Shown here piece after piece: positions 1 to 64,000 of a stretch of DNA of 64,000 bases. This DNA comes from Catellatospora paridis. GTDB taxonomy: Bacteria > Actinomycetota > Actinomycetes > Mycobacteriales > Micromonosporaceae. Positions within the stretch are counted from its first letter, which is position 1; each line of letters starts with the position of its first letter. Both the position numbers and the translations under genes were made by a program. The stretch is from positions 310,001-374,000 of the forward strand of contig NZ_ML769312.1 of NCBI RefSeq assembly GCF_009720365.1. The letters run 5' to 3'. Under the pieces are notes generated by a model that saw only the letters and a list, made by a program, of their open reading frames with translations, made no database searches and was not told the origin of the DNA.

Positions 1-1031
1 TGCTGCTGTCGGGCATCTACGTCGCCCGGTTCGAACGCTGGCGGCTGCGCCTGGTCGACCTCGACCCGGCACCCGACCCGCACCAGCAGCCGACCGAACC
101 GGGGCTGCGGGCCTGGCTCACCACCCGGCTGCGCGAACCCGCGACCTGGCGCGAACTGGGCTTCACCGCGCTGTCCCTGGTCGGGCTGTGGTGGATGGAC
201 CTCGGCGTGCTGTTCGGCGCGCTCGCCGTGCCCGTAATCGTGATGTTGTCCCCGGTCGACGACTCCGACGTGTGGGGCCTGGCCATCCTCGGGTTCATCC
301 TGCTGCTGCCCGCCCCGTACACCATCACCGCCTGGGCCGGCGCCCGCGCCGCCTTCACCCGCGCCGTGCTCGCCCCGCGCGACGACGAGCTCGGCGCGCA
401 GCTGCGCGAGGTGCGCGCCTCCCGCGCCCGGCTGATGGACGCCTTCGAGCTGGAGCGCCGCCGCATCGAACGTGACCTGCACGACGGCGCCCAGCAGCGG
501 CTGGTGTCGCTGAGCGTGCAATTGGGCCTGGCCGGGCTCGACGCCGAACCCGGCTCGCCCGTCGCCCAGCACCTGGCCGCCGCGCAGGAACAGGTCGCGC
601 TGACCCTGCAGGAGCTGCGGGCGCTGATCCGCGGCGTACACCCGCAGGTGCTCACCGACCACGGCCTCGGCGACGCCGTCGGCGAGCTGGCGACCCTGTC
701 ACAGGTGCCGGTGCAGGTCGACATCCGGCTGCCGCACCGCCTCCCCGCACCGGTCGAGGTGACCGCGTACTACGTGGTCGCCGAGGCGCTGGCCAACATC
801 GCCAAGCACAGCCGTGCCGAACGGGCCGAAGTGACCGGGCGACTGCACACCGACCTGCTCGTACTGGAGATCCGTGACGACGGCGCCGGTGGCGCGGACG
901 CCGGCGCGGGCAGCGGACTGGCCGGCCTCGCCGACCGGCTGTCCGTGCTCGACGGACGGATGCGCCTGTCCAGCCCGCCCGGCGGGCCGACCCTGCTGCA
1001 CGTGGAGGTGCCGTGCCACTCCGGATCGTGA
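1..1031 (+). CDS. Sensor histidine kinase, 5' end outside window
   Basis: Cytoplasmic-membrane sensor kinase of the actinobacterial two-component type. The reading frame is open from base 3, so the start lies upstream; 342 residues are visible. Two hydrophobic stretches (about residues 55-70 and 75-110) form the end of a membrane sensor domain. The dimerisation box IERDLHDGAQQRL carries the phospho-acceptor His (about residue 160 of the visible part), the HisKA_3 signature of NarL-type partners. A HATPase_c domain follows, with the N box EALANIAKHS and the glycine-rich SGLAGLADRL. The stop overlaps the next gene by 19 nt, so the two are translationally coupled and almost certainly form one phosphorelay. 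The signal sensed is unknown. Confidence 0.93.
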   Translation, partial: LLSGIYVARFERWRLRLVDLDPAPDPHQQPTEPGLRAWLTTRLREPATWRELGFTALSLVGLWWMDLGVLFGALAVPVIVMLSPVDDSDVWGLAILGFILLLPAPYTITAWAGARAAFTRAVLAPRDDELGAQLREVRASRARLMDAFELERRRIERDLHDGAQQRLVSLSVQLGLAGLDAEPGSPVAQHLAAAQEQVALTLQELRALIRGVHPQVLTDHGLGDAVGELATLSQVPVQVDIRLPHRLPAPVEVTAYYVVAEALANIAKHSRAERAEVTGRLHTDLLVLEIRDDGAGGADAGAGSGLAGLADRLSVLDGRMRLSSPPGGPTLLHVEVPCHSGS

Positions 1032-1660
1032 TCGCCGAGGACAGCGTGCTGCTTCGCGAGGGCCTCACCAGCCTGCTGGAACGTTTCGGCCACACCGTCG
1101 CCGCGGCCGTGGGCGACGCCCCGGCCCTGGTCGCCGCCGTCACCGCGGACCGTCCCGACCTGGTCGTCACCGACGTGCGCATGCCGCCCGGCCACAGCGA
1201 CGACGGCCTGCGCGCCGCCGTCACCCTGCGCCAGGCCGACCCCGGGCTGCCCGTGCTCGTGCTCAGCCAGTACGTCGAGCAGTCCTACGCCGCCAAGCTG
1301 CTCGACACCGGCGATGGCCACGCCGTCGGCTACCTGCTCAAGGACCGCGTCGGCGCGGTGGCGGAGTTCGCGCGGGCGGCCGAGCGGGTCGCCGCCGGAG
1401 CCACCGTCGTCGACCCCGAGGTCGTGCGGCAGCTGCTGCGCCGCCGGCAGGACCCGCTGCAGCGGCTCAGCCCTCGCGAGCGCGAGGTCCTGGAGCTGAT
1501 GGCCCAGGGCCAGGCGAACGCGGCCATCGCCCGCGGCCTGTTCGTCACCGAGGCGGCCGTCAACAAACACGTCAGCAGCATCTTCACGAAACTCGACCTG
1601 CCCCCGGCCGGTGACCAGCACCGGCGGGTCCTGGCGGTGCTCGCGTTCCTGCGCGCGTGA
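1013..1660 (+). CDS. NarL/LuxR-family response regulator
   Basis: Transcription factor partner of the preceding kinase; 215 residues. The N-terminal receiver domain has the acidic pocket (AED), the phospho-acceptor Asp54 in VVTDVRM and the conserved Lys110 in YLLK. The C-terminal LuxR-type helix-turn-helix (about residues 150-210) reads LSPREREVLELMAQGQANAAIARGL. The GTG start lies inside the kinase gene and follows a GGAG ribosome binding site at 1004-1007. The target genes are not evident; the downstream gene has its own promoter. Confidence 0.94.
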   Translation: MPLRIVIAEDSVLLREGLTSLLERFGHTVAAAVGDAPALVAAVTADRPDLVVTDVRMPPGHSDDGLRAAVTLRQADPGLPVLVLSQYVEQSYAAKLLDTGDGHAVGYLLKDRVGAVAEFARAAERVAAGATVVDPEVVRQLLRRRQDPLQRLSPREREVLELMAQGQANAAIARGLFVTEAAVNKHVSSIFTKLDLPPAGDQHRRVLAVLAFLRA

Positions 1661-1730
1661 CCCGTCCCGGCGCTCCGGGGACGTGAGCCGGGGCATCCCT
1701 GTGGACGCGGGTTCGCCTAGGCTGCGGCAC

Positions 1731-2477
1731 ATGCCCTTCACCGGAGGTCATCCAGCGGCCGTGCTGCCGCTCGTCCGAAGCGGTCTGCCGGCCTCAGCCC
1801 TCGTGATCGGCACCGTCACGCCCGACCTGCCGATGATGCTGCCCATCCCCGAGGTGGTCCACTTCGCACACACGCCACTCGGCCTGGTCACCGTGGACCT
1901 GGTCCTCGGCACGATCGTGTTCCTCCTGTGGCAGGTGTTCTTCGGCCCGGCCGTGCTCGTCATCGCGCCGCGCGCAGTCGTCGCCCGCCTGCCCGAGGAG
2001 GTGCCCCGCGGCCTCGCGTTCCATCTGGCGAGCTGGAGCCGCGCCGGCCGGGTGCTCGCGGCCGTACTGATTGGCGCGGCGACCCACCTCATCTGGGATG
2101 GCGTCACCCACGACTGGATGTGGGGCCCGCAGTACGTTCCGTGGCTGGCCGCCCGGCACGGCTCCCTGCTGGGATGGGAGTGGGTGCAGCGGTTCAGCGA
2201 CGTCGCCGGGTCCGCGATCGTGGTCGGCTGGCTCATCGCGTGGTGGCGGCGCACACCCGAACGTGCCGAGGTCAGGCTGATGCCGTTGCGAATCCGGGTC
2301 GCGGCGTGGTCGGTGATCCTGTGTCCGGCCGCCGTCGGTTTCCTGTACTGGCTGCTGGCCGACTCGCTGTTCGCGGCGTTCGCCCGGGGTGCCGGGCCGG
2401 GCGTGGTCGGCCTCGTTTTCGTCACCGTGACCTGGTGGCTGCGCACCCGGCGGCCCGCCGCACGTTACCAAGATTGA
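1731..2477 (+). CDS. DUF4184 family integral membrane protein
   Basis: Membrane protein of 248 residues beginning MPFTGGHPAAVLPL, the typical opening of DUF4184 proteins. Family function is unknown. It has about five to six hydrophobic segments, and the conserved-looking polar run THLIWDGVTHDW lies between helices and could bind metal (inference). The frame is open upstream, but the ATG was chosen because a TAGGCT -10 box at 1718-1723 ends 7 nt before it, the layout of a leaderless actinobacterial gene. No partner gene is obvious. Confidence 0.82.
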   Translation: MPFTGGHPAAVLPLVRSGLPASALVIGTVTPDLPMMLPIPEVVHFAHTPLGLVTVDLVLGTIVFLLWQVFFGPAVLVIAPRAVVARLPEEVPRGLAFHLASWSRAGRVLAAVLIGAATHLIWDGVTHDWMWGPQYVPWLAARHGSLLGWEWVQRFSDVAGSAIVVGWLIAWWRRTPERAEVRLMPLRIRVAAWSVILCPAAVGFLYWLLADSLFAAFARGAGPGVVGLVFVTVTWWLRTRRPAARYQD

Positions 2478-2607
2478 TTTGCCGGAGCGCGGCTTTCGTA
2501 ATGGTGCGGCGAGCCCGGCCACCGCCGTCCCGGAGACGGCGAGATGTCCCCGCGTCACTCCCCAGGACGGCGAAGGACTACCGCCACCTCGACGGCAGGA
2601 AGTCCCG

Positions 2608-3075
2608 TCACGCGACCGTCGCTTCGGCTGCCCCTGTCACGGGCGCGACGTCGCCGGTCCCGGTTCCGCGAGCGGTCTGCGTGGACTTCGACAGCGTCCA
2701 CGCCTGCCGGGCGACCACCGCGACCACGGCCATCAGGGCCAGACCACCGATCGCGTGCAGCCCGAAGACGAGCCCGCCTACGGTGCCGTCACCCGCGTCG
2801 CCGAACGCCCTGGCGACCTTCGCGATCACCACCTGGACGGCGGTCAGGCCGGCGACCAGAGCGGTCGTCGCGATGAGCCGACCCGGCATCCGGCCCAGCG
2901 CGGCGACGGCCGCCATCAGCAACGGCAGCAGGAAGATCACATATCCCAGCGCATGATGGGGCCGGTAGGCCGCGTCGTCGGTCGCGACGCCGAACGCGCC
3001 GCTCGCGGCGAAGTAGAACTCCGCCAGCACGACCAGCATGAGCAGGGCCGCCAGTGCGGCAAAGGTCTTACGCAT
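2608..3075 (-). CDS. DUF6220 family membrane protein
   Basis: Small membrane protein of 155 residues with four hydrophobic helices (residues about 5-25, 45-62, 70-88, 105-125) and a polar Ala/Thr-rich tail. The sequence matches the DUF6220 pattern as I know it (helix 1 followed by FYFAASGAFG, then the PHHALGYVIFLLPLLM segment). It is divergent from an ECF41 sigma factor. A match to the ECF41 promoter consensus lies about 100 nt upstream, so it is a likely target of that sigma factor. Molecular function is unknown. Confidence 0.75.
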   Translation of the reverse strand: MRKTFAALAALLMLVVLAEFYFAASGAFGVATDDAAYRPHHALGYVIFLLPLLMAAVAALGRMPGRLIATTALVAGLTAVQVVIAKVARAFGDAGDGTVGGLVFGLHAIGGLALMAVVAVVARQAWTLSKSTQTARGTGTGDVAPVTGAAEATVA

Positions 3076-3178
3076 CGAGTACTCCTCGAGGATCGTCGGG
3101 TGAACGGGCCACGCCGGATCGGGGTGCCCGACTGGGCGGCCCGGCGATCCCGCGTGCAGGATGGTGTCCCGTCAGCCC

Positions 3179-3205
3179 GACGACGCGGCCGCCGGGATTG
3201 TGAGG
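3179..3205 (-). promoter_or_regulatory. Candidate ECF41-type promoter for the DUF6220 gene
   Basis: On the minus strand CCTCACA is followed after 16 nt by CGTC. The published ECF41 consensus is TGTCACA (-35) and CGTC (-10); the -10 is exact and five of seven -35 bases match. The same 16-nt spacing is seen at the second ECF41 locus of this window (36247-36273). Confidence 0.5.
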
Positions 3206-3288
3206 TCACTGCGACGCAGCTCACCATCCGGTGCGCCGTTTCGTAGCACCGGTGAGAGCAGCGCGCTTCCGAAGGAGTCGGCGAGACC

Positions 3289-4242
3289 ATGGACATCCGA
3301 TCCGAGCCCGGCGAAATCGGGGCCGATCCGGACCTGAGCGCGATCATCGGCGAACGCCGTCAGCTGCTCAACCTCGCGTACCGGCTCCTCGGCTCGTTCA
3401 GCGAGGCCGAGGACGTCGTGCAGGAGACGTATGCCCGCTGGTACGCCATGTCCCCGCAGCAGCAGGAGGCCGTCGAGTCGCCCGGCGCCTGGTTGACGAC
3501 GGTCGCCGGTCGCGTCTGCCTGGACCTGCTCGGGTCGGCAAGGGCCCGGCGGGAGCGCTATGTGGGCGAGTGGGTCCCTGAGCCGCTGCCCGGTCGTGCC
3601 GAGTGGATCGGCAGCAGGTCGGGCGGGGGCACGGCCGACCCGGCCGACCGGGTCACCCTCGACGAGTCGGTCAGCATGGCCTTCCTCGTCGTGCTCGAAC
3701 AGATGACCCCGGCCGAGCGGGTCGCGTTCGTCCTGCACGATGTCTTCTGCCACTCCTTCGCCGAAGTGGCCGAGATCGTCGGCCGTACGCCGGCGGCCTG
3801 TCGCCAGCTGGCCTCCTCGGCCCGCCGGCGGGTCCGCGCCTCGCGTGCGCAGGCCGATCCGGCGGCCCAGCAGGCGCGCCTGGTCAGGGACTTCAAGCAG
3901 GCGTGGGAAGCCAAGGACATCGACGCCCTGATCAGGCTGCTCGACCCCGCCGTCACGATGACCGCCGACGGCGGCGGCCTGGTCAGCACCGCGCTCGGCG
4001 CGATCGAGGGCAGCGCGCAGGTGGCCCGCTACGCCGTCCGGATCGCCGACTGGGCGCCCGCGATGGAACTCCTGGAGCGCACCGTCAACGGCCGGCCGGG
4101 CCTGGTGGCACAGCAGGACGGCGTCATCGTGACGGTGGCGGCGTTCGCCGTCGCAGGTGGCCGGATCAGGCAGATCTGGGCGGTCCGCAACCCCGACAAG
4201 CTCCGGCTCTGGACGGCAGGGGACGCCGCCCGACCGGAGTGA
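3289..4242 (+). CDS. ECF41-type RNA polymerase sigma factor (SigJ-like)
   Basis: Alternative sigma factor of 317 residues. Region 2 is at about residues 20-90 (LLNLAYRLLGSFSEAEDVVQETYARW), followed by the ECF41-typical RARRERYVGEWVPEPL linker. Region 4 is at about residues 125-180 (QMTPAERVAFVLHDVFCHSFAEVAEIVG). A fused SnoaL-like C-terminal domain (about residues 195-310) includes MTADGGG, the DGGG motif of the group. In ECF41 proteins this tail, rather than an anti-sigma factor, sets activity. The start ATG follows GAAGGAG. The divergent DUF6220 gene is the likely regulon member. Confidence 0.93.
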   Translation: MDIRSEPGEIGADPDLSAIIGERRQLLNLAYRLLGSFSEAEDVVQETYARWYAMSPQQQEAVESPGAWLTTVAGRVCLDLLGSARARRERYVGEWVPEPLPGRAEWIGSRSGGGTADPADRVTLDESVSMAFLVVLEQMTPAERVAFVLHDVFCHSFAEVAEIVGRTPAACRQLASSARRRVRASRAQADPAAQQARLVRDFKQAWEAKDIDALIRLLDPAVTMTADGGGLVSTALGAIEGSAQVARYAVRIADWAPAMELLERTVNGRPGLVAQQDGVIVTVAAFAVAGGRIRQIWAVRNPDKLRLWTAGDAARPE

Positions 4243-4355
4243 GCCGAGACGCGACGGTCACCGAGCCCGCCGGCTGCGACGCGGTCCCTCGTGCCTGCCG
4301 CCGGTCGACCGCCGCGCGTATGATCACCGCGCAGGCAGCTCAGAGTGGGGGACCG

Positions 4356-5390
4356 TTGACCGACACCGCCGTCAGCGCCCCGCGGACTCCCGACCGGCAT
4401 GGGGCGGGCGATCGCGTCAGCCGGCGCGGCCGTACGACCCGACTGGTCGCCCGCCTCGCCCTGGCCGCCGTGCTGGCCGTGCCGCTCACGCTGGTGATCG
4501 TGCGGCTGACCGGGCTGGACGCGGGAACCGTGTTCGCCGTGCCGATCGTGCTCTTCCCGTACTCGCTCGCGCTGAGCGTGCTCGGGCTCGGCGTCATGCT
4601 CGCCGTCGCCGGGCTGCGCTCGCGGTGGGCCGTGCTCGCCGTCGCGGTGCTCGCGGCTGCTCAGGTCGCGCTGCTGGCACCCCGGTTCATACCGGACGAG
4701 CGGCATGTTCCGGTGCAGGCGCCCGAGCTGCGGGTGGCCACCATCAACGCCAATGTCGGCGCGGCGGATCCAGCGGCCCTGGTGCGGCTGGTGCAGACCG
4801 AACGCCTCGACGTGCTCGCCGTGCAGCAGCTGCCGACCGCCGGAATCGCCGCGCTCACCGCCGCCGGCCTGGACACCCTGCTGCCCTACCACGAACTCCG
4901 CCCCGAGTACGACTCCTCGATCTACTCGCGGTTCCCGCTGACCCGCGGCGGACCACTACGCGCCGACACCGCCTGGCCGCAGACCACCGCGGACGTGACG
5001 GTCGGCGGACGCACCGTACGGCTGGTGGCCGTCCACACGTACTACCCGGTCGGTGACCCGGATCGCTGGACACGGGACATGCACGCGCTCGCCGAGGTCG
5101 CCCGGGACAGCAGCCCGGATACGGTCTTCCTGGGGGACTTCAACGCCACCCTCGACCACACGCCGATGCGCGATCTGCTGGCCGCGGGCCTCACCGACAC
5201 CCACGCCGAACTCGGCAGCGGCTGGGCCCGCACCTGGCCCGTGGGCATGACGCTGCTGCCGCCACTGGTCCAGATAGACCACATCCTGCACGGCTCCGGC
5301 CTGGCGGGTGTCTCCGTCGGCGAGCGGACCGTGCCGGGCACCGACCACCGCGCGGTGGTCGCCGTGCTGGCGCTGTTACCGGCGAAGTAG
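4356..5390 (+). CDS. Membrane-anchored endonuclease/exonuclease/phosphatase family protein
   Basis: EEP-fold hydrolase of 344 residues. Three N-terminal hydrophobic helices (about residues 30-115) would anchor an extracellular catalytic domain. That domain has RVATINANVG (metal-binding Asn), DVLAVQQL in place of the usual Glu segment, FLGDFNATLDHTPM (GDFN motif) and GTDHRAVV (catalytic Asp-His). Substrate could be a phosphodiester or nucleic acid. The TTG start was chosen because GGGGGA lies 4-9 nt upstream; an ATG at 4320 in the same frame overlaps a TATGAT -10 box and is probably promoter. Confidence 0.85.
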   Translation: MTDTAVSAPRTPDRHGAGDRVSRRGRTTRLVARLALAAVLAVPLTLVIVRLTGLDAGTVFAVPIVLFPYSLALSVLGLGVMLAVAGLRSRWAVLAVAVLAAAQVALLAPRFIPDERHVPVQAPELRVATINANVGAADPAALVRLVQTERLDVLAVQQLPTAGIAALTAAGLDTLLPYHELRPEYDSSIYSRFPLTRGGPLRADTAWPQTTADVTVGGRTVRLVAVHTYYPVGDPDRWTRDMHALAEVARDSSPDTVFLGDFNATLDHTPMRDLLAAGLTDTHAELGSGWARTWPVGMTLLPPLVQIDHILHGSGLAGVSVGERTVPGTDHRAVVAVLALLPAK

Positions 5391-5400
5391 CGCGGCCAGG

Positions 5401-8202
5401 TCAGGTGGCGACCACGCGGGCCAGCCGCCGCCTGGCCTCGTCGGCAGCCGGATCCCCGAGTTCGTGGTAGATGCGCACCGCCCGCCGCCACGCCTCGGCG
5501 GCCGCGGGCAGGTCCGCCATCGCCTCGCGTGCCTCGCCGAGCCGGGTGAGGGTCTCCGCCTCGTGGTAACGGTTCGTCGACTCGCGGAAGCGTTCGATGG
5601 ACTGCTCGTAGCACTCCACCGCCGCGGCGAGGTCGCCGAGCCGCTGGTGGGCGAAGCCGAGGCTGTCGAGCGTCGCCGCCTGGCCCACCCGGTCGTCCAT
5701 CTGCCCCTGCTCGTCGAGGGCTGCCGTGCAGTCGGCGACGGCCCGCCGGAAGTCGCCGTTGAGGGCGTGGAGGTATCCCTTGGTGTTCAGCGCGCGCGCG
5801 GTCGCATAACGGTTGCCGATCAGGCGGGACACCCGCAGCGCCTCGATGCTGTGCGTGAGCGCCTCCTTCAGGCGACCCCGCGCGGTGCAGTGCTCGGTGT
5901 AGTGCCGCAGGGTCAGCGCGAGACTGTCCAGATCTCCGAGCTGCTCGTAGAGCTTGAGCGCCCGCTGCACATGGTGTTCGGCGGCGTCGTGGTCGCCGAG
6001 CCGCATGAGCGCACGGGCGAGCATCCGGTCGGCGAGGGCCTGGGACGGCAGGTCGCCGATCCGCTCGGCAGCGTCGAGCGCGGCCTGCTGAGCCGCCAGC
6101 TGCTCCTGGAACAGGCCGCGGGGGGCCAGGTAGGCGGCCAGCGTCCAGGCGAGCCCGCAGGCGTACCGCTCGAAGCCGGTCTCCGCGGCCTGGCGCAGCA
6201 CCCGCAGCAGGACCGGGTGCTCGGCGTTGAACCAGGCCACCGCGCCGGCCCGGTCGGCTGTCGGCACGTGCACGTTGGACGGCAGCGCGGGCACCGTGTC
6301 GACCGGTGTCCACGTCGGCTGGAGCAGCAGCGCGGCGGGATAGGCGCTGTGCAGGTAGTGGTCGTACATCCGGCCGACGGCGGCCTGCCGCAGCTCGGCC
6401 TGCTCGGACGCCAGCGCCAGCTCGGCCGCGTACGACCGGAGCAGGTCGTGCAGGGCGTAGCGCTCCGGCAGGTGCTCGGCCAGCAGATGCAGGCGGGTCA
6501 GCTCACGCAGCAGCGGCGCGACCGCGGACCGCGGGCGGCCGAGCAGCGCCGCGGCTGCGTCGCCGGTCAGGTCGGGGCCGGGATGCAGGCCGAGCAGGCG
6601 GAGCAGGCGAGCCGCGTCCGGGCTCAGAGCCCGGTGGGACCAGGAGAACACGCGCCGGACGTCACCGTCGGCCAGCGCACCGAGCCTGCCCTCAGCCGGG
6701 CGCAGCTGCGCCGCGACGGCTTCGAGCGGGAACGCGGGCCTGGCGGCCACCCGCGCGGCGACCATCGACAGGGCCAGCGGCAGGCGGCCCGTCGCGTCGA
6801 TCATCTCGGCGGTCGCCGCCGGTTCGGCGGCGAGCCGGTCGGCCCCGAGCCGGCTGCGCAGCAGGTTCATCGACTCCGTGGCCGTGAGCACGTCCAGCGT
6901 CAACGGCCGGGCGCCCTCCGCCGCGACGAGGCTGCTGAGCTGGTCCCGGCTCGTGACGACGACGGCACACCGGCCCGCGCCGGGCAGCAGCGGGCGCACC
7001 TGGTCGGCGTCGCGCGCGTTGTCGAGCACGATGAGCATCCGGCGGGAGGCCAGCAGGCTCCGGTAGAGCCCGGTCCGGGCGTCGGTGCTGGTCGGGATGC
7101 GGCCGATCGGCACGCCGAGCGCCTCCAGGAAGGCGACCAGGGCGTCGGCCGGGGACACCACGTCGGCGTCGTCGTATCCGCGCAGATTCACGTACAGCTG
7201 GCCGTCGGGGAATCGGTCGACCACCCGGTGGGCCCAGTGCAGGGCGAGGGTGGTCTTGCCGACGCCGGCCATGCCGCTCACGGTGGTGATGTCCACTCCG
7301 GTCCGTTGATCGTCCGGGGCGTCCAGCACGGTGTCGAGCCGGGCCAGTTCGGCGTCGCGGCCGACGAAACCCGGCAGCGCGAGCGGCAGTTGCCGTGGCA
7401 GTCCCGCCGTCGCCCCGGTTGGTGGGCCGCCACCCGGGACGGGCCGCGGTCCGAGCCGTTGGTGCAGGACGTCGTCGTGCAGGCGGGTCAGCTCGGGCCC
7501 GGGGTCCATTCCGGTCTGCTCGGCCAGCACCTGCCGGGCCTGCCGGAACGCCGCCAGCGCACCGGCGACGTCACCGATGTGGTACAGGCTCGTCATGAGC
7601 TGGGCCCAGGCTCGCTGCCGCAGTGGATGGCGGTCGAGCAGGGTGCGCAGCCGCGGGATGACCACGGCCGGTTCCCCGAGCGCGAGCTGCGCCACGGCGT
7701 GGTCCTCCTCGGCCAGTAGCCGCCGCTCCTCCAGTTGCGCCACGCGCCCGGAGAGGAGCCTGGGCAGGGGCAGCCCGGCCAGTGCCGGGCCGCGCCACAG
7801 TCCGACCGCGGTGGCCAGCTCCGCCTGGGCGCCCGCCGGGTCGCCGTCGGCCAGGGCCGCCCGACCGCGTGCCGCCGCGGCGTCGAACCGGTCGAGGTCC
7901 CGCTCACCCGGCTCGACCCGCAGCAGGTAGCCGCCCGGGGTGGTGAGGATGCGGCGCTCGGCGGACTGCTGCCCGGTCAGCGCCTGCCGCAGCCCTCGCA
8001 CGTAGGTGCGCACATTGGCGGCGGCCGACGCGGGCGGCTGGTCGCCCCACAGCATCGCCACCAGTTCGTCGGTGCTGACGGCCTCGGCCGGCCGCAGCAG
8101 CAGGGCCGCCAGGATCAGCTGCTGCTTCGTAGAGCCGAGCGTGACCGGCCGGCCGTTCCGGGACACCGTCAGCGGGCCGAGAAGGTCGAAGTGGACGGAC
8201 AT
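5401..8202 (-). CDS. SARP-type regulator with BTAD, NB-ARC and TPR domains (AfsR-like)
   Basis: Large transcriptional regulator of 933 residues. The N-terminal winged-helix DNA-binding domain (about residues 1-95, FDLLGPLTVSRNGRPVTLGSTKQQ) is followed by a BTAD bacterial activation domain (about 95-245). Next is an NB-ARC ATPase with Walker A MAGVGKTTLALHWAHR and Walker B RMLIVLDNARD (about 270-540), then a long TPR array (about 600-930). AfsR relatives activate secondary-metabolite or stress genes in an ATP-dependent way. The frame is open upstream; the ATG chosen has GAGGTGAGG just before it and begins at the family's usual N-terminus. Its targets are not visible; the divergent M23 peptidase gene shares its upstream region. 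Confidence 0.92.
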   Translation of the reverse strand: MSVHFDLLGPLTVSRNGRPVTLGSTKQQLILAALLLRPAEAVSTDELVAMLWGDQPPASAAANVRTYVRGLRQALTGQQSAERRILTTPGGYLLRVEPGERDLDRFDAAAARGRAALADGDPAGAQAELATAVGLWRGPALAGLPLPRLLSGRVAQLEERRLLAEEDHAVAQLALGEPAVVIPRLRTLLDRHPLRQRAWAQLMTSLYHIGDVAGALAAFRQARQVLAEQTGMDPGPELTRLHDDVLHQRLGPRPVPGGGPPTGATAGLPRQLPLALPGFVGRDAELARLDTVLDAPDDQRTGVDITTVSGMAGVGKTTLALHWAHRVVDRFPDGQLYVNLRGYDDADVVSPADALVAFLEALGVPIGRIPTSTDARTGLYRSLLASRRMLIVLDNARDADQVRPLLPGAGRCAVVVTSRDQLSSLVAAEGARPLTLDVLTATESMNLLRSRLGADRLAAEPAATAEMIDATGRLPLALSMVAARVAARPAFPLEAVAAQLRPAEGRLGALADGDVRRVFSWSHRALSPDAARLLRLLGLHPGPDLTGDAAAALLGRPRSAVAPLLRELTRLHLLAEHLPERYALHDLLRSYAAELALASEQAELRQAAVGRMYDHYLHSAYPAALLLQPTWTPVDTVPALPSNVHVPTADRAGAVAWFNAEHPVLLRVLRQAAETGFERYACGLAWTLAAYLAPRGLFQEQLAAQQAALDAAERIGDLPSQALADRMLARALMRLGDHDAAEHHVQRALKLYEQLGDLDSLALTLRHYTEHCTARGRLKEALTHSIEALRVSRLIGNRYATARALNTKGYLHALNGDFRRAVADCTAALDEQGQMDDRVGQAATLDSLGFAHQRLGDLAAAVECYEQSIERFRESTNRYHEAETLTRLGEAREAMADLPAAAEAWRRAVRIYHELGDPAADEARRRLARVVAT

Positions 8203-8398
8203 CCTCACCTCGCGTGCAGTGCGGCGGCCGCGGCCGACCGGTTGTACGGCGATGTGCACGGGTTGTAGGTCGGCCACCGTACCATCCGGCCACGCGTGAT
8301 CCGTCGAGCCTGATCGATCTCCGCGTGGCGTTTGCGCGCCGTACACCCCCTGTTGCCGTCACGGCCGGAATGGCCGTGCCCCAACGAAAGGCACCCCC

Positions 8399-9736
8399 TT
8401 GTCCGGAAGACTTCTCCGCGCCCTCACCGGCGTGTGCGCCATGCTGCTGGCCGTACTGGCGGTCGGGGCCGGCCCGGCTCGTGCGGCCGGCCCGATGCCC
8501 TTCTTCCAGCTGCCGTTCCCGTGCGGCGAGACGTGGCGGCTGGCCACGTACGCGGGCCACGACGACTACGACATCGACATGACCTACACCGGCGGCGGCA
8601 GCAACGGCCGCATGATCCTCGCCGCGGCCGGGGGCACCATCAGCGCCGGGTGGAGCAGCGGCGGCGGCGGCAACTACGCCGTCATCGACCACGGCGGCGG
8701 CTGGCGTACCACCTACATGCACATGCTCCAGCCGGCCACGCACACATCCGGCTGGGTCGACGGCGGCACCCCGATCGGCTGGGTCGGTAACACCGGCAAC
8801 TCGACCGGCCCGCACCTGCACTTCGAGGTGACCCGCGACGGTGGCAAGACCGAGGCGTACTTCAACGGCTCGGCCTCGGGGATCACCTCCGACGGCAGCG
8901 CGTCGACCGGCCCGATCTACGTCAACGGCCCGGTCTCCCCGGCCCGCAACGTCACCAGCTCCAACTGCAACGGCGGGCAGCAGGTGTACGAGGCCCACAG
9001 TGCGAACGGGTGGCGCATGCTGCCGGTGTCGGGCGGCTACGGTCCGGTGACGGCGACGGCGACGGCTGCCATCGCGGTCGGCAGCACTAAGATCATCTAC
9101 AGCGTCAAGGGCGGCCAGATCTTCGAGGCGGCCAGCAACGCCGGCTGGAACAACCTGCACACCGGCATCAACGGCGCGCAGGGCACGGCGCTCGCGGCGC
9201 TGAACCTCAACGGCGAGAAGCTGATCTACAGCGTCGTCGGCGGCTACGTGCACGAGGCGAGCAGCAACAACGGCTGGCGCAACCTCAACACCGGCATCGC
9301 CGGCGTCAGCAACTCCTCGATCTCGGTGATCGCGTTGAACGGCGTGAAGTACATCTACAGCATCGTCGGCGGCTACGTGCACGAGGCGCACAGCGCGAAC
9401 GGCTGGCGCAACCTCAACACCGGCGTGCCCGGCTCGGCCGTCGCCGCGATCACGGTCGGCACCACGAAGATCCTGTACGTGGTCAACGGCGGCTCGGTGT
9501 ACGAGGCGGCCAGCAACGCCGGCTGGGCGAACGTGTGGACCGGCATCTCCGGTGTCTCCAGCGCCACCATCGCGGCGGCGAACCTCAACGGGGAGAAGCT
9601 GATCTACACCATGGCCGGCGGTTACGTGCACGAGGCCAGCAGCAACAACGGTTGGCGCAACCTCAACTCGGGCGTCACCGGCTCGCGCACCAGCGTGCTG
9701 GCCCTCAGCGGAGTCAAGTACCTCTACTCCAACTGA
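8399..9736 (+). CDS. Secreted M23 metallopeptidase with six-repeat C-terminal domain
   Basis: Secreted zinc peptidase of 445 residues, probably cutting peptidoglycan cross-bridges. A signal peptide (residues 1-30, ending ARA-AG) precedes the LytM/M23 domain (about 30-165). The zinc ligands are GHDDYDIDM (His and Asp) and the HLH of GPHLHFEV. The remaining 250 residues are six tandem repeats, described separately. Start is TTG with GAAAGG 7 nt upstream; a hairpin (8360-8378) lies just ahead of that site. The peptidase region resembles cell-wall or alpha-lytic-protease-like M23 enzymes of actinomycetes. Confidence 0.9.
   Translation: MSGRLLRALTGVCAMLLAVLAVGAGPARAAGPMPFFQLPFPCGETWRLATYAGHDDYDIDMTYTGGGSNGRMILAAAGGTISAGWSSGGGGNYAVIDHGGGWRTTYMHMLQPATHTSGWVDGGTPIGWVGNTGNSTGPHLHFEVTRDGGKTEAYFNGSASGITSDGSASTGPIYVNGPVSPARNVTSSNCNGGQQVYEAHSANGWRMLPVSGGYGPVTATATAAIAVGSTKIIYSVKGGQIFEAASNAGWNNLHTGINGAQGTALAALNLNGEKLIYSVVGGYVHEASSNNGWRNLNTGIAGVSNSSISVIALNGVKYIYSIVGGYVHEAHSANGWRNLNTGVPGSAVAAITVGTTKILYVVNGGSVYEAASNAGWANVWTGISGVSSATIAAANLNGEKLIYTMAGGYVHEASSNNGWRNLNSGVTGSRTSVLALSGVKYLYSN
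8981..9733 (+). repeat. Six tandem ~43-residue repeats in the M23 peptidase tail
   Basis: Each unit follows the pattern x-V-x-E-A-x-S-x-x-G-W-x-N-L-x-T-G and ends near K-x-I-Y-S-V-x-G-G. The six units begin at QVYEAHS, QIFEAAS, YVHEASS, YVHEAHS, SVYEAAS and YVHEASS. Units 2 and 5 and units 3 and 6 are closest, so the array may have grown by duplicating a two- or three-repeat block. Six such blades suggest a beta-propeller lectin of the tachylectin/PLL kind, a likely carbohydrate-binding anchor (inference). Confidence 0.8.
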
Positions 9737-9741
9737 TCCCG

Positions 9742-9787
9742 GGGCCGGAGCCGCTGGCCGAACCATGCCGGAAAGCGGCTCCGGCCC
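9742..9787. terminator. Bidirectional terminator hairpin
   Basis: A perfect 14-bp stem, GGGCCGGAGCCGCT with its complement, and an 18-nt loop, placed between the convergent M23 peptidase and the next gene. Confidence 0.8.
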
Positions 9788-9820
9788 TGCTCGGCGTCCA
9801 CATGCGGATGTGTGTGGACG

Positions 9821-10651
9821 TCAGCCGACCGGATCGGCAGGCGTGCCCGGCGGAACCGCTCTGAGCTCGGGTATCCGGGCGACCTGGTCGGGCTCCGCCA
9901 GGCTCGCGTCGACCGACAGCAGTGACAGCAGCCGGAGTGGCCGTCCGGTCTCGGCCGCGGCCTGCATCTTGTGGTGGCCGTCGAGGAGGAAGTGCGTCAG
10001 CGCCCAGTGGGCGGCGTGGTCTCCGGTGATGTCGCCGGCGGGTTCGCATACGTCGAGGATCGACACGGCGACCGCGGTCATTCCGCTCGGACCGGCCAGT
10101 TCGCGCGCATGGGCGGCGACGCGGTCGGGATCGTTCCAGGAAGGCGGCACCATGGGCACGACGAACTCGAACAGGTGCGTGCCGTCGTCGATCCTGGTGT
10201 CGAAGGTCCGGTAGTAGGGTGTGCGCGGGTTTTCCGGCAGTCCCCAGAAGCCGTTCAGGCCCCAGACGGCGACCTGTTCCTCGGCGAAGTAGTCGCCTGG
10301 CCGGCAGGGGTGGACGAGCCGGGGCTCGATCGTCAGTAGCAGCGGCAGGAAGTCGCCACGCGGCAGGAGATCGCCGAAGCGGGTCATCACCTCCTGGTCG
10401 ATGTGCTGCAGGCCGTCGGTCAGGCGTTGTTCCAGGTCCGGGATCGAGCAGGTCTCGTTCGCGCCCTCCAGCCGTTCGAACAGGAACGCGCAGGTGCCGC
10501 ACCAGAAGCTCAGCTCGAAGGCGGGCTTGTCGTGCAGCGACAGCACCCGGCGGCCCCGCCACGTCCCGGAGGTTTTCGGCTCCTCGCCGAAACGGATCCT
10601 CGGCTGGGACGCGGTGCCGAGTGACTGCGGCGGACCAGCGTAGATCAACAC
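9821..10651 (-). CDS. Conserved-looking hypothetical protein
   Basis: Soluble protein of 276 residues whose family I do not recognise. Visible features are a CxxC pair (FWCGTCAF, about residue 50), an aromatic stretch VWGLNGFWGLPENPRTPYYRTF and LLDGHHKMQAA near residue 230. The last resembles the DGHHR segment of ParB-type nuclease domains, though nothing else supports that. No signal peptide or membrane segment is seen. The GTG start follows a TAGCCT -10 box (10658-10663) by 6 nt, so the mRNA is probably leaderless. It is a lone gene between two convergent/divergent secreted-enzyme genes. Confidence 0.7.
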   Translation of the reverse strand: MLIYAGPPQSLGTASQPRIRFGEEPKTSGTWRGRRVLSLHDKPAFELSFWCGTCAFLFERLEGANETCSIPDLEQRLTDGLQHIDQEVMTRFGDLLPRGDFLPLLLTIEPRLVHPCRPGDYFAEEQVAVWGLNGFWGLPENPRTPYYRTFDTRIDDGTHLFEFVVPMVPPSWNDPDRVAAHARELAGPSGMTAVAVSILDVCEPAGDITGDHAAHWALTHFLLDGHHKMQAAAETGRPLRLLSLLSVDASLAEPDQVARIPELRAVPPGTPADPVG

Positions 10652-10752
10652 AGGTGCAGGCTATCCAACGGTGACCCATGTGTCAGGGACGTTACAGCGA
10701 GATATTGACAGCATTGATTGTGCACCCTAGTGTCTGGACACCGGCCGTGCAA

Positions 10753-10768
10753 TGAAACGTTTTAATCA
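10753..10768. promoter_or_regulatory. Candidate LacI-family operator before the GH78 gene
   Basis: TGAAACGTTTTAATCA contains the perfect 8-bp palindrome AAACGTTT at 10755-10762, a core common in LacI-family sugar repressor sites of actinomycetes. It lies 27 nt before the GH78 start codon, where a bound repressor would block transcription. Confidence 0.5.
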
Positions 10769-10795
10769 CGCGATCCCCCTGTCATAGGAGTCGCC

Positions 10796-13700
10796 ATGCA
10801 CCGTCCCGATCCTGCCCGCAGCCCCCGCAGACGAGTGGCAGCCGTCCTCGCCGTCCTGCTCACCGCAACCGCCGTCCTGTCCGCCGTGCCCGCAGCCGCC
10901 GCCACCCCCGTCAGCGTCAGCGGCGCGCACTGGATCTGGTATCCCGAAGGCGATCCGCGCACCACCGCGCCGGTCGGCCACCGCTACTTCCGCAAGACCT
11001 TCACCGCGCCCACCGGGGCGGTCAGCGACGCGCAGCTCGTCGTCACCGGCGACGACACCGTCGACGTGTGGCTCAACGGCAAACCCCTCGCAGGGTCGGC
11101 CCGAGTCGTCGACGCCTGGAAGAACGCCGTCTACATCGACCTCGCGCCCGCGCTCGTCGCCGGGACCAACACCCTCGCCATCGCGGCGCATAACACCAGC
11201 TCCGGTCCGGCAGGCCTGCTGGGCCGGGTGTACGTCGCCACCGCCGGCGGCACCGTCGACCTGATCACCGACGGCGGCTGGAAGGCGTTCCAGAGCGTGC
11301 CGAACGGCTGGGAGCAGCCGGGCTTCGCCGACGGGTCCTGGCCAGTCGCCATGGACCTCGGCGCGTACGGCATCGCGCCGTGGAACAGCGCGGTGGTCGC
11401 TCCGGTCATCAGCGGGGCGTCGCCGTTCGCGGTGGGGGAGGCGACCGCCGAGCGGCGCGTCAACCCGCTGGGCGTCGACGCCGCCGCACCCAGGTTCGGC
11501 TGGAAGCTGACGTCGGGCACGGCGCAGCAGTTCCAGGCCGCATACCAGGTGATCGTGGCCAGTAGCAGCGCCAACGCGGGCAGCGGCACCGGTGACGTGT
11601 GGGACAGCGGCCGCGTGGTCGGCCGCCAGGCCGTCGACGTCGCCTACGCCGGTCCCGCGCTGACCTCGCTGCGCCGCTACTACTGGCGCGTGCGGGTCTG
11701 GGACACCCACGGCCGGGCGAGCGGCTGGAGCACCGTGCAGTTCTTCGAGACCGGCCTGCGCAACCCGGCGACCGAGTGGCAGGGCTCCTACATCGGCCAG
11801 CCCGCCGTCACCGACGGCCTGACCGGGGCGAGCTGGATCTGGTATCCGGAGGGCGACCCGATCGCCGGGCTGCCACCGATGAGCCGCTACTTCCGGCGCA
11901 CCGTCGCGCTGTCGAGCGCACCGGCACAGGCGAGCCTGGTGGTGACCGGCGACGACACCGCCGACGTATGGGTCAACGGAGTGCAGGTCAGCAGTTCGCC
12001 GCGGGTCACCGACTCGTGGAAGCAGGCGACGGTCGTCGACCTGGCCGGTCGGCTGACCGCGGGCAACAACGTCATCGCGGTCGCCGCGCAGAACACCACC
12101 CAGTCGCCGACCGGTGTCATCGCGAAGCTCACCGTCGCGGGCGGCCCGACCGTCAGCACCGACGCGAGCTGGAAGGCGTCACAGACCGGGCCGTCGGGCT
12201 GGCAGCAGGTCGGCTTCAACGACAGCGGCTGGGCCGCCGCCCGCGCGCTCACCGCGTACGGCACCGGGCCGTGGGGTGCCAACGTGGTCGTGCGCCGCAG
12301 CGCACCGCTGCTGCGCAAGGGCTTCACGATCAGCAAGCCGGTCGCCTCGGCCCGGCTGCTGACCACCGCCCTCGGCCTGCACGAGACCAGGCTCAACGGC
12401 GCCAAGGTCGGCGCGGACGCGCTCGCGCCCGGGTGGACCGACTACAACAAGCGCCTGCAGTACAAGGTGTACGACGTCACCGGCCAGCTGCGGCAGGGCA
12501 CCAACGCGCTCGGCGCGTGGCTGGGCAGCGGCTGGTACTCGGGCAGCCTCGGCATGGCCGGTTCGCAGCGCTACGGCACCCAGCCGTGGTACTCCGCCCA
12601 GCTGCACATCTCCTACACCGACGGCACCAACGGCGTGATCCGCACCGACAACACGTGGAAGGTCGCCACCGGCCCGATCCGGGCCGAGGACCTCTACAGC
12701 GGTGAGGAGTACGACGCCCGGCTGGCGGTCAACGGCTGGGACGGCCCGGACTTCAACGACAGCGCCTGGCCCACCGCCGCGGTGCGCACCGGCACCGCGC
12801 CGCGCCTGGTGTCGCAGGTGGACAACGGGGTGACCGTGCAGTCCGAGCTGCGGCCGATCTCGGTCAACCAGCCCAAGCCCGGCGTGTGGGTGTTCGACCT
12901 GGGGCAGAACTTCACCGGCTGGGACCGGCTGCGGGTCACCGGCCCGGCCGGCACCGTGGTCACCCTGCGCCACGCGGAGGTGCTGAACTCCGACGGCACC
13001 ATCTACACCGACAACCTGCGGGCCGCTGGGCTGGCCACCGACCGGTACACCCTGGCGGGCACCGGCACGCAGGAGGTCTGGACGCCGCGGTTCACCGTGC
13101 ACGGCTACCGCTACGTCGAGGTGACCGGGTTCCCGGGCACCCCGAACCTGGACACCGTCACCGGCCTGGCCGCGTGGACCTCGGCGAGCCAACCGGGCAC
13201 GCTGACGACGTCCAACGCCCTGATCAACCAGCTGCAGCAGGCGATCGTGTGGGGGCAGCGCTCCAACATGCTGTCCATTCCGACCGACTGCCCGAACCGC
13301 GACGAGCGGCTCGGCTGGACCGGCGACATCGCCTCGTTCGCGGCCACGTCCACGTTCAACCTGGACATGCAGGCGTTCCTGGACAAGTTCGCCGACGACC
13401 TGGTCGACGCCCAGCACGCCGACGGCGCGTTCACCGACACCGCGCCCGACGCCTGCTGTGGCGCGGGCACGGCCGGCTGGGGCGACGCGGGCGTGATCGT
13501 CCCGTACATGCTGTGGCAGCGCTACGGCGACCTGCAGGTCGTCAACCAGCACTTCGACGCCATGGCGCGCTGGGTCGACTACCTGCGCAGCACGTCGGGC
13601 GCGGACCTGATCCGCAACACCGGCGGCTACGGCGACTGGCTCAACGTCAACGACGACACGGCCCGCGACCTCATCGCCACGGCGTTCTTCTCGTGGTCGG

Positions 13701-14506
13701 CGCGGCTGGTGTCGCGGATGGCCGCGGCCACCGGGCGCACCGCGCAGGCGAGCAGCTACGGCACGCTCGCCGACCAGGTGGCGACGGCGTTCACCAACCG
13801 GTGGGTCGCCGCCGACGGCACGGTCGCGGGCAACACCCAGACCGGGTACGTGCTGGCGCTGGCGTTCGGGCTGCTGCCCGCCAACCGGGTCGCCGGGGCG
13901 GTGAACAAGCTCGTCGCCGAGGTCGCCTCGGCGGGCGGGCACCTGACCGTCGGCTTCCTCGGGGTGGAGAACCTGCTGCCGGTGCTGGCCGACAACGGCC
14001 GGGCCGACATCGCGTACCAGATCCTGCTGCAGCCCGGCTATCCCGGCTGGGGCTACATGCTCAGCAGGGGCGCGACCACGATCTGGGAGCGCTGGGACGG
14101 CATCCAGACCAACGGCGCGTTCCAGACCCCGTCGATGAACTCCTTCAACCACTACGGCCTGGGCTCGGTCGGGGACTTCCTCTACCGGCAGGTCGGCGGC
14201 CTGTCCGCGGCGAGCCCGGGCTACCAGTCGCAGCTGGTCGCGCCGCGTCCCGGCGGCGGGCTGACCGCGGCCAGGTCGGCGATGCAGACGCCCTACGGGC
14301 AGGCGGTCAGCGACTGGTCGGTGTCCGGCGGGGTGCTGACGCTGCGGGTCACCGTCCCGGCGGGCACCTCGGCGACGGTACGGGTCCCGGCCGCCTCGGC
14401 CGCCGCGGTGACCGCACCGGCGCAGGCGGTGCCGTTCGGCTACGGCCAGGGCGCGGCGTCCTACCACCTGCCCTCGGGCAGCTACGTGTTCACGGCACCC
14501 GCGTGA
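10796..14506 (+). CDS. Secreted GH78 alpha-L-rhamnosidase
   Basis: Extracellular glycosidase of 1236 residues that removes terminal alpha-L-rhamnose from plant glycosides or rhamnogalacturonan. A signal peptide (about residues 1-34, ending AAA-ATPV) is followed by two homologous beta-sandwich modules (about 35-195 and 340-500), an Ig-like module between them, the Bac_rhamnosid_N region (about 510-680) and the (alpha/alpha)6 catalytic barrel (about 795-1140). The barrel contains SIPTDCPNRDERLGWTGD, the classic GH78 motif with the acid residues, and TTIWERWDG. A C-terminal beta domain ends the protein. The ATG has GGAG 5 nt upstream. It is preceded by a LacI-type palindrome and followed by a strong terminator, so it is monocistronic. 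Confidence 0.96.
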   Translation: MHRPDPARSPRRRVAAVLAVLLTATAVLSAVPAAAATPVSVSGAHWIWYPEGDPRTTAPVGHRYFRKTFTAPTGAVSDAQLVVTGDDTVDVWLNGKPLAGSARVVDAWKNAVYIDLAPALVAGTNTLAIAAHNTSSGPAGLLGRVYVATAGGTVDLITDGGWKAFQSVPNGWEQPGFADGSWPVAMDLGAYGIAPWNSAVVAPVISGASPFAVGEATAERRVNPLGVDAAAPRFGWKLTSGTAQQFQAAYQVIVASSSANAGSGTGDVWDSGRVVGRQAVDVAYAGPALTSLRRYYWRVRVWDTHGRASGWSTVQFFETGLRNPATEWQGSYIGQPAVTDGLTGASWIWYPEGDPIAGLPPMSRYFRRTVALSSAPAQASLVVTGDDTADVWVNGVQVSSSPRVTDSWKQATVVDLAGRLTAGNNVIAVAAQNTTQSPTGVIAKLTVAGGPTVSTDASWKASQTGPSGWQQVGFNDSGWAAARALTAYGTGPWGANVVVRRSAPLLRKGFTISKPVASARLLTTALGLHETRLNGAKVGADALAPGWTDYNKRLQYKVYDVTGQLRQGTNALGAWLGSGWYSGSLGMAGSQRYGTQPWYSAQLHISYTDGTNGVIRTDNTWKVATGPIRAEDLYSGEEYDARLAVNGWDGPDFNDSAWPTAAVRTGTAPRLVSQVDNGVTVQSELRPISVNQPKPGVWVFDLGQNFTGWDRLRVTGPAGTVVTLRHAEVLNSDGTIYTDNLRAAGLATDRYTLAGTGTQEVWTPRFTVHGYRYVEVTGFPGTPNLDTVTGLAAWTSASQPGTLTTSNALINQLQQAIVWGQRSNMLSIPTDCPNRDERLGWTGDIASFAATSTFNLDMQAFLDKFADDLVDAQHADGAFTDTAPDACCGAGTAGWGDAGVIVPYMLWQRYGDLQVVNQHFDAMARWVDYLRSTSGADLIRNTGGYGDWLNVNDDTARDLIATAFFSWSARLVSRMAAATGRTAQASSYGTLADQVATAFTNRWVAADGTVAGNTQTGYVLALAFGLLPANRVAGAVNKLVAEVASAGGHLTVGFLGVENLLPVLADNGRADIAYQILLQPGYPGWGYMLSRGATTIWERWDGIQTNGAFQTPSMNSFNHYGLGSVGDFLYRQVGGLSAASPGYQSQLVAPRPGGGLTAARSAMQTPYGQAVSDWSVSGGVLTLRVTVPAGTSATVRVPAASAAAVTAPAQAVPFGYGQGAASYHLPSGSYVFTAPA

Positions 14507-14524
14507 TCACGAATCGGTGAGCGA

Positions 14525-14552
14525 GCGGCCCGCCCCGACCGGGGCGGGCCGC
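14525..14552 (+). terminator. Rho-independent-type terminator of the GH78 gene
   Basis: A perfect 12-bp stem (GCGGCCCGCCCC and its complement) with a GACC loop, 18 nt after the GH78 stop codon. It insulates the trp leader that begins immediately after. Confidence 0.85.
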
Positions 14553-14579
14553 TTCGTCGATACGTGCTACCGTTCCTGC

Positions 14580-14618
14580 ATGATCTCGCGTCGACAGGGC
14601 TGGTGGCCCGCCTCCTAG
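14580..14618 (+). CDS. trpL: trp leader peptide with tandem Trp codons
   Basis: A 12-residue reading frame MISRRQGWWPAS with two adjacent TGG codons at 14601-14606, placed 100 nt before trpD. It has no ribosome binding site. A TACCGT -10 box at 14568-14573 ends 6 nt before the ATG, so it is probably translated from a leaderless transcript. Its stop codon lies inside the first hairpin of the attenuator. Role: measures charged tRNA-Trp through ribosome stalling. Confidence 0.82.
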   Translation: MISRRQGWWPAS

Positions 14619-14669
14619 GCGGTCATCTCCTGCACGCGTTCCCGCGGCCGCCTCCGGAAGAGGCGGCCG
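14608..14669 (+). promoter_or_regulatory. trp transcription attenuator
   Basis: Four alternating segments are visible: 1, CCGCCT (14608-14613); 2, AGGCGG (14617-14622); 3, CCGCCT (14648-14653); 4, AGGCGG (14661-14666). Segments 1:2 form a pause hairpin and 3:4 lie in the strong terminator stem CGGCCGCCTC/GAGGCGGCCG (14645-14654/14660-14669). Segments 2:3 can pair instead as an antiterminator. A ribosome stalled on the Trp codons would cover segment 1 and free 2:3; one reaching the stop would cover 1 and 2 and allow 3:4. No U-tract follows the terminator, as is common in actinomycetes. Confidence 0.82.
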
Positions 14670-14718
14670 TCGTCGTTGACGTGCCTCGACCGGTCGGCCC
14701 GACCACCGAGGACGGACG

Positions 14719-15744
14719 ATGACCACCTGGACCACGATTCTCACCACCCTGCTCGCCGGGGGCGACCTCACCGCCGCCGAGTCCGCGTGGGCGATGACAC
14801 AGATCGTGCGGGGTGAGGCCACCCCGGTGCAGCTGGCCGCGTACCTGGTCGCCCTACGCGCCAAGGGCGAGACCGCCGTCGAGGTCGCCGGTGCGGCGGA
14901 CGCGCTGCTGGCCCATGCCGTGCGCGTCACGCTCCCGGGCCCGGCCGTGGACATCGTCGGCACCGGCGGCGACGGCACCGGCGCGGTCAACATCTCCACC
15001 ATGGCCGCGATCGTCGTCGCCGCCACCGGGCTCACCGTGGTCAAACACGGCGGGCGGGCCGCCTCGTCGACCTCGGCGGGCTCCGGCGACGTCATCGAAC
15101 GCCTCGGCATCCCGCTGGACCTGCCGCCCGCGCAGGTCGCGAAGGTCGCCGAGCGGGCGGGCATCACCTACCTGTTCGCCCCGGCCTTCCACGCCGGGAT
15201 GCGCCACGCCGGGCCCGTGCGTCGTGAACTCGGCGTGCCGACGATCTTCAACGTGCTCGCACCGCTCATCAATCCGGCGCGACCCGCGCACGCGCTGGTC
15301 GGGGTCGCCGACCCGCGGTTCGTGGCGGTGCTCGCCTACGTGCTGGCCGCCCGCGGGTGCCAGGCCCTGGTGGTGCGTGGGGACGACGGCCTGGACAAGC
15401 TGTCCACGAGCACCGTCTCCCAGGTCGTGGAGGTGCGCGACGGGCAGGTGCGGCACACGGTGCTCGACCCGGCGCGGTTCGGCATCGCCAGGTCTGCGCC
15501 CGGGGCGCTGCGCGGCGGTGACGCCGCCGCGAACGCCGCGGTCGTGCACGCGCTCGTCGACGGCGAGCACGGCCCGGTGCGCGACGCGGTGCTGCTCAAC
15601 GCGGCGGCGGCCTGCGCGACGACGGACGGCGACGGCGACCTCGACGACCGGATCGCGGCCGCCATGGTCCGCTGCGCCGATGCGATCGACACCGGTGCCG
15701 CCGCGACGACCCTCCAACGCTGGATCGCCGCCTCCGTCAGCTGA
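14719..15744 (+). CDS. trpD: Anthranilate phosphoribosyltransferase
   Basis: Transfers the phosphoribosyl group of PRPP to anthranilate, the second step of tryptophan synthesis, in the cytoplasm. The protein has 341 residues, the usual family length. It shows the glycine-rich PRPP loop GTGGDGTGAVNISTMAA (about residues 80-96), KHGGRAASSTSAGSGDVIE (about 108-126) for phosphate and anthranilate binding, and the helical N-terminal domain. No other trp gene is adjacent. The trp attenuator directly upstream supports the assignment and provides feedback control. The ATG follows GAGGACGG. Confidence 0.97.
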   Translation: MTTWTTILTTLLAGGDLTAAESAWAMTQIVRGEATPVQLAAYLVALRAKGETAVEVAGAADALLAHAVRVTLPGPAVDIVGTGGDGTGAVNISTMAAIVVAATGLTVVKHGGRAASSTSAGSGDVIERLGIPLDLPPAQVAKVAERAGITYLFAPAFHAGMRHAGPVRRELGVPTIFNVLAPLINPARPAHALVGVADPRFVAVLAYVLAARGCQALVVRGDDGLDKLSTSTVSQVVEVRDGQVRHTVLDPARFGIARSAPGALRGGDAAANAAVVHALVDGEHGPVRDAVLLNAAAACATTDGDGDLDDRIAAAMVRCADAIDTGAAATTLQRWIAASVS

Positions 15745-15822
15745 TCGCTGGAACGCGGGCCGCGCGAAGCGGGGGAGTAGGCGACACTGTTGCGGTCCAG
15801 CGGTGCCGTCGATGGGAGCAGC

Positions 15823-18015
15823 ATGCCGACGAGTGTCATCGGACGGGTGGGACGCTGGTGCTTCCGGCACTGGGCGCTGGTGCTGCTGGCCTGGGCCTTG
15901 GCAGTCGGTGCCGGAGTCGTCTCGGTCGGTCCGCTGTTCAGCCGCCTGTCCGACAACAGGCTGCCCCAAGGGGTCGAGTCGGTCGTCGCCGCCGACGTGA
16001 TCGCCGAGGGCGGCGACTCGGCGGGCACGGTCGTCGGTGTCGTGGACGGCATCGACCCGGCCGACCCCGCGGTCCGCGCCGCACTGCTCGCCGCCTCGCC
16101 CAGGCTGGCAGAGATCCCCGGCGTGAAATCGGTCGATCACCCCTACACGTCTCCCGTGGCCACCGCGCAACTGACCTCTTCGGACGGTCGCGCCGTCATC
16201 CTCTCCGTGACGCTGACGGCGTTGGACCGGCCCGGCCGCGACCGGGCTGCGACCGACATCGGGCAGGCCCTGCACGACCTGCGCGGCGACCTTCCACCGG
16301 GGGCGAGCGTCGAGGTGGGCGGCGCACCGGTGCTCAGCGTCCAGACCAGAACCGCGGTCAAGGAGGACCTGGCCCGGGCCGAATACGTCTCGCTGCCGTT
16401 GACCCTGCTCGTCCTCATCGTGATCTTCGGTGGCCTGGTGGCGGCGGGGCTGCCGGTGCTCACCGCGGTCGTGTCGGTGGCCGCCGCCATGGGCGTCATG
16501 CTCGGCTTCTCCTACTTCACCAGCGTCGACCAGGACGGCGTCACCGTGGTGAGCCTGCTCGGGCTCGGCCTCGCCGTCGACTACGGGCTGCTGCTCGTCG
16601 CGCGCTACCGCGAGGAACTGCTGGACGGCTGGCCGCCCGAGACGGCGATCGCCCGAGCCTGGGCGACCGCGGGCCGCGCCACCCTGTTCAGCGCCCTGAC
16701 CGTGGCCGCCGCGCTCAGCGGCCTGCTCATGTTCGACCTGCCGACGCTCACCGCGCTGGGCGTCGCGGGCGTGTCGATCGCCGTGGTCGCCATGCTGGCG
16801 TCGCTGACCTTCTCCGCCGCCCTCATCGGGCTGCTGCGCCGGTGGATCAGACCGACCGCCCGCCAGCGCCGGGCCGCGGCCGCGGCCGCCGCGAGCGTCG
16901 ACAGCGGGTTCTTCTACCGGCTCTCCCGGCTCGTCCAGCGCCGGCCCGTGCTGGTCGCCCTGGCCACGACAGCGGCGCTGCTCGCCGCGGGAGCTCCGCT
17001 GATCGATTCGGCGATGCGGCTGCCCAGCCTGGAAGGCGTGCCGCGCAGCATCGAAGCGGCGCGGGTCGCCGACACCCTCACCGAACGCTTCGCCCGCAGG
17101 CCTACCGCCGCCATCACCGTGGTCGCGCGGACCCAGCCGCAGGCCCTGCAGGAGTGGGCCCACCGCTGGGCGGGTGATCCGAACGTCGCCTCGATCCGGC
17201 CGGTGCAGCCGCTCGGCCCGGCCGGCGCGCCGACCGCGGCGTCAATCGGGTTCGACCTCCACGGCGATCCGCAGGGACCTGCCGCGCAGGACCTCGTGCA
17301 GGCTATGCGCGCCGACCGGCCGCCGGGCGGCCCGTCGTGGGTGACCGGCGACGCGGCCATGCTCGGCGACCTGATGGGCATCCTCGGCGACGGGCTGCCC
17401 TGGGCGGTCGGCGTGACGCTGCTGGCCATGGTGGCCCTGCTGTTCGCCATGACCGGGTCCTTGGTGGTGCCGGTGAAGGCGATCCTGGCCAACGTGGTCT
17501 CCCTCGGCGCGACCTTCGGCGTGCTCACCGCGGTCTTCGGCGAGGGTTTCGCCAGCGGCCTGCTCGACACGCTGACCGTCGGCGCGCTCAACCCCTTCGT
17601 CGTGGTGCTGGTCTTCGCGTTCGCCTTCGGCCTGTCCATGGACTACGAGGTCTTTCTCCTCGCGCGGATCAAGGAGTACATCGACGCCGAGGTCGACACC
17701 GACACCGCCGTACGCCGGGGACTGCAGCACACCGGGCAGGTCATCACCTCGGCCGCGCTGCTGATGGTCATCGTGTTCGGCTGCTTCGCCGCGGCGCGGA
17801 TCGGCAACATCGAGCAGATCGGGCTGGGGCTGGCGGTGGCCGTGTTCATCGACGCGACCGTGGTGCGCTGCCTTCTCGTGCCGGCCACGATGACCCTGCT
17901 CGGCCGCTGGAACTGGTGGGCCCCGCGCTGGCTGTCACGCCTGCACAGCCGCGTCGGACTGCGGGAGCACAGGCTGCCCGCGCCGGAACCGGGAGCCTGC
18001 CTGCCGGCGACCTGA
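15823..18015 (+). CDS. MMPL/RND-family membrane transporter
   Basis: Integral membrane transporter of 730 residues with the two-fold MMPL layout. It has a first helix (about residues 15-35), an extracellular domain (about 40-185), a five- to six-helix bundle (about 190-360), then the same order repeated (helix near 385, outside loop, bundle about 525-690). The repeats carry GLGLAVDYGLLLVARYREE and AFAFGLSMDYEVFLLARIKEY, the SxD/GxxxDY elements that relay protons. Family members export lipids or drugs; the substrate here is unknown. The ATG was picked for GGGAG at 15814-15818. It lies 78 nt after trpD, but a functional link to tryptophan is not evident. Confidence 0.92.
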   Translation: MPTSVIGRVGRWCFRHWALVLLAWALAVGAGVVSVGPLFSRLSDNRLPQGVESVVAADVIAEGGDSAGTVVGVVDGIDPADPAVRAALLAASPRLAEIPGVKSVDHPYTSPVATAQLTSSDGRAVILSVTLTALDRPGRDRAATDIGQALHDLRGDLPPGASVEVGGAPVLSVQTRTAVKEDLARAEYVSLPLTLLVLIVIFGGLVAAGLPVLTAVVSVAAAMGVMLGFSYFTSVDQDGVTVVSLLGLGLAVDYGLLLVARYREELLDGWPPETAIARAWATAGRATLFSALTVAAALSGLLMFDLPTLTALGVAGVSIAVVAMLASLTFSAALIGLLRRWIRPTARQRRAAAAAAASVDSGFFYRLSRLVQRRPVLVALATTAALLAAGAPLIDSAMRLPSLEGVPRSIEAARVADTLTERFARRPTAAITVVARTQPQALQEWAHRWAGDPNVASIRPVQPLGPAGAPTAASIGFDLHGDPQGPAAQDLVQAMRADRPPGGPSWVTGDAAMLGDLMGILGDGLPWAVGVTLLAMVALLFAMTGSLVVPVKAILANVVSLGATFGVLTAVFGEGFASGLLDTLTVGALNPFVVVLVFAFAFGLSMDYEVFLLARIKEYIDAEVDTDTAVRRGLQHTGQVITSAALLMVIVFGCFAAARIGNIEQIGLGLAVAVFIDATVVRCLLVPATMTLLGRWNWWAPRWLSRLHSRVGLREHRLPAPEPGACLPAT

Positions 18016-18047
18016 CGGGGTTCGCGGATCGACGGACTCAGCTCGAT

Positions 18048-18080
18048 GAAGGCGCCACCCGGCTTGCGGGCGGCGCCTTC
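18048..18080. terminator. Bidirectional terminator hairpin
   Basis: GAAGGCGCC and its exact complement (9-bp stem, 15-nt loop) between the convergent MMPL and GNAT genes. Confidence 0.75.
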
Positions 18081-18082
18081 GT

Positions 18083-18574
18083 TCACGCCGGCAGACGGCC
18101 GGCGGGTGTCCAGGGCAGCGCGAGGCGCATGATGACCTCACCGTCCGGGTCCGACTCGCCGGTCGGGACGAACCCGAGCCGTTCGTAGAACCCCGCCGGG
18201 CCGCCGTCCTCGGGTACGTAGCTGGTCAGCAGCTCGGTCGCGCCTTCAGCCACCACGAGTTCCGCGATCTGCCGTACGACCTCGAAGCCGTAGCCGCGGC
18301 CCTGGTGCCGCTCGTCGACAAGCAGCTTCCACAGAAACCACGGCCCGTGGATCTCGGGTGGCTGCGGCTCGACATTCCAGCTCAGCATCACGAACCCGAC
18401 CGGCTCGCCATCCGCGTAGACCGCGCGGTACCAGGGCTTGGCGTGCGGGTACTCGGCAGCTTCCCGCAGCGAGCCCCGCACCGATGAGACGAAGCGCTCC
18501 TGCCCGGGTGCGACCTGCAGCTCAAGGACCGAGTCACGGTTGCCGTCAGTGATCTCGCGCAGCACCACGACCAT
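18083..18574 (-). CDS. GNAT family N-acetyltransferase
   Basis: Acetyl-CoA-dependent acetyltransferase of 163 residues. The acetyl-CoA loop VDERHQGRGYGFEVVRQI (about residues 88-105) is the Q/RxxGxG/A motif A, and the C-terminal AGFYERLGFVPTGE is motif B. The arrangement YADGEPVGFVMLSW near residue 60 resembles spermidine acetyltransferase-like GNATs, but the substrate cannot be read from sequence. The ATG follows a TAGGGT -10 box by 6 nt, so it is a leaderless gene, divergent from the next small gene. Confidence 0.9.
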   Translation of the reverse strand: MVVVLREITDGNRDSVLELQVAPGQERFVSSVRGSLREAAEYPHAKPWYRAVYADGEPVGFVMLSWNVEPQPPEIHGPWFLWKLLVDERHQGRGYGFEVVRQIAELVVAEGATELLTSYVPEDGGPAGFYERLGFVPTGESDPDGEVIMRLALPWTPAGRLPA

Positions 18575-18682
18575 GCGGCGACCCTAACAGCCGCGTTGAA
18601 AAACCAGCTCAGCGTGAGTGGACGCACGCCGCCACAGCGGCGGTCGAAGCCCTCGCGATCTTGCGGCCGTAAACTGCTCGAT

Positions 18683-18859
18683 ATGGACGACCTGACTCTG
18701 GACCGGCTGATCGCGCACACCCTCGTCGAGGACTACGACTGGGACGAGGAGCAGGCCGAGGAGGCGGTGGCCGCGTGGCGGGACAGCGGGTCGGACGGCG
18801 GCTGGGATGCTGCTGCCCTTGCGGAGAGCATCCACCGGGCATCGGAAGATGACGAGTGA
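18683..18859 (+). CDS. Small acidic hypothetical protein
   Basis: A 58-residue, strongly acidic protein starting MDDLTLDRLIAHTLVEDYDW and ending RASEDDE. It is rich in Asp/Glu and Trp, without signal peptide, cysteine or membrane segment. The frame extends upstream, but the ATG is favoured because TAAACT at 18670-18675 ends 7 nt before it. I do not recognise a family. Codon use matches its neighbours, supporting a real gene. Confidence 0.6.
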   Translation: MDDLTLDRLIAHTLVEDYDWDEEQAEEAVAAWRDSGSDGGWDAAALAESIHRASEDDE

Positions 18860-19061
18860 GCCGGAGCAGTCGGTAAAGACGCGTTCTCAAAGGCCGGGCG
18901 TGACGCCGGTGCGCGCATGATCGTGTGCCGCTGCCCGGAGCAGGTCGAGGAAGCCGACCAGGTGCGGTGCGACGGTGCTGACCTGCGAATCGCGGTGGAC
19001 GCCGCCGAGCACCTGACCGAATGAAAACCGGCAGACGGCGGCACCGGTGGGGGACAGGATG

Positions 19062-19379
19062 TCAGTCGCCGACGCGGCTCCAGAATCCGAACCGTACGCC
19101 GTGACGGTCCAGCAGGCGGCGGAAATCGACCCGGGCCTCGGCCTGGAACAACGTCTCCAGCAGCGCCAGCGGGTCGTCGCCGTCCGCCCCGCCGAGCGCC
19201 GCGACCAGCGCAGGGATGTCGGCAGGCGCGATGGTGAAGGCCCACTCGTGCTCGAAGAAGTCGGCACCCCGGCTCAGGCTCTGCCCTTCGACGGTCAGCC
19301 GGCCGTCGTCGTGGAGGGTGGCCCACTCCGCTCGCCAGCTGCTCGGCGTGCGCACATCGGTCAGGGTCTGCTTGCGCAT
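19062..19379 (-). CDS. Hypothetical protein
   Basis: A 105-residue soluble protein starting MRKQTLTDVRTPSSWRAEW, with a compact alpha/beta pattern and the segment FFEHEWAFTIAPADIPALVAALGG. The start is chosen for GAGGAGG 8 nt upstream rather than the in-frame ATG at 19418. Family not recognised; the composition suggests a small cytoplasmic protein. The 200 bases downstream of its stop (18860-19061) hold no convincing gene. Confidence 0.6.
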   Translation of the reverse strand: MRKQTLTDVRTPSSWRAEWATLHDDGRLTVEGQSLSRGADFFEHEWAFTIAPADIPALVAALGGADGDDPLALLETLFQAEARVDFRRLLDRHGVRFGFWSRVGD

Positions 19380-19555
19380 CGGTTCCGCCTCCTCAGCCCA
19401 GGGAGCGCCATGTCGCACCTACTGGCGGCCGAGTGTAGTGATCATCCGCAAGTGTCAGGTCGTTGCTGGATTCCGGCAGAACATCGCAAAACAGTACGAG
19501 ACACTTGAATACCGGTGTTCAGCCTGGCCGCCTGCCGACGCGAAGGGTGCTCGAC

Positions 19556-19819
19556 GTGCTGATTCTTGCGATTCTGGTATGGGGTTTCCTGGTCGGCTGG
19601 CTGGCCTGGTTGATCGTTCGCGGCGGCAGATTCCGTGACGTGCGCTGGCCGCAGGCCGTCGCCGCCGGGCTCATCGGTTCGTTCGTCGGGGGGCTCGGGA
19701 TCAGCCTGCTCAGCGGCGACGGCCTGGCGCTGCGCCCGTCCGGCCTGATCGGGTCGGTGATCGGAGCCGTCGTGGTGCTGCTGATCTGGGGCGCGGTACA
19801 GCGCAAGCACGAGCGCTGA
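19556..19819 (+). CDS. GlsB/YeaQ/YmgE-like stress membrane protein
   Basis: An 87-residue membrane protein with three helices: LILAILVWGFLVGWLAWLIV, AAGLIGSFVGGLGISLL and LIGSVIGAVVVLLIWGAVQ. The glycine-rich GxxxG spacing in the last two is typical of the transglycosylase-associated (GlsB/YeaQ) family, linked to envelope stress. The GTG was selected because GAAGGG at 19542-19547 gives ideal spacing; the upstream frame has poor coding character. Confidence 0.75.
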   Translation: MLILAILVWGFLVGWLAWLIVRGGRFRDVRWPQAVAAGLIGSFVGGLGISLLSGDGLALRPSGLIGSVIGAVVVLLIWGAVQRKHER

Positions 19820-19826
19820 GCCGAGC

Positions 19827-19869
19827 ACGTGCCGCCGGCGGGCCGGTGAGCTTCCCGCCGACGGCACGT
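19827..19869. terminator. Bidirectional terminator hairpin
   Basis: ACGTGCCGCCGGCGGG pairs with the segment at 19854-19869 (16-bp stem with one mismatch, 11-nt loop) between the convergent GlsB-like and GH3 genes. Confidence 0.75.
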
Positions 19870-19876
19870 ACGTCGG

Positions 19877-22109
19877 TCAGGAGTTGGCCGCCGCGACCAA
19901 CTGCGCGACCGCCTCGGCGGTGAACGGGCTGCCCGGGAACGCCGACATCCGGATCAGCGGCACCCCGCTCAGGAACGTGAAGATCTGCGGGTCGGCGGCC
20001 ATCCCGGCGAGTCCGCCACCGCCCTGGGCGGCCGCCGCGGCGAACGCCTGCCCGAGCACCTGGCCGCCCTTCGGGTCGGCCAGCCACTCGCCGAGCGTCG
20101 ACTCGGCCGTCAGCGGCACCCGGGTGTCGTCGCCGGGCACGGCCACGGTGACCGTGGTGCGCAGGTCACGCGACGACGCGCCGACCGACAGCAGGTAGTC
20201 GCCGCCTTCCACGGCCCAGCGGCGCAGGCGCGGGTCCCAGTAGGCGAGGTCGTCACGGGCGATCCGGACCACCACGTCGGCGGTGTGCCCGGCCGCGATG
20301 GCGACGTTGGCGAAGCCCTTCAGCTCGCGCGGGGCACGGCGCACGGCGGAACCCGGCAGGCTCGCGTATACCTGCACGACCTCGCGCCCGTCCCGTGAGC
20401 CGGTGTTCGTCACCGGCACCCGCACCTCGATGACGCCGTCGGCGGCCGTCGCGGTGGCGTCGCCGTACGCGAAGGTGGTGTAGGACAGGCCGAAGCCGAA
20501 CGGGTAGGCGACCTCCTGCTCGCGGGCGTCGAAGCCGCGGTAGCCGACGTGGATGCCCTCGCCGTAGCGCACGTGGCTCGCCTCGCCCGGGAAGTCCAGG
20601 TGGGACGGGTGATGCGCCAGCTTCAGCGGGATCGTCTCGGTGAGCCGGCCGGACGGGTTGACGATGCCGAAGAGCACGTCGGCGACTGCGCCGCCACCCG
20701 CCTGGCCGAGCAGCCAGCCCTCGACGAGCGCCGGGACCGCCCGGTCCCACGGCGTGGTGAGCACGACCGCGCCGTGCGACAGCACCACGACGGTGCACGG
20801 GTTGGCGGCGAGCACCCGCTCGACGAGCGCGAGCTGCGCGGCGGGCAGGTCCAGGCTCTCCCGGGTCGGCGCCCTCGGTCTCCTGGGCGGTGCCGATGAA
20901 CACCACGGCGACGTCGGCGGTCCGGGCGGTCTCCACGGCCTCGGCGGCCAACTGCTCGTCCGCGGTGCCGTCGGGGGCGTAGCCGGCGGCGAACCGCACC
21001 GGCCCGCCGGCCAGCGCGGTGATCTCGGTCAGCGCGTCGTCGAGCCGCGTCGGGTTCATCTGCGAGCTGCCGCCGCCCTGGAAGCGCGGGGTGCGGGCGT
21101 GCTCGCCGATGACGGCGATCGTGACGTCGTGGCGGGGCAGTGGCAGCAGGTCGCCGTCGTTCTTGAGCAGCACGATGCCGCGTCCGGCGGCCTCGCGGGC
21201 CAGCGCGTGGTGGGCGTCGGCGTCGTAGGTCGCGGCCGGGTCCAGGGCTGCGACCGATCGTTCGACCAGGGCGCGCACCCGCGTGGCGGAGGTCTCCAGC
21301 GCGGCGGGGTCGAGCGTGCCGTCGGCGACGGCACGTACCAGCGCGTCGTCACCGGCGTCGTCGGGGCCGGGCATGGTCAGGTCGAGACCGGCGCGTACGG
21401 CGGCGACGCGGTCCACGACCGCGCCCCAGTCGGACACGACCAGGCCCACGAAGCCCCACTCGTCGCGCAGCACCTGCGTGAGCAGCCAGTGGTCCTGCGA
21501 GGCGTGCACCCCGTTGATGCGGTTGTACGAGCACATGACGGTCCACGGCTGGGCCTGCTGCACGACCCGCTGGAACGCGCGCAGGTACATCTCGCGCAGG
21601 GTGCGCTCGTCGACGTCGGCGCTGACCCGCATGCGGTCGGTCTCCTGGCTGTTGACCGCGAAGTGCTTGAGCGACGCGCCGACGCCCCGGCTCTGCAGGC
21701 CGCGCACCCACTCGGTGGCCAGCACCCCGGTCAGCAGCGGGTCCTCGGCGTAGTACTCGAAGTTGCGGCCGCCCAGCGGGCTGCGCTTGAGGTTGATGCC
21801 GGGGCCGAGCAGCACCGAAACGCCCATGGCTTGGGCCTCCTCGCCGAGCGCCTCGCCGACACGGCGGACCAGGTCGGGGTCCCAGCTGGAGCCCAGTGCC
21901 ACGGCGGGCGGGAAGCAGGTGGCGGGCTCGCTGTCGAGCAGACCGCCGTGGTCGGCTCCGGTGACTTGCTTGCGTACGCCGTGCGGACCGTCGGTCATCA
22001 TGATCTGCGGCAGGTCCGCAACGGCGGTGGTGTGCCAGAAGCCGCCGCCACTGGTGAGCGCCGCCTGTTGGGCGGTGGTGAGCGGGGGTGATCCTGCGTC
22101 GGTGGTCAT
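19877..22109 (-). pseudogene. GH3 beta-glycosidase interrupted by a +1 frameshift
   Basis: Glycoside hydrolase family 3 enzyme, expected to release terminal beta-linked sugars from oligosaccharides. The first frame (22109 to about 20865) encodes the TIM barrel with SLKHFAVNSQE and GFVGLVVSDWGAV, whose Asp is the nucleophile. It continues into the alpha/beta sandwich as far as GTAQETEGAD. The second frame resumes at RESLDLPAAQLALVERV and runs through the C-terminal fibronectin-like and tail domains to 19877. One extra base in the CCC/GGG run at 20860-20865 explains the break. Lacking a signal peptide, it would act inside the cell on sugars brought in by the MFS porter 34 nt upstream. Sequencing error or genuine mutation cannot be told apart here. 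Confidence 0.88.
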
Positions 22110-22143
22110 GTGGTTCCTTCCAGGGTGGACGTGGCGGCGGGGG

Positions 22144-23412
22144 TCAGCGAACGGACTTGATCGGCACGACGGCGAGGCCGCCGAGCAGCACCAGTGCGAT
22201 GCCGACCGGGAACAGGGGGGCGTAGCCGGCGGCGGCGACGATCGCGCCCGCCGCGGCCGGGGCGAGCACCTGGGGGAGCGTGGCGGCGATGTTGACGACG
22301 CCGATGTCCTTGCCGAAGTCCTGCTCGGCGGGCAGCACCTCGGTGATCAGTGCGGTGTCTACGGCCTGGAAGACGCCGAAGCCGAGGCCGGACAGCAGCG
22401 CGAAGGCGAGCATGCCGGGCTTGGTGGGCCAGATCCACGGCAGCAGCAGCGCGGTCGCGAGCATGGCCGCGGAGGCGTACACGAAGATCCGGCGGCGGCC
22501 GAGCCGGTCGGACAGCGGTCCGGACACGACCGTGGCCAGGACGGTGCCGCCGAGCGAGGCCACCCCGACCACCGGCACGTAGTCGATCGCCGCCTCGCCG
22601 AGTCCGACCCGGTCCTGCAGGATGTAGAGCTGGTAGTTGACCACGATGAAGTAGCCGAGGTAGAGCAGCAGCCGGCCGAGGAACGCCCAGCCGAGGTCGG
22701 GGTGGCGGCGCGGGTCGAACCAGTAGCTGTCGACGATCGCGCGCAGCGAGAACGGCCGCCGGGGCGTGGCGCGGTTGTCCTGGTCCGGGTTGAAGACCAC
22801 GAACAGGGTCAGCGCCACCAGCGCCAGGCCGGCGAAGGTGAGGTACCCGGCGGGCAGGTCGTCGGCGAACCGGGTGGCGACGACCTGGCCGCCGAGCGCG
22901 CCGAGCATGAGGCCGGTGCCGGTCACCGCGGAGAAGACACCCCGGCTGGCCGGCGGCACCCGGTCGGGCATGACCGCGGCCAGCGGGCCCTGCGCGAAGT
23001 TGTACGCGATCTGGGTGATGGTCCAGGCGATGGTGATCTGTACGAGGGTGTTCGCCGAGGCCAGGCCGAGCAGCGCCAGGCCGCCGGTGAGCGTGCCGCC
23101 GACGATCCACGGCCCGCGCCGCCCGAAGCGCGAGCGGGTGCGGTCGGAGATCGCGCCGGCCAGCGGCTGCGCCAGCATCGCGGCGAGCGCGCCGATGGTG
23201 GCGACGACGGCGAGGTTGGCCGCCTTCGCGTCCTCGTCGATCGCGGCGACCTGCAGCGGCAGCAGGATGCCCGGGATCGCGCCCCACAGCAGGTACATGC
23301 CGATGTTGGCGGGGAACGTCCAGACCAGGAGCCGGCGCAGCGGCCCGGTCAGGGCGGGTCTGACCGGTGCGGTCTCCGTCAGGACGGGTGGGGCGGGTGA
23401 CTTCGTCGTCAT
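22144..23412 (-). CDS. MFS transporter, probably for oligosaccharides
   Basis: Twelve-helix major facilitator of 422 residues. The cytoplasmic loop 2-3 motif GAISDRTRSRFGRRGPWI is the D-R-T-x-S-R-x-G-R-R-x-P form seen in glycoside/sucrose porters, and GPLSDRLGRRRIFVY is its second-half counterpart. The GH3 glycosidase gene follows in the same direction, so the pair forms a sugar uptake and cleavage operon. Its divergent neighbour is a TetR-type regulator, with an inverted repeat between them. The substrate is not defined by sequence. Confidence 0.88.
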   Translation of the reverse strand: MTTKSPAPPVLTETAPVRPALTGPLRRLLVWTFPANIGMYLLWGAIPGILLPLQVAAIDEDAKAANLAVVATIGALAAMLAQPLAGAISDRTRSRFGRRGPWIVGGTLTGGLALLGLASANTLVQITIAWTITQIAYNFAQGPLAAVMPDRVPPASRGVFSAVTGTGLMLGALGGQVVATRFADDLPAGYLTFAGLALVALTLFVVFNPDQDNRATPRRPFSLRAIVDSYWFDPRRHPDLGWAFLGRLLLYLGYFIVVNYQLYILQDRVGLGEAAIDYVPVVGVASLGGTVLATVVSGPLSDRLGRRRIFVYASAAMLATALLLPWIWPTKPGMLAFALLSGLGFGVFQAVDTALITEVLPAEQDFGKDIGVVNIAATLPQVLAPAAAGAIVAAAGYAPLFPVGIALVLLGGLAVVPIKSVR

Positions 23413-23433
23413 CGGGGCCTCTTCCGAGAGCCT

Positions 23434-23453
23434 TACCTAGTACCTAGTAGGTA
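23434..23453. promoter_or_regulatory. Candidate TetR operator between MFS and TetR genes
   Basis: TACCTAGTAGGTA (23441-23453) is a 13-bp inverted repeat with perfect 6-bp arms. It is preceded by a direct copy of its left arm, TACCTAG (23434-23440). The site lies in the 112-bp divergent spacer, close to the MFS start, and is suited to repression of both genes. Confidence 0.65.
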
Positions 23454-23524
23454 GTAACTGGGCTGTAACATAGGGCCTGCGCCGCGCCGCGGCAAGAGGC
23501 TCTTCAGCGAGAGGTGGCGGGACC

Positions 23525-24154
23525 ATGACCATGCCGGCCTACCGGCGGGACCGCGCCCGCCTGCCCGCGGCGGAGCGCCGCCGCCAGATCATGGAGGCGA
23601 CCGCCGAGCTGATCGCCGAGCGCGGCTTCTGGGGCCTGTCGATGCAGGACGTCGCCGACCGCTGTGGGCTGACCGTCCCCGGGCTGCTGCACCACGTCGG
23701 CTCCAAGGACGGCCTGCTCGTCGCCGTGCTCGAGCATCGCGACGCCGAGGATGCCCGTTCGCTGGCCGCGCTGCTCGGCGTCGACGACCTCGCCGCCCCG
23801 TGGGCCGGCGGCGCGCTGCCGTCGGGCGTGGGCCTGCGGCAGATGTGCGCCGCGCTCGTGCGCCGCAACGCGGGGCAGCCCGAGATCGTACGGCTGTTCG
23901 CCGTCCTGGAAGCCGAGTCGCTCGCGCCCAGCCATCCCGCACACGACTACTTCGCCGCCCGCCAGGAGCACATCCTGGGCGTCTTCGCGGCGCTCGCCAA
24001 GGACGCCACCGACCAGCCGCACGCGCTGGCCCGCCAGCTGGTGGCCATGATGGACGGCCTGCAGATCCAGTGGCTGCGCGCCCCGCAGACCAACGACCTG
24101 GTCCAGGACTGGGCGGACGCCGCGAACGTGCTCTTCGCCGATCTGGACGCCTGA
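23525..24154 (+). CDS. TetR/AcrR-family transcriptional regulator
   Basis: One-component regulator of 209 residues. The N-terminal helix-turn-helix (about residues 15-60) reads RRRQIMEATAELIAERGFWGLSMQDVADRCGLTVPGLLHHVGSKDGLLVAVL; the C-terminal ligand domain is all helical. Divergent location and the inverted repeat between the genes suggest it controls the sugar MFS/GH3 operon and itself. The ATG has GAGAGG upstream; a second ATG two codons in is equally possible. Confidence 0.92.
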   Translation: MTMPAYRRDRARLPAAERRRQIMEATAELIAERGFWGLSMQDVADRCGLTVPGLLHHVGSKDGLLVAVLEHRDAEDARSLAALLGVDDLAAPWAGGALPSGVGLRQMCAALVRRNAGQPEIVRLFAVLEAESLAPSHPAHDYFAARQEHILGVFAALAKDATDQPHALARQLVAMMDGLQIQWLRAPQTNDLVQDWADAANVLFADLDA

Positions 24155-24224
24155 CTCCCGCACTCCACAAGGGACCCGCCGCGCGCCCACCGCCACCGTC
24201 GGACCTGCGCGTTAGGTTGGACGG

Positions 24225-25064
24225 ATGGAACTGGTCCACGTGCACGGAGCCGACCTCGGCGTCGAGACGTTCGGCGACCCCGGCCAACCTGCACTGCTGC
24301 TGATCGCCGGGGCGAACAGCTCGATGGACGGCTGGGATCCGGCCTTCTGCGCGGCGCTGGCGGCTGGACGTCGCTTCGTCATCCGCTACGACCACCGCGA
24401 CACCGGAGCCTCGACGACCTGGCCGGCGGGCAAGCCCGGCTACCCGGCGCAGGCGCTGCAGGACGACGCGATAGCCCTGCTCGACGCACTCGGGGTCGGG
24501 CAGGCACACCTGGTCGGGGTCTCGATGGGCGGCGCTATCGCGCAGTTGCTCGCGCTCGACCGCTCGGACCGGGTCGCGTCGCTGACCCTGGTCGCCACCA
24601 CCAGCGGCCCGGCCGAGGATCTGCCGCCGATGGCGGACGAGCTGCGCGTTTACTTCGGCGACATCACCCCGCCCGACTGGTCCGACCGGACCGCGGTCAT
24701 CGAGCACCTGATGGGCTTCCAGCACGCGCTGGTGCCCGGCCCGATCGACGAACCGGCCGCCCGGGCGATGTTCGCCCGCATGGTCGACCGGGGCAGCGAC
24801 ACCGAGGCCAACCTCAACAACCACAACCACCTCGACCAGGGCAGGGAGGGATGGCGCTCGCGATTGGGCAGCCTACGCGTGCCGACCCTGGTGATCCACG
24901 GCGAGCGGGATCCGCTGTTCCCGCCAGGCCACGGGCAGGCGCTGGCCCGCGAGATCCCGGGCGCCACCAAGCTGATCCTGCCCGACATGGGCCACGAGGC
25001 CCCGCCCCCGGCCACCTGGGACGTGGTCGTGCCGGCGATCCTGCAGCTGACCTCGGGCGGCTGA
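24225..25064 (+). CDS. Alpha/beta hydrolase
   Basis: Cytoplasmic hydrolase of 279 residues with the whole catalytic triad: Ser in the nucleophile elbow GVSMGG (about residue 98), Asp in HGERDPLFP (about 228) and His in DMGHE (about 254). The oxyanion region is IAGANSS. The segment YDHRDTGAST is typical of the group related to aclacinomycin methylesterase RdmC and haloperoxidase-like esterases, so ester substrates are likely. A TAGGTT -10 box 6 nt before the ATG marks it as leaderless. Confidence 0.9.
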   Translation: MELVHVHGADLGVETFGDPGQPALLLIAGANSSMDGWDPAFCAALAAGRRFVIRYDHRDTGASTTWPAGKPGYPAQALQDDAIALLDALGVGQAHLVGVSMGGAIAQLLALDRSDRVASLTLVATTSGPAEDLPPMADELRVYFGDITPPDWSDRTAVIEHLMGFQHALVPGPIDEPAARAMFARMVDRGSDTEANLNNHNHLDQGREGWRSRLGSLRVPTLVIHGERDPLFPPGHGQALAREIPGATKLILPDMGHEAPPPATWDVVVPAILQLTSGG

Positions 25065-25120
25065 GCGCAGCAAACCCGGTGACGGCGATTGCGACGGGGC
25101 CTCTCGGGTAGAGGCGGGTT

Positions 25121-26743
25121 ATGAGTACCACCGCTGCCCCCGGTCCATGGCGACCGGACACCCTGCTCGAGGACCGTTACCTGCTGACAGGTCCCATCGG
25201 CAGCGGCGGCACCGCCACCGTGTGGCGCGCCCGCGACGAACGTCTCGGACGCATGGTCGCGGTGAAACTGCTCGACCCGCGACTGCTCGGCGACGAGCTG
25301 TCCGTACAACGCCTGCAGGACGAGGCCCATGCCCTGGCCCGGCTGCGCCACCGCCACATCGCCGAGGTGTACGACTGCGGCGCCGTTCGCCAAGGCAGCC
25401 ACATCACGGCGGCATACCTGGTGATGGAGCTGCTCGACGGTGAATCCGTCAGCCAGGCCCTCGCCCGGCAGACGACCCTGCCCTGGCCGCAGGCAGTGAC
25501 CGTCGCCGCCCAGACGGCCGAGGCGCTCGCCGCCGCCCATGCGCGCGGCATCGTCCACCGCGACATCACCTCCGCCAACGTCCTGCTCGCCGCCGACGGA
25601 GTGAAACTCATCGACTTCGGCATCTGCGCACCGACCGGCAGCGACGAGCGAGACCCCGACGGCAACCTCATCGGCACACCGGCCTACTTCGCACCCGAGC
25701 GCGTCGACGGGCAGCCGGTGCAGCCCTCTGCCGACGTGTTCGCGGTAGGCGTGCTGCTGTACCGCATGCTCACCGGATTCCTGCCCTGGCAGGCCGACAC
25801 CCCCATCGGCCTGCTGACCGCACCGCGCCTACGGCCGCCCCAGCCGCTGCCCGAGATTCCGGGCCTGCCCGACGCCGTCGCCGCAGCGGTCATGGCCTGC
25901 CTGCACCACGACCCCGCCGCCCGGCCCACCGCCGCGCAGCTCACCGCACTCCTGACCGCCGAAACCGACGGCGCCGCCCCGCCGCCGGTGCGGCCCAACG
26001 CCGTCGCGACGTCGAGCACGCTCACGCACCTGCTGCCCTGGCAGCCGACGGTGGCACCACCGGTCGCACCACCCGCCCGTCGACGGCGGGCGCTCGTCAC
26101 CGCGACGCTCATCGCGGTCGCCCTGGCGGCCGCCGGTGCGCTGTGGGCTGCCACGGCAGACAGCGGATCGGAACCGGCCGCCGCCGGCCCTACGACCGCC
26201 GCCACGGGGCCGGGCTGCGCGGCCGTGTTCCGGCTCCGCAGCGATGCCGGCAGCCGGTTCACCGCCACGATCACCATCGCCAACTCCTCCTCTGTCGTCC
26301 GCGACCCGGCCCGGACCTCCTTCGACCTGCCCGGCACGCAGCGGATCGACGCAGGGAACGGATGGAAGCTGGCCGGCGGCACCGTCACCGCCACCGGTCG
26401 GCGCACGCTGGCCTCCGGCGCCAAGCTGGACCTGCCGGTCGCGGGCACCCACCGGGGTGACAGGCCACTGCCCACCGCCGTCCGCCTCGACGGGCAACCC
26501 TGCACCGTCACCCTGGTCGACGTCAGCGGCGCCCCGATCGCCCCGCCGGGCCACAGCGCCGGACCGACCCAGCTCCCGGCCTCGGCCGGACCGGGCGGCG
26601 GCACGCCGCAGGTCCCCGACCCCACCCCGGCCGGTCCGTCGCCCTCGGCCGGCGACGATCCCACGTCGGAGCCGAGCCCCCCGCCACCGCCACCGTCATC
26701 GACGGCACAACCGGGCGACGGCGGCGGTGAGGCGGGCGACTGA
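25121..26743 (+). CDS. Transmembrane Ser/Thr protein kinase with CBM2-like sensor domain
   Basis: Receptor-type kinase of 540 residues. The kinase domain (about residues 19-285) has the GSGGTATVW loop, VAVK lysine, catalytic HRDITSANVLL, DFG and APE motifs. The lysine normally found two residues after the catalytic Asp is Thr here. A Pro-rich juxtamembrane linker, one helix (about 328-348) and an extracellular domain (about 365-475) follow. That domain has Cys near both ends and the pattern FTATITIANSS...NGWKL, as in family 2 carbohydrate-binding modules. A Pro/Ser tail closes the protein. It may sense a polysaccharide or cell-wall glycan and phosphorylate cytoplasmic targets (inference). Confidence 0.88.
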   Translation: MSTTAAPGPWRPDTLLEDRYLLTGPIGSGGTATVWRARDERLGRMVAVKLLDPRLLGDELSVQRLQDEAHALARLRHRHIAEVYDCGAVRQGSHITAAYLVMELLDGESVSQALARQTTLPWPQAVTVAAQTAEALAAAHARGIVHRDITSANVLLAADGVKLIDFGICAPTGSDERDPDGNLIGTPAYFAPERVDGQPVQPSADVFAVGVLLYRMLTGFLPWQADTPIGLLTAPRLRPPQPLPEIPGLPDAVAAAVMACLHHDPAARPTAAQLTALLTAETDGAAPPPVRPNAVATSSTLTHLLPWQPTVAPPVAPPARRRRALVTATLIAVALAAAGALWAATADSGSEPAAAGPTTAATGPGCAAVFRLRSDAGSRFTATITIANSSSVVRDPARTSFDLPGTQRIDAGNGWKLAGGTVTATGRRTLASGAKLDLPVAGTHRGDRPLPTAVRLDGQPCTVTLVDVSGAPIAPPGHSAGPTQLPASAGPGGGTPQVPDPTPAGPSPSAGDDPTSEPSPPPPPPSSTAQPGDGGGEAGD

Positions 26744-26873
26744 ACGCGGCTGCGGCGCCGGCAGCCCGCTCCGGATCATCGCCTGGTGGCCACTCTGGCT
26801 GCGGCGACCTGGCGATCCTGTCATCCTGAAGGTGCGGTGGTCGCCCATGCCGCCGTGGTGGGTAGGTCAGCGC

Positions 26874-27227
26874 ATGCAATACGACGAGTCAGTCATCGAC
26901 CTGAGCGTGCCGCCCAGTGGCCCGGGGTGCGTGGACTGCGATCAGGCAGGCGGCTGGTGGCTGCACCTGCGCCGCTGTGCCGCCTGCGGCCACATCGGGT
27001 GCTGCGACAACTCCCCGGCCCAGCATGCGACGGCGCACGCCAAGGCGACCGGGCACGCCGTCATCCGCAGCTTCGAACCGGGCGAGGACTGGTTTTGGGA
27101 CTACCGGAGCGAGTCGTTCATGAAGGGACCCGCGCTCGCGCCGCCCTCCCACCACCCGCTCGACCAGCCCGTGCCAGGGCCGCGCGGCCGGGTGCCGAAG
27201 GACTGGCAGTCCAAGCTCAACCCGTGA
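26874..27227 (+). CDS. UBP-type zinc finger protein
   Basis: A 117-residue protein with one UBP-type zinc finger (about residues 16-68): CVDCDQAGGWWLHLRRCAACGHIGCC and the downstream His residues in HATAHAKATGHAV complete the zinc ligands. A tail containing EDWFWDYRSE is common in bacterial members. Bacteria lack ubiquitin, so the partner is unknown. The ATG with GTAGG upstream was preferred over an in-frame ATG at 26847. A 7-bp-stem hairpin (27227-27249) follows the stop. Confidence 0.87.
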   Translation: MQYDESVIDLSVPPSGPGCVDCDQAGGWWLHLRRCAACGHIGCCDNSPAQHATAHAKATGHAVIRSFEPGEDWFWDYRSESFMKGPALAPPSHHPLDQPVPGPRGRVPKDWQSKLNP

Positions 27228-27349
27228 CCTCGCCGATCTGCAGCGAGGTGGCTTGCACACCGGCGGCCGTCGACGGCAGGCGTTCGCCCGAACTGGCACC
27301 ATGAGACTCGTCATAGAGCGTTCGCGTTGAACACCCCCAGGAGTCTCCC

Positions 27350-27766
27350 GTGCCCATGATCCAGCTCACCGCCCCCGCTGGCGCGTTGACGCCCGCCGGC
27401 CGTGACAGCATCCAGAAGACCCTGGCCGCGGTGCTGCTGCGCTGGGAGGGCGCGCCCGACAACGCCCTGTTCCGCAGCCTGGCCTGGACCTACTTGCACG
27501 AGCTGCCCGCCGGGGCGCAGACCACCGCCGAGGACGACGCGCCCCGGTTCCGGGTGGAGATCACCGTCCCGGTCGGCGCGCTGTCCGAGCGCCGCAAGGC
27601 GGGCCTGGTCGGCGAGATCACGACCGCCGTGCTCGACGCGGCCGGGCTGACCGACGCCGACGCCCAGCGCGTCTGGGTGCTCATCCACGAGCAGCCCGAC
27701 GGAACCTGGGCCGCCGGCGGGAAGATCGTGCGCTACGCCGACCTGGTCGCGCTCGCCGCGCAGTAG
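27350..27766 (+). CDS. Tautomerase/MIF-superfamily protein
   Basis: Protein of 138 residues with the beta-alpha-beta tautomerase fold, probably formed by two 4-oxalocrotonate-tautomerase-like halves. The GTG start is supported twice: AGGAG lies 6 nt upstream, and it places Pro directly after the initiator Met. After Met removal this Pro would be the catalytic Pro-1 general base. The second half carries VPVGALSERRKAGLVGEIT and RVWVLIHEQPDGTWAAGG. The substrate is unknown. It converges with the sulfur operon with only 5 nt between the stops. Confidence 0.8.
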   Translation: MPMIQLTAPAGALTPAGRDSIQKTLAAVLLRWEGAPDNALFRSLAWTYLHELPAGAQTTAEDDAPRFRVEITVPVGALSERRKAGLVGEITTAVLDAAGLTDADAQRVWVLIHEQPDGTWAAGGKIVRYADLVALAAQ

Positions 27767-27771
27767 GGACG

Positions 27772-28836
27772 TCAATCGCGCAGCAGCGGCAGCAGACGGT
27801 CACCCTGGCGTCTGATCTCCGGCAGGTACGGCGTGTCGGACAGCACGAAGTGGGTGACCCCGAGCTGCTGGTACTTGCGCAGCGCGCTCGCCACGTCCGC
27901 GGCCGAGCCGACCAGCCACGTCGTGCCCGCGCCGCCGCCGCCGAACCGGCCGGGAGCCGTGTACAGATTGTCGTCGAGCACGTCGCCGCGGGCGGCGAGG
28001 TCGAGCAGCCGCCGCTGGCCGACGGCCGCCCGCCATCTCGGGTCGCGGCCGACCGGGTCATGACCGTCGGCCATCTTCGCGACCTTGGCTTCGGCGTCGG
28101 CCCAGGCCTGCTCCGTGGTGTCGCGCACGAGGGTGGTGATGCGCAGCCCGAACTCCAGCGGGGCGTGCTCGCGCTCCAGCTTCTGCTCGAGCAGCCGGAG
28201 CCGCTCGATCCGCTCCCGGACGCCGTCGAGCGGCTCGCCCCAGAACAGCTGCACGTCGGCGTCGGTGGCGGCGACCTGTTCGGCGGCCTCGGACGCGCCC
28301 CCGAAGTACAGGCGGGGGTGCCTGCGGTCGCCACGGACGACCGTGCGGGGCACCACGGTGGCATCGGTGACGCCGAAGTGCTCGCCGTGGTACGTCACGT
28401 TCTCCTCGGTCCACAGCCGGCGCACGATCCGCAGGAACTCCCTGGTGCGGTCGTAGCGGTGCGCCTGGTCGCCTGCGGTGTCGCCGTACGCGGCCAGGTT
28501 GTCCTTGCCCGACACGATGTTGACCAGGACGCGCCCGCCGGTGAGATGGTCCAGGGTCGCGGCGGCGGAGGCGAAGTGGGCCGGCCGCCAGTAGCCGGGC
28601 CGGATCGCGATCAGCGGCTGGAACGTGGTGGTCTGCGTGGCCAGGGCGGTGGCGACGGTGAAGGTGTCCGGCCGTCCCCAGCCGGTCCCGAGCAGCGCGC
28701 CGCCCCAGCCGTGTTCCTCGAGCGCCTTCGCGTGGCCGACCAGGGTCTGCAGGCTGTTGTGGCCGGCGACGACGTCGTCGCCGCGGTGGCCGGGCGTGGC
28801 CTGGTTGGGGATGTACCAGAGGAACTCCGCGCTCAT
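27772..28836 (-). CDS. SsuD-like flavin-dependent monooxygenase
   Basis: Bacterial luciferase-like oxidoreductase of 354 residues. Members use FMNH2 and O2 to split the C-S bond of alkanesulfonates, giving sulfite and aldehyde. The sequence follows SsuD throughout: FLWYIPNQ start, GWGGALLGTGWGRPDTFTVA, LIAIRPGYWRPAHFA, GGRVLVNIVSGK and the LYFGGASEAA segment. Last gene of the organosulfur operon; its ATG overlaps the previous stop (ATGA), so it is translationally coupled. The exact sulfonate is unknown. The ATG chosen begins at the family N-terminus; the frame is open farther upstream without coding sense. Confidence 0.92.
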   Translation of the reverse strand: MSAEFLWYIPNQATPGHRGDDVVAGHNSLQTLVGHAKALEEHGWGGALLGTGWGRPDTFTVATALATQTTTFQPLIAIRPGYWRPAHFASAAATLDHLTGGRVLVNIVSGKDNLAAYGDTAGDQAHRYDRTREFLRIVRRLWTEENVTYHGEHFGVTDATVVPRTVVRGDRRHPRLYFGGASEAAEQVAATDADVQLFWGEPLDGVRERIERLRLLEQKLEREHAPLEFGLRITTLVRDTTEQAWADAEAKVAKMADGHDPVGRDPRWRAAVGQRRLLDLAARGDVLDDNLYTAPGRFGGGGAGTTWLVGSAADVASALRKYQQLGVTHFVLSDTPYLPEIRRQGDRLLPLLRD

Positions 28837-29882
28837 CGGAGCTCCTTCGCGACACCGCTGCGGCGGCGCGCCGGGTCGGTCAGCGATGGCGGCTGGTAGC
28901 CGGCGTCGGCGGGGTTGAGGGTGGTGCCCGGCGGCACGATCGCGTCGATGCGGTCCAGCACCTCGGGGGAGAGCGTCACCTTGGCCGCGCCCAGCTGCGA
29001 TTCCAGGTGGGCCAGGGTGCGCGGCCCGATGATCGCCGAGGTGACGGCCGGGTGCTGCAGGACGAACGCGATCGCCAGGTGGATCAGTGACAGCCCGGCC
29101 TCGTCGGCGAGCGCGGTCAACTCGGCGACGGCGGCCAGCTTGGTCGCGTTGGCGGGCAGGGCGGGGTCGAACCGCGCCGGGAACCGGTCGGCGCGGCGGG
29201 AGACCGGAGCGTCGAGCCCGGCCTGGTGGCGACCGGACAGCCAGCCGCCGGCGAGGGGGCTCCACGGGATCACCGCCAGGCCGTGCCGCTGGGCCACCGG
29301 CAGCACCTCCCGTTCGATCCCACGAGCCAGGATCGAGTACGGCGGCTGCTCGCTGACCACCCGTTCCCGGCCCCGCCGCTGCGCGATCCACTGGCCTTCC
29401 ACGATCGCGGACGGCTCGAACGTGGAGGTGCCGATGTAGCGGATCTTGCCCTGGCGCACCAGGTCGGACAGCGCGCCCAGGGTCTCGTCGAAGTCGGTGT
29501 CCGGCTCCGGCCGGTGCACCTGGTACAGGTCGATCCAGTCGGTGCCCAGCCGGCGCAGGCTGTCCTCCACCGCCCGGTGGATCCAGCGGCGGGAGTTGCC
29601 CCGGTGGTGGGGATGGTCTCCGACCTGGCCGTGGAACTTGGTGGCGAGGAAGACGTCGTCGCGCCGCCCACCGGCCAGCGCCTTGCCCACGATCTGCTCG
29701 GATTCGCCGTGGGAGTAGACGTCGGCGGTGTCGACGGCGTTGATGCCCTCGTCGAGGGCCCGGTGGATGATCCGGATGCCGTCCTCGTGGTCCGGGTTTC
29801 CGCGCTGTCCGAAGTTCATCGCGCCGAGCGTCAGCGAACTGATCTGCACGCCGGTGCGTCCGAAGGGCCGGTAGTCGACCAT
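28833..29882 (-). CDS. Aldo/keto reductase
   Basis: NADPH-dependent oxidoreductase of 349 residues, TIM-barrel AKR family. The tetrad is visible: Asp and Tyr in DTADVYSHGESE (about residues 48-60), Lys in LATKFHG (about 83) and His in YQVHRPEPD (about 123). SIIGPRT near residue 285 matches the cofactor phosphate loop AIIGPR. It sits between two flavin monooxygenases, so it may reduce the aldehyde released when a sulfonate or thioether is cleaved (inference). It overlaps the next gene by 4 nt. Confidence 0.93.
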   Translation of the reverse strand: MVDYRPFGRTGVQISSLTLGAMNFGQRGNPDHEDGIRIIHRALDEGINAVDTADVYSHGESEQIVGKALAGGRRDDVFLATKFHGQVGDHPHHRGNSRRWIHRAVEDSLRRLGTDWIDLYQVHRPEPDTDFDETLGALSDLVRQGKIRYIGTSTFEPSAIVEGQWIAQRRGRERVVSEQPPYSILARGIEREVLPVAQRHGLAVIPWSPLAGGWLSGRHQAGLDAPVSRRADRFPARFDPALPANATKLAAVAELTALADEAGLSLIHLAIAFVLQHPAVTSAIIGPRTLAHLESQLGAAKVTLSPEVLDRIDAIVPPGTTLNPADAGYQPPSLTDPARRRSGVAKELR

Positions 29883-29904
29883 GGCGGGTGTCCTCTCTGG
29901 TGGG

Positions 29905-31233
29905 TCAGCGGGCCGCGGCGGGCTGCCGCGTGAACCGGTTGGCCGGGCGTGGCAGCCCGTAGTGATCGCGCAGGGTGGTGCCGGTGTACTCGGTGCGGAA
30001 CAGGCCCCGGCGCTGCAGGATCGGCACGACGTGGTCGACGAACGCCGCCAGCCCGGACGGCAGCACCGGCGGCATGATGTTGAACCCGTCGGCCGCGCCG
30101 CTGCGATACCACTCCTCGATGGCGTCGGCGACCTGCTCCGGCGTGCCGGCGAAGGTGCGGTGCCCGCGACCGCCGCCGAGGCGGCCGATGAGCTGCCGTA
30201 CGGTCAGCCGCTCCCGCCGGGCCAGGGTCACGATCAGGGTGTACCGGCTCTTGGCGCCCTCGATCTCGTCCTCGTCGGGCAGGTCGGCGGGCAGCTCCCG
30301 GTCCAGGTCGAGGTCCTCGGGGGCGACCCGCAGGGTGGTGGCCAGCTGCCGCCGCGCGTACTCGGGCCGGATCAGGCGGTCCAGCTCGGCCTCCAGCGCG
30401 TGGGCCTCGGCCTCGGTGGAGCCGATCGCCGGCACTATCCCCGGCAGGATCTTGATCGTGTCCGGGTCGCGTCCGGCCTGGGCGGTGCGCCGCTTGAGGT
30501 CGCGGTAGAACGCCTGCGCCTCGGCGAGCGTCTGCTGGGCGGTGAAGACCGCCTCGGCGTAGCGGGCGGCCAGCTCCTTGCCGTCCTCCGACGAGCCCGC
30601 CTGCACCAGCAGCGGGTGGCCCTGCGGCGAGCGGGGCACGTTGAGCGGGCCGGCGACCCGGAAGTGCCGTCCGGCGTGCGCTGCCGGGTAGAGCAGGGTG
30701 TCGTCGCCCCAGCGCCCGCCGTCCTTGTCGCCCAGCGGCGCGGCGTCGTCCCAGCTGTCCCACAGTTTCAGGGATACGTCGACGAACTCGGCGGCCCGCT
30801 CGTACCGGTCGCGGTGGGAGGGCAGGTCGTCGAGGTTGAAGTTGCGGGCCGCGTCCACCCCGGCGGTGGTGACGATGTTCCAGCCGGCCCGCCCGCCGCT
30901 GATGTGATCCAGCGAGGCGAACCGGCGGGCCAGGTTGAACGGCTCGTTGTAGGTGGTCGACGCGGTCGCGATCAGCCCGATGTGCCGGGTCGCCCCGGCC
31001 AGCGCGGTGAGCAGCACGGTCGGTTCGAGGGTGCCCGACGGCCGCCGGCCGATGCTGTTCCACAGCACCGGGCTGTCGGCGAGGAACAGCGAGTCGAGTT
31101 TGCCGCGCTCGGCGATGCGGGCCAGGTGCTTGAAGTGCTCGACGTCGGTCTGCGCGAACGGGTCGCTCTCCGGCAGCCGCCAGGCGGCCTCGTGGTGGCC
31201 GACGCCCATCAGGAACGCGTTGAGGTGCAGCAT
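29905..31233 (-). CDS. NtaA/SnaA/DszA-family flavin-dependent monooxygenase
   Basis: Luciferase-like FMNH2-dependent monooxygenase of 442 residues, in the group that includes nitrilotriacetate, dibenzothiophene-sulfone and dimethyl-sulfone monooxygenases. Signatures are LARIAERGKLDSLFLADSPVLW, TYNEPFNLARRFASLDHISGGRAGWNIVT and HPLLVQAGSS. In a sulfur operon an organosulfur substrate is likely. The ATG at 31233 is preferred because GGAAGG lies 6 nt upstream; the ATG at 31239 overlaps the ATPase stop as ATGA and is the alternative. Confidence 0.91.
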   Translation of the reverse strand: MLHLNAFLMGVGHHEAAWRLPESDPFAQTDVEHFKHLARIAERGKLDSLFLADSPVLWNSIGRRPSGTLEPTVLLTALAGATRHIGLIATASTTYNEPFNLARRFASLDHISGGRAGWNIVTTAGVDAARNFNLDDLPSHRDRYERAAEFVDVSLKLWDSWDDAAPLGDKDGGRWGDDTLLYPAAHAGRHFRVAGPLNVPRSPQGHPLLVQAGSSEDGKELAARYAEAVFTAQQTLAEAQAFYRDLKRRTAQAGRDPDTIKILPGIVPAIGSTEAEAHALEAELDRLIRPEYARRQLATTLRVAPEDLDLDRELPADLPDEDEIEGAKSRYTLIVTLARRERLTVRQLIGRLGGGRGHRTFAGTPEQVADAIEEWYRSGAADGFNIMPPVLPSGLAAFVDHVVPILQRRGLFRTEYTGTTLRDHYGLPRPANRFTRQPAAAR

Positions 31234-31235
31234 GG

Positions 31236-31948
<713 letters not shown>

Positions 31949-31973
<25 letters not shown>

Positions 31974-32788
31974 GACAGCGCCTTTCGCTGCGCGAGCCGC
32001 ACGGCCCCGTCGGACAGAAGCCCGAGCAGGCCGTACAGCACGAGTCCGACGATGATGATGTCGGTCTGGCCGTACTGGCGGGCCAGGTCCATCATGTAGC
32101 CGATGCCGCTGGTCGAGTTGATCTGTTCGACGACCACCAGCGACAGCCACGCCCCGACGACGGCGAAGCGCATGCCGAGCAGGAAGCCGGGCAGCGCGCC
32201 GGGCAGCACGATGCGGCGCAGGAACACCGCCGGCCGCAGGCGCAGCGATTCGCCCAGTTCGACGTATCGGCTGTCGATGCTGCGCAGCCCGTTGTGGGTG
32301 TGGATGTAGACGGGCACGAACACGCCGAGCACGATCGTGGTGATCTTCATCTGCTCGCCGATGCCGAGCCAGAGGACGAGCAGGGGGATCAATGCCACGC
32401 CGGGGATCGCCCGTTTGATCTGGACCGGGCCGTCGAGGATCGCCTCGCCCCACCGGCTCAGGCCGGAGACCAGCGCGAGCACGGTGCCGATGACGGTCCC
32501 GATGGCCAGCCCGAGGCCGGCCCGCTGGGCCGAGACGGCCAGGTTGTCCTGCAGGCGGCCGTCGGCGATGAGCTCGCCCGCGGTGGTCACGACGGTCCAG
32601 GGGGCCGACAGGGTCCGGGAGTCGAGCCAGCCCGCGGCCGAGCCGACCGCCCACAGCGCCAGGAGCAGCGCCGGACCGAGGACCGCCCCGAACGGGATGG
32701 CACGTCCGGGCCCGAGCCGGCGTCGCGGCCTCGGGGCCGGCACCGTCGCCGCGGGCGTACGCGGCCGGGTGAGCACGGAGGCGGTCAC
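31949..32788 (-). CDS. ABC transporter permease, sulfonate/nitrate type (SsuC-like)
   Basis: Inner-membrane subunit of 279 residues with six predicted helices. The EAA loop that docks the ATPase reads [30 protein letters not shown] (about residues 177-206). [23 protein letters not shown] is the hallmark central segment of SsuC/TauC/NrtB permeases. The start overlaps the substrate-binding protein gene by 4 nt (ATGA). Confidence 0.94.
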
Positions 32789-33846
32789 CGCGCACCCCCG
32801 GCGGCCAGAGCGTCGGCGGCGACCGTCTCATACCGCCGGTCGTACAGGTCCTCGGCCTTGAGCGGCTTGTTGCCGGTCTCCTTGGCCAGCAGGTCGATGG
32901 TCTCCTGGTGCCGGGCGATCGCCTCGGTCCAGGTGGGCGGGATGTCGGCGACACCCGCGTTGGCGACGATCCACCGCCCGTCCTCGGTGGTCAGGCCCTG
33001 GTCCTTGACGTAGTACCGCTCGATCCACTCGTCGGGGTTGGCTTCGCGCCACCGCCAGGCCCGCGCCCACACCTGCACGTACTCCCGGATCGCGGCGGCC
33101 TTCGCCGGGTCGGCCAGCACGGTGATCGGTGCGTACAGGTGGCCGGGGTCGTCGCGCAGCCCGTGCGCGATGGTCGTGGCACCGTCCTTGCCGTACTTGG
33201 TCTCGTAGCGTTTGACCTGCACACCCCCGATCGGGGCGACGTCGACCTGGCGGCTGGCGAGCGCGTTGGCGTAGACGTCGCCGGTGCTGGGCAGCTCCAC
33301 CAGCTCGACGTCCTTCTTGGTCAGCCCGGCTTTGTGCAGCACTCGCAGCACCAGCGCGCCCTGCGCCTGCCCCGGGCTGTACGCGACCTTCCGGCCGCGG
33401 AGGTCGGCGAGGGTGGCGACCGAGGTCCCGGGTGCGATGCCGAGCCGGTAGATGGCGTGGTTGAGCGGGTCCTGGCGGAACTTCGAGGCCACGATCTTCG
33501 TGGGGATGCCGGTCCAGTGCGAGTGGATCGGGGGGATGTCGGCGACCGAGCCGATGTCCAGCGCCCGGGCCCGGAACGCCTCCAGGGTCTGCGGGCCGCC
33601 GCTGAGGTTGGCCCACTCCACCTCGAACGTCAGGTCCTTCGCCGCGCCGGAGAACTCGATCGCCTTCTGGTGCTCCTTGTCGCCGACGACGAGCCTGGTG
33701 CCGTTCGGCACGGCTGCGGGCAGCGCGGCGGTGAGGGCCAGTGCCTCGGCCGGCGTCTCGTCCTGGGCGCACGCGGTCAGGCTCAGCGCGACCGCGCCGA
33801 GGGTGGCGGACAGGAACGCCCTGCGGTCCATGGGTGGCGGATTCAC
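32785..33846 (-). CDS. Sulfonate-type ABC substrate-binding lipoprotein (SsuA-like)
   Basis: Extracytoplasmic binding protein of 353 residues, first gene of the operon. The N-terminus has Arg-Arg ([12 protein letters not shown]) and the lipobox LTAC, so it is exported, possibly by Tat, and lipid-anchored. The NMT1/THI5-like body includes [31 protein letters not shown], typical of aliphatic-sulfonate binders. The GTG start was chosen for GAAGGAG 5 nt upstream; an ATG five codons later would also keep the signal peptide. Confidence 0.92.
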
Positions 33847-34066
33847 GGTGACTCCTTCGTGGACGCACGCAGGGCGGCGTCGGGGTGCGTCGGGGTGAGG
33901 GGTGCGGTGACGAGGGGCATGGGGGTTCCTCCCGGGCGAGTCGACGAGTGGACGTCGGCCAGGCATGGGTGGGCGCGGCGCGGCATGGCGCGGCCGTGGC
34001 TCGGTCAGAGAAGCGGACACCGGTCTGTCGACCGGCTTCGTCGCGTCGGGAAACGGGGCGGCGTGC
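33847..34066 (-). promoter_or_regulatory. Leader RNA between the Cys-rich peptide and the sulfur operon
   Basis: About 220 nt without a convincing gene. A hairpin with arms CCGGT/ACCGG and outer arms GAAGC/GCTTC lies at 34010-34039. This is where a cysteine-responsive attenuator or a structure masking the ribosome binding site would be expected. I could not fix the alternative pairing by eye. Confidence 0.45.
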
Positions 34067-34159
34067 TCAGCAGCAGCCGCGCGCGGTGGTCCAGCAGCGG
34101 CAGCATCCCCGCGACACCGCGACTGCGGTGGCGTCGAGCGGGGTCTGCCGGCTTGTCAT
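34067..34159 (-). CDS. Cysteine-rich regulatory leader peptide
   Basis: A 30-residue peptide with five cysteines clustered at the end, CCRCWTTARGCC. It lies upstream of the organosulfur operon on the same strand. The start is leaderless: TAACGT (34167-34172) ends 7 nt before the ATG. Peptides of this kind precede sulfur-assimilation genes in actinobacteria. In mycobacteria poly-Cys leaderless ORFs have been shown to act as cysteine-responsive attenuators: ribosomes slow at Cys codons when cysteinyl-tRNA is scarce and downstream expression rises. The same role is inferred here. Confidence 0.82.
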   Translation of the reverse strand: MTSRQTPLDATAVAVSRGCCRCWTTARGCC

Positions 34160-34166
34160 GGCACAG

Positions 34167-34201
34167 ACGTTATCCCACATCTCCTATCTGCGAAATAGGA
34201 G
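34167..34201 (-). promoter_or_regulatory. Sulfur operon promoter with overlapping inverted repeat
   Basis: The -10 TAACGT is at 34167-34172 on the minus strand. CTCCTAT-N7-ATAGGAG (34181-34201), a perfect 7-bp inverted repeat, covers the -35 position and is a likely operator of a sulfur-responsive regulator. Bases 34202-34250 beyond it are unusually AT-rich for this genome. Confidence 0.6.
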
Positions 34202-34270
34202 TTCCATTTATTGAGATTAATGAATTATTGCGGTATTGGGTCGGCGCGACGGGCCGTCAGCCAGTCCGGT

Positions 34271-35020
34271 TCATTCGCGGCCCTTGACGATGCCCGGGTT
34301 GTCGAGGGTGGCACTGACCTGGTCGGCGAGAGTGACCGCGACGAGCCTGGCCTGCAGCGGCGGCGCCGGGCCGGGCCCCGGTCGCATGAGGAACCGGCCG
34401 TAGTAGGCGCCGTTGTGGAACGTGCGCAGCTCGATGTCCTGGTCGGGCAGGCCCAGCCGGTCGACGTCCCACTGCCCGTGCGGCCCGACGATGCTGCCGT
34501 CGGGCTCCAGGCGTGGCGGACGGCCGATCAGCGTGCCGTGTTCGAACCGGCAATCCCGCAGGTTCAGCAGCTCGATGAGCTGCCCTTTCACGTGTTCGAT
34601 CACCTCGCGGGGCGACGCGGCGGTCTGCGCCAGCTTCGCGGTGTCGTGGATGCGGTTCAGGTAGCCGGCGTCGGTGATCGTGATGACCTGTAGCCGGCGC
34701 GCGTATGCCGCCAGTTGCGACACCGCCAGCCCGACGGCGAGCAGCAACACGGTGGTGACGAGATCGGCCCGCTTCGTGATGGCGAACGTCTGGTAGGGCA
34801 GAGTGAAGAAGAAGTCGAACCAGACCGCTGCCGACAGTGCCGCCAGTGCGCCGGCGAGGCGGTGCCCGTTGGCGGCCACCGCGACGATCACGACGACGAG
34901 GATCAGGGCGACATTGGTGTTGGAGACGCTGTCCCGCGCCGGCACCAGAGCCAGCGCCACCACGAACGGGGCCACGAGCGCGGCCACGACGGCGATGCGA
35001 TCCCTTCCCCAGCGAGGCAT
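34271..35020 (-). CDS. DUF4118 (KdpD-like) membrane sensor protein without kinase domain
   Basis: Membrane protein of 249 residues. The N-terminal four-helix bundle (about residues 8-110) with WFDFFFTLPYQTFAI matches DUF4118, the membrane part of the KdpD sensor. The C-terminal soluble part (about 115-249) resembles a degenerate GAF-like sensor (EVIEHVKGQLIELLNLRDCRFEHG). No histidine kinase or output domain is present. The ATG has GGAG and GGAGG upstream; a GTG at 35029 is possible. It is divergent from an ECF41 sigma factor; the function is unknown. Confidence 0.75.
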   Translation of the reverse strand: MPRWGRDRIAVVAALVAPFVVALALVPARDSVSNTNVALILVVVIVAVAANGHRLAGALAALSAAVWFDFFFTLPYQTFAITKRADLVTTVLLLAVGLAVSQLAAYARRLQVITITDAGYLNRIHDTAKLAQTAASPREVIEHVKGQLIELLNLRDCRFEHGTLIGRPPRLEPDGSIVGPHGQWDVDRLGLPDQDIELRTFHNGAYYGRFLMRPGPGPAPPLQARLVAVTLADQVSATLDNPGIVKGRE

Positions 35021-35236
35021 GTCCTCCACTCCATCCGGTCCCCGCCTGTCCCTGGCTTGGAGCAGGCCGCCGCCGACAGCTGGATCAACCAGGTCAGTGA
35101 TGTCAGACGACTTCGGTTCCGCCCTCCGATTCTCGCAAGGAAAGCATCCGCTGCCGGTCGATGCTCGAAATGGCCCGTACCCTCCGGTCGTCCCGAAGGG
35201 CGGCGCCGGCCGCGAGAAGATCGCTAGCATGATGTT

Positions 35237-36178
35237 GTGCCGCGTCTGGACGACCCGTCGGCGGCCGCGCTCGAAGAGGCGGCGGCGGAATTCGCGAGCC
35301 TGCGGCCCCGGCTGTTCGGGATCGCGTACCGGATGCTCGGCAGCGCGGCCGAGGCCGAGGACATCGTGCAGGAGGCATGGCTGCGGTGGCAGAACTACGA
35401 CCGTGACACCGTGCGCGATCCGCCGGCGTTCCTCGCCACGACGACGACACGGCTCGCGATCAACGCGCTCCGATCCGCTCGTGCGCGCCGCGAGACATAT
35501 GTCGGGCCGTGGTTGCCCGAACCGGTTGATACCAGTGCAGACCCGGCGTTGGGTGCAGAAACCGGCGAGGCGCTCGAATTCGCGATCCTGGTGCTGATGG
35601 AGAAGCTGTCGCCGACCGAACGCGCCGCGTATGTGCTCCGCGAGGCCTTCCACTACCCGTATGAGCAGATCGCCGGCATCGTGCAGGCGACCGAGGACAA
35701 CGCCCGTCAGCTGGTCAGCCGCGCTCGCAAGCGCGTCGCGACCCAGGGCCGCGAAACCGTGCGCCCCACCGAGCAGCGGCGGATGCTGACGGCCTTCCTG
35801 AACGCCGCCCGGAAGGGCGACCTCTCCGCGCTGGAGGAGGTCCTCGCGGCGGACGTCGTCAGCTACTCCGACGGCGGCGGAGCGGTCCGCGCCGCGAAGA
35901 TCCCCGTGTCCGGCCGGACCACGGTGGCGAAGTTCGTCGCGGCGTTCGCGCCGACCTTCTGGACCGGCGCCGAACTCACCTGGATCGAGGCCAACGGCCG
36001 GCCGGCGGTGCTGGCCTCACGCGACGGCGCCCCCTTCGTACTGGTCACGATCAGCGCCGACAGTGCCGGCGTCGAGCAGGTCATGTGGGTGATGAACCCC
36101 GCCAAACTCGCCCGGATCTCCACGGCGCGGCCCACCCCGGCCGAGCCGACGCGGCAAAACCCCGCGCAGAACACGTGA
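35237..36178 (+). CDS. ECF41-type RNA polymerase sigma factor (SigJ-like)
   Basis: Second ECF41 sigma factor of the window, 313 residues. Region 2 reads LFGIAYRMLGSAAEAEDIVQEAWLRW, the linker RARRETYVGPWLPEPV, and region 4 KLSPTERAAYVLREAFHYPYEQIAGIV. The SnoaL-like C-terminal domain contains SYSDGGG. The GTG start follows TAGCAT (35225-35230) by 6 nt, so it is leaderless. The gene directly downstream (NmrA-like SDR) has an ECF41-type promoter and is the probable target. Confidence 0.93.
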   Translation: MPRLDDPSAAALEEAAAEFASLRPRLFGIAYRMLGSAAEAEDIVQEAWLRWQNYDRDTVRDPPAFLATTTTRLAINALRSARARRETYVGPWLPEPVDTSADPALGAETGEALEFAILVLMEKLSPTERAAYVLREAFHYPYEQIAGIVQATEDNARQLVSRARKRVATQGRETVRPTEQRRMLTAFLNAARKGDLSALEEVLAADVVSYSDGGGAVRAAKIPVSGRTTVAKFVAAFAPTFWTGAELTWIEANGRPAVLASRDGAPFVLVTISADSAGVEQVMWVMNPAKLARISTARPTPAEPTRQNPAQNT

Positions 36179-36246
36179 GCAAGGCGGATTGACGGGCAGC
36201 TGCGACACCGCACGACACCTCGACGTCGAGGAATCTCGCGCCGGAC

Positions 36247-36273
36247 TGTCACAGACCGGCGGGCTGCCCTGTC
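36247..36273 (+). promoter_or_regulatory. ECF41-type promoter of the SDR gene
   Basis: TGTCACA (36247-36253), the exact ECF41 -35 consensus, is followed after 16 nt by TGTC (36270-36273), close to the CGTC -10. It lies about 55 nt upstream of the SDR start codon and downstream of the sigma factor gene. Confidence 0.68.
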
Positions 36274-36325
36274 TTAGCTGGTGGAGGGACGGTGCGAGCC
36301 GCCCCTCGCGCACAGGAGGTCAGTC

Positions 36326-37081
36326 ATGAAGATCGTGGTGATCGGCGGCACCGGTCTGATCGGGTCGAAGCTCGTGGCGGGGCTCGGGGAACAGGGCCAC
36401 GAAGCGGTGGCGGCGTCGCCGAACACAGGGGTCAACACTCTCACCGGCGAGGGGCTCGCCGACGCCCTGTCCGGCGCGAGCGTCGTGGTCGACGTGTCGA
36501 ACTCGCCCTCCTTCGAGGCGGACGCGGTGATGGAGTTCTTCGAGACGTCGACCCGCAACCTGCTCGCCGCGGAGGCTGCGGCGGGTGTCGGTCACCACGT
36601 GGCGCTGTCGGTGGTGGGCACCGACCGGCTGCAGCAGAGCGGCTACTTCCGGGCCAAGAGCGCCCAGGAGAAGCTGATCGAAAGCTCGACGGTCCCGTAT
36701 TCGATCGTGCACGCGACGCAGTTCTTCGAGTTCGTACGCAGCATGGCCGACGCGGCGACCGACGGCAGCACGGTCCGCTTCGCGCCGGTGCTCTTCCAGC
36801 CCATCGCGGGCGACGACGTCGCCGGTGCCGTCGGCCGGGTCGCCGTGGGCACGCCGCTGAACGGGATGGTCGAGGTCGGCGGACCGGAGCAGGTGCGGAT
36901 GGACGAGTTCTTCCGCGACGCCCTGGCCGAACGTGGCGACCCGCGGGAAGTGGTGGCCGACCCGAACGCCGACTACTTCGGCGCCGAGCTGGGTGAGCGG
37001 ACCCTCGTGGCGAGCCCCGGCGCGACCATCGGCGAGACCCGTTACCGCGACTGGCCGGGCCGGACCGCGCCCGCGAAGTGA
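36326..37081 (+). CDS. NmrA/atypical SDR family NAD(P)-binding protein
   Basis: Rossmann-fold protein of 251 residues. GGTGLIGSKL (residues 7-16) is the nucleotide-binding GxxGxxG motif. The YxxxK catalytic pair is represented by GYFRAKSAQEKL (about residues 112-123). Family members are NAD(P)H sensors or reductases of unknown substrate, and they are frequent neighbours of ECF41 sigma factors. The ATG follows AGGAGG. Regulation by the preceding sigma factor is inferred from the promoter. Confidence 0.88.
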   Translation: MKIVVIGGTGLIGSKLVAGLGEQGHEAVAASPNTGVNTLTGEGLADALSGASVVVDVSNSPSFEADAVMEFFETSTRNLLAAEAAAGVGHHVALSVVGTDRLQQSGYFRAKSAQEKLIESSTVPYSIVHATQFFEFVRSMADAATDGSTVRFAPVLFQPIAGDDVAGAVGRVAVGTPLNGMVEVGGPEQVRMDEFFRDALAERGDPREVVADPNADYFGAELGERTLVASPGATIGETRYRDWPGRTAPAK

Positions 37082-37212
37082 CCCGGCCGCACCACGGCCC
37101 CATGGCCTGACCTGACGAACGCCTCGCCCGTCGGCACGTGCAAACGGGTGAGGCCGAACCACCTGGCCGTCGTCCGGACCGGCCGACGATCACGCACTCA
37201 CGGAGGACATAG

Positions 37213-37470
37213 ATGAGCACCCCGACCGGCGAGAACGCCTTTCTGCACGATCTCGCCGACGAAGTCAAGGCCGAGCTGACCGTGGCCGAGTCCAGCCCGT
37301 CCGAGGAGGAGGCGGCCGAAGTGCCCATGGACGAGTGGATGTTCGATCCGGCGTACACCCAGAGCGAGGAGGTCGGCCTCCGCAACCTGCTCGGCGCCGT
37401 GGCGGCGCTGGAGGACGACGCCCGACCCGACGACACCGGCCGCGCGCCGGGGCGTCCGAGGTCGGCATGA
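37213..37470 (+). CDS. Small acidic hypothetical protein before peroxidase
   Basis: An 85-residue, Glu/Asp-rich protein with a strong GGAGG ribosome binding site 6 nt before the ATG and normal high-GC codon use, so it is very likely translated. The middle reads EVPMDEWMFDPAYTQSEEVGLRNLLGAVAALED. No cysteine, signal peptide or known motif was seen. Its stop lies 59 nt before the likely peroxidase start, suggesting co-expression. It could be an accessory or substrate of the peroxidase (speculative). Confidence 0.72.
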   Translation: MSTPTGENAFLHDLADEVKAELTVAESSPSEEEAAEVPMDEWMFDPAYTQSEEVGLRNLLGAVAALEDDARPDDTGRAPGRPRSA

Positions 37471-37529
37471 CGGCGCGACATCTGCTCAACCCGTCCGAAC
37501 CGGGCCCCACCCGGGCATACGCTCGGCAG

Positions 37530-38921
37530 GTGAGCAGCGCTCCCGCACACCCGCACGGCAGCCGGGTGGCCGCCCGCGACCACTGCCTAAGCATGGCCCG
37601 TGCGGTCGACCGGCCCACCGGGGCAGCGCGCTACGGCCGCATGTTCCCGGGCCTCGCCCCGCTGGGCACCGACCCGGAGCTGCTGGTGCGGGCGGGCGTC
37701 GACGGCGGGGTCTGCGACGCCACCGCGGTTCTGGACCGGCTCGGTCCCGGCCGCGACGACGCCGCCGACGCCGCTGGATGGCCCTTCTTCGGCCAGCTCG
37801 TCGCCCACGACATCACCGCCGACCGTTCACCCATCATGGGCGGCGTCGATCCGGAGGCGCTGCGCAACGCCCGCGCCCCCAAGCTCAACCTGGAGATGCT
37901 CTACTCCGACGGCCCGGTCGGCTCGCCGTATCTGTACGACCTGCACGACGCGGCCAAGTTCCTGCTCGGGCCGGACGGCGGCGACGTGCAGCGCAACGCC
38001 CAGGGTGTCGCGCTGATCGGCGACCCCCGTAACGACTCGCACCTGTTCGCGCTGTCGCTGCACATCGCGTTGCTGCGCGCGCACAACCGCATCGTCGACC
38101 TGCTCCGCGCGGCCGACGTGCCCGAGTCCGACGTGTTCGACAAGGCGCGCATCACGCTCACCTGGCACTACCAGTGGATCGTCGTGCACGACTTCCTGCC
38201 GCGCCTGGTCGGAGCCGACCTGGTCGAGCAGGTGCTGGCCGAGGGCGGCCGGTGGTTCGCGCCGCCGACGGGGCAGGCGTACATCCCGCTGGAGTTCGCC
38301 GACGCCGCGTTCCGCTACGGGCACGGCCAGATCCGGCACACCTACCGGCTCGTCGACGGCGGCCCCGCGGTGCCGCTCTTTCCCGACCTGGTCGGGTTCG
38401 GCCCGCTGCCCGCCGACCGCCGCCTGGACCTCGCGCAGGTCTTCGACCTGCCCGGCCACCCACCGGCGCAGCGGGCCAAGCGCCTCGACGGGCGGCTCGC
38501 CGCCAGCCTCATCGGCCTGCCTGAGCAGGTCACCGGCGCGGTCGACACCGCCGCCTACCGTTCCCTGGCGGTCCGTGACCTGCTACGCGGCGACACCACG
38601 GCGCTGCCCAGCGGCGAGGCGGTCGCCCGGCTGCTGGGCGTGGACCCGCTGACCGCCGACGAGCTGGAGCAGAGCTGGCCGCAGGGCACCCCGCTGTGGT
38701 TCTACATCCTCAAGGAGGCCGAGCACCGCGGCGGCGGCGACCGGCTCGGCCCGGTCGGCGGCCGCATCGTCGCGGAGGTCCTCATCGGTCTGCAGCGCGC
38801 CGATGCGGTGAGCTACCTGAGCCTGGAACCGGACTGGCAGCCGAACCTGCCTGCGGCCGGGCCGGACTTCGGCATGGCCGACCTGCTCACCCTCGGCATC
38901 GACGGCGTCCCGACGGCGTGA
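37530..38921 (+). CDS. Animal-type heme peroxidase family protein
   Basis: Heme peroxidase of 463 residues in the myeloperoxidase/cyclooxygenase superfamily. The distal His lies in FGQLVAHDITAD (about residue 94). NDSHLFALSLHIALLRAHNRIVDLL carries the helix with a conserved Arg-x-HN, and FRYGHGQIRHTYRLVDG holds the proximal His. No signal peptide is present. The GTG start was chosen because TACGCT (37518-37523) ends 6 nt upstream and the earlier ATG at 37467 (overlapping the preceding stop as ATGA) adds only poorly coding sequence. Substrates are unknown. Confidence 0.88.
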   Translation: MSSAPAHPHGSRVAARDHCLSMARAVDRPTGAARYGRMFPGLAPLGTDPELLVRAGVDGGVCDATAVLDRLGPGRDDAADAAGWPFFGQLVAHDITADRSPIMGGVDPEALRNARAPKLNLEMLYSDGPVGSPYLYDLHDAAKFLLGPDGGDVQRNAQGVALIGDPRNDSHLFALSLHIALLRAHNRIVDLLRAADVPESDVFDKARITLTWHYQWIVVHDFLPRLVGADLVEQVLAEGGRWFAPPTGQAYIPLEFADAAFRYGHGQIRHTYRLVDGGPAVPLFPDLVGFGPLPADRRLDLAQVFDLPGHPPAQRAKRLDGRLAASLIGLPEQVTGAVDTAAYRSLAVRDLLRGDTTALPSGEAVARLLGVDPLTADELEQSWPQGTPLWFYILKEAEHRGGGDRLGPVGGRIVAEVLIGLQRADAVSYLSLEPDWQPNLPAAGPDFGMADLLTLGIDGVPTA

Positions 38922-38993
38922 CTGCGTCTCGGCCCGGTCGGGCGAGCCACGCGAGCGGAAGAAATCCACCACGATCTGTTTCGGAGGCGTCCC

Positions 38994-39407
38994 ATGGCAG
39001 ACAGCGACCCGCAGGAGCTGCGATCGACGGCGTTCACCATGCTTCAGGAGGTGGTTCCGCCATTCATCCCGGCAGGCGCGCACGCGATGACCATCGTCGT
39101 CGAATATCCGCCGGGAAGTCCCGGCACGCCGCCACACCGGCATTCCGGCCCGGCATTCGGTTACGTGCTGGCGGGCGAGATGGTGTTCGAGCTGGAAGGA
39201 GAGCCCCAGCGGGTGGTACGCGCCGGCGAGGTGTTCTGGGAACCGGGCGGTGACGTCATCCACTACCAGGACGGCAACAACCGCGACGACACGGCGGTGC
39301 GGTTCACCGTCACCATGCTGTGCGAACCGGGCAAGCCGATGCTCGTCCTGGTGGACGAGGAGGAACTGGCCCAGCGCAGGGACCGGCGTGCCCCCAGGCC
39401 GTCGTGA
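38994..39407 (+). CDS. Cupin domain-containing protein
   Basis: Single-domain cupin of 137 residues. Motif 1 is PPHRHSGPAFGYVLAGEMVFELEG with two His and a downstream Glu as metal ligands, and motif 2 is AGEVFWEPGGDVIHYQDGN with the third His. Such small cupins are metal-dependent dioxygenases, isomerases or sensors. It has GGAGG 7 nt before the ATG and may share a transcript with the peroxidase gene 72 nt upstream. Confidence 0.9.
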   Translation: MADSDPQELRSTAFTMLQEVVPPFIPAGAHAMTIVVEYPPGSPGTPPHRHSGPAFGYVLAGEMVFELEGEPQRVVRAGEVFWEPGGDVIHYQDGNNRDDTAVRFTVTMLCEPGKPMLVLVDEEELAQRRDRRAPRPS

Positions 39408-40308
39408 GCCGTGTGGAGGCGCACCGGCCGCCGCGCTGCCGGAGCGCCCGCCGACCGCTGCGCGATGGGCCGCGGCCCAGGTCGCGGCGGTGGCGGACAG
39501 CCCACGGCAGCGCATCGCGCTGCTGGCCCGCACCTACCGCGGGCCCTACGGCCGAGCTCCGCGGCACCTGCCGTTCCGGCGGGCCGCGATGTCGTTCATG
39601 CGCTGGCAGGCCGACCGCGGGGTGCTCGACCCGCTGACCGCGCGGCCGCCCGGCAGCCGCTGGTGGCGCGCCGTGAACGACCGGCTGCTGCGCGACGGCT
39701 GCGAGGCGATGGCCCGCTCGGGCGGCATGCCGGGGCAGCCGTCGTCGCCGGCCGTCGGCTTGTGGACCGCCTTCGTCGATCGGCCGACGGCCCGCAACTG
39801 GTACCGGGCCCACAACGCCAGCATCGTCTGCGGATACCTGGGCAACCGGGATCTCGCCGAGCGGGAGTCGATGCCGGAGCGGTTCTTCCTCAACGTCGTG
39901 CTGCTCCGGGTGTTGTACGCGCACGCGCTGGTCGCCGCACCCAAGCTGGCCCTGGGCAGGCTGGCCGTGCTGGGCCGATTCCTCGGGGACCCGCGGCTGG
40001 GCATGACCGGGGTGTTCCTGTCGCTCGGCCGCGTCCTGCCCGGCCGCTACCCGCCCGCGGCGGACCTGCAGGCCTACCTCGCCCACGAACACCGCCTGGG
40101 GCGGCTGCTCGATTACGGTGTGATCCAGCCACGGCTGCAACTGCTGTACGACTGGTCGGCCGGGGAGCTGGACCTGCCGGGGCTCGGCGACCTCGTCCGC
40201 GACGGCAACCCCACTTACGCCTGGTCGTACGCCGACCGGCACGTCTGGGCGCCGCCCGGCGGATCGCTGCCACGCACTCTGGGACGTGTCACCGCTCCCC
40301 GGCCATGA
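39388..40308 (+). CDS. Hypothetical protein
   Basis: A 306-residue protein that I cannot place. It is Arg-, Trp- and Leu-rich, with a helical region MPERFFLNVVLLRVLYAHALVAAPKLALGRLAVLGRFLGD that could associate with membranes and a segment WTAFVDRPTARNWYRAHNASIVCGYL. The GTG start, overlapping the cupin gene by 20 nt and with AGGGA upstream, is the best option; later starts are possible. Codon use supports a real gene. Grouped with peroxidase and cupin genes, it may belong to the same oxidative pathway (inference). Confidence 0.62.
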   Translation: MPPGRREPCGGAPAAALPERPPTAARWAAAQVAAVADSPRQRIALLARTYRGPYGRAPRHLPFRRAAMSFMRWQADRGVLDPLTARPPGSRWWRAVNDRLLRDGCEAMARSGGMPGQPSSPAVGLWTAFVDRPTARNWYRAHNASIVCGYLGNRDLAERESMPERFFLNVVLLRVLYAHALVAAPKLALGRLAVLGRFLGDPRLGMTGVFLSLGRVLPGRYPPAADLQAYLAHEHRLGRLLDYGVIQPRLQLLYDWSAGELDLPGLGDLVRDGNPTYAWSYADRHVWAPPGGSLPRTLGRVTAPRP

Positions 40309-40327
40309 CGGAGCCGCGACCGTGGTA

Positions 40328-41029
40328 TCAGGCCCGGGGCAGGCGGCTCCACTGTGCCGTCGGGCGGCCGTCGAGCCGCCACGGGTGACCGCTGGCGCGC
40401 GGCCAGCCGGCAGGGGAGTCCTCCCAGCTCTCCTGGCGGCCGTACGCCGTCAGGTCCAGGGCGTGATAGCTGGTCATGAGCGCCTCGACGCCCCGCCCGG
40501 TCGTCCAGTAGGTCTCGTAGACCTGGTCGCCGTCGCGCAGATAGCAGGCGATGAACCCGAAGTCGCGGCCGTCGGCCAGGGCCGGATCGGCGTCGCGGGC
40601 CGAATACCAGGGGAACGGATAACCCATGAACTGCGCGAACGCGGCGCTGTCGGGGTAGGGGCCCTGGCAGAACACGGCGTAGGTGACGTCCCGGGCGTGC
40701 AGGTAGTCCAGCAGCTGCACGTGGCAGGTCGAGAACGTGCAGCCTTCGCACTGCCCCTCGAACGACGCGCCGTCGTGCCACATGTGGAAGTACGCGATGA
40801 GCATGCGGCGTCCCTCGAACACGTCCACCAGCGGAGTCCGACCGCTGGGGCCATGCACGGCGACCGGCGGCACGGGGGTCATCGGCAGGCGGCGGCGGGC
40901 AGCGGCGATGGCATCTCCTTCGCGCGTGTGGGCCTTCTCCCGGGCCAGGAGTTCGTCGCGGGCACGCAGCCAGGTCTGCCGGTCGACGACCGGCGGGCTC
41001 GCGGCGCCGGACACTGGATGTGTCGTCAT
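40328..41029 (-). CDS. DUF899 thioredoxin-fold protein
   Basis: A 233-residue protein of the DUF899 family, a thioredoxin-like fold. Typical elements are LLAREKAHTREGDAIAAARRRLPM, the CEGCTFSTCH segment with its cysteines (about residues 95-104) and the C-terminal YETYWTTGRGVEALMTSYHALD. The biochemical role of DUF899 is not established. It is divergent from a SigG-like sigma factor, a pairing often seen in actinomycetes, so it is probably under its control. The ATG follows GAGAGG. Confidence 0.87.
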   Translation of the reverse strand: MTTHPVSGAASPPVVDRQTWLRARDELLAREKAHTREGDAIAAARRRLPMTPVPPVAVHGPSGRTPLVDVFEGRRMLIAYFHMWHDGASFEGQCEGCTFSTCHVQLLDYLHARDVTYAVFCQGPYPDSAAFAQFMGYPFPWYSARDADPALADGRDFGFIACYLRDGDQVYETYWTTGRGVEALMTSYHALDLTAYGRQESWEDSPAGWPRASGHPWRLDGRPTAQWSRLPRA

Positions 41030-41165
41030 GGTGGCGTCCTCTCAAGGATCGGATCGGTCACTGTTCAGACGAGCGAGGGCGGCAGCCGTCATCGGTCACC
41101 GATGAAGATTGGCCTTCTCGATCGTCAGTACAGTCATGGCGACGACCGAACTCCGGGAGAACCGC

Positions 41166-42081
<916 letters not shown>

Positions 42082-42086
<5 letters not shown>

Positions 42087-42104
42087 GCGCAGGTTCCGCT
42101 CAGG
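42082..42104. terminator. Compact convergent terminator overlapping both stop codons
   Basis: CCTGAGCG and its complement form an 8-bp stem with a 7-nt loop that includes the stop codons of the sigma factor and the SARP gene. Confidence 0.6.
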
Positions 42105-43428
42105 CGGCGCAGGTCACCAGGCTGCACCAGCGGCGCATGCTGGTCTCGTCCATGAACAGCCACCGGCAGTGGGACTCGGCGCAGGACCGCACGGTCAGCC
42201 GGCGCGGGTCGGCGAGCAGTTCGGCGGCGCTCCACGCGGCGGCGTGCAGCGGCAGGCGCAGTCCGGCGTCCAGGCCGGGCCGCCAGCGTCCGCCACCGGT
42301 CTCGTCCCGGGTGTACTCCAGCGTCTTGGCGGCCGCCTCGGCAGCCCTGGCGACCGCGTCGAACGCGGCGTGGTCGGCGTGCCCGTTGAGGCAGGCGTAC
42401 ACCTGCGCGCGAAGTGTCCGCGCCTGTTCCAGGGTCCGGTCGGCCTCGGCCGGGTCGCGGCCGGCGAGCGTGAGCAGGCGGCTGACCGTCGGGTCGTCGG
42501 CGAGCCCGATGTAGCCGGACCACACGGCGAAGGTGCTGTAGCCGCGAAGCCACTCGGCGCTGGGCGGGGCCGGCGACGGGAGGCCCCAGCCGGCGAAGGT
42601 GTTGCAGAAGTCGAGCGCGGGATGCCCGCCGACGGTCCAGGGCAGCATCTCCTCGCGGACCCGCACCTCGTACACCGCGCGGCGTGGCTGGTCGAGGCGC
42701 GCATCGTTGCGGAGGATGCGCCGGTGCAGTTCCTGCAGGTCGGGGCCGGGGTCGACGCCGAGCTCGGTGGCCAGGGCCTTGCGGGTGGCCTCGTACAACA
42801 GCAGGGCGTCGGCCTGGCGGGCGGCGCGGTAGTGGGCGGTCATCAGGATGCCGACGAGCCGTTCGCGCAGGGGGAACACTTCGGCGAGCTCAGCCAGGTC
42901 CTTGACGACGCGGGCGTGCCTGCCGAGGTCGAGGTGCGCTTCGGCGCGCGTTTCGACGGCCACCAACCGGGCCTCGTCGAGCTGCCCGTCGAGCCGGTGC
43001 CGCAGCGCTTCGTCGGCCACGTCGGCCAGTAGCGGCCCCCGCCACAGCCGCAACGCGCCGTCGAGCAGGGCCGCTCGCGCCGCGGGATCGGCGGCGTCCA
43101 GCCCCTGCTGCACGGTGCGGTGGAAGTCGGTGACGTCGACGCGGTGGTCGTCGGCCTCGACGAGGTATCCGTCCGCGCGCGTGGTGATGCGCACGCCGTA
43201 CGGGCTCAGCGCCGCCCGCAGGCGGCCCACGTAGGTGTACACGGCGCCGCGCGCCGAGGCCGGAGCGCTGCCGTTCCACAGCAGGTTGATGAGGCGGTCG
43301 ATGGTGACCAGGTGCCCGAGGTCGAGCAGCAGCAGGGCCAGCAGGCAGCGTTCCTGGCGGCGGCTGGCGATCTCCACGAGACGGCCGTCGTGGCAGGCCT
43401 CGAACGGGCCGAGCAGGCGGAACTCCAT
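42100..43428 (-). CDS. SARP-BTAD regulator fused to an ABATE/CGNR-like domain
   Basis: Regulator of 442 residues with an unusual architecture. The N-terminal winged helix (MEFRLLGPFEACHDGRLVEIASRRQ) and BTAD domain (about residues 95-240, ending ELGVDPGPDLQELHRRIL) are typical SARP. Instead of NB-ARC, a stress-response ABATE-like domain follows (WTVGGHPALDFCNTFAGW..., about 265-400). It ends in CAESHCRWLFMDETSMRRWCSLVTC, the CGNR zinc finger in which the final GNR is replaced by AA-stop. All four zinc Cys remain. Target genes are unknown. The ATG lacks a clear ribosome binding site. Confidence 0.85.
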   Translation of the reverse strand: MEFRLLGPFEACHDGRLVEIASRRQERCLLALLLLDLGHLVTIDRLINLLWNGSAPASARGAVYTYVGRLRAALSPYGVRITTRADGYLVEADDHRVDVTDFHRTVQQGLDAADPAARAALLDGALRLWRGPLLADVADEALRHRLDGQLDEARLVAVETRAEAHLDLGRHARVVKDLAELAEVFPLRERLVGILMTAHYRAARQADALLLYEATRKALATELGVDPGPDLQELHRRILRNDARLDQPRRAVYEVRVREEMLPWTVGGHPALDFCNTFAGWGLPSPAPPSAEWLRGYSTFAVWSGYIGLADDPTVSRLLTLAGRDPAEADRTLEQARTLRAQVYACLNGHADHAAFDAVARAAEAAAKTLEYTRDETGGGRWRPGLDAGLRLPLHAAAWSAAELLADPRRLTVRSCAESHCRWLFMDETSMRRWCSLVTCAA

Positions 43429-43630
43429 ACCGGTAGGACGCTCGGCCCCACCCGAGTGGTTGACCTTGCCGCGTGTCGAGGAGGTGGTGAGGCGTGCCAC
43501 GAAGCCGGCGTGTCGCCGCCGCCGGCTTGGGTGAGTCGTCCTATTAGTCCTTTTCCGATGGTCAGGCCGTGGTGAGTCGGCCGCGCCAGGCTGTCCCGGC
43601 ACGTGACGAAGCAACAGGAAGGAAGCGTTC

Positions 43631-44161
43631 ATGCGTCGAGCAGTCATCGCGGCCGCGGTCATGGTCACCGCGCTGCTGGCCGGGGCCGCGCCGGCCCAGG
43701 CCACCGAACTGGCCGGCGGAGCCGGTGCGCACGGCGGCTGGGTGCCGGCCCCGTCAACCGCCTTCGAGCAGCCTGCCGGGGCTCGCTGCGACTTCGCCAT
43801 CCGCAGTGAGCCGATCCGGGACGAGGTGCGCAAGCTCGTCCTGGACACGTACGCCGACGGCAAGCCGAAGCGCGACCTGTACGCCGGTGACCTCATCGTC
43901 AAGTACACCAACCTGGAGACGGGGGCGTTCACGGAGGTCGACGCGAGCGGCACGGCGATGGTCGAGTACGGCACGGACGGGTCGATGACCTACTACGTGG
44001 TCGGCCCGGTGATCTTCGGGTTCCGGGCGGACGGCAGCACCCTGCCGCGCGGCATGTGGCTGATCGACGGCGTCTACAGCGTCGCGTTCACGCCCACGTT
44101 CCAGAAGACCCTCACGATGGTCCACGGCACGACGACCAACCTCTGCACGCTCGTGGACTGA
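43631..44161 (+). CDS. Secreted hypothetical protein
   Basis: A 176-residue protein with a signal peptide (residues 1-25, ending AQA-TE). The mature part has two cysteines (CDFAIRSEPIRDEV near residue 53 and NLCTLVD at the end), probably joined, and a beta-rich pattern. I do not recognise a named family, although small secreted proteins of this form are common in actinomycetes. The ATG follows GGAAGGAAG. The upstream 200 bases (43429-43630) contain no other gene. Confidence 0.75.
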   Translation: MRRAVIAAAVMVTALLAGAAPAQATELAGGAGAHGGWVPAPSTAFEQPAGARCDFAIRSEPIRDEVRKLVLDTYADGKPKRDLYAGDLIVKYTNLETGAFTEVDASGTAMVEYGTDGSMTYYVVGPVIFGFRADGSTLPRGMWLIDGVYSVAFTPTFQKTLTMVHGTTTNLCTLVD

Positions 44162-44288
44162 GCGAAACGTGGCCGGGTGGCCCCGCGCACCCGGCCACGC
44201 GCCGCTCGACGCCCTCGCGCGCGTGTTGTGGCACGGATCGCCTCAGCACGGGCCGGTGCGGTGCGAGCGGGTTCGATACCGTAATCGC

Positions 44289-45236
44289 ATGAGTGACGAC
44301 AGTGCGCCTGCCCGCCGGTCCCTGCGGGCGATGTTGGCGCAGGCCGAGGCGGGTGTGCTGCTGCTGGGCATCACGCCGCCGCGGCGCAGCGTCACAGCCG
44401 AGCAGGCCGCCCAGATCGCCGAGGTCACCCTCGCCCGGCTCGCCACGGTGGACCTCGACGGGCTGATCCTCTACGACATCGACGACGAGAGCGACCGCAA
44501 CCCGCAGGAGCGCCCGTTCCCGTACCTGCCGACGATGGACCCGGTCGCGTTCCACCGCGACCACCTGGGCTCGTGGGAACTGCCGTCGGTCATCTACCGG
44601 TGCGTCGGCAAGTACACCGAGCCGGAGCTGGCGGACTGGCTCGGCGACGTGGACACCGACCGGGTGCTGGGCGTGTTCGTCGGCGCGTCGTCACGGGACA
44701 AGGGCGTGCGCACGGGGCTGACGCAGGCGTACGCGCTGCGTGACCGGGTGCGCGCCGACCTGCCGCTGGGCGCGGTCGCCATCACCGAGCGCTACACCCG
44801 CACCGGCGACGAGCACCTGCGCATGCTGACCAAGCAGGACCGCGGCGCGTCGTTCTTCATCACGCAGGTGGTGTACGACGTCGACGCGACCAAGAGCCTG
44901 CTGTCGGACTACTACTACACCTGCGCGCAGAAGGGCGTCGCGCCCCGCCCGGTGATCTTCACGTTGTCGGTGTGCGGTTCGCTGAAGACGCTGTCGTTTC
45001 TGCACTGGCTGGGCGTGAACGTGCCGCGCTGGCTGGAGAACGCGCTGCGCTACTCCGAGGACCCGCTGACCGAGTCGTACCAGCAGTGTCTGGCGACCGC
45101 CCGCGAGCTGGCCGCGTTCTGCCGGCGGCTGGGCGTGCCGTTCGGGTTCAACGTCGAGAGCGTGTCCATCCGCAAGGTGGAGATCGAGGCGTCGGTCGAG
45201 CTCGCCCGCGAGGTCCGCGCGCTGCTGAACGCCTGA
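44289..45236 (+). CDS. Methylenetetrahydrofolate reductase-like protein
   Basis: TIM-barrel flavoprotein-like enzyme of 315 residues. VTLARLATVDLDGLILYDIDDE, SVIYRCVGKYTEPELADWL and GASFFITQVVYDVD follow the MTHFR pattern, the last being the flavin-barrel strand of the family. A metF-type reaction (5,10-methylene- to 5-methyl-tetrahydrofolate) is plausible, but the protein is divergent and a different C1 substrate is possible. TACCGT ends 6 nt before the ATG, so the mRNA is leaderless. Confidence 0.78.
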   Translation: MSDDSAPARRSLRAMLAQAEAGVLLLGITPPRRSVTAEQAAQIAEVTLARLATVDLDGLILYDIDDESDRNPQERPFPYLPTMDPVAFHRDHLGSWELPSVIYRCVGKYTEPELADWLGDVDTDRVLGVFVGASSRDKGVRTGLTQAYALRDRVRADLPLGAVAITERYTRTGDEHLRMLTKQDRGASFFITQVVYDVDATKSLLSDYYYTCAQKGVAPRPVIFTLSVCGSLKTLSFLHWLGVNVPRWLENALRYSEDPLTESYQQCLATARELAAFCRRLGVPFGFNVESVSIRKVEIEASVELAREVRALLNA

Positions 45237-45296
45237 ACCCCAGCCGGGCAGCCGCATGCACGCTGCGGGGCGGCTTCGGCCCGTTCGGTGATGGAC

Positions 45297-46628
45297 CTAC
45301 CAGTAGGTGTCCGGTTCGGCGGGAGTCAGCCGATGCAGCAGCGGCTTCGCCGCTTCGATGATCAGCTCACGGTTGTAGGTGAGGACGAAGTCGAACTCCC
45401 GATCGTCGTGCTCACCAGGGCCGCCGCGGTCGTAGGCGAACAGGCCGCCCGCGAAGTGGTTGCCGAGGACGACGACGGTCCACTCGTTGATCAGCGGATC
45501 GGTGGGCTGCAGCGGCCCGCCGCGGATCCCGTCGGCGGGCAGCGCAGGCACGCCTTGTGCGTATACCGCCGTGAATACGCACCTCGTGGCAAGGTGGGTG
45601 TACCGCCGCCGGGCGTGCTCGTCGAAGTTGCGGACGTGCTGGAAGGTGGCCATCAGCACCGCGGTCTCGGCCACCTGCAGGCACTTGTTCTCCAGGTGCC
45701 TGCTCAGGCACTTGAGCATCTGCTTGGTGGTGCGGATGACGGGCCGATGTTTGCGGGCGACCTCGAACGGGGTGCTCCCGGTGACGGAGGGCGCGTCCAC
45801 GTGCGCCAGCACCAGGTCGACCGGCGCGAACGTGCCTGGGAGGGCACCGGGGTGGCCGAACAGCCAGCCCTGGCCCAGGGTTGCCCCCATGGATCTCGCG
45901 ACGGCGAGGTGATGCGGTGTCTCGATGCCCTCGGCGAGCACGGCCGCGCCGGTGCGTTCGGCCTCGGCCAGCACCGCGTTGACGACGGCCGATACCGACG
46001 GGGTGACGCGGCCCTGCACGATGCTGCGATCCAGCTTGATCACGTCAGGGCTCAGCAGCGGCATCAAGGCGAGGCTCGTGGGGTCGGCGCCGACGTCGTC
46101 CAGGGCGATGCGTATCGAGCGCTCGCGCAGTGCGAGGACCGCCGCCAGCAGCGCGGCCGGGTCGGCGGCCAGGGACCGTTCGGTCAGCTCCACCACGACC
46201 TGGAGCTGAGCCAGTGCGGCTTCGTGCACGGCGAGCACGTCCGGTGGTGGCGGGGTGCGTAGCGTGGCCGGCTCGACGTTGAGGAACAGCGGCACCCGGC
46301 GCGGCATTCCGGCGGCCAGGGCACCACGGAAGGATGCCGACCCGCAGGCCCAGTCGAGTTCGGCGAGGCGATCGACCTGCGCGGCGTGCCGGAACAGCAC
46401 CTCCGGCGTCGCGAACGCGCTGCCGTCGGGCCCACGGGCCAGTGCTTCGTACCCGGCGGTCTGGCCGCTGCCCAGCGCGACGATGGGCTGATAGACCGCA
46501 TGGATCTGCCCGCGGTCGAGCACTGCGTCGAAAGCCGCGTCCGCGCTCGCGTCGGCCGCACCGCCTACCGCCATCACCGACCCCCTGACCGCATCCGCCA
46601 GCTGGGTGGCGACAGTCTGGATCTTCAT
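45297..46628 (-). CDS. EAL domain c-di-GMP phosphodiesterase with DICT sensory domain
   Basis: Signalling enzyme of 443 residues. The EAL domain (about residues 35-270) keeps the metal and catalytic residues: YEALARG, LFLNVEP, VVELTE, IALDDVG, IKLDRS, AEGIET and LGQGWLFG, so it should hydrolyse c-di-GMP. A DICT domain follows (about 290-430, RKHRPVIRTTKQMLKCLSRHLE...), a sensor found with EAL/GGDEF proteins and thought to respond to light or redox cues. TAGGCT just before the ATG suggests leaderless expression; an ATG at 46646 is an alternative. Confidence 0.92.
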   Translation of the reverse strand: MKIQTVATQLADAVRGSVMAVGGAADASADAAFDAVLDRGQIHAVYQPIVALGSGQTAGYEALARGPDGSAFATPEVLFRHAAQVDRLAELDWACGSASFRGALAAGMPRRVPLFLNVEPATLRTPPPPDVLAVHEAALAQLQVVVELTERSLAADPAALLAAVLALRERSIRIALDDVGADPTSLALMPLLSPDVIKLDRSIVQGRVTPSVSAVVNAVLAEAERTGAAVLAEGIETPHHLAVARSMGATLGQGWLFGHPGALPGTFAPVDLVLAHVDAPSVTGSTPFEVARKHRPVIRTTKQMLKCLSRHLENKCLQVAETAVLMATFQHVRNFDEHARRRYTHLATRCVFTAVYAQGVPALPADGIRGGPLQPTDPLINEWTVVVLGNHFAGGLFAYDRGGPGEHDDREFDFVLTYNRELIIEAAKPLLHRLTPAEPDTYW

Positions 46629-46726
46629 CTGCCAGCCTATCGGCAAGCGGTCCTGACCTGCGGGTTATGGGCATCTGCGGCTCGCCCGCCCGCCGCGGCG
46701 GCCGGGTCGCCCTCGGGCAGAGGCCG

Positions 46727-47692
46727 TCACACGCCCGGGGCCGTGTGGAAGACGACCGACCACGGCGCCGGCGCCCCTGCCGCTCGCTCCGTCGCGGGCA
46801 GTGCCCCGGTCCGGGCCAGGACCTCGCCGGCGACGGTGGCGAAGCGCTGTGCCGCCGGGTGCGGTGACCGGCGCGGCCACACCGCGGTGACCTGCTGCCA
46901 CAGCGGGTCGCCGGTCAGCGGCCGCCAGGTGACCCGAGGCTCGCGGCGGGTCGCGGACTCCCGCTCCAGCGCCACGCCCTGCCCGGCGAGCACCAGCCCG
47001 CACAGGAACTCGGGGTTGCGGGCGTGCCGGACCCGGCTCGGCGTGAAGCCCTGCTCGCGGCATACCGCGAGCAGGTGATCGTGCCAGGCGGGGGCGGTGG
47101 CACGGGGGAAGACGACCAGGCCGTGCCCGGCGAGATCGGCCAGGGCGACCTCGTTCGACCGGGCCAGCGGGCTGGTGCGGGACAGGACCACGCCCAGGCG
47201 GGTCCGGATGACCGGGCCGGCGTGCAGGTCCACGTCGTCGATCGGCTGGTGCACCAGGCCCACGTCGAGCCGCGCGGCGGCGAGCAGTTCCAGCTGCTCG
47301 GCGGTCGTCAGCTCCTGCAGGTCGACGTCGAGTCCGGGGGCCTGCTCGGCGAGCCGGCGCAGCAGCTCGCCCAGGGCCGCGGCCGGTGTCTCCGGCGGCA
47401 CCCCGGCGCGCAGGGTGCCGAGCGTGCCGTCGCGGATGGTGCTCATGAGGGTCCGCATCCGCTGCTCCGCGGCGAGGAACTCGCGTGCCTCGTCGCGCAG
47501 CGCGTGCCCCGCGGCGGTCAGGGCGGTCTCGCGGGGCAGCCGGTCGAACAGGGTCACCCCGAGCTCGTCCTCCAGCCGCCGCATCGCCTGGCTGAGCGGC
47601 GGCTGGGCCATGCCCAGGATCGCCGCGGCACGGCTGAAGTGCAGTTCCTCCGCGACGACCAGGAAGTAGCGCAGGTGCTTGGAGAGATCCAC
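46727..47692 (-). CDS. LysR-family transcriptional regulator
   Basis: Regulator of 321 residues. The winged helix (residues 3-62) reads LSKHLRYFLVVAEELHFSRAAAILGMAQPPLSQAMRRLEDELGVTLFDR, and a substrate-binding co-inducer domain follows (about 90-300). The GTG start is 6 nt after the -10 box TATGGT. The divergent serine hydrolase gene uses an overlapping -10 box, so LysR binding would control both genes. This is the ampR-ampC-type arrangement. Inducer unknown. Confidence 0.93.
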   Translation of the reverse strand: MDLSKHLRYFLVVAEELHFSRAAAILGMAQPPLSQAMRRLEDELGVTLFDRLPRETALTAAGHALRDEAREFLAAEQRMRTLMSTIRDGTLGTLRAGVPPETPAAALGELLRRLAEQAPGLDVDLQELTTAEQLELLAAARLDVGLVHQPIDDVDLHAGPVIRTRLGVVLSRTSPLARSNEVALADLAGHGLVVFPRATAPAWHDHLLAVCREQGFTPSRVRHARNPEFLCGLVLAGQGVALERESATRREPRVTWRPLTGDPLWQQVTAVWPRRSPHPAAQRFATVAGEVLARTGALPATERAAGAPAPWSVVFHTAPGV

Positions 47693-47698
47693 CGTCCG

Positions 47699-47708
47699 AC
47701 CATAGGCT
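47699..47708. promoter_or_regulatory. Overlapping divergent -10 boxes of LysR and serine hydrolase genes
   Basis: Minus-strand TATGGT (47704-47699) and plus-strand TAGGCT (47703-47708) share two base pairs. Each ends 6 nt from its start codon, with only 22 bp between the two start codons. Both genes would be leaderless and could not be transcribed simultaneously from the same DNA. Confidence 0.75.
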
Positions 47709-47714
47709 GACCGG

Positions 47715-48596
47715 ATGTTGATCACGAACCGGATCGCGGACCTGTTCGCCGGCGCGGACATGCAGGGGTGGCTGCACGCCCGCGACCTCGACACCGGCCG
47801 GGAGGTCGCGGTCGGCGCGGACGACCAGGTCGTCATCGGGTCCATCTTCAAGATCCTGCTGGTACTGGAGTTCGCCCGGCAGACCGCCGCGGGCTCCCTC
47901 GATCCGGCCGACCGGATGCTGGTGCGCGCCGCCGACCGGCTCGGCGGCTGGGGCACGGCCGGCTGCGCCGACGACGTCGAGCTGTCGCTGCGCGACCTGG
48001 CCTACTTCACCATGTCCGTCAGCGACAACACCGCCGCCGACCTGCTGCTGCGTCGCGTCGGCCCGGACCTGCTGCCACTGCTCGCACAGGAGCTGGGCCT
48101 AGCCCGCACGCGCCTGGTCGGCGGGCCGCGCGAGATCCTCGAAACCATGATCACCGACGTCGGGGCACGGGACGACGCGGAGTTCGCGCGGATCTTCCCG
48201 ACCCTGCCCGACGCGCAGGTCCGGGCACTGCGGGTGTTCGACCCCGGGCACACGAACTCCAGCACGCCGGAGGAGATCACCCGGCTGCTCGGGCTCATCT
48301 GGCGGGACGAGGCCGGCCCGGCGCAGGCCTGCGCGACCGTTCGCGAGCTGATGTTCCGGCAGCTGTTCTGGACCCGGCTCGCCGCTGGGTTCCCGCCGGG
48401 CGTGCGGGTGGCGGGCAAGACCGGCACGCTTCCGGGCCTGCACATGGAGGCCGGAGTCGTGGAGTACCCCGACGGCGGCCGCTACGCGGTGGCCGTGTTC
48501 GCCAAGACCGAACGGCTGTCCATGCCGCGGCTGGAGCTCGACCTGGTGCTCGGACGGGCGGCGAAGCTGGCCGTGGACGACCTTCGTGGCGAGTGA
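47715..48596 (+). CDS. Class A beta-lactamase-like serine hydrolase, no signal peptide
   Basis: Serine hydrolase of 293 residues with the penicillin-binding/beta-lactamase fold. The SxxK motif is SIFK (Ser43-Lys46), SDN is in FTMSVSDNTAADLLL (about residue 107) and KTG is in VAGKTGTLP (about 234). A Glu in PREILETMI could serve as the omega-loop Glu166. There is no signal peptide, unusual for a beta-lactamase, so a cytoplasmic esterase or amidase role is also possible. Divergent LysR control mirrors AmpR/AmpC-like systems. Confidence 0.85.
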   Translation: MLITNRIADLFAGADMQGWLHARDLDTGREVAVGADDQVVIGSIFKILLVLEFARQTAAGSLDPADRMLVRAADRLGGWGTAGCADDVELSLRDLAYFTMSVSDNTAADLLLRRVGPDLLPLLAQELGLARTRLVGGPREILETMITDVGARDDAEFARIFPTLPDAQVRALRVFDPGHTNSSTPEEITRLLGLIWRDEAGPAQACATVRELMFRQLFWTRLAAGFPPGVRVAGKTGTLPGLHMEAGVVEYPDGGRYAVAVFAKTERLSMPRLELDLVLGRAAKLAVDDLRGE

Positions 48597-48698
48597 CATG
48601 GGCCACTTGTCGGGCTCGCCGGGCATCGGCTGAACTGCGCTGATATCCGGATCGATATGGCGGGTGCCGTCTTTCGATCTTGGACGGTGCCGCGGGAT

Positions 48699-48750
48699 GG
48701 GTGTTTCGCTGCGGTGGTCATCTTGATCCACCGCACGAGGGGAAACACCC
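48699..48750 (+). promoter_or_regulatory. Two-part hairpin abutting the MBL start codon
   Basis: GGGTGTTTC (48699-48707) pairs with GAAACACCC (48742-48750), and inside it GCGGTGG (48711-48717) pairs with CCACCGC (48728-48734). The GAGGGG ribosome binding site (48737-48742) is trapped in the structure and the start codon follows directly. This could regulate translation. Confidence 0.55.
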
Positions 48751-49731
48751 ATGTCCGAGCATTCGGTCGACCGCCGCCGCTTCCTGCGTACGGCCGCCGC
48801 GGGCACCGCGATCGCCGCCATCCCGGTCGCCGCCGCCCCGGCCCTCGCCGCCCCGGCCGCCGCCGCGCCCAGTCCCCGGACCGGCACGGCCAAGCGGCAG
48901 GCGGCGACGCTGCGCTGGTTGGGCACCTCCGGGTGGCGCATCGACGTCGGCGCGCGCACCCTGCTCATCGACCCGTACCTGACCCGGTTCCCGACCGGCC
49001 TGTTCACCGGCGCGTTCGACCCCGCCACCGCGCTCACCGTCGACGCGGCCACGGTCGCCGCGCACGTCGGCAAGCCGGAGAACGTGTTCGTCACGCACAC
49101 CCACTGGGACCACTTCAACGACGTGCCGCACGTCGCGACGAGCACCGGCGCACGGGTCTTCGGCACGCTCACCGCGTACCACCTCGGGCTCGCGTCGGGT
49201 GTGGCCGCCGGGCAGCTCAGCCCGGTCAAGGGCGGCGAGGTGCTGGAGTTCGGCGACTACTCCGTGGAGGTGGTGTCCGCGCTGCACAGCCGCAACGCGG
49301 CGTACTCGATGGCCTTCCCCGGGGTGCGCACCAGCCCGGGCGTCCCGGCCCCGCGGACCATCGCCGACCTGCCCGAAGGCGACACGCTGTCCTACCAGGT
49401 CACCGTCAAGGACGGACCGTCGGTCTTCTTCATGGGCGCCAGCGACTTCGTCGAGCGCAACCTGCGAGGGCTGAACCCGGACGTCGCGATGCTGGCCCTG
49501 CCGTCGACCGGCAACACCCACGACTACGTGCCCCGGCTGATCGAGGCCCTGGACCGCCCGGCGGTCGTGGTGCCGGTGCACTGGGACAACTTCGAGACGC
49601 CGCTGCAGAACCCGCCCACGGTCGCGCCCGCCGACGCCGAGCGGCTGGCCGCGTTCGAGGCGGCGATCCGGCAGGCCGCACCGCGCACCACCATCCTGCG
49701 GCCGCAGTACGCGACGCCGTACACCTTCTGA
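48751..49731 (+). CDS. Secreted MBL-fold metallo-hydrolase (Tat substrate)
   Basis: Metallo-beta-lactamase-fold hydrolase of 326 residues. The N-terminus DRRRFLRTAAAGTAIAAIP is a twin-arginine signal followed by an Ala-rich region, so it is exported folded. The zinc motif is THTHWDHFND (about residues 115-124), with later ligands in VSALHSRN, MGASDF and VPVHWDN. It belongs to the UlaG/YtnP-like branch that cleaves phosphodiester or lactone-like bonds; the substrate is unknown. Confidence 0.92.
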   Translation: MSEHSVDRRRFLRTAAAGTAIAAIPVAAAPALAAPAAAAPSPRTGTAKRQAATLRWLGTSGWRIDVGARTLLIDPYLTRFPTGLFTGAFDPATALTVDAATVAAHVGKPENVFVTHTHWDHFNDVPHVATSTGARVFGTLTAYHLGLASGVAAGQLSPVKGGEVLEFGDYSVEVVSALHSRNAAYSMAFPGVRTSPGVPAPRTIADLPEGDTLSYQVTVKDGPSVFFMGASDFVERNLRGLNPDVAMLALPSTGNTHDYVPRLIEALDRPAVVVPVHWDNFETPLQNPPTVAPADAERLAAFEAAIRQAAPRTTILRPQYATPYTF

Positions 49732-49736
49732 TCGAC

Positions 49737-49775
49737 GCGGCCTCGACCAGGCCCGGCTTGCCTGGTCGAGGCCGC
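49737..49775. terminator. Bidirectional terminator hairpin
   Basis: A perfect 16-bp stem (GCGGCCTCGACCAGGC and its complement) with a 7-nt loop between the convergent MBL hydrolase and oxidoreductase genes. Confidence 0.85.
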
Positions 49776-49794
49776 CCCGCGCGTCGGCCGACGC

Positions 49795-50724
49795 TCACGG
49801 AATGAGGAGGACCTTGCCCCGGAGCAGGCCGGCCTCGCTGAGGCGGTGGACTTCAGCAAGATCGGCCAGGGGCCGGGTCTGGCTGATGTCGACGGTGACG
49901 ACGCCCGCGTCGACCAGATCCACGAGCGCGGCCAGGTGCGCGACGTCATTGCGGGCGACCAGGTGCAGTGCGGTGATTCCGGCGCCGGCGGGCGGTTCGA
50001 TCGGTGTCGCGATCGACACGATCCGCCCGCCGGGGCGCACCACCGAAGCCAGCGCCGCGGTGTCCGACGAGCGGAGTGGGACCAGATTGAGCAGCGTGTC
50101 CACGTGACCGTCGAGCGCGGCGACCACCGGAACGGCCGTGTAGTCGATCACGTGATCCGCGCCCTGCCCGCGGACCGTGTCGGCGCTGCGGGCACTCGCC
50201 GTCGCGGTCACCTGCGCTCCGGCGTGCTTGGCCAGCTGTGTCACGAAGCCGCCGACACCTCCACCGGCGCCGTTGACGAGCACCCGCTGGCCGCCGGCCA
50301 CCTTCCCCTGCTCGAACACCGCCTGCCACGCCGTGAGGCCGGCCACGGGCAGGGCCGCCGCGTGCGCGAGCGGGATCCGGCTGGGGGCCGGGACCAGCGC
50401 GGCAGCGGGTGCCAGGACGTATTCGGCGGCCGCACCCGCGTCATCCAGCCGCCCGATGACCTGGTCGCCCACCACGATTCCGGGTGTGCCGGGACCGACC
50501 TCGGTAACAGTGCCGGAAACGTCCCAGCCGAGCGTGTAGGGCAGGTCCAAGGGGAGCAAGCCCTGCAGCAGCCCGGCACGCAACGCGGCCTCGGTCGGGT
50601 TGAACGACGTCGCCGCGACGCGGAGGAGCACCTCGCCGACGCCGGGCCGGGGGCGGGCGCTGATCTCGTAGCGGATCACGGACGCTGCGCCGTACTCGTG
50701 GATCCGTGCGGTCATCATGGTCAT
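49795..50724 (-). CDS. Quinone-reductase-type NADP-dependent oxidoreductase (MDR family)
   Basis: Zinc-independent medium-chain reductase of 309 residues. The GroES-like N-terminal half contains LRVAATSFNPTEAALRAG and LGWDVSGTVTEVG. The Rossmann half has VLVNGAGGGVGGFVTQLAKHAGAQVTATA (nucleotide loop AGGGVG), and ADHVIDYT is typical of quinone reductases. It probably reduces quinones or enones with NADPH. The first ATG follows TAGGTT by 6 nt (leaderless). An AraC-family gene is divergent and may control it. Confidence 0.93.
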   Translation of the reverse strand: MTMMTARIHEYGAASVIRYEISARPRPGVGEVLLRVAATSFNPTEAALRAGLLQGLLPLDLPYTLGWDVSGTVTEVGPGTPGIVVGDQVIGRLDDAGAAAEYVLAPAAALVPAPSRIPLAHAAALPVAGLTAWQAVFEQGKVAGGQRVLVNGAGGGVGGFVTQLAKHAGAQVTATASARSADTVRGQGADHVIDYTAVPVVAALDGHVDTLLNLVPLRSSDTAALASVVRPGGRIVSIATPIEPPAGAGITALHLVARNDVAHLAALVDLVDAGVVTVDISQTRPLADLAEVHRLSEAGLLRGKVLLIP

Positions 50725-50814
50725 ACGACGAACCTACGATCGTGTCCTGAGACGATCCATGTGTGAGGCTGCCCGGTTCATAAGCGCACGTCTCGCGACC
50801 CGTACCCTCGGGTG

Positions 50815-51738
50815 GTGGATGTGCTCAGTGACGTGATCACGGTGACGCGGACCGGCCGGGCCCGCTCGGCCCACGTACGCTGGCATGCTCCCTGGGGGCA
50901 GCACTTCGCCTCGGTGCCCGGGTCGGCCGGTTTCCAGGTGATCCTGCAGGGCTCGTGCTGGCTGCTGCCACCGGACGCGCAGCCCGTTCCGCTCGGCGAA
51001 GGCGACGTGGTGTTCCTGCCCCGCGGCACGGGGCACACCCTGGCCGACAGTCCGGAAACCCCCGTCGTGGCGCCCGGCTGCGTTCCCGGCGACCCGCTGT
51101 CGGTGTCGGACTCCGTCGACCGCAGTGGGCAGGGCGGTCCCGAAACCGTGGTGCTCTGCGGGGCGTACCAACTCGACGTCTCCCGAGCTCACCCGCTCCT
51201 GCTGACCCTGCCCTCGGTGATGCACCTACCGGCGCGGTCCCGCCGCAACCCGGAGCTCACCTCGGCCGTGCGGCTGCTCGCCGCCGAGGTGCGGCATCCT
51301 CGCCTGGGCGCGGACGCGGCCAGGCGGGCGCTGCTGGACACGCTGCTGCTGTACATCCTGCGGGTGTGGTTCGACGAACAGCCCGTACGGGGCGGCACCG
51401 CAGGCTGGGCGGCGGCGCTCAACGACCCGCCGGTCGCCGCGGCGCTGCACGCCATCCACGGGGATCCGGCAGCTGGCTGGACGGTGGCGAAACTCGCCGC
51501 CCAGGCGGGACTGTCCCGGGCGGCGTTCGCCAGGCGCTTCGCCACGCTGGTCGGTCAACCACCCCTGGCCTACCTGACCTGGTGGCGGATGACCACGGCG
51601 GAGCGCCTGCTGCGGACCTCCGACGCACCGTTGAGATCCATCGCCGAACAGGTGGGCTACGGTTCCGAGTTCGCCTTCGCCACCGCCTTCAAACGCAGCC
51701 ATGCCACGTCCCCCGGCAGGTACCGCCGCGAATCGTGA
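50815..51738 (+). CDS. AraC-family transcriptional regulator with cupin sensor domain
   Basis: Regulator of 307 residues. The N-terminal cupin-like domain (about residues 15-140: QVILQGSCWLLPPDAQPVPLGEGDVVFLPRGTGHTL) would bind a small ligand. The C-terminal double helix-turn-helix (about 205-305) reads WTVAKLAAQAGLSRAAFARRFATLVGQPPLAYLTWWRMTTAERLL with the hallmark SIAEQVGYGSEFAFATAFKR. Several in-frame GTGs exist; 50815 lies 6 nt after TACCCT (50803-50808). Likely regulates the divergent reductase. Confidence 0.9.
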   Translation: MDVLSDVITVTRTGRARSAHVRWHAPWGQHFASVPGSAGFQVILQGSCWLLPPDAQPVPLGEGDVVFLPRGTGHTLADSPETPVVAPGCVPGDPLSVSDSVDRSGQGGPETVVLCGAYQLDVSRAHPLLLTLPSVMHLPARSRRNPELTSAVRLLAAEVRHPRLGADAARRALLDTLLLYILRVWFDEQPVRGGTAGWAAALNDPPVAAALHAIHGDPAAGWTVAKLAAQAGLSRAAFARRFATLVGQPPLAYLTWWRMTTAERLLRTSDAPLRSIAEQVGYGSEFAFATAFKRSHATSPGRYRRES

Positions 51739-51790
51739 GCACGGCACCCGCATCGAAGGCCTGGCCATCGACGCCGCGCAAAGTCGATCG

Positions 51791-52732
51791 TCAGGCGCGC
51801 GGCAGGCCGAGTTCCCTGCGCAGCTTCCCCTTGAGCATCTCCAGCTCCGCGTCGGTGGTGTAGACGTGGTTCTGGTCGAGCGTGACCGCGACGAGGTGCC
51901 GGCTGGGGTTGCGGCTGATCTCGTAGTAGTAGATCGCGCCCTGCTCGACGTCGAGCACGAGCCGGACCAGCGGGCCGGTGTGCAGGTGGGCAAGCTGCGG
52001 GTCGAGGGTGTGGCGCAGTCGGCACACCTGCTCGCCCTGGGCGTGGTAGAGCTCGCGACGCTGGTGCGCGCTGAGCTGGCGTACCCGGTACCTGGCCTGC
52101 TCGAAGGTGTCGACGCTGAAGACCCGCTGGGCCGGTGCGGCTGGGTCGGCGTCCGGCGGCTCGTACAACGCGATGTAGTGCAGCCGTTCGACGCTCAAGG
52201 CGTCACGGCAGGCCTCCAGCAAGGCACGGTCGGTGGAGTCGGCCTGGTAGACGCCCGTCACCGGCGAGACGGCGATCTCCTCGACGGGGACCCGGGTCGT
52301 CGTCGGATTCTCGATGACCTCCTGCACGTCCTCGACCCGAAAGTAGAAGCAGCCGATGGCGAAGACGGTCACCCCGAGGAGCAGGGTCGTCATGCCCACC
52401 ACGTCCTGCACGAGCTCCTTGTTCTTGAACAGGTCGAACGCGGCGGTGACCAGGAACCCGTGGATCGCCGTGCCCAGACCTGCCAGGACCAGGAACGTGG
52501 CACGGGCGCGCTGCATGTTGAGCCAGCCGGGCCGGAACAGGTAAAGCCCGCCCGCGGCGATGCCGACCACCACGATGGTCACGCCCGCCCGGCCGAAGTT
52601 GAACGGATCGTCGCCCAGCAGCGCCAGCAGGATCTCGAAGACCAGCGGGAGCGCGATGGAGCTGGCCAGGATTCCGGCCATCCGCTGCGACCAGGCGATC
52701 TTGGGTACGGCCGTGGGGTCTGCTGTGGACAT
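51791..52732 (-). CDS. Membrane protein with soluble C-terminal domain, hypothetical
   Basis: A 313-residue protein with four hydrophobic helices in the first 130 residues (starting ILASSIALPLVFEILLALLG) and a 180-residue cytoplasmic part. The latter contains HTGPLVRLVLDVEQGAIYYYEISRNPSRHLVAVTLDQNHVYTTDAELEMLKGKL. I do not recognise a named family. The start ATG begins just before the first helix; in-frame upstream sequence has no coding character. No clear operon partner. Confidence 0.72.
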   Translation of the reverse strand: MSTADPTAVPKIAWSQRMAGILASSIALPLVFEILLALLGDDPFNFGRAGVTIVVVGIAAGGLYLFRPGWLNMQRARATFLVLAGLGTAIHGFLVTAAFDLFKNKELVQDVVGMTTLLLGVTVFAIGCFYFRVEDVQEVIENPTTTRVPVEEIAVSPVTGVYQADSTDRALLEACRDALSVERLHYIALYEPPDADPAAPAQRVFSVDTFEQARYRVRQLSAHQRRELYHAQGEQVCRLRHTLDPQLAHLHTGPLVRLVLDVEQGAIYYYEISRNPSRHLVAVTLDQNHVYTTDAELEMLKGKLRRELGLPRA

Positions 52733-52909
52733 CGCACACCTGTCTGGGGAGAGGGATGGTGCGCACATCGTATGTGGACGATGGAAGGCGTCGATCATCC
52801 GATCGGGTCGCAGGTGACGGCCCAGGTTTGTGTCGAAGTCCCCGCGGGAATCGACGTCATCAGGCCGTCCTCGTCCGGAGCCGGTCCACGGCACGCGAGG
52901 GGGCACACC

Positions 52910-53098
52910 ATGTACGCGCTCGAACCCGGCACCGTGATGACCCGCCCGGCGCTGGACCAACCGCTCGCCGAGGGCGACCCGAGGGTGGACCAGCCCGTCT
53001 GCGACGGCTGCGGCCGGCCCGCGCCCTGCCCAGCGGCGACCCACGTCTACAGCCGGGAACTCGCCGCCGACTTCGCGCGCGGCTACTCGGGGCTCTGA
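52910..53098 (+). CDS. Small CxxC-containing hypothetical protein
   Basis: A 62-residue protein with the cluster CDGCGRPAPCPAATH (three Cys and a nearby His), a possible single zinc site, and a helical tail RELAADFARGYSGL. GAGGGGG precedes the ATG at good spacing. Family not recognised. It follows the divergent membrane-protein gene and precedes an M1 peptidase gene with its own promoter. Confidence 0.6.
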   Translation: MYALEPGTVMTRPALDQPLAEGDPRVDQPVCDGCGRPAPCPAATHVYSRELAADFARGYSGL

Positions 53099-53107
53099 TG
53101 CCGCGAA

Positions 53108-53166
53108 TCTCAGGTTCTTCTCAGCTTCGCCGACCGTCGGCGGGGAGCCCGCGTCTCACTTAACGT
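53108..53166 (+). promoter_or_regulatory. Promoter of the M1 peptidase gene with direct repeats
   Basis: TCTCAG occurs at 53108-53113 and again 11 bp later at 53119-53124, the one-turn spacing of OmpR/PhoB-type response regulator sites. A TAACGT -10 (53161-53166) ends 6 nt before the peptidase start, marking a leaderless transcript. The direct repeats lie about 50 bp upstream of the expected transcription start. Confidence 0.6.
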
Positions 53167-53172
53167 GATTCC

Positions 53173-54564
53173 ATGCGAAAAGCCCGAATCGTGGGGATGA
53201 TGGTCGTCACCTCATCCCTGCTGGCCGGTTGCGGCCTCCTTCCCCCGAGCCTGACCGGGCAGGTCGGCCTGGCCGGCATCGGCGATCCCTACTTCCCGAC
53301 CTACGGCAACAGCGGGTATGACGTCGAGCGCTACCAGTTGAAGGTCAAGTTCGATCCGGCCACCGGGCAGCTGGACGGGACCACGACGGTGCGTGCGAAG
53401 GCGACCCAGTCCCTGGACGAGTTCCACCTCGACCTGTACGGACTGACCGTCAGCGGCGTCAAGGTCGACGGCCGGGCCGCCAAGACCGCCCGGGAGCGCG
53501 ACGAGCTGGTGATCACACCGGCCGCCCCGATCGCCTCCGGCGCGGCGTTCACGACCGAGGTCGTCTACGGCGGCCGGCCCGCCGACACGCCCGACCGCGA
53601 CGCCGAGGGCAACGGCTTCTTCACCAGTCGCCGCGGCGCGGTCGCGGTCGGCGAGCCGCAGTCGGCGGCGGCCTGGTTCCCGGTCAACGACCACCCCCGC
53701 GACAAGGCGCTGTACGACATCGAGCTGACGGTGCCGCCGGGTTACAGCGGGATCAGCAACGGGCTGCTGCGCGGGCGCACCGAGGACGGCGGCTGGAGCA
53801 CCTGGCGCTGGGAGGTCACCTCCCCGATGGCGTCCTACCTGGCGCTGATGGCCGTCGGCAAGTTCCGGGTGATGCAGGGCGAGCACAAGGGCAAGCCGAT
53901 GATCACCGCGATCGCCGAGAAGGTGCCGGTGGGGGAGGCCGACCGCAACCTGGCCCGGACCCCGGAGGTCGCCGACTTCCTGGAGACGATCGCGGGGCCG
54001 TACCCGTTCGACGCGTACGGCGGGATCGTGGTGGCCGAGAAGCGGGTCGAGGACGAGATGGAGAGCCAGACCCGCCCGGTGTACACGGCCGAGACCTGGG
54101 CCGACGGCCCCGACACGGTGATCCTGGCGCACGAGCTGGCGCACCAGTGGTTCGGTGACAGCGTGTCGGTGGACACCTGGCGCGACATCTGGCTCAACGA
54201 GGGCTTCGCCACCTACGCCGAGTGGCTGTGGCAGGAGCACGACGGCGGGCCGAGCGTGCAGCAGCAGTACGACAAGCGTTACGCCGACAAGAAGTCCGAC
54301 CTGTGGAAGGTGCCGCCCGGCGATCCGGGCCGTGAGGAGATCTTCTCCGACAGCGTGTACGAGCGCGGCGGCATGACCCTGCACGCGCTGCGCAGGCTAG
54401 TCGGCGACGACACGTTCTTCGGCATCCTGCGCACCTGGACCCAGCAGCACAAGGACGGCAACGCGAGCACCGCCGACTTCATCGCCCTGGCCGAGAAGGC
54501 CTCGGACCGCCAGCTGGACGGCTTCTTCGACCAGTGGCTCTACACCACCGGCCGCCCGTCCTGA
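53173..54564 (+). CDS. Lipoprotein M1-family metallopeptidase
   Basis: Zinc aminopeptidase-like lipoprotein of 463 residues. The lipobox LLAGC (about residues 16-20) anchors it outside the membrane. An N-terminal beta domain (about 40-240) precedes the catalytic domain with HELAHQWFGD (about residue 320) and NEGFATYAEW supplying the third zinc ligand. It lacks the long C-terminal domain of full PepN, as do other short M1 lipoproteins. VEDEMESQTRPVYT is where the GxMEN exopeptidase motif should lie, so aminopeptidase specificity may differ. Confidence 0.93.
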   Translation: MRKARIVGMMVVTSSLLAGCGLLPPSLTGQVGLAGIGDPYFPTYGNSGYDVERYQLKVKFDPATGQLDGTTTVRAKATQSLDEFHLDLYGLTVSGVKVDGRAAKTARERDELVITPAAPIASGAAFTTEVVYGGRPADTPDRDAEGNGFFTSRRGAVAVGEPQSAAAWFPVNDHPRDKALYDIELTVPPGYSGISNGLLRGRTEDGGWSTWRWEVTSPMASYLALMAVGKFRVMQGEHKGKPMITAIAEKVPVGEADRNLARTPEVADFLETIAGPYPFDAYGGIVVAEKRVEDEMESQTRPVYTAETWADGPDTVILAHELAHQWFGDSVSVDTWRDIWLNEGFATYAEWLWQEHDGGPSVQQQYDKRYADKKSDLWKVPPGDPGREEIFSDSVYERGGMTLHALRRLVGDDTFFGILRTWTQQHKDGNASTADFIALAEKASDRQLDGFFDQWLYTTGRPS

Positions 54565-54577
54565 CGGGCCCGCCGAA

Positions 54578-54614
54578 GGACTGCCCCGGCGGGGGACATC
54601 CGCCGGGGCAGTCC
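54578..54614. terminator. Bidirectional terminator hairpin
   Basis: A perfect 15-bp stem (GGACTGCCCCGGCGG and its complement) with a 7-nt loop between the convergent M1 peptidase and GH43 genes. Confidence 0.85.
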
Positions 54615-54619
54615 TCTGC

Positions 54620-55966
54620 TCAGGCCACCTCGATGTAGTCGAGTTCGGCCCAGCGGCTCAGGTAGGTCAGCCGCAGGGTGTTCCACCCGGCGGCCAGGGT
54701 GACGCCGGCCGGGGCCTGCCGCCAGGTCTCCCAGCCGGTGTTCGGGTAGTTGACGGTCGTCGGCGCGCCGCCGTTGACGGTGAGCGTGTGCTGCGCGTCG
54801 CCGAAACCCGCGGCGTAGCCGACGTGGACCGTGTAGGCCCCGGCCCGCGGCGCGAAAACGCTCAGCTGCACCCAGCTGTCGGCGTAGTCGATGTACGCGA
54901 CGGCCTGGCCCTGGGACGCGGTTGTGGTCGCCCGGATCGAGCAGCGGCTCAGGGTGCCGCGCTCGGCCTCGGTGCGCACCCGGCTGCCCCGGACCACGGG
55001 GAAGCCGCCGGCCCAGCCGAGGGCCGCCACGTACATGCCGCGGGCGCTGTAGTTGTTGATCCAGCCGTGGAACACGATGCTGTCTCCGGCGGCGTCGCGC
55101 ACCACGTCCGCGCCGCCCGGGCCGCGTACGGCGCCGTCGACGCTCTCGGTGGTGATCAGCGAGCGGTACGCCTTCGTGTACGGCCCGGTCAGCGCCGCCG
55201 AGGTCGCGTAGCTGGTCTGATAGGCGTCGCCGCCGTACCCGCCGAGCGAGTAGAACAGCACGTACTGCGTGCCGACCTTGGTCAGCAGCGGGGCCTCGAT
55301 GACACCCGCCTCCTCGGGCAGCCCGCTGCGCAGCAGCTCGACGCGGCCGCCCTGGAAGGTCAGGCCGTCGGCGGCCACGCCCTGCAGCCACAGGCTGGTC
55401 GGCTGGCCGATGGCGTTGCCGTCGTCCTTGTACAGCAGGTAACGCGCGCCGGTGCTGTCGACGAAGCTGGAGGCGTCGATGTCGCCGCCCTCCCCGCCGT
55501 TGCAGACCAGCGGCTGGGTGCCGACCGGCGTGAACGGCCCGATCGGGGAGGTGGCCAGCGCCGCGCCGATGCACTGCCTGCCCACTGCGCTGCTGCGGGC
55601 GGTGTAGTAGAGCAGGTACCGTCCGTCGGCCCGGCGTGACACCTCCGGCGCCCAGGTCAGGCCGCCGCTCGCCCATGCGCCCAGGGTGGGTAGCGCGTTG
55701 CCGCGCCGGGTCCACGGCCCGGTCGGCGAGGACGCCGAGGCGACCGGCACGTTGCCGAAGCCGTTGTTGGTCGAGTAGGCGTAGTAGACCCCGTCGAAGC
55801 GCGAGACGTCGGGGTCGGGGAAGTCGCTGCCGATGACGAGCTGCGGCGCGGTCGTGGCGGCGGCCGCGGCGGCCGGGGCGGCGACGGCGAGCGGGACGGT
55901 CAGGGCGGCGGCGATCGACACGAGCGCCAGGAACGTAGCGACGACAGACGATGGCGAGCGGGGCAT
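54620..55966 (-). CDS. Secreted GH43 glycosidase with C-terminal carbohydrate-binding module
   Basis: Extracellular five-bladed beta-propeller glycosidase of 448 residues, probably acting on arabinan or arabinoxylan side chains. Signal peptide (about 1-40). The GH43 domain (about 42-320) shows the catalytic base Asp in FPDPDVSRFDGVYYAY, the pKa-modulating Asp in NGGEGGDIDASSFVD and the acid Glu in GVIEAPLL. A CBM6/35-like beta-sandwich (about 330-448) ends in WNTLRLTYLSRWAELDYIEVA. The ATG has GAGGAGG upstream. A short promoter region with two inverted repeats precedes it. Confidence 0.92.
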   Translation of the reverse strand: MPRSPSSVVATFLALVSIAAALTVPLAVAAPAAAAAATTAPQLVIGSDFPDPDVSRFDGVYYAYSTNNGFGNVPVASASSPTGPWTRRGNALPTLGAWASGGLTWAPEVSRRADGRYLLYYTARSSAVGRQCIGAALATSPIGPFTPVGTQPLVCNGGEGGDIDASSFVDSTGARYLLYKDDGNAIGQPTSLWLQGVAADGLTFQGGRVELLRSGLPEEAGVIEAPLLTKVGTQYVLFYSLGGYGGDAYQTSYATSAALTGPYTKAYRSLITTESVDGAVRGPGGADVVRDAAGDSIVFHGWINNYSARGMYVAALGWAGGFPVVRGSRVRTEAERGTLSRCSIRATTTASQGQAVAYIDYADSWVQLSVFAPRAGAYTVHVGYAAGFGDAQHTLTVNGGAPTTVNYPNTGWETWRQAPAGVTLAAGWNTLRLTYLSRWAELDYIEVA

Positions 55967-55982
55967 CGCTCCTCCTCAGGTC

Positions 55983-56047
55983 GTTTCCGGAACTGGAAAC
56001 AAAGCATCCAGAAACGGGAGCGTATCGAAGTATGACGTTATAGTCAT
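55983..56047 (-). promoter_or_regulatory. GH43 promoter with two candidate operators
   Basis: GTTTCC-N6-GGAAAC (55983-56000) is a 6-bp inverted repeat in the 5' region. ATGAC-TATAAC-GTCAT (minus strand, 56047-56032) is an inverted repeat enclosing a TATAAC -10 hexamer. The 91-bp spacer between the GH43 and YciI-like genes thus has two positions where repressors could act. Confidence 0.55.
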
Positions 56048-56057
56048 CCGCTCGCCG

Positions 56058-56426
56058 TCATGCCCCGGCTCCACCGCCGGGCCCGTGCGGCTTGAAGCGG
56101 CGGATCTCCTGCGGCCAGCCGCACGCCTGCGCGATCTTGCCGGCCCACATGCGGGCCGCCGCCTCGTCGGGCACGTTCACCACGGTCAGTCCGCCCAGGA
56201 ACTCCTTGCTCTCGACGTAGGGCCCGTCGGTGAACAGCACCGTGCCGCTGGTGGCGTCGGCGGTGAAGGCCGCGTTGTCCTCCTCCAGCCCCCCGGCGAA
56301 CACGTACGCCCCGGCGGCCTTCATCTCGTCGACGACCGCCCTGGCCAGTGGCCCGCGCGCGCGGAACCACTCCTCGCTGTGGTCGCCCACCCACTGCTGG
56401 TTGAAGTAGATGAGGTACTCGGTCAT
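56058..56426 (-). CDS. YciI/DGPF-domain protein
   Basis: A 122-residue protein of the YCII-related family. The DGPF-type motif appears as FTDGPYVESKEFLGGLTVV (about residues 64-82), and the start MTEYLIYFNQQW is typical of the fold. Family members are small dimeric alpha-beta barrel proteins with uncertain enzymatic role, often near ECF sigma factors; no such gene is adjacent here. GAGGAGC lies 6 nt before the ATG. Confidence 0.87.
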   Translation of the reverse strand: MTEYLIYFNQQWVGDHSEEWFRARGPLARAVVDEMKAAGAYVFAGGLEEDNAAFTADATSGTVLFTDGPYVESKEFLGGLTVVNVPDEAAARMWAGKIAQACGWPQEIRRFKPHGPGGGAGA

Positions 56427-56583
56427 GTCTGCTCCTCTGGTCGGCCGAACGGCGTCCGGCTTCGCCTTCACTACGAACGGTGCCCGGCGGATCCGACACT
56501 CTCCGGCGGGAAATCTCCGGCACCGTGCGCGACATTCCCGCCGACTGGGCACACCGGCTACTCCGACGCGGCACTGGCGGCTG

Positions 56584-56597
56584 GGAAAGCGCTTGCC
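56584..56597. promoter_or_regulatory. Candidate LacI-type operator, distal site of pectate lyase
   Basis: GGAAAGCGCTTGCC differs by one base from the perfect palindrome GGAAAGCGCTTTCC found at 61612. It lies in the 380-bp gene-free stretch between the YciI-like and pectate lyase genes (56427-56806), in which nothing else but the promoter is apparent. Confidence 0.6.
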
Positions 56598-56739
56598 ATA
56601 GGATCGGTGCCATTCCTGCGAACGGAGGGATGTCCACCCGCGCCGCAAAGTTCGCCATAGCAGACCTATCGGGGCCGACCGACCGTCGGCCATTGGCGTT
56701 CGGGCGGATTTGATGCAACAAAACTGCACATAGAAGCCA

Positions 56740-56787
56740 TTGACTGTTTTAAGTACGTCTTCCTACGTTGGAGGGAAAGCGCATTCC
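56740..56787 (+). promoter_or_regulatory. Pectate lyase promoter and proximal operator
   Basis: TTGACT (56740-56745), 18-bp spacer and TACGTT (56764-56769) form a housekeeping-like promoter. The near-palindrome GGAAAGCGCATTCC (56774-56787) covers the expected start of transcription, so a bound repressor would block initiation. Confidence 0.6.
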
Positions 56788-56806
56788 AACACAGGGAGGT
56801 CCTACA

Positions 56807-58438
56807 GTGCAGGAAGCGCACGTCCCCCTTCGGCGGAGCAGGCGCGCTCGCAGCGCCCTGGCCGCCGGGGTCAGCCTCACCGTCACGGCGCTGATCCTGA
56901 CCATCGGTGCGGCCGCGAACGCGGCCACGCTCCTGTCGGACGACTTCAACGACGGCAACGCCAACGGCTGGACCACGTCCGGTGGCAGCTGGTCCGTGTC
57001 GTCCGGCGCCTACGCCCAGTCGAGCACCGGCGCCAGCGCCAAGGCCCTGGCCGGCTCCACGTCCTGGTCGACCGCCACGGTGTCGGCGAAGGTCCGGGCC
57101 AACACCTTCAGCGGCTCCGCCTCGCGCGGGCTCGGCGTCGCGGCCCGCGTCCAGAGCACGTCGAACTTCTATGCCCTCGTGCTGACCTCGACCGCGGTGC
57201 AGATCCGCAAGGGAAGCACGACCGTGCTGGCCACCGCGCCGTTCTCCGCGGCGACCGGCACCTGGTACACCCTGGCCCTGAGCGCGACCGGCGGCTCGCT
57301 GGTCGGGTCGGTCAACGGCAGCCAGGTGGTGTCGGTCTCGGACGGCTCGTATCCGACCGGGCGCGCCGGGCTGCTGGCCAACTACACCGCGGCCTCGTTC
57401 GACGACGTGGTGGCGACCGACGCGGCGGGCCCGAGCCCGTCGACCCCGCCGTCGGCGTCCAGCTCGCCGTCCACCCCGCCTTCGGCCTCGCCGTCGCCTT
57501 CCGCGCCGCCGTCGCCGAGCACCAGCCCACCGCCGGTGCCCACGGGCATCGTCGGCTGGGCGACCCAGGCGGGCGGCACCACCGGAGGCGCGGGCGGAGC
57601 CACGGTCACCGTGAGCACGTGGGCCGACTTCCGGACCCAGGCCCAGGCCGCAGGCACCCGGACCATCCTGGTCAACGGCATGCTCAGCGGATCCGGCACG
57701 GTCGAGGTCACCGCCAACAAGACCATCCGGGGTGTCGGCGCGAACTCGGGCATCTCCGCGACCACGCTCAACATCGAGGACATGCACCCGGCCAACGTCA
57801 TCATCCAGAACATGAACATCCGCGGGGTGCCGGGCGGCGACGCGATCCAGATCGAGAACGCCACCCACATCTGGATCGACCACAACACGATGTCCAGCAC
57901 CATCGAGAGCGACGTCGACTTCTACGACGGCATGATCGACATCACGCATGCCGGCGACTACGTCACGGTGTCGTGGAACATCCTGCGCAACCACTGGAAG
58001 GACTCGCTGGTCGGGCACTCCGACGGCAACGCCGGTGAGGACGTCGGCCACCTGCGGATCACGTACCACCACAACTGGTTCGACCGGACCTTCGAACGCA
58101 ACCCGCGGGTGCGGTTCGGCGAGACGGTCCACGTCTTCAACAACTACTACTCCAACATCGACAACAACAGCTCGTCGTACGGCATCGCGTCGACCATGAA
58201 CGCCGGGGTGCTCGTCGAGGGCAACGTGTTCGAGAACGTGGTGCAGGCGTGCTGGTCGGCCAGCGGCTACGCGGACTCCGACCCGGGCCGCCTGGTGGCC
58301 CGCGACAACCTGCTCACCAACTCGGGGCCGTGCGAGACCAACGGCTCCGTGGCCTCGGTGCCCTACGGCTACACCGCGCAGAGTTCTGGCGCGGTCAAGT
58401 CGTCCGTCACCGCCGGTGCGGGCGCGGGCAAGCTCTGA
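56807..58438 (+). CDS. Secreted PL1 pectate lyase with N-terminal binding module
   Basis: Extracellular enzyme of 543 residues that cleaves polygalacturonate by beta-elimination. Signal peptide (about 1-40); a beta-sandwich module (about 43-205, LSDDFNDGNANGW...) of the LamG-like/3-keto-disaccharide hydrolase type; a Pro/Ser linker (about 208-245); then the PL1 beta-helix. It has DAIQIENATHIWIDHNTMS and DGMIDITHAGDYVTVSWN (Ca2+ ligands) and TFERNPRVRFG with the catalytic Arg. The GTG start was chosen for GGGAGG 7 nt upstream. Two LacI-type operators precede it. Confidence 0.94.
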   Translation: MQEAHVPLRRSRRARSALAAGVSLTVTALILTIGAAANAATLLSDDFNDGNANGWTTSGGSWSVSSGAYAQSSTGASAKALAGSTSWSTATVSAKVRANTFSGSASRGLGVAARVQSTSNFYALVLTSTAVQIRKGSTTVLATAPFSAATGTWYTLALSATGGSLVGSVNGSQVVSVSDGSYPTGRAGLLANYTAASFDDVVATDAAGPSPSTPPSASSSPSTPPSASPSPSAPPSPSTSPPPVPTGIVGWATQAGGTTGGAGGATVTVSTWADFRTQAQAAGTRTILVNGMLSGSGTVEVTANKTIRGVGANSGISATTLNIEDMHPANVIIQNMNIRGVPGGDAIQIENATHIWIDHNTMSSTIESDVDFYDGMIDITHAGDYVTVSWNILRNHWKDSLVGHSDGNAGEDVGHLRITYHHNWFDRTFERNPRVRFGETVHVFNNYYSNIDNNSSSYGIASTMNAGVLVEGNVFENVVQACWSASGYADSDPGRLVARDNLLTNSGPCETNGSVASVPYGYTAQSSGAVKSSVTAGAGAGKL

Positions 58439-58460
58439 CCTGCCGGTGAATCGTCACCGA

Positions 58461-58494
58461 GGGCCGGCGACCGGAGAAACCCGGTCGCCGGCCC
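58461..58494. terminator. Bidirectional terminator hairpin
   Basis: A perfect 14-bp stem (GGGCCGGCGACCGG and its complement) with a 6-nt loop between the convergent pectate lyase and P450 genes. It marks the likely border of the biosynthetic cluster. Confidence 0.85.
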
Positions 58495-58502
58495 GTCCTG
58501 TG

Positions 58503-59819
58503 TCACCGGGTGCCGCCAGCTCCCGTGACCGGGCAGCCGCGCGCCGGGGCGAACCGCGCGCGCAGGCCCGACGGGGCGAGCCGGCCGAGGAACCTGGGTG
58601 CGGCCGTGACGGCGTTCGCCGACGCGACGGTGTAGGCCTGGGCCAGCCGCGAGGTCGTCAGGGTGAGCTGGCGCATGGCCAGGGCCGAGCCGACGCACAC
58701 CCGCGGCCCGGCGCCGAACGGCAGGTAGGCCGTCCGCGGTGCGGGCCGTCCGGTGAGCCAGCGGCCCGGGTCGAACTCGTCGGGGCGCTCCCACCAGCGC
58801 GGATCGCGGTGGATCAGGTACGGGTTCACCAGCACCTCGTCCCCGGGGTTCAGCGTCCAGTTCCCGAGCGTCGTCGGGCGGTACGCAGTCCGGGTCATCA
58901 GCCACACCGGCGGATACAGCCGCAGCACCTCCTTGACCACCGCCTCGGCCAGCGGCAGCCGCGCCTTCGGGAGCTCATCGCCGGGTCCCGCCTCGTCGCG
59001 CAGGTCGGCGGCCAGTTCCGGCCGCAGGGCCAGTTCCCGGACGATGGAGACGACGGCGGCCGCCGGAATGCCGTGTCCGCCCATGAGGATGCCGCGCAAC
59101 GTCGCCATCACCGTGCCGTCCGGCATCGCCGGGTCGGCGTCGAGCAGGAAGTCCAGCAGGTCGGCCGGAGTCGCCGGGCGCGGGTCCGCGCGTCGCCGCC
59201 GGACCAGGGCGGTCAGGGTCTGCACGGTGTGCCGGTGTACCCGGAAGAAGCGGCGGTGGCGGGGCAGCGGCAGCCAGGCGGGGAACTGGTACGACGACGC
59301 GGTGAACGGCTCGGTGATGTCGAGGTTGTCGGCGAGCAGTTCCGCCAGCCCGGGCGCGTCGCGGCCGAAGCAGTATTCGGCGATGGCGTGGGCGGTGAAC
59401 GCGCGCGCCAGGGGCAGGACGTCGACCTCGCTTGCGGCGGCGGGCCGGGTCAGTTCGTCGAGCAGTGCGACGGTGCGGGTGTCGGCGGCCGCGGCGGCGG
59501 TGTGGTTGAGTCCCGGCCACACCGTGCGGCGCGCGGACATCCAGGCGGCGGCCTGGCCGGCGGCGTCGCCCAGGTCGGGCCGGGCGTCGAAGGGCGCGAG
59601 TTCGGTGAGGAAGTCGGTGTTGGTGCGCGCGAGCACCTCGTGGGCGGTCTCGGGGGCGGTGACGAAGACCGTGCGCTCGTCGAAGGCGAACACGTCGCCG
59701 TACTCGTGGTGGGTGCGCCGCAGGAAGCCGATGCGGTCGTCGTCGTAGGCGGGCGTGTTGCCCATGAGCCAGTGCCCGCGCGGCCCCGGTGGCCGGGTGC
59801 GCTGCTCGGCCTGTGCCAT
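58503..59819 (-). CDS. Cytochrome P450, probable peptide-modifying enzyme
   Basis: Heme monooxygenase-fold protein of 438 residues. The heme loop FGAGPRVCVG holds the Cys375 ligand, and EVLR (297-300) with DEFDPGRW gives the K-helix/meander pair. The I helix reads MGGHGIP (246-252), where most P450s have A/G-G-x-D/E-T-T; the acid-alcohol pair for O2 activation is missing. P450s that cross-link aromatic residues of peptides often deviate here. It lies 70 nt downstream of a 31-residue aromatic-rich peptide gene on the same strand, suggesting that peptide as substrate (inference). GGGGAG precedes the ATG. Confidence 0.92.
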   Translation of the reverse strand: MAQAEQRTRPPGPRGHWLMGNTPAYDDDRIGFLRRTHHEYGDVFAFDERTVFVTAPETAHEVLARTNTDFLTELAPFDARPDLGDAAGQAAAWMSARRTVWPGLNHTAAAAADTRTVALLDELTRPAAASEVDVLPLARAFTAHAIAEYCFGRDAPGLAELLADNLDITEPFTASSYQFPAWLPLPRHRRFFRVHRHTVQTLTALVRRRRADPRPATPADLLDFLLDADPAMPDGTVMATLRGILMGGHGIPAAAVVSIVRELALRPELAADLRDEAGPGDELPKARLPLAEAVVKEVLRLYPPVWLMTRTAYRPTTLGNWTLNPGDEVLVNPYLIHRDPRWWERPDEFDPGRWLTGRPAPRTAYLPFGAGPRVCVGSALAMRQLTLTTSRLAQAYTVASANAVTAAPRFLGRLAPSGLRARFAPARGCPVTGAGGTR

Positions 59820-59889
59820 CGCCGTCTCCCCACGGCCGCAGGTCCCCGGACCGAGGTCCCGCGACCGGGGTTCCGAGATGCCGGTCGGC

Positions 59890-59985
59890 CTACTCCGGGT
59901 AGTTGTAGAACCAGTACGGATACCGGCCGCTGACCTGGGACCTGCCCATCAGGCGAGCGGCGACGTGGCGGAGCACACGTGCCAT
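59890..59985 (-). CDS. Putative RiPP precursor peptide for the adjacent P450
   Basis: A 31-residue reading frame with an ideal ribosome binding site (AGGAGGG, 5 nt before ATG). The first 20 residues are basic and helical (MARVLRHVAARLMGRSQ...), as in a leader. The end, RYPYWFYNYPE, packs four Tyr, one Trp and one Phe into eleven residues. It lies 44 nt after a condensation-domain-like gene and 70 nt before a P450 gene, all in one direction. A hairpin with CCCCGG/CCGGGG arms in the gap to the P450 may lower P450 expression relative to peptide. P450-modified RiPPs (biarylitides, cittilins, tryptorubin-type atropopeptides) use short precursors with aromatic cores. No known core sequence is matched by memory. 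Confidence 0.72.
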   Translation of the reverse strand: MARVLRHVAARLMGRSQVSGRYPYWFYNYPE

Positions 59986-60029
59986 GGAAACCCTCCTATA
60001 TAGAGAGGCGTGTATTGATGTGCATCGTG

Positions 60030-61586
60030 TCATGCGCGGCGGACGGGTGCAACGGGTTCGGGCGTCGCGGGCAGGTCCGGGCTCGCGGCCGACGTCCAGG
60101 GCCAGGGGAGATGGCCGAGCGCCGCATCGACCAGCAGCCGTTCGACCGCGCGCAGGAAGCGTTCGGCGACGTCGGGGGGTAGGTGGGCCGTGTCGCCGGT
60201 GACGGCCAGGCCCATCCCGCCGGGTGTGTCGATCACCTCCACCCGCATCAGCCAGGTGAACGTGTCCAGGCCTTCGGCGACCGCGAAACTGGTGTCGTCC
60301 ATGGCGGCACGCAGCGCGACGGCGTCGAGGTCGTCGCCGGGCAGCTCGGCCTCGGGGGCGAGCCGGATGTCGTTGAAGTAGCAGTGCTTGTTGACCCCGG
60401 TGGCGTACGGCAGCCCGGCCGCCTCGTGCGCCCGCGCCATCTGGTCGGGGTCGTAGTACGCGTGCCGGTATGCCTCCACCGCCGCGTGCCAGACCCGGGG
60501 CAGCGCCTCGGCGAACACGGGCCGGTCGGCCACGCTGATCACCAGCAGGCCGAGCTGGTTGAGTTTCGAGATCGCCTCCCGGTACTCGTCAGCGGACCGG
60601 TTGTTGACCATCGTGTAGATCCCGCACGTGTCCTGCCCGGACCAGGCCGTGATGACCCCGGCGACAGCGGTCAGCAGCACCGTGGAGCTGGACACCCGCT
60701 CACGCCGGGCGACGGTGCGTGCGGCCGCGTCGGCGGCCTGTGAGGTCAGCACGCAGCGCTGGAAACGAGGGGAGTGCACGGGCCCGACGCTGGGCAGCGT
60801 GTCGGCGGGCAGGCGATGGTGGCTGTCCAGCCAGTACCGCACCGCGCGGGCATTGCGGCGCTGCAGGCGGTCGCTGTCCTCCAGTCGGGCGATGTCGGCC
60901 GACTGCGCGGGTGGCGGCGTCGGCACCGCCCCGCGCAGCAGGAGCAGCCGCAGGTCGCGCAGCACGAGTTCGGCGGCCCGGAAGTCGACGGTGGTATGGC
61001 TGAACACGACGACGATCCGGCACACCCGCTCGCCCGCCACCAGCAGCGCGACCCGCTGCGGCCACTCCCGGTCGTGGTCGAACGGGGTGCTCGCCAGTTC
61101 GGCCGCCACCTGCGCCGCGAGCGCCGCGCCGTCGTCGCCGGGCGGCTCGCCGACCGGGATCACCAGCACCGGCTGTTCGCCCTGCTCGGCGACGACCTGG
61201 CGCAGCTGCCCGTCGACCTCCTGGACGCGGGTGCGCAGCGAGCTGTGCCGGCCGACGAGGGCGCTCACCGCACGCAGTGCCGACGGCACGTCGAGGGCGG
61301 CGCGGCGCGGTGCGGCGACCACGCGCCGCAGGCTGAACATCGCGTGGCTGGCGCCGTGGCGGCGGATGGCGATCCACAGGGCGCGCTGGCCCCAGGTGAG
61401 CGGCGCGCCCGGGTCGGCCGGTCCGTCGAACGTCGCTGACAGGTACGCGGCGTGCGCGGTGCCCGGCACGTCGAGCCTGGTCGTCATCTCCGGCAGGCCG
61501 TCGCCGGCGACGGCCACGCCGCCGGGGGGCAGGACGATGTCGCGGAGCGCGGTTGCGGCGTCGGCGGTGCGGCCGTGGGTGGACAT
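60030..61586 (-). CDS. Stand-alone condensation-domain homologue
   Basis: A 518-residue protein of the NRPS condensation/acyltransferase superfamily (CAT-like fold). The active-site motif is FSHTTVDFRAAEL (about residue 196): the catalytic second His and the Asp of HHxxxDG are kept, the first His is Ser and the Gly is Phe. LTWGQRALWIAIRRHG (about 64-79) matches C-domain motif C1 and RHSSLRTRV motif C2. No carrier or adenylation domain is attached. Such proteins act as acyltransferases, condensation enzymes or inactive scaffolds. The ATG is 6 nt after TACGCT (leaderless). It may share a transcript with the peptide and P450 genes. Confidence 0.85.
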   Translation of the reverse strand: MSTHGRTADAATALRDIVLPPGGVAVAGDGLPEMTTRLDVPGTAHAAYLSATFDGPADPGAPLTWGQRALWIAIRRHGASHAMFSLRRVVAAPRRAALDVPSALRAVSALVGRHSSLRTRVQEVDGQLRQVVAEQGEQPVLVIPVGEPPGDDGAALAAQVAAELASTPFDHDREWPQRVALLVAGERVCRIVVVFSHTTVDFRAAELVLRDLRLLLLRGAVPTPPPAQSADIARLEDSDRLQRRNARAVRYWLDSHHRLPADTLPSVGPVHSPRFQRCVLTSQAADAAARTVARRERVSSSTVLLTAVAGVITAWSGQDTCGIYTMVNNRSADEYREAISKLNQLGLLVISVADRPVFAEALPRVWHAAVEAYRHAYYDPDQMARAHEAAGLPYATGVNKHCYFNDIRLAPEAELPGDDLDAVALRAAMDDTSFAVAEGLDTFTWLMRVEVIDTPGGMGLAVTGDTAHLPPDVAERFLRAVERLLVDAALGHLPWPWTSAASPDLPATPEPVAPVRRA

Positions 61587-61592
61587 CACGCC

Positions 61593-61625
61593 AGCGTAGG
61601 ACGTCGATGGCGGAAAGCGCTTTCC
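61593..61625. promoter_or_regulatory. Promoter of the condensation-like gene with perfect operator
   Basis: Minus-strand -10 TACGCT (61598-61593) is followed upstream by the perfect 14-bp palindrome GGAAAGCGCTTTCC (61612-61625), which overlaps the -35 position. The same site can act on the divergent ligase gene. It matches two near copies before the pectate lyase. Confidence 0.72.
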
Positions 61626-61729
61626 TCCGTTCGGCCGATCCCTGCCCGCCGCCCCCGGATGCAGACTCGTGTCGATACGCGGGCGAGATGCCGATCCCCG
61701 CTCCAGGTCGCGTTAGGAGACGTTCTCCC

Positions 61730-63223
61730 ATGCCCGGGATCGGCGAACCACCGCTACAACCATGCCGGACAGTCCCCGGGCTGCTGGCGTGGCGGCGTGC
61801 CCGCAACCCCTCCGACGTCGCCATCGAGGTCGCGGGCGTCGACACGCTGACCTTCACCCAGTGGGACGACGCCGCGACCGCGGTCGCCGCGGCGCTGCGC
61901 GCCAAAGGCCTCGCCCCGGGCGCGCCGGTCGGGCTCGTCTTCGCCGGCCGCGACTGGACGAGCTTCGCCGTCGCGTACTGCGGCGTGCAGCGGGCGGGCG
62001 CGGTCGCCGTGCCGCTGCCCGACCAGCTGCCCCCGGCCCGGCTGTCCCAGCTGCTGGCCGGATGCGGCGCCGACCTCGTGATCAACGGGCGCGGCGACGT
62101 CGACGCGCTCGTCGAGACCGGTATGCCGGACGCCGACCGCCTGGCCGCGGCGGACCCGCTCGACGCCGCCCGCCCCGGTGAGATCGCCCAGATCCTGTTC
62201 ACCTCGGGCACCTCGGGACAGCCCAAAGCCGTCGCCGCGACCCACGCCAACCTCACCGACGGTGCGCTGATCCACCCCAAGCGGCTGGCGCTGGCCCACT
62301 CCCGGCGCTTCCTGCACGCCTTCCCGATCGGCACCAACGCCGCGCAGACCATGCTCGTCAACGCGCTGACCGCCCGGCCCTCGGCGCTGACCCTGCCGCG
62401 CTTCACGCCCCGGCGCTTCGCCGCCCGGCTGCCCGAGGTCGGCACGGTCTTCCTGGTGCCCGCGACGGCGATCGAGCTGCTCGAATCCGGTGCGCTCGAC
62501 GGCGTCGACCTGTCCGGTGTGCACCTGGTCGGTTCGACCGCCGCCCCACTGCCCCCGGCCGTCGCGCTGCGGCTCAACCAGGCATTTCCCAACGCGGCGA
62601 TCGTCAACCACTACACCTCCACCGAGGCGGCCCCCGCCCACACCAACATGGTCTTCGACCCGGCCCGCCCCGACGCCGTCGGCCGCGTGACGACCGGCGC
62701 GGTACGCATCACCGACGCCGACGGCGGGCCCGTGCCCGACGGCGAGGTCGGCCACGTGTGGCTGCGCTCGCCGCACGCCCGCCGCTACCTCGGCGACGAG
62801 ACCGCCACCCGCGACACGTTCCGGGACGGCTGGGTGCGCATGGGCGACCTGGGCCGCCTGCGCGACGGCTTCCTGTTCCTGTCCGACCGTGACAGCGACG
62901 TGGTCAAGTCGGGCGCGTACAAGATCTCCACGCTGGAGGTGGAGGCCGCGCTGCACGAGCACCCCGGCGTCGCCGCGGCCGCGGTGGTCGGCGTGCCGCA
63001 CCCGGTGCTCGGCGCACGGCTCGCCGCGGTGATCGTGCCCCGCCCGGACGCCGCCGACGTCGGCCTGCCCGGCATCCGGGCGTTCCTCGCCGAGCGGCTC
63101 GCCGACCACCAGCTGCCCGGCGACCTGCTCGTGCTCGATCAGCTCCCGCGCAACGACGCGGGCAAGGTCCTCAAACGACAGCTGGTGGGACTCTTCCCCG
63201 CCGGCACCGGAGGTGACGCGTGA
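61730..63223 (+). CDS. AMP-dependent acyl/aminoacyl ligase (stand-alone adenylation enzyme)
   Basis: Adenylate-forming enzyme of 497 residues. A3 phosphate loop LFTSGTSGQPKAVAATHANL (about 162-181), A5 NHYTSTEAAPA, A7 RMGDLGRL, A8-like SDVVKSGAYKISTLEVEAAL and A10 NDAGKVLKRQL with the catalytic Lys are all present. There is no carrier domain, so it loads a separate carrier protein or CoA. The substrate (fatty, aryl or amino acid) cannot be read by eye. The ATG has AGGAGA 9 nt upstream; GGAGACGTTCTCC there could form a small hairpin over that site. An in-frame ATG at 61688 is less likely. The next gene overlaps by 4 nt. Confidence 0.88.
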   Translation: MPGIGEPPLQPCRTVPGLLAWRRARNPSDVAIEVAGVDTLTFTQWDDAATAVAAALRAKGLAPGAPVGLVFAGRDWTSFAVAYCGVQRAGAVAVPLPDQLPPARLSQLLAGCGADLVINGRGDVDALVETGMPDADRLAAADPLDAARPGEIAQILFTSGTSGQPKAVAATHANLTDGALIHPKRLALAHSRRFLHAFPIGTNAAQTMLVNALTARPSALTLPRFTPRRFAARLPEVGTVFLVPATAIELLESGALDGVDLSGVHLVGSTAAPLPPAVALRLNQAFPNAAIVNHYTSTEAAPAHTNMVFDPARPDAVGRVTTGAVRITDADGGPVPDGEVGHVWLRSPHARRYLGDETATRDTFRDGWVRMGDLGRLRDGFLFLSDRDSDVVKSGAYKISTLEVEAALHEHPGVAAAAVVGVPHPVLGARLAAVIVPRPDAADVGLPGIRAFLAERLADHQLPGDLLVLDQLPRNDAGKVLKRQLVGLFPAGTGGDA

Positions 63224-64000
63224 ACCCGATCAGTCACGGCGTGTGGTTCACCGAGCAGGCGGCGATCGCGGGCACCGCGTACCACATGGCGCTCGGGGTG
63301 TGGTTCGACGGCGAGCTGGACCGGCACGCCCTCGGCGAGGCGTGCGCCGCCACCGTCGCCCGGCACCCGGTCCTGGGCTGCGCCGTCGCCCTCGACGGCG
63401 ACCTGCCCCGCCTGGTCCCCGCCGCCGAGAAGATCACGCTGAGCGACGCGCCGCACAGCGAGGCGCGGGTACGCGAGGAGATCGCCCGCCCGTACGACCT
63501 GAGCCGCGGGCCGCTGGCCCGGTTCGTGCTGCTGCGCGACACGCCCACCCGGCACCTGCTCCTGTTCACGGCGCACCACCTGGTCTTCGACGGCATGTCC
63601 AAGGACCTGCTGCTCGACGACCTCGCCGCCGCCTACCGCGGCGCACAGCTCACGCCGCTGCCCGCCCTGGCCGACGGGGAACCCGGCGAGCACGCCGTGG
63701 CATCCGCGCGGGAGTACTGGGCCCGTCACTGGACGGACCCGGGCGAGGCCGTGCTGCCCGACCTGACCGGCACACCGGCCGCCGCCGAGCCGGGGCACAC
63801 CGTCGAACTCACCCTGCGCCTGCCCGACGTCGCCGGCCTCACCCGGTTCGAGACGGTGCTCGCCGCCGTGCACGTGCTGCTGGCCCGCTACGGCAACGCC
63901 GGCCTGCCCGTCGCCGTCGGGCTGTCCACCCGCGACGAGCACACCGCGCCACGGATCGGGCTGCACGTCAACGAGCTGCCCGTCAGCGTGGCACCGGCCG
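63220..64000 (+). CDS. NRPS condensation domain protein, 3' end outside window
   Basis: The first 260 residues of a condensation-domain protein that continues beyond the window. ISHGVWFTEQAA is near motif C1, VARHPVLGCAV C2, and HHLVFDGMSKDLLLDDL (about residues 121-137) is a complete C3 HHxxxDG active site. The GTG start overlaps the ligase stop (GTGA) and has GGAGG 6 nt upstream, so the two are translationally coupled. It may be a full NRPS module or a single C domain; carrier and further domains would be outside. Confidence 0.88.
   Translation, partial: MNPISHGVWFTEQAAIAGTAYHMALGVWFDGELDRHALGEACAATVARHPVLGCAVALDGDLPRLVPAAEKITLSDAPHSEARVREEIARPYDLSRGPLARFVLLRDTPTRHLLLFTAHHLVFDGMSKDLLLDDLAAAYRGAQLTPLPALADGEPGEHAVASAREYWARHWTDPGEAVLPDLTGTPAAAEPGHTVELTLRLPDVAGLTRFETVLAAVHVLLARYGNAGLPVAVGLSTRDEHTAPRIGLHVNELPVSVAPA

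Follow-up and report, generated by a model that had tools for sequence, protein, structure and literature searches.

A putative two-gene, cittilin-type P450 RiPP cluster with a conserved aromatic core in Catellatospora and related actinomycetes

The cittilins of Myxococcus (CitA, CitB and a methyltransferase) have a short precursor with a Y-I-Y-Y core and an adjoining P450, and the published precursor has 27 residues (PMC8708641, in part). In pseudosporamide, a Tyr-Pro-Trp peptide, a biaryl bond joins Tyr to Trp (PMC7277628, in part), and a Tyr(i)-Trp(i+2) link is also given for a P450 RiPP from genome mining in a review (PMC11002830, in part). Biarylitide precursors comprise five residues (PMC13417212; PMC8708641; both in part), and atropopeptides carry the leader motif KSLK, or the variants RSLK, ESLK, KSRK, KPLK or PSLK, together with a conserved Trp at core position 2 (PMC11450843). 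Among actinomycetes, the cittilin-type RiPPs shandoamide (SanB), the syrinamides (SyrB) and citreamide (CreB) resemble the locus considered here, and the cittilins, in pairing a P450 with a short precursor.

This locus lies in a 64,000-nucleotide stretch of DNA (the window) from a soil actinomycete. On the reverse strand, 31 codons and a stop (59890–59985) encode MARVLRHVAARLMGRSQVSGRYPYWFYNYPE, in which the leader, MARVLRHVAARLMGRSQVSGR, is followed by the core region YPYWFYNYPE. The Shine-Dalgarno sequence AGGAGGG (59991–59997, reverse strand) lies 5 nt ahead of the ATG, and GGAGG or a similar sequence precedes the precursor start in most of the relatives printed. An alternative in-frame ATG at 60033, which would give a longer precursor, lacks a Shine-Dalgarno sequence, and its counterpart is seen only in L028 (ATG) and L029 (GTG). 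The gene for the putative cross-linking enzyme, a cytochrome P450 of 438 aa (58503–59819, reverse strand; PF00067, E 7.1e-58), begins with an ATG at 59819, 70 nt past the precursor stop and on the same strand. The initial annotation had described a 31-codon gene with an AGGAGGG site and the C-terminus RYPYWFYNYPE, directly upstream of a P450, and all of this was confirmed, as was its basic leader-like half: among the 21 residues preceding the first core Tyr are 5 Arg and 1 His, and Asp and Glu are absent. Neither in Pfam nor in NCBIfam did the precursor match any family. Searches of article text for YPYWFY, PYWFYN, RYPYW and VSGRYPYW returned a single match, RYPYW in a plant review, and the sequences may have been listed before.

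The initial annotation had staked its reading on conservation of the short ORF beside orthologous P450 genes and on selection at the protein level, and both were found. The short ORF adjoins the P450 in all 17 genomes of the window's family (its own included) that have a P450 of at least 56% identity, and a short ORF whose core fits Y-x-[Y/W] stands beside the P450 at every one of the 53 distinct loci collected at an identity of at least 41%, a cut picked once the list had been seen. Below 41% the loci are mixed, and at several the precursor is of another kind or none was recognised: no precursor was found at L071/L154, L022–L024 or L179, and different short ORFs occur at L178, L020, L021, L025 and L115. 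A degenerate DNA pattern for VSGRYxYW, run over 201 genomes, matched 17 times in 16 of them, each time adjoining this P450 by coordinates (two, on two G110 contigs, are possibly copies), and the reversed-pattern control matched once. As 17/17 genomes retain the short ORF next to the P450 and the motif matches all lie beside this P450, the ORF is not a chance reading frame. Inside genus-level groups, where dN/dS is 0.05–0.13 for the leader and 0.07–0.19 for the core, the precursor is under protein-level purifying selection; the ratios are higher over all 32 precursor genes (leader 0.391, core 0.369), and the core ratio is 0.587 in 18 Micromonosporaceae precursor genes. Besides precursor and P450, any gene family found with a simple ORF caller was common to at most 4 of the 17 regions. 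With a conserved short precursor beside a P450 and a conserved aromatic core, the locus is a candidate cyptide (P450 cross-linked RiPP) in the broad sense.

Judged by sequence, the nearest named kind appears to be the cittilin-type P450 RiPPs, with cittilin-like loci more distant than a locus of Saccharopolyspora shandongensis, L065. The P450 of L065 is 46% identical to that of the window (the second-best P450 of the same genome matches at only E 1.7e-37), and its precursor, MTSYVRHIAARLVGKTRMGGFYTYWIIAN, has a leader that can be aligned and a core of the type Y-x-Y-W. From the name of the compound, L065 is likely the san (shandoamide) cluster. Relative to L065, the window clade forms a separate P450 group with RYxYWxY cores and a second aromatic pair, W4/Y6, and mostly has SGR before Tyr1 where the S. 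shandongensis type has GGF. Among loci of family-profile P450s in Myxococcaceae, 10 of the 20 fetched have a 27-residue precursor ending in YIYY (9) or YHYY (1); the window P450 is about 32% identical to the P450s beside YIYY precursors, which are presumably CitB. The cittilin core stops at YIYY, whereas that of the window runs on to FYNYPE. In L117, the only cittilin-like locus checked, the gene after the P450 encodes a methyltransferase, but no methyltransferase gene is common to the 17 window-type regions, and the I-helix reads GHETT in 5 of 6 cittilin-like rows in contrast to GGHG[VI]P in the window clade. The window clade does have the Y-x-Y-[YW] core feature of the cittilin type, as we drew that feature from the YIYY and YTYW loci rather than from a published definition; with no C-terminal YIYY and no shared methyltransferase gene, it is not cittilin in the strict sense. 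The initial annotation had matched the core to no described family. Because it falls with the cittilin-type P450 RiPPs, its novelty is lower than was then thought.

Other described families are further removed. Micitide 982 and pseudosporamide share the Tyr-x-aromatic spacing, with Pro between the two in pseudosporamide and, according to a described synthesis (in part), in micitide 982; compared by compound descriptions, their Tyr-Pro-Trp ring differs from the Tyr-Pro-Tyr-Trp and second aromatic pair of the window. GRYPW precursors occur at the related loci L044 and L070, and related loci end in GRYPWRH and GRYPWIP. Atropopeptides (tryptorubin) are alike in their two-gene cluster, P450, aromatic C-terminal core and similar precursor length. 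By inspection, none of the KSLK-type leader motifs listed above occurs in the printed window-type precursors, although tryptorubin-core loci, taken as a control, do carry KSLK. Membership was rejected for want of such a motif and of a core Trp2, and for the distance in the tree between the window P450 and five P450s of tryptorubin-type loci, which were found by core pattern in 8 of 295 genomes. Biarylitides likewise combine a P450 with a ribosomal peptide whose aromatic residues are spaced by one, but membership was rejected on precursor length, 31 residues as against five.

How the aromatic residues of the core are joined is suggested by which of them are retained. Seventeen close-relative precursor peptides were aligned, and the aromatic positions of the C-termini are the conserved ones. 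In the 39 window-clade cores (23 distinct), Y1, a Tyr or Trp at position 3, and W4 are each present in 39/39 and Y6 in 38/39, with positions 2 and 5 variable and often Pro; Y-x-Y-W occurs in 36 and Y-x-W-W in 3. The core of L113, in the same clade, is one residue short and has His at position 6. All 18 sister-group cores have Y1 and a Tyr or Trp at position 3, and the S. shandongensis group is without Y6. Some loci encode dual precursors, RY[DE]WWYYHQA and RY[IM]YWPYHYE.

The locus is very probably a minimal two-gene RiPP cluster in which the P450 couples aromatic side chains of the 31-aa precursor core, most likely Tyr1 with residue 3 and Trp4 with Tyr6. Once translated, the precursor would dock on the P450 through its basic leader (LRHVAARLxG...VSG), presenting the C-terminal core at the heme, where the P450 would oxidise aromatic side chains and couple them. 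The likeliest pattern would bridge Tyr1 to Tyr/Trp3 and Trp4 to Tyr6, leaving two adjacent three-residue cyclophanes in YPYWFY, and a housekeeping protease would trim leader and tail. The calculated [M+H]+ of RYPYWFYNYPE is 1597.711 without modification, 1595.695 at -2H and 1593.680 at -4H, and that of YPYWFY is 938.408, 936.393 and 934.377, respectively. The reading as a P450-modified RiPP, which the initial annotation had offered, is thus supported by conservation, selection and cittilin-like kin; the cross-links themselves we infer from conservation and analogy, which argue for a Tyr1-x-[Tyr/Trp]3 bridge; a second one, Trp4-x-Tyr6, is probable. The second bridge is the less secure because Y6 is absent in the S. 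shandongensis group and replaced by His in L113. That one P450 makes both i to i+2 links in succession as a tandem cyclophane, the second ring having been added to a Y-x-[Y/W] ring already present in the ancestor and the enzyme working without an acid-alcohol pair, is quite possible, if somewhat short of probable.

A product of the same RiPP kind with another ring pattern (Tyr1-Trp4, Tyr3-Tyr6, a cittilin-like set inside Tyr1-x-Tyr3-Trp4, a backbone N bond or a single ring) is possible but rather doubtful. Such patterns would suit the Y-x-Y-W cores of the sister group, which retain just Y1, Y3 and W4. However, the Trp3 of RYDWW/RYEWW cores and the Y-x-W cores of related loci suit a 1–3 bridge, and the near-constancy of Y6 in the window clade also speaks against them.

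The P450 itself has ExxR and the heme loop FGAGPRVCVG. Its best NCBIfam match is the RiPP P450 ApyO (E 1.5e-41), at 142.5 bits far below the model cut-off of 525. The I-helix of ordinary P450 monooxygenases carries an acid-alcohol pair; where it usually sits, the window P450 has GGHGIP, and the window clade has GGHG[VI]P in 30 of 32 rows and GGYGVP in 2. The missing pair marks the P450 as unusual but is no proof of coupling. An AlphaFold model is of low confidence (mean pLDDT 62.3), and searches of PDB sequences at the thresholds used gave mainly CYP51-, CYP3A4- and CYP17-like chains and no RiPP P450 by title, two matches being titled only "Putative cytochrome P450". In the P450 tree, groups match precursor labels at the minimum possible number of changes, 9, against 32.1 with labels shuffled, with L044, L045 and L070, at all of which Y-x-W precursors were later found, labelled as without precursor. 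Modification of the precursor without a cross-link, by hydroxylation, nitration or the like, is improbable: P450s are able to hydroxylate or nitrate peptides (PMC12186263; PMC13192836; both in part), but the invariant feature here is the spacing of aromatic residues, related cores look like cross-linked peptides, and the acid-alcohol pair is absent.

Between precursor and P450 lies a GC-rich stem-loop (59830–59870, reverse strand) with a 19-position stem, including mismatches, and a 3-nt loop. The window copy folds with a z-score of -2.1, paired changes are seen across species, and in 25 of the 27 loci examined no more than one dinucleotide shuffle in 100 reached the stem score, L032 and L042 showing no stem above chance. 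We propose that it may set the precursor-to-enzyme ratio or protect the precursor mRNA. Many Tyr and Trp codons followed by a stem-loop ahead of an enzyme gene could also describe a regulatory leader peptide, an attenuator rather than a substrate, but this is very unlikely. Purifying selection acts on the non-aromatic half of the peptide, its leader, and L040, L041 and L169 have a second precursor copy which, being downstream of the P450, is unable to attenuate it. Moreover, a five-T run follows the stem only in L030 of five copies folded (L036 has TTCTTCTT), and P450s of the wider family adjoin cittilin-like precursors.

On the far side of the precursor are NRPS-like neighbours: a condensation-domain gene (60030–61589), an AMP ligase (61730–63223) and a C-A-T module that runs past the window edge. 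The initial annotation had extended the locus to 61586, taking in the condensation gene, which we place outside because it is found in only 3 of 17 loci. That the P450 tailors a product of these genes, which adjoin it here and, as regards condensation gene and ligase, recur together in two close species, with the short ORF incidental, is scarcely credible, since condensation gene and ligase have no tblastn match in 14 of the 17 regions, all of which have the short ORF, and the three species that carry them are syntenic at other neighbours too.

The putative two-gene RiPP cluster belongs to a family spread over Catellatospora, Micromonospora, Allorhizocola, Streptomyces, Nonomuraea and Bailinhaonella, with precursor genes so short that annotation may miss them. 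Its points of interest are the probable two-ring core and the altered I-helix of the P450, and its P450s are candidate enzymes for rigid cross-linked peptides. If the tandem links are real, the dual-precursor loci would be cases of a single enzyme that modifies two cores. The graded cores Y-x-W, Y-x-Y-W and Y-x-Y-W-x-Y beside related P450s make up a natural series in which to follow how a single P450 fold may gain further rings.

A 31-codon precursor ORF (MARVLRHVAARLMGRSQVSGRYPYWFYNYPE; 59985-59890, minus strand), with AGGAGGG placed 5 nt before its ATG, lies 70 nt upstream of the codirectional gene for a 438-residue cytochrome P450 (59819-58503; PF00067, E 7.1e-58), as the initial annotation had rightly observed. 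The top NCBIfam match of this P450 is the RiPP P450 ApyO (E 1.5e-41), far under the cut-off of that model. The leader segment LRHVAARL appears helical when judged by eye. Between the two genes lies a GC-rich stem-loop; in 25 of 27 loci no more than 1 in 100 dinucleotide shuffles reached the score of its stem, and no stem above shuffle level was found in L032 and L042 with the same 100 shuffles each. The stem arms co-change between species (e.g. TCGC/GCGA versus TCAC/GTGA), and the fold energy of the whole region is less striking (z of -2.1 in the window and -1.2 to -3.9 in four others). According to a simple ORF caller, the P450 is the sole family common to all 17 regions compared and no other gene family occurs in more than 4 of the 17, so that a housekeeping protease probably removes the leader. 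At three loci (L040, L041, L169) a second precursor of another core type lies 3' of the P450, with RY[DE]WWYYHQA encoded upstream and RY[IM]YWPYHYE downstream of the single P450.

A small group of NRPS-like genes occupies 60030-63223 and continues past the window end to ~68.8 kb in window numbering (10030-18798 of L027, the locus that covers this region and beyond). It encodes a lone condensation protein, an AMP-binding ligase, a C-A-T module, a second condensation protein, and a glycosyltransferase, and the genes for the first two are retained in three species of the genus.

The interpretation of the locus as a P450-modified RiPP system holds in outline, with the ORF kept beside related P450s, purifying selection on it, and conserved aromatic positions. 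Among 201 genomes, the organism's own included, 25 matched the P450 at E up to 1e-60, and the short ORF adjoins the P450 in all 17 with at least 56% P450 identity. A degenerate DNA pattern for VSGRYxYW gave 17 matches in 16 of these 201 genomes, all with coordinates that place them next to this P450, and a single match for the reversed-pattern control; the pattern missed the precursor of genome G118, which was found by translation. A scan of named genomes yielded 53 P450 loci, in 26 of which one regular expression detected a matching precursor; further precursors, at L070 and the L069/L045 locus, were found by reading, and two Xanthomonas loci carry a different short ORF ending in YIYTY. Other samples, each including its centre genome, gave matches in 8 of 392 genomes for the genus Streptomyces (at 1e-80) and, at 1e-75, in 5 of 200, 8 of 249, and 32 of 354 for the families of Nonomuraea, Saccharopolyspora, and the window organism. 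When all loci were pooled and duplicate P450s removed, 83 distinct loci remained, of which a single regular expression found precursors in 42, missing the QVSG precursors and a few others. A Y-x-[Y/W] short ORF is present in 53 of 53 distinct loci with at least 41% tblastn identity, a cut picked after the list had been seen. Loci under this cut vary: L146 (39.8%) has such an ORF, L178 (40.7%) has a different one, and no precursor was found beside the P450 of L071 (40.7%).

Selection at the protein level, which the initial annotation had proposed to examine, is clearly purifying within genus-level groups (dN/dS 0.048-0.188). Leader and core values are 0.112 and 0.07 for six Catellatospora genes, 0.134 and 0.184 for eight Streptomyces-group genes, and 0.048 and 0.188 for six genes from Nonomuraea and Bailinhaonella. 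They are 0.338 and 0.587 for 18 Micromonosporaceae genes and 0.391 and 0.369 for all 32 precursor genes, sets that mix core types; higher ratios across core types are as expected if cores diversify.

Cores were aligned by position from the first core Tyr, with 39 (23 distinct) from the clade of the window P450 and 18 from sister groups. In the window clade, positions 1 and 4 are invariably Tyr and Trp (39/39 each), position 3 is Tyr (36) or Trp (3), and position 6 is Tyr (38) or His (1); Tyr occurs at position 8 in only 20 of 39, and positions 2 and 5 are variable and frequently Pro. Sister-group cores have Tyr at position 1 (18/18), Tyr (12) or Trp (6) at position 3, and Trp at position 4 in 12 of 18. 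This aromatic spacing suggests two i to i+2 pairs, 1-3, which sister-group and window-clade cores have in common, and 4-6, peculiar to the window clade. The leader would bind the P450 and set the core at the heme, which would couple Tyr1 to the position-3 aromatic residue and Trp4 to Tyr6, bond types not being deducible from sequence. In the available text of the sources, precedents for a 1-3 bridge with a middle Pro are Tyr-Pro-Trp of pseudosporamide (PMC7277628) and micitide 982, where it is implied by the synthesis (PMC13250620), and a review describes a Tyr(i)-Trp(i+2) link in a P450 RiPP found by mining (PMC11002830). RYPW cores are present in related loci L044 and L070.

The I-helix of the window P450 (P0001; 58503-59819, minus strand) reads GGHGIP at residues 247-252, with the acid-alcohol pair lost. 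In the window clade the motif is GGHG[VI]P in 30 of 32 rows and GGYGVP in 2; rows of the Saccharopolyspora shandongensis, MYTYW, and Y-x-W types have [AS]xGVP forms, and five of six cittilin-like rows have GHETT. The pair is likewise missing from the rows of S. shandongensis and Y-x-W type. In a tree of 66 P450s, the 32 window-clade rows group together (support 94/57; grouping present in 92% of bootstrap trees), the three S. shandongensis rows and the six cittilin-like rows each form a well-supported clade, and the P450s of tryptorubin loci (5 rows) lie far off. The ten precursor labels, of which precursor-less was wrongly given to three rows, change 9 times on the tree, the fewest possible, versus 32.1 when shuffled. 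This tree does not settle how the window clade branches relative to its sister groups, and several of its long branches are unsure.

Other related or more distant P450s adjoin short ORFs of other kinds. The family profile matched 22 of the 96 genomes sampled from the Archangium family (at 1e-45), and 10 of 20 loci fetched encode a 27-residue precursor, ending in YIYY (9) or YHYY (1); the cittilin precursor has 27 residues in the available text of PMC8708641. Xanthomonas loci L080, L082, and L104, with an ORF ending in GRKLGYIYTY upstream of a P450 of ~33% identity, look like cittilin relatives. Y-x-W short ORFs upstream of related P450s (L044, L045, L070, L067, L145, L146), with the core strings GRYPWRH, GRYIWIP, GRYPWIP, GRYVWYH, GRYHWATPTG, and GRYHWAW, are candidates for micitide- or pseudosporamide-like peptides. 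A different ORF, MIAKLLRKLSFTRHYGAYGAHEWDAYAGAEQD and a variant, precedes a distant P450 at L106 and L107 (Streptomyces genomes G201 and G206), and short ORFs of further types, in some cases with aromatic tails, adjoin more distant P450s at L025, L115, L178, and L020 (strings TWYYYPIY, GFYKY, NQWPPEHFYG, and SGAYLYVPKICR).

Among described kinds, a biarylitide is rejected, its precursor having five residues in the available text of PMC13417212 and PMC8708641 versus 31 codons here. An atropopeptide, whose precursor is defined in the consulted part of PMC11450843 by a KSLK motif and Trp at core position 2, is likewise rejected, the window precursor having neither. Cittilin itself differs from the window locus in core, gene content, and I-helix; the cittilin-like locus L117 has a methyltransferase gene 3' of the P450, whereas no third gene is common to the 17 regions compared. 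The exact family was not found described in the literature searched, the most relevant papers lying outside that search. The S. shandongensis locus, with its related P450 and alignable precursor, most likely places the window locus with its actinomycete kind. The core, which the initial annotation did not assign to a described family, is of interest as one that probably carries two rings. Judged by sequence, the locus most likely belongs to a known kind, the actinomycete cittilin-type P450 RiPPs.
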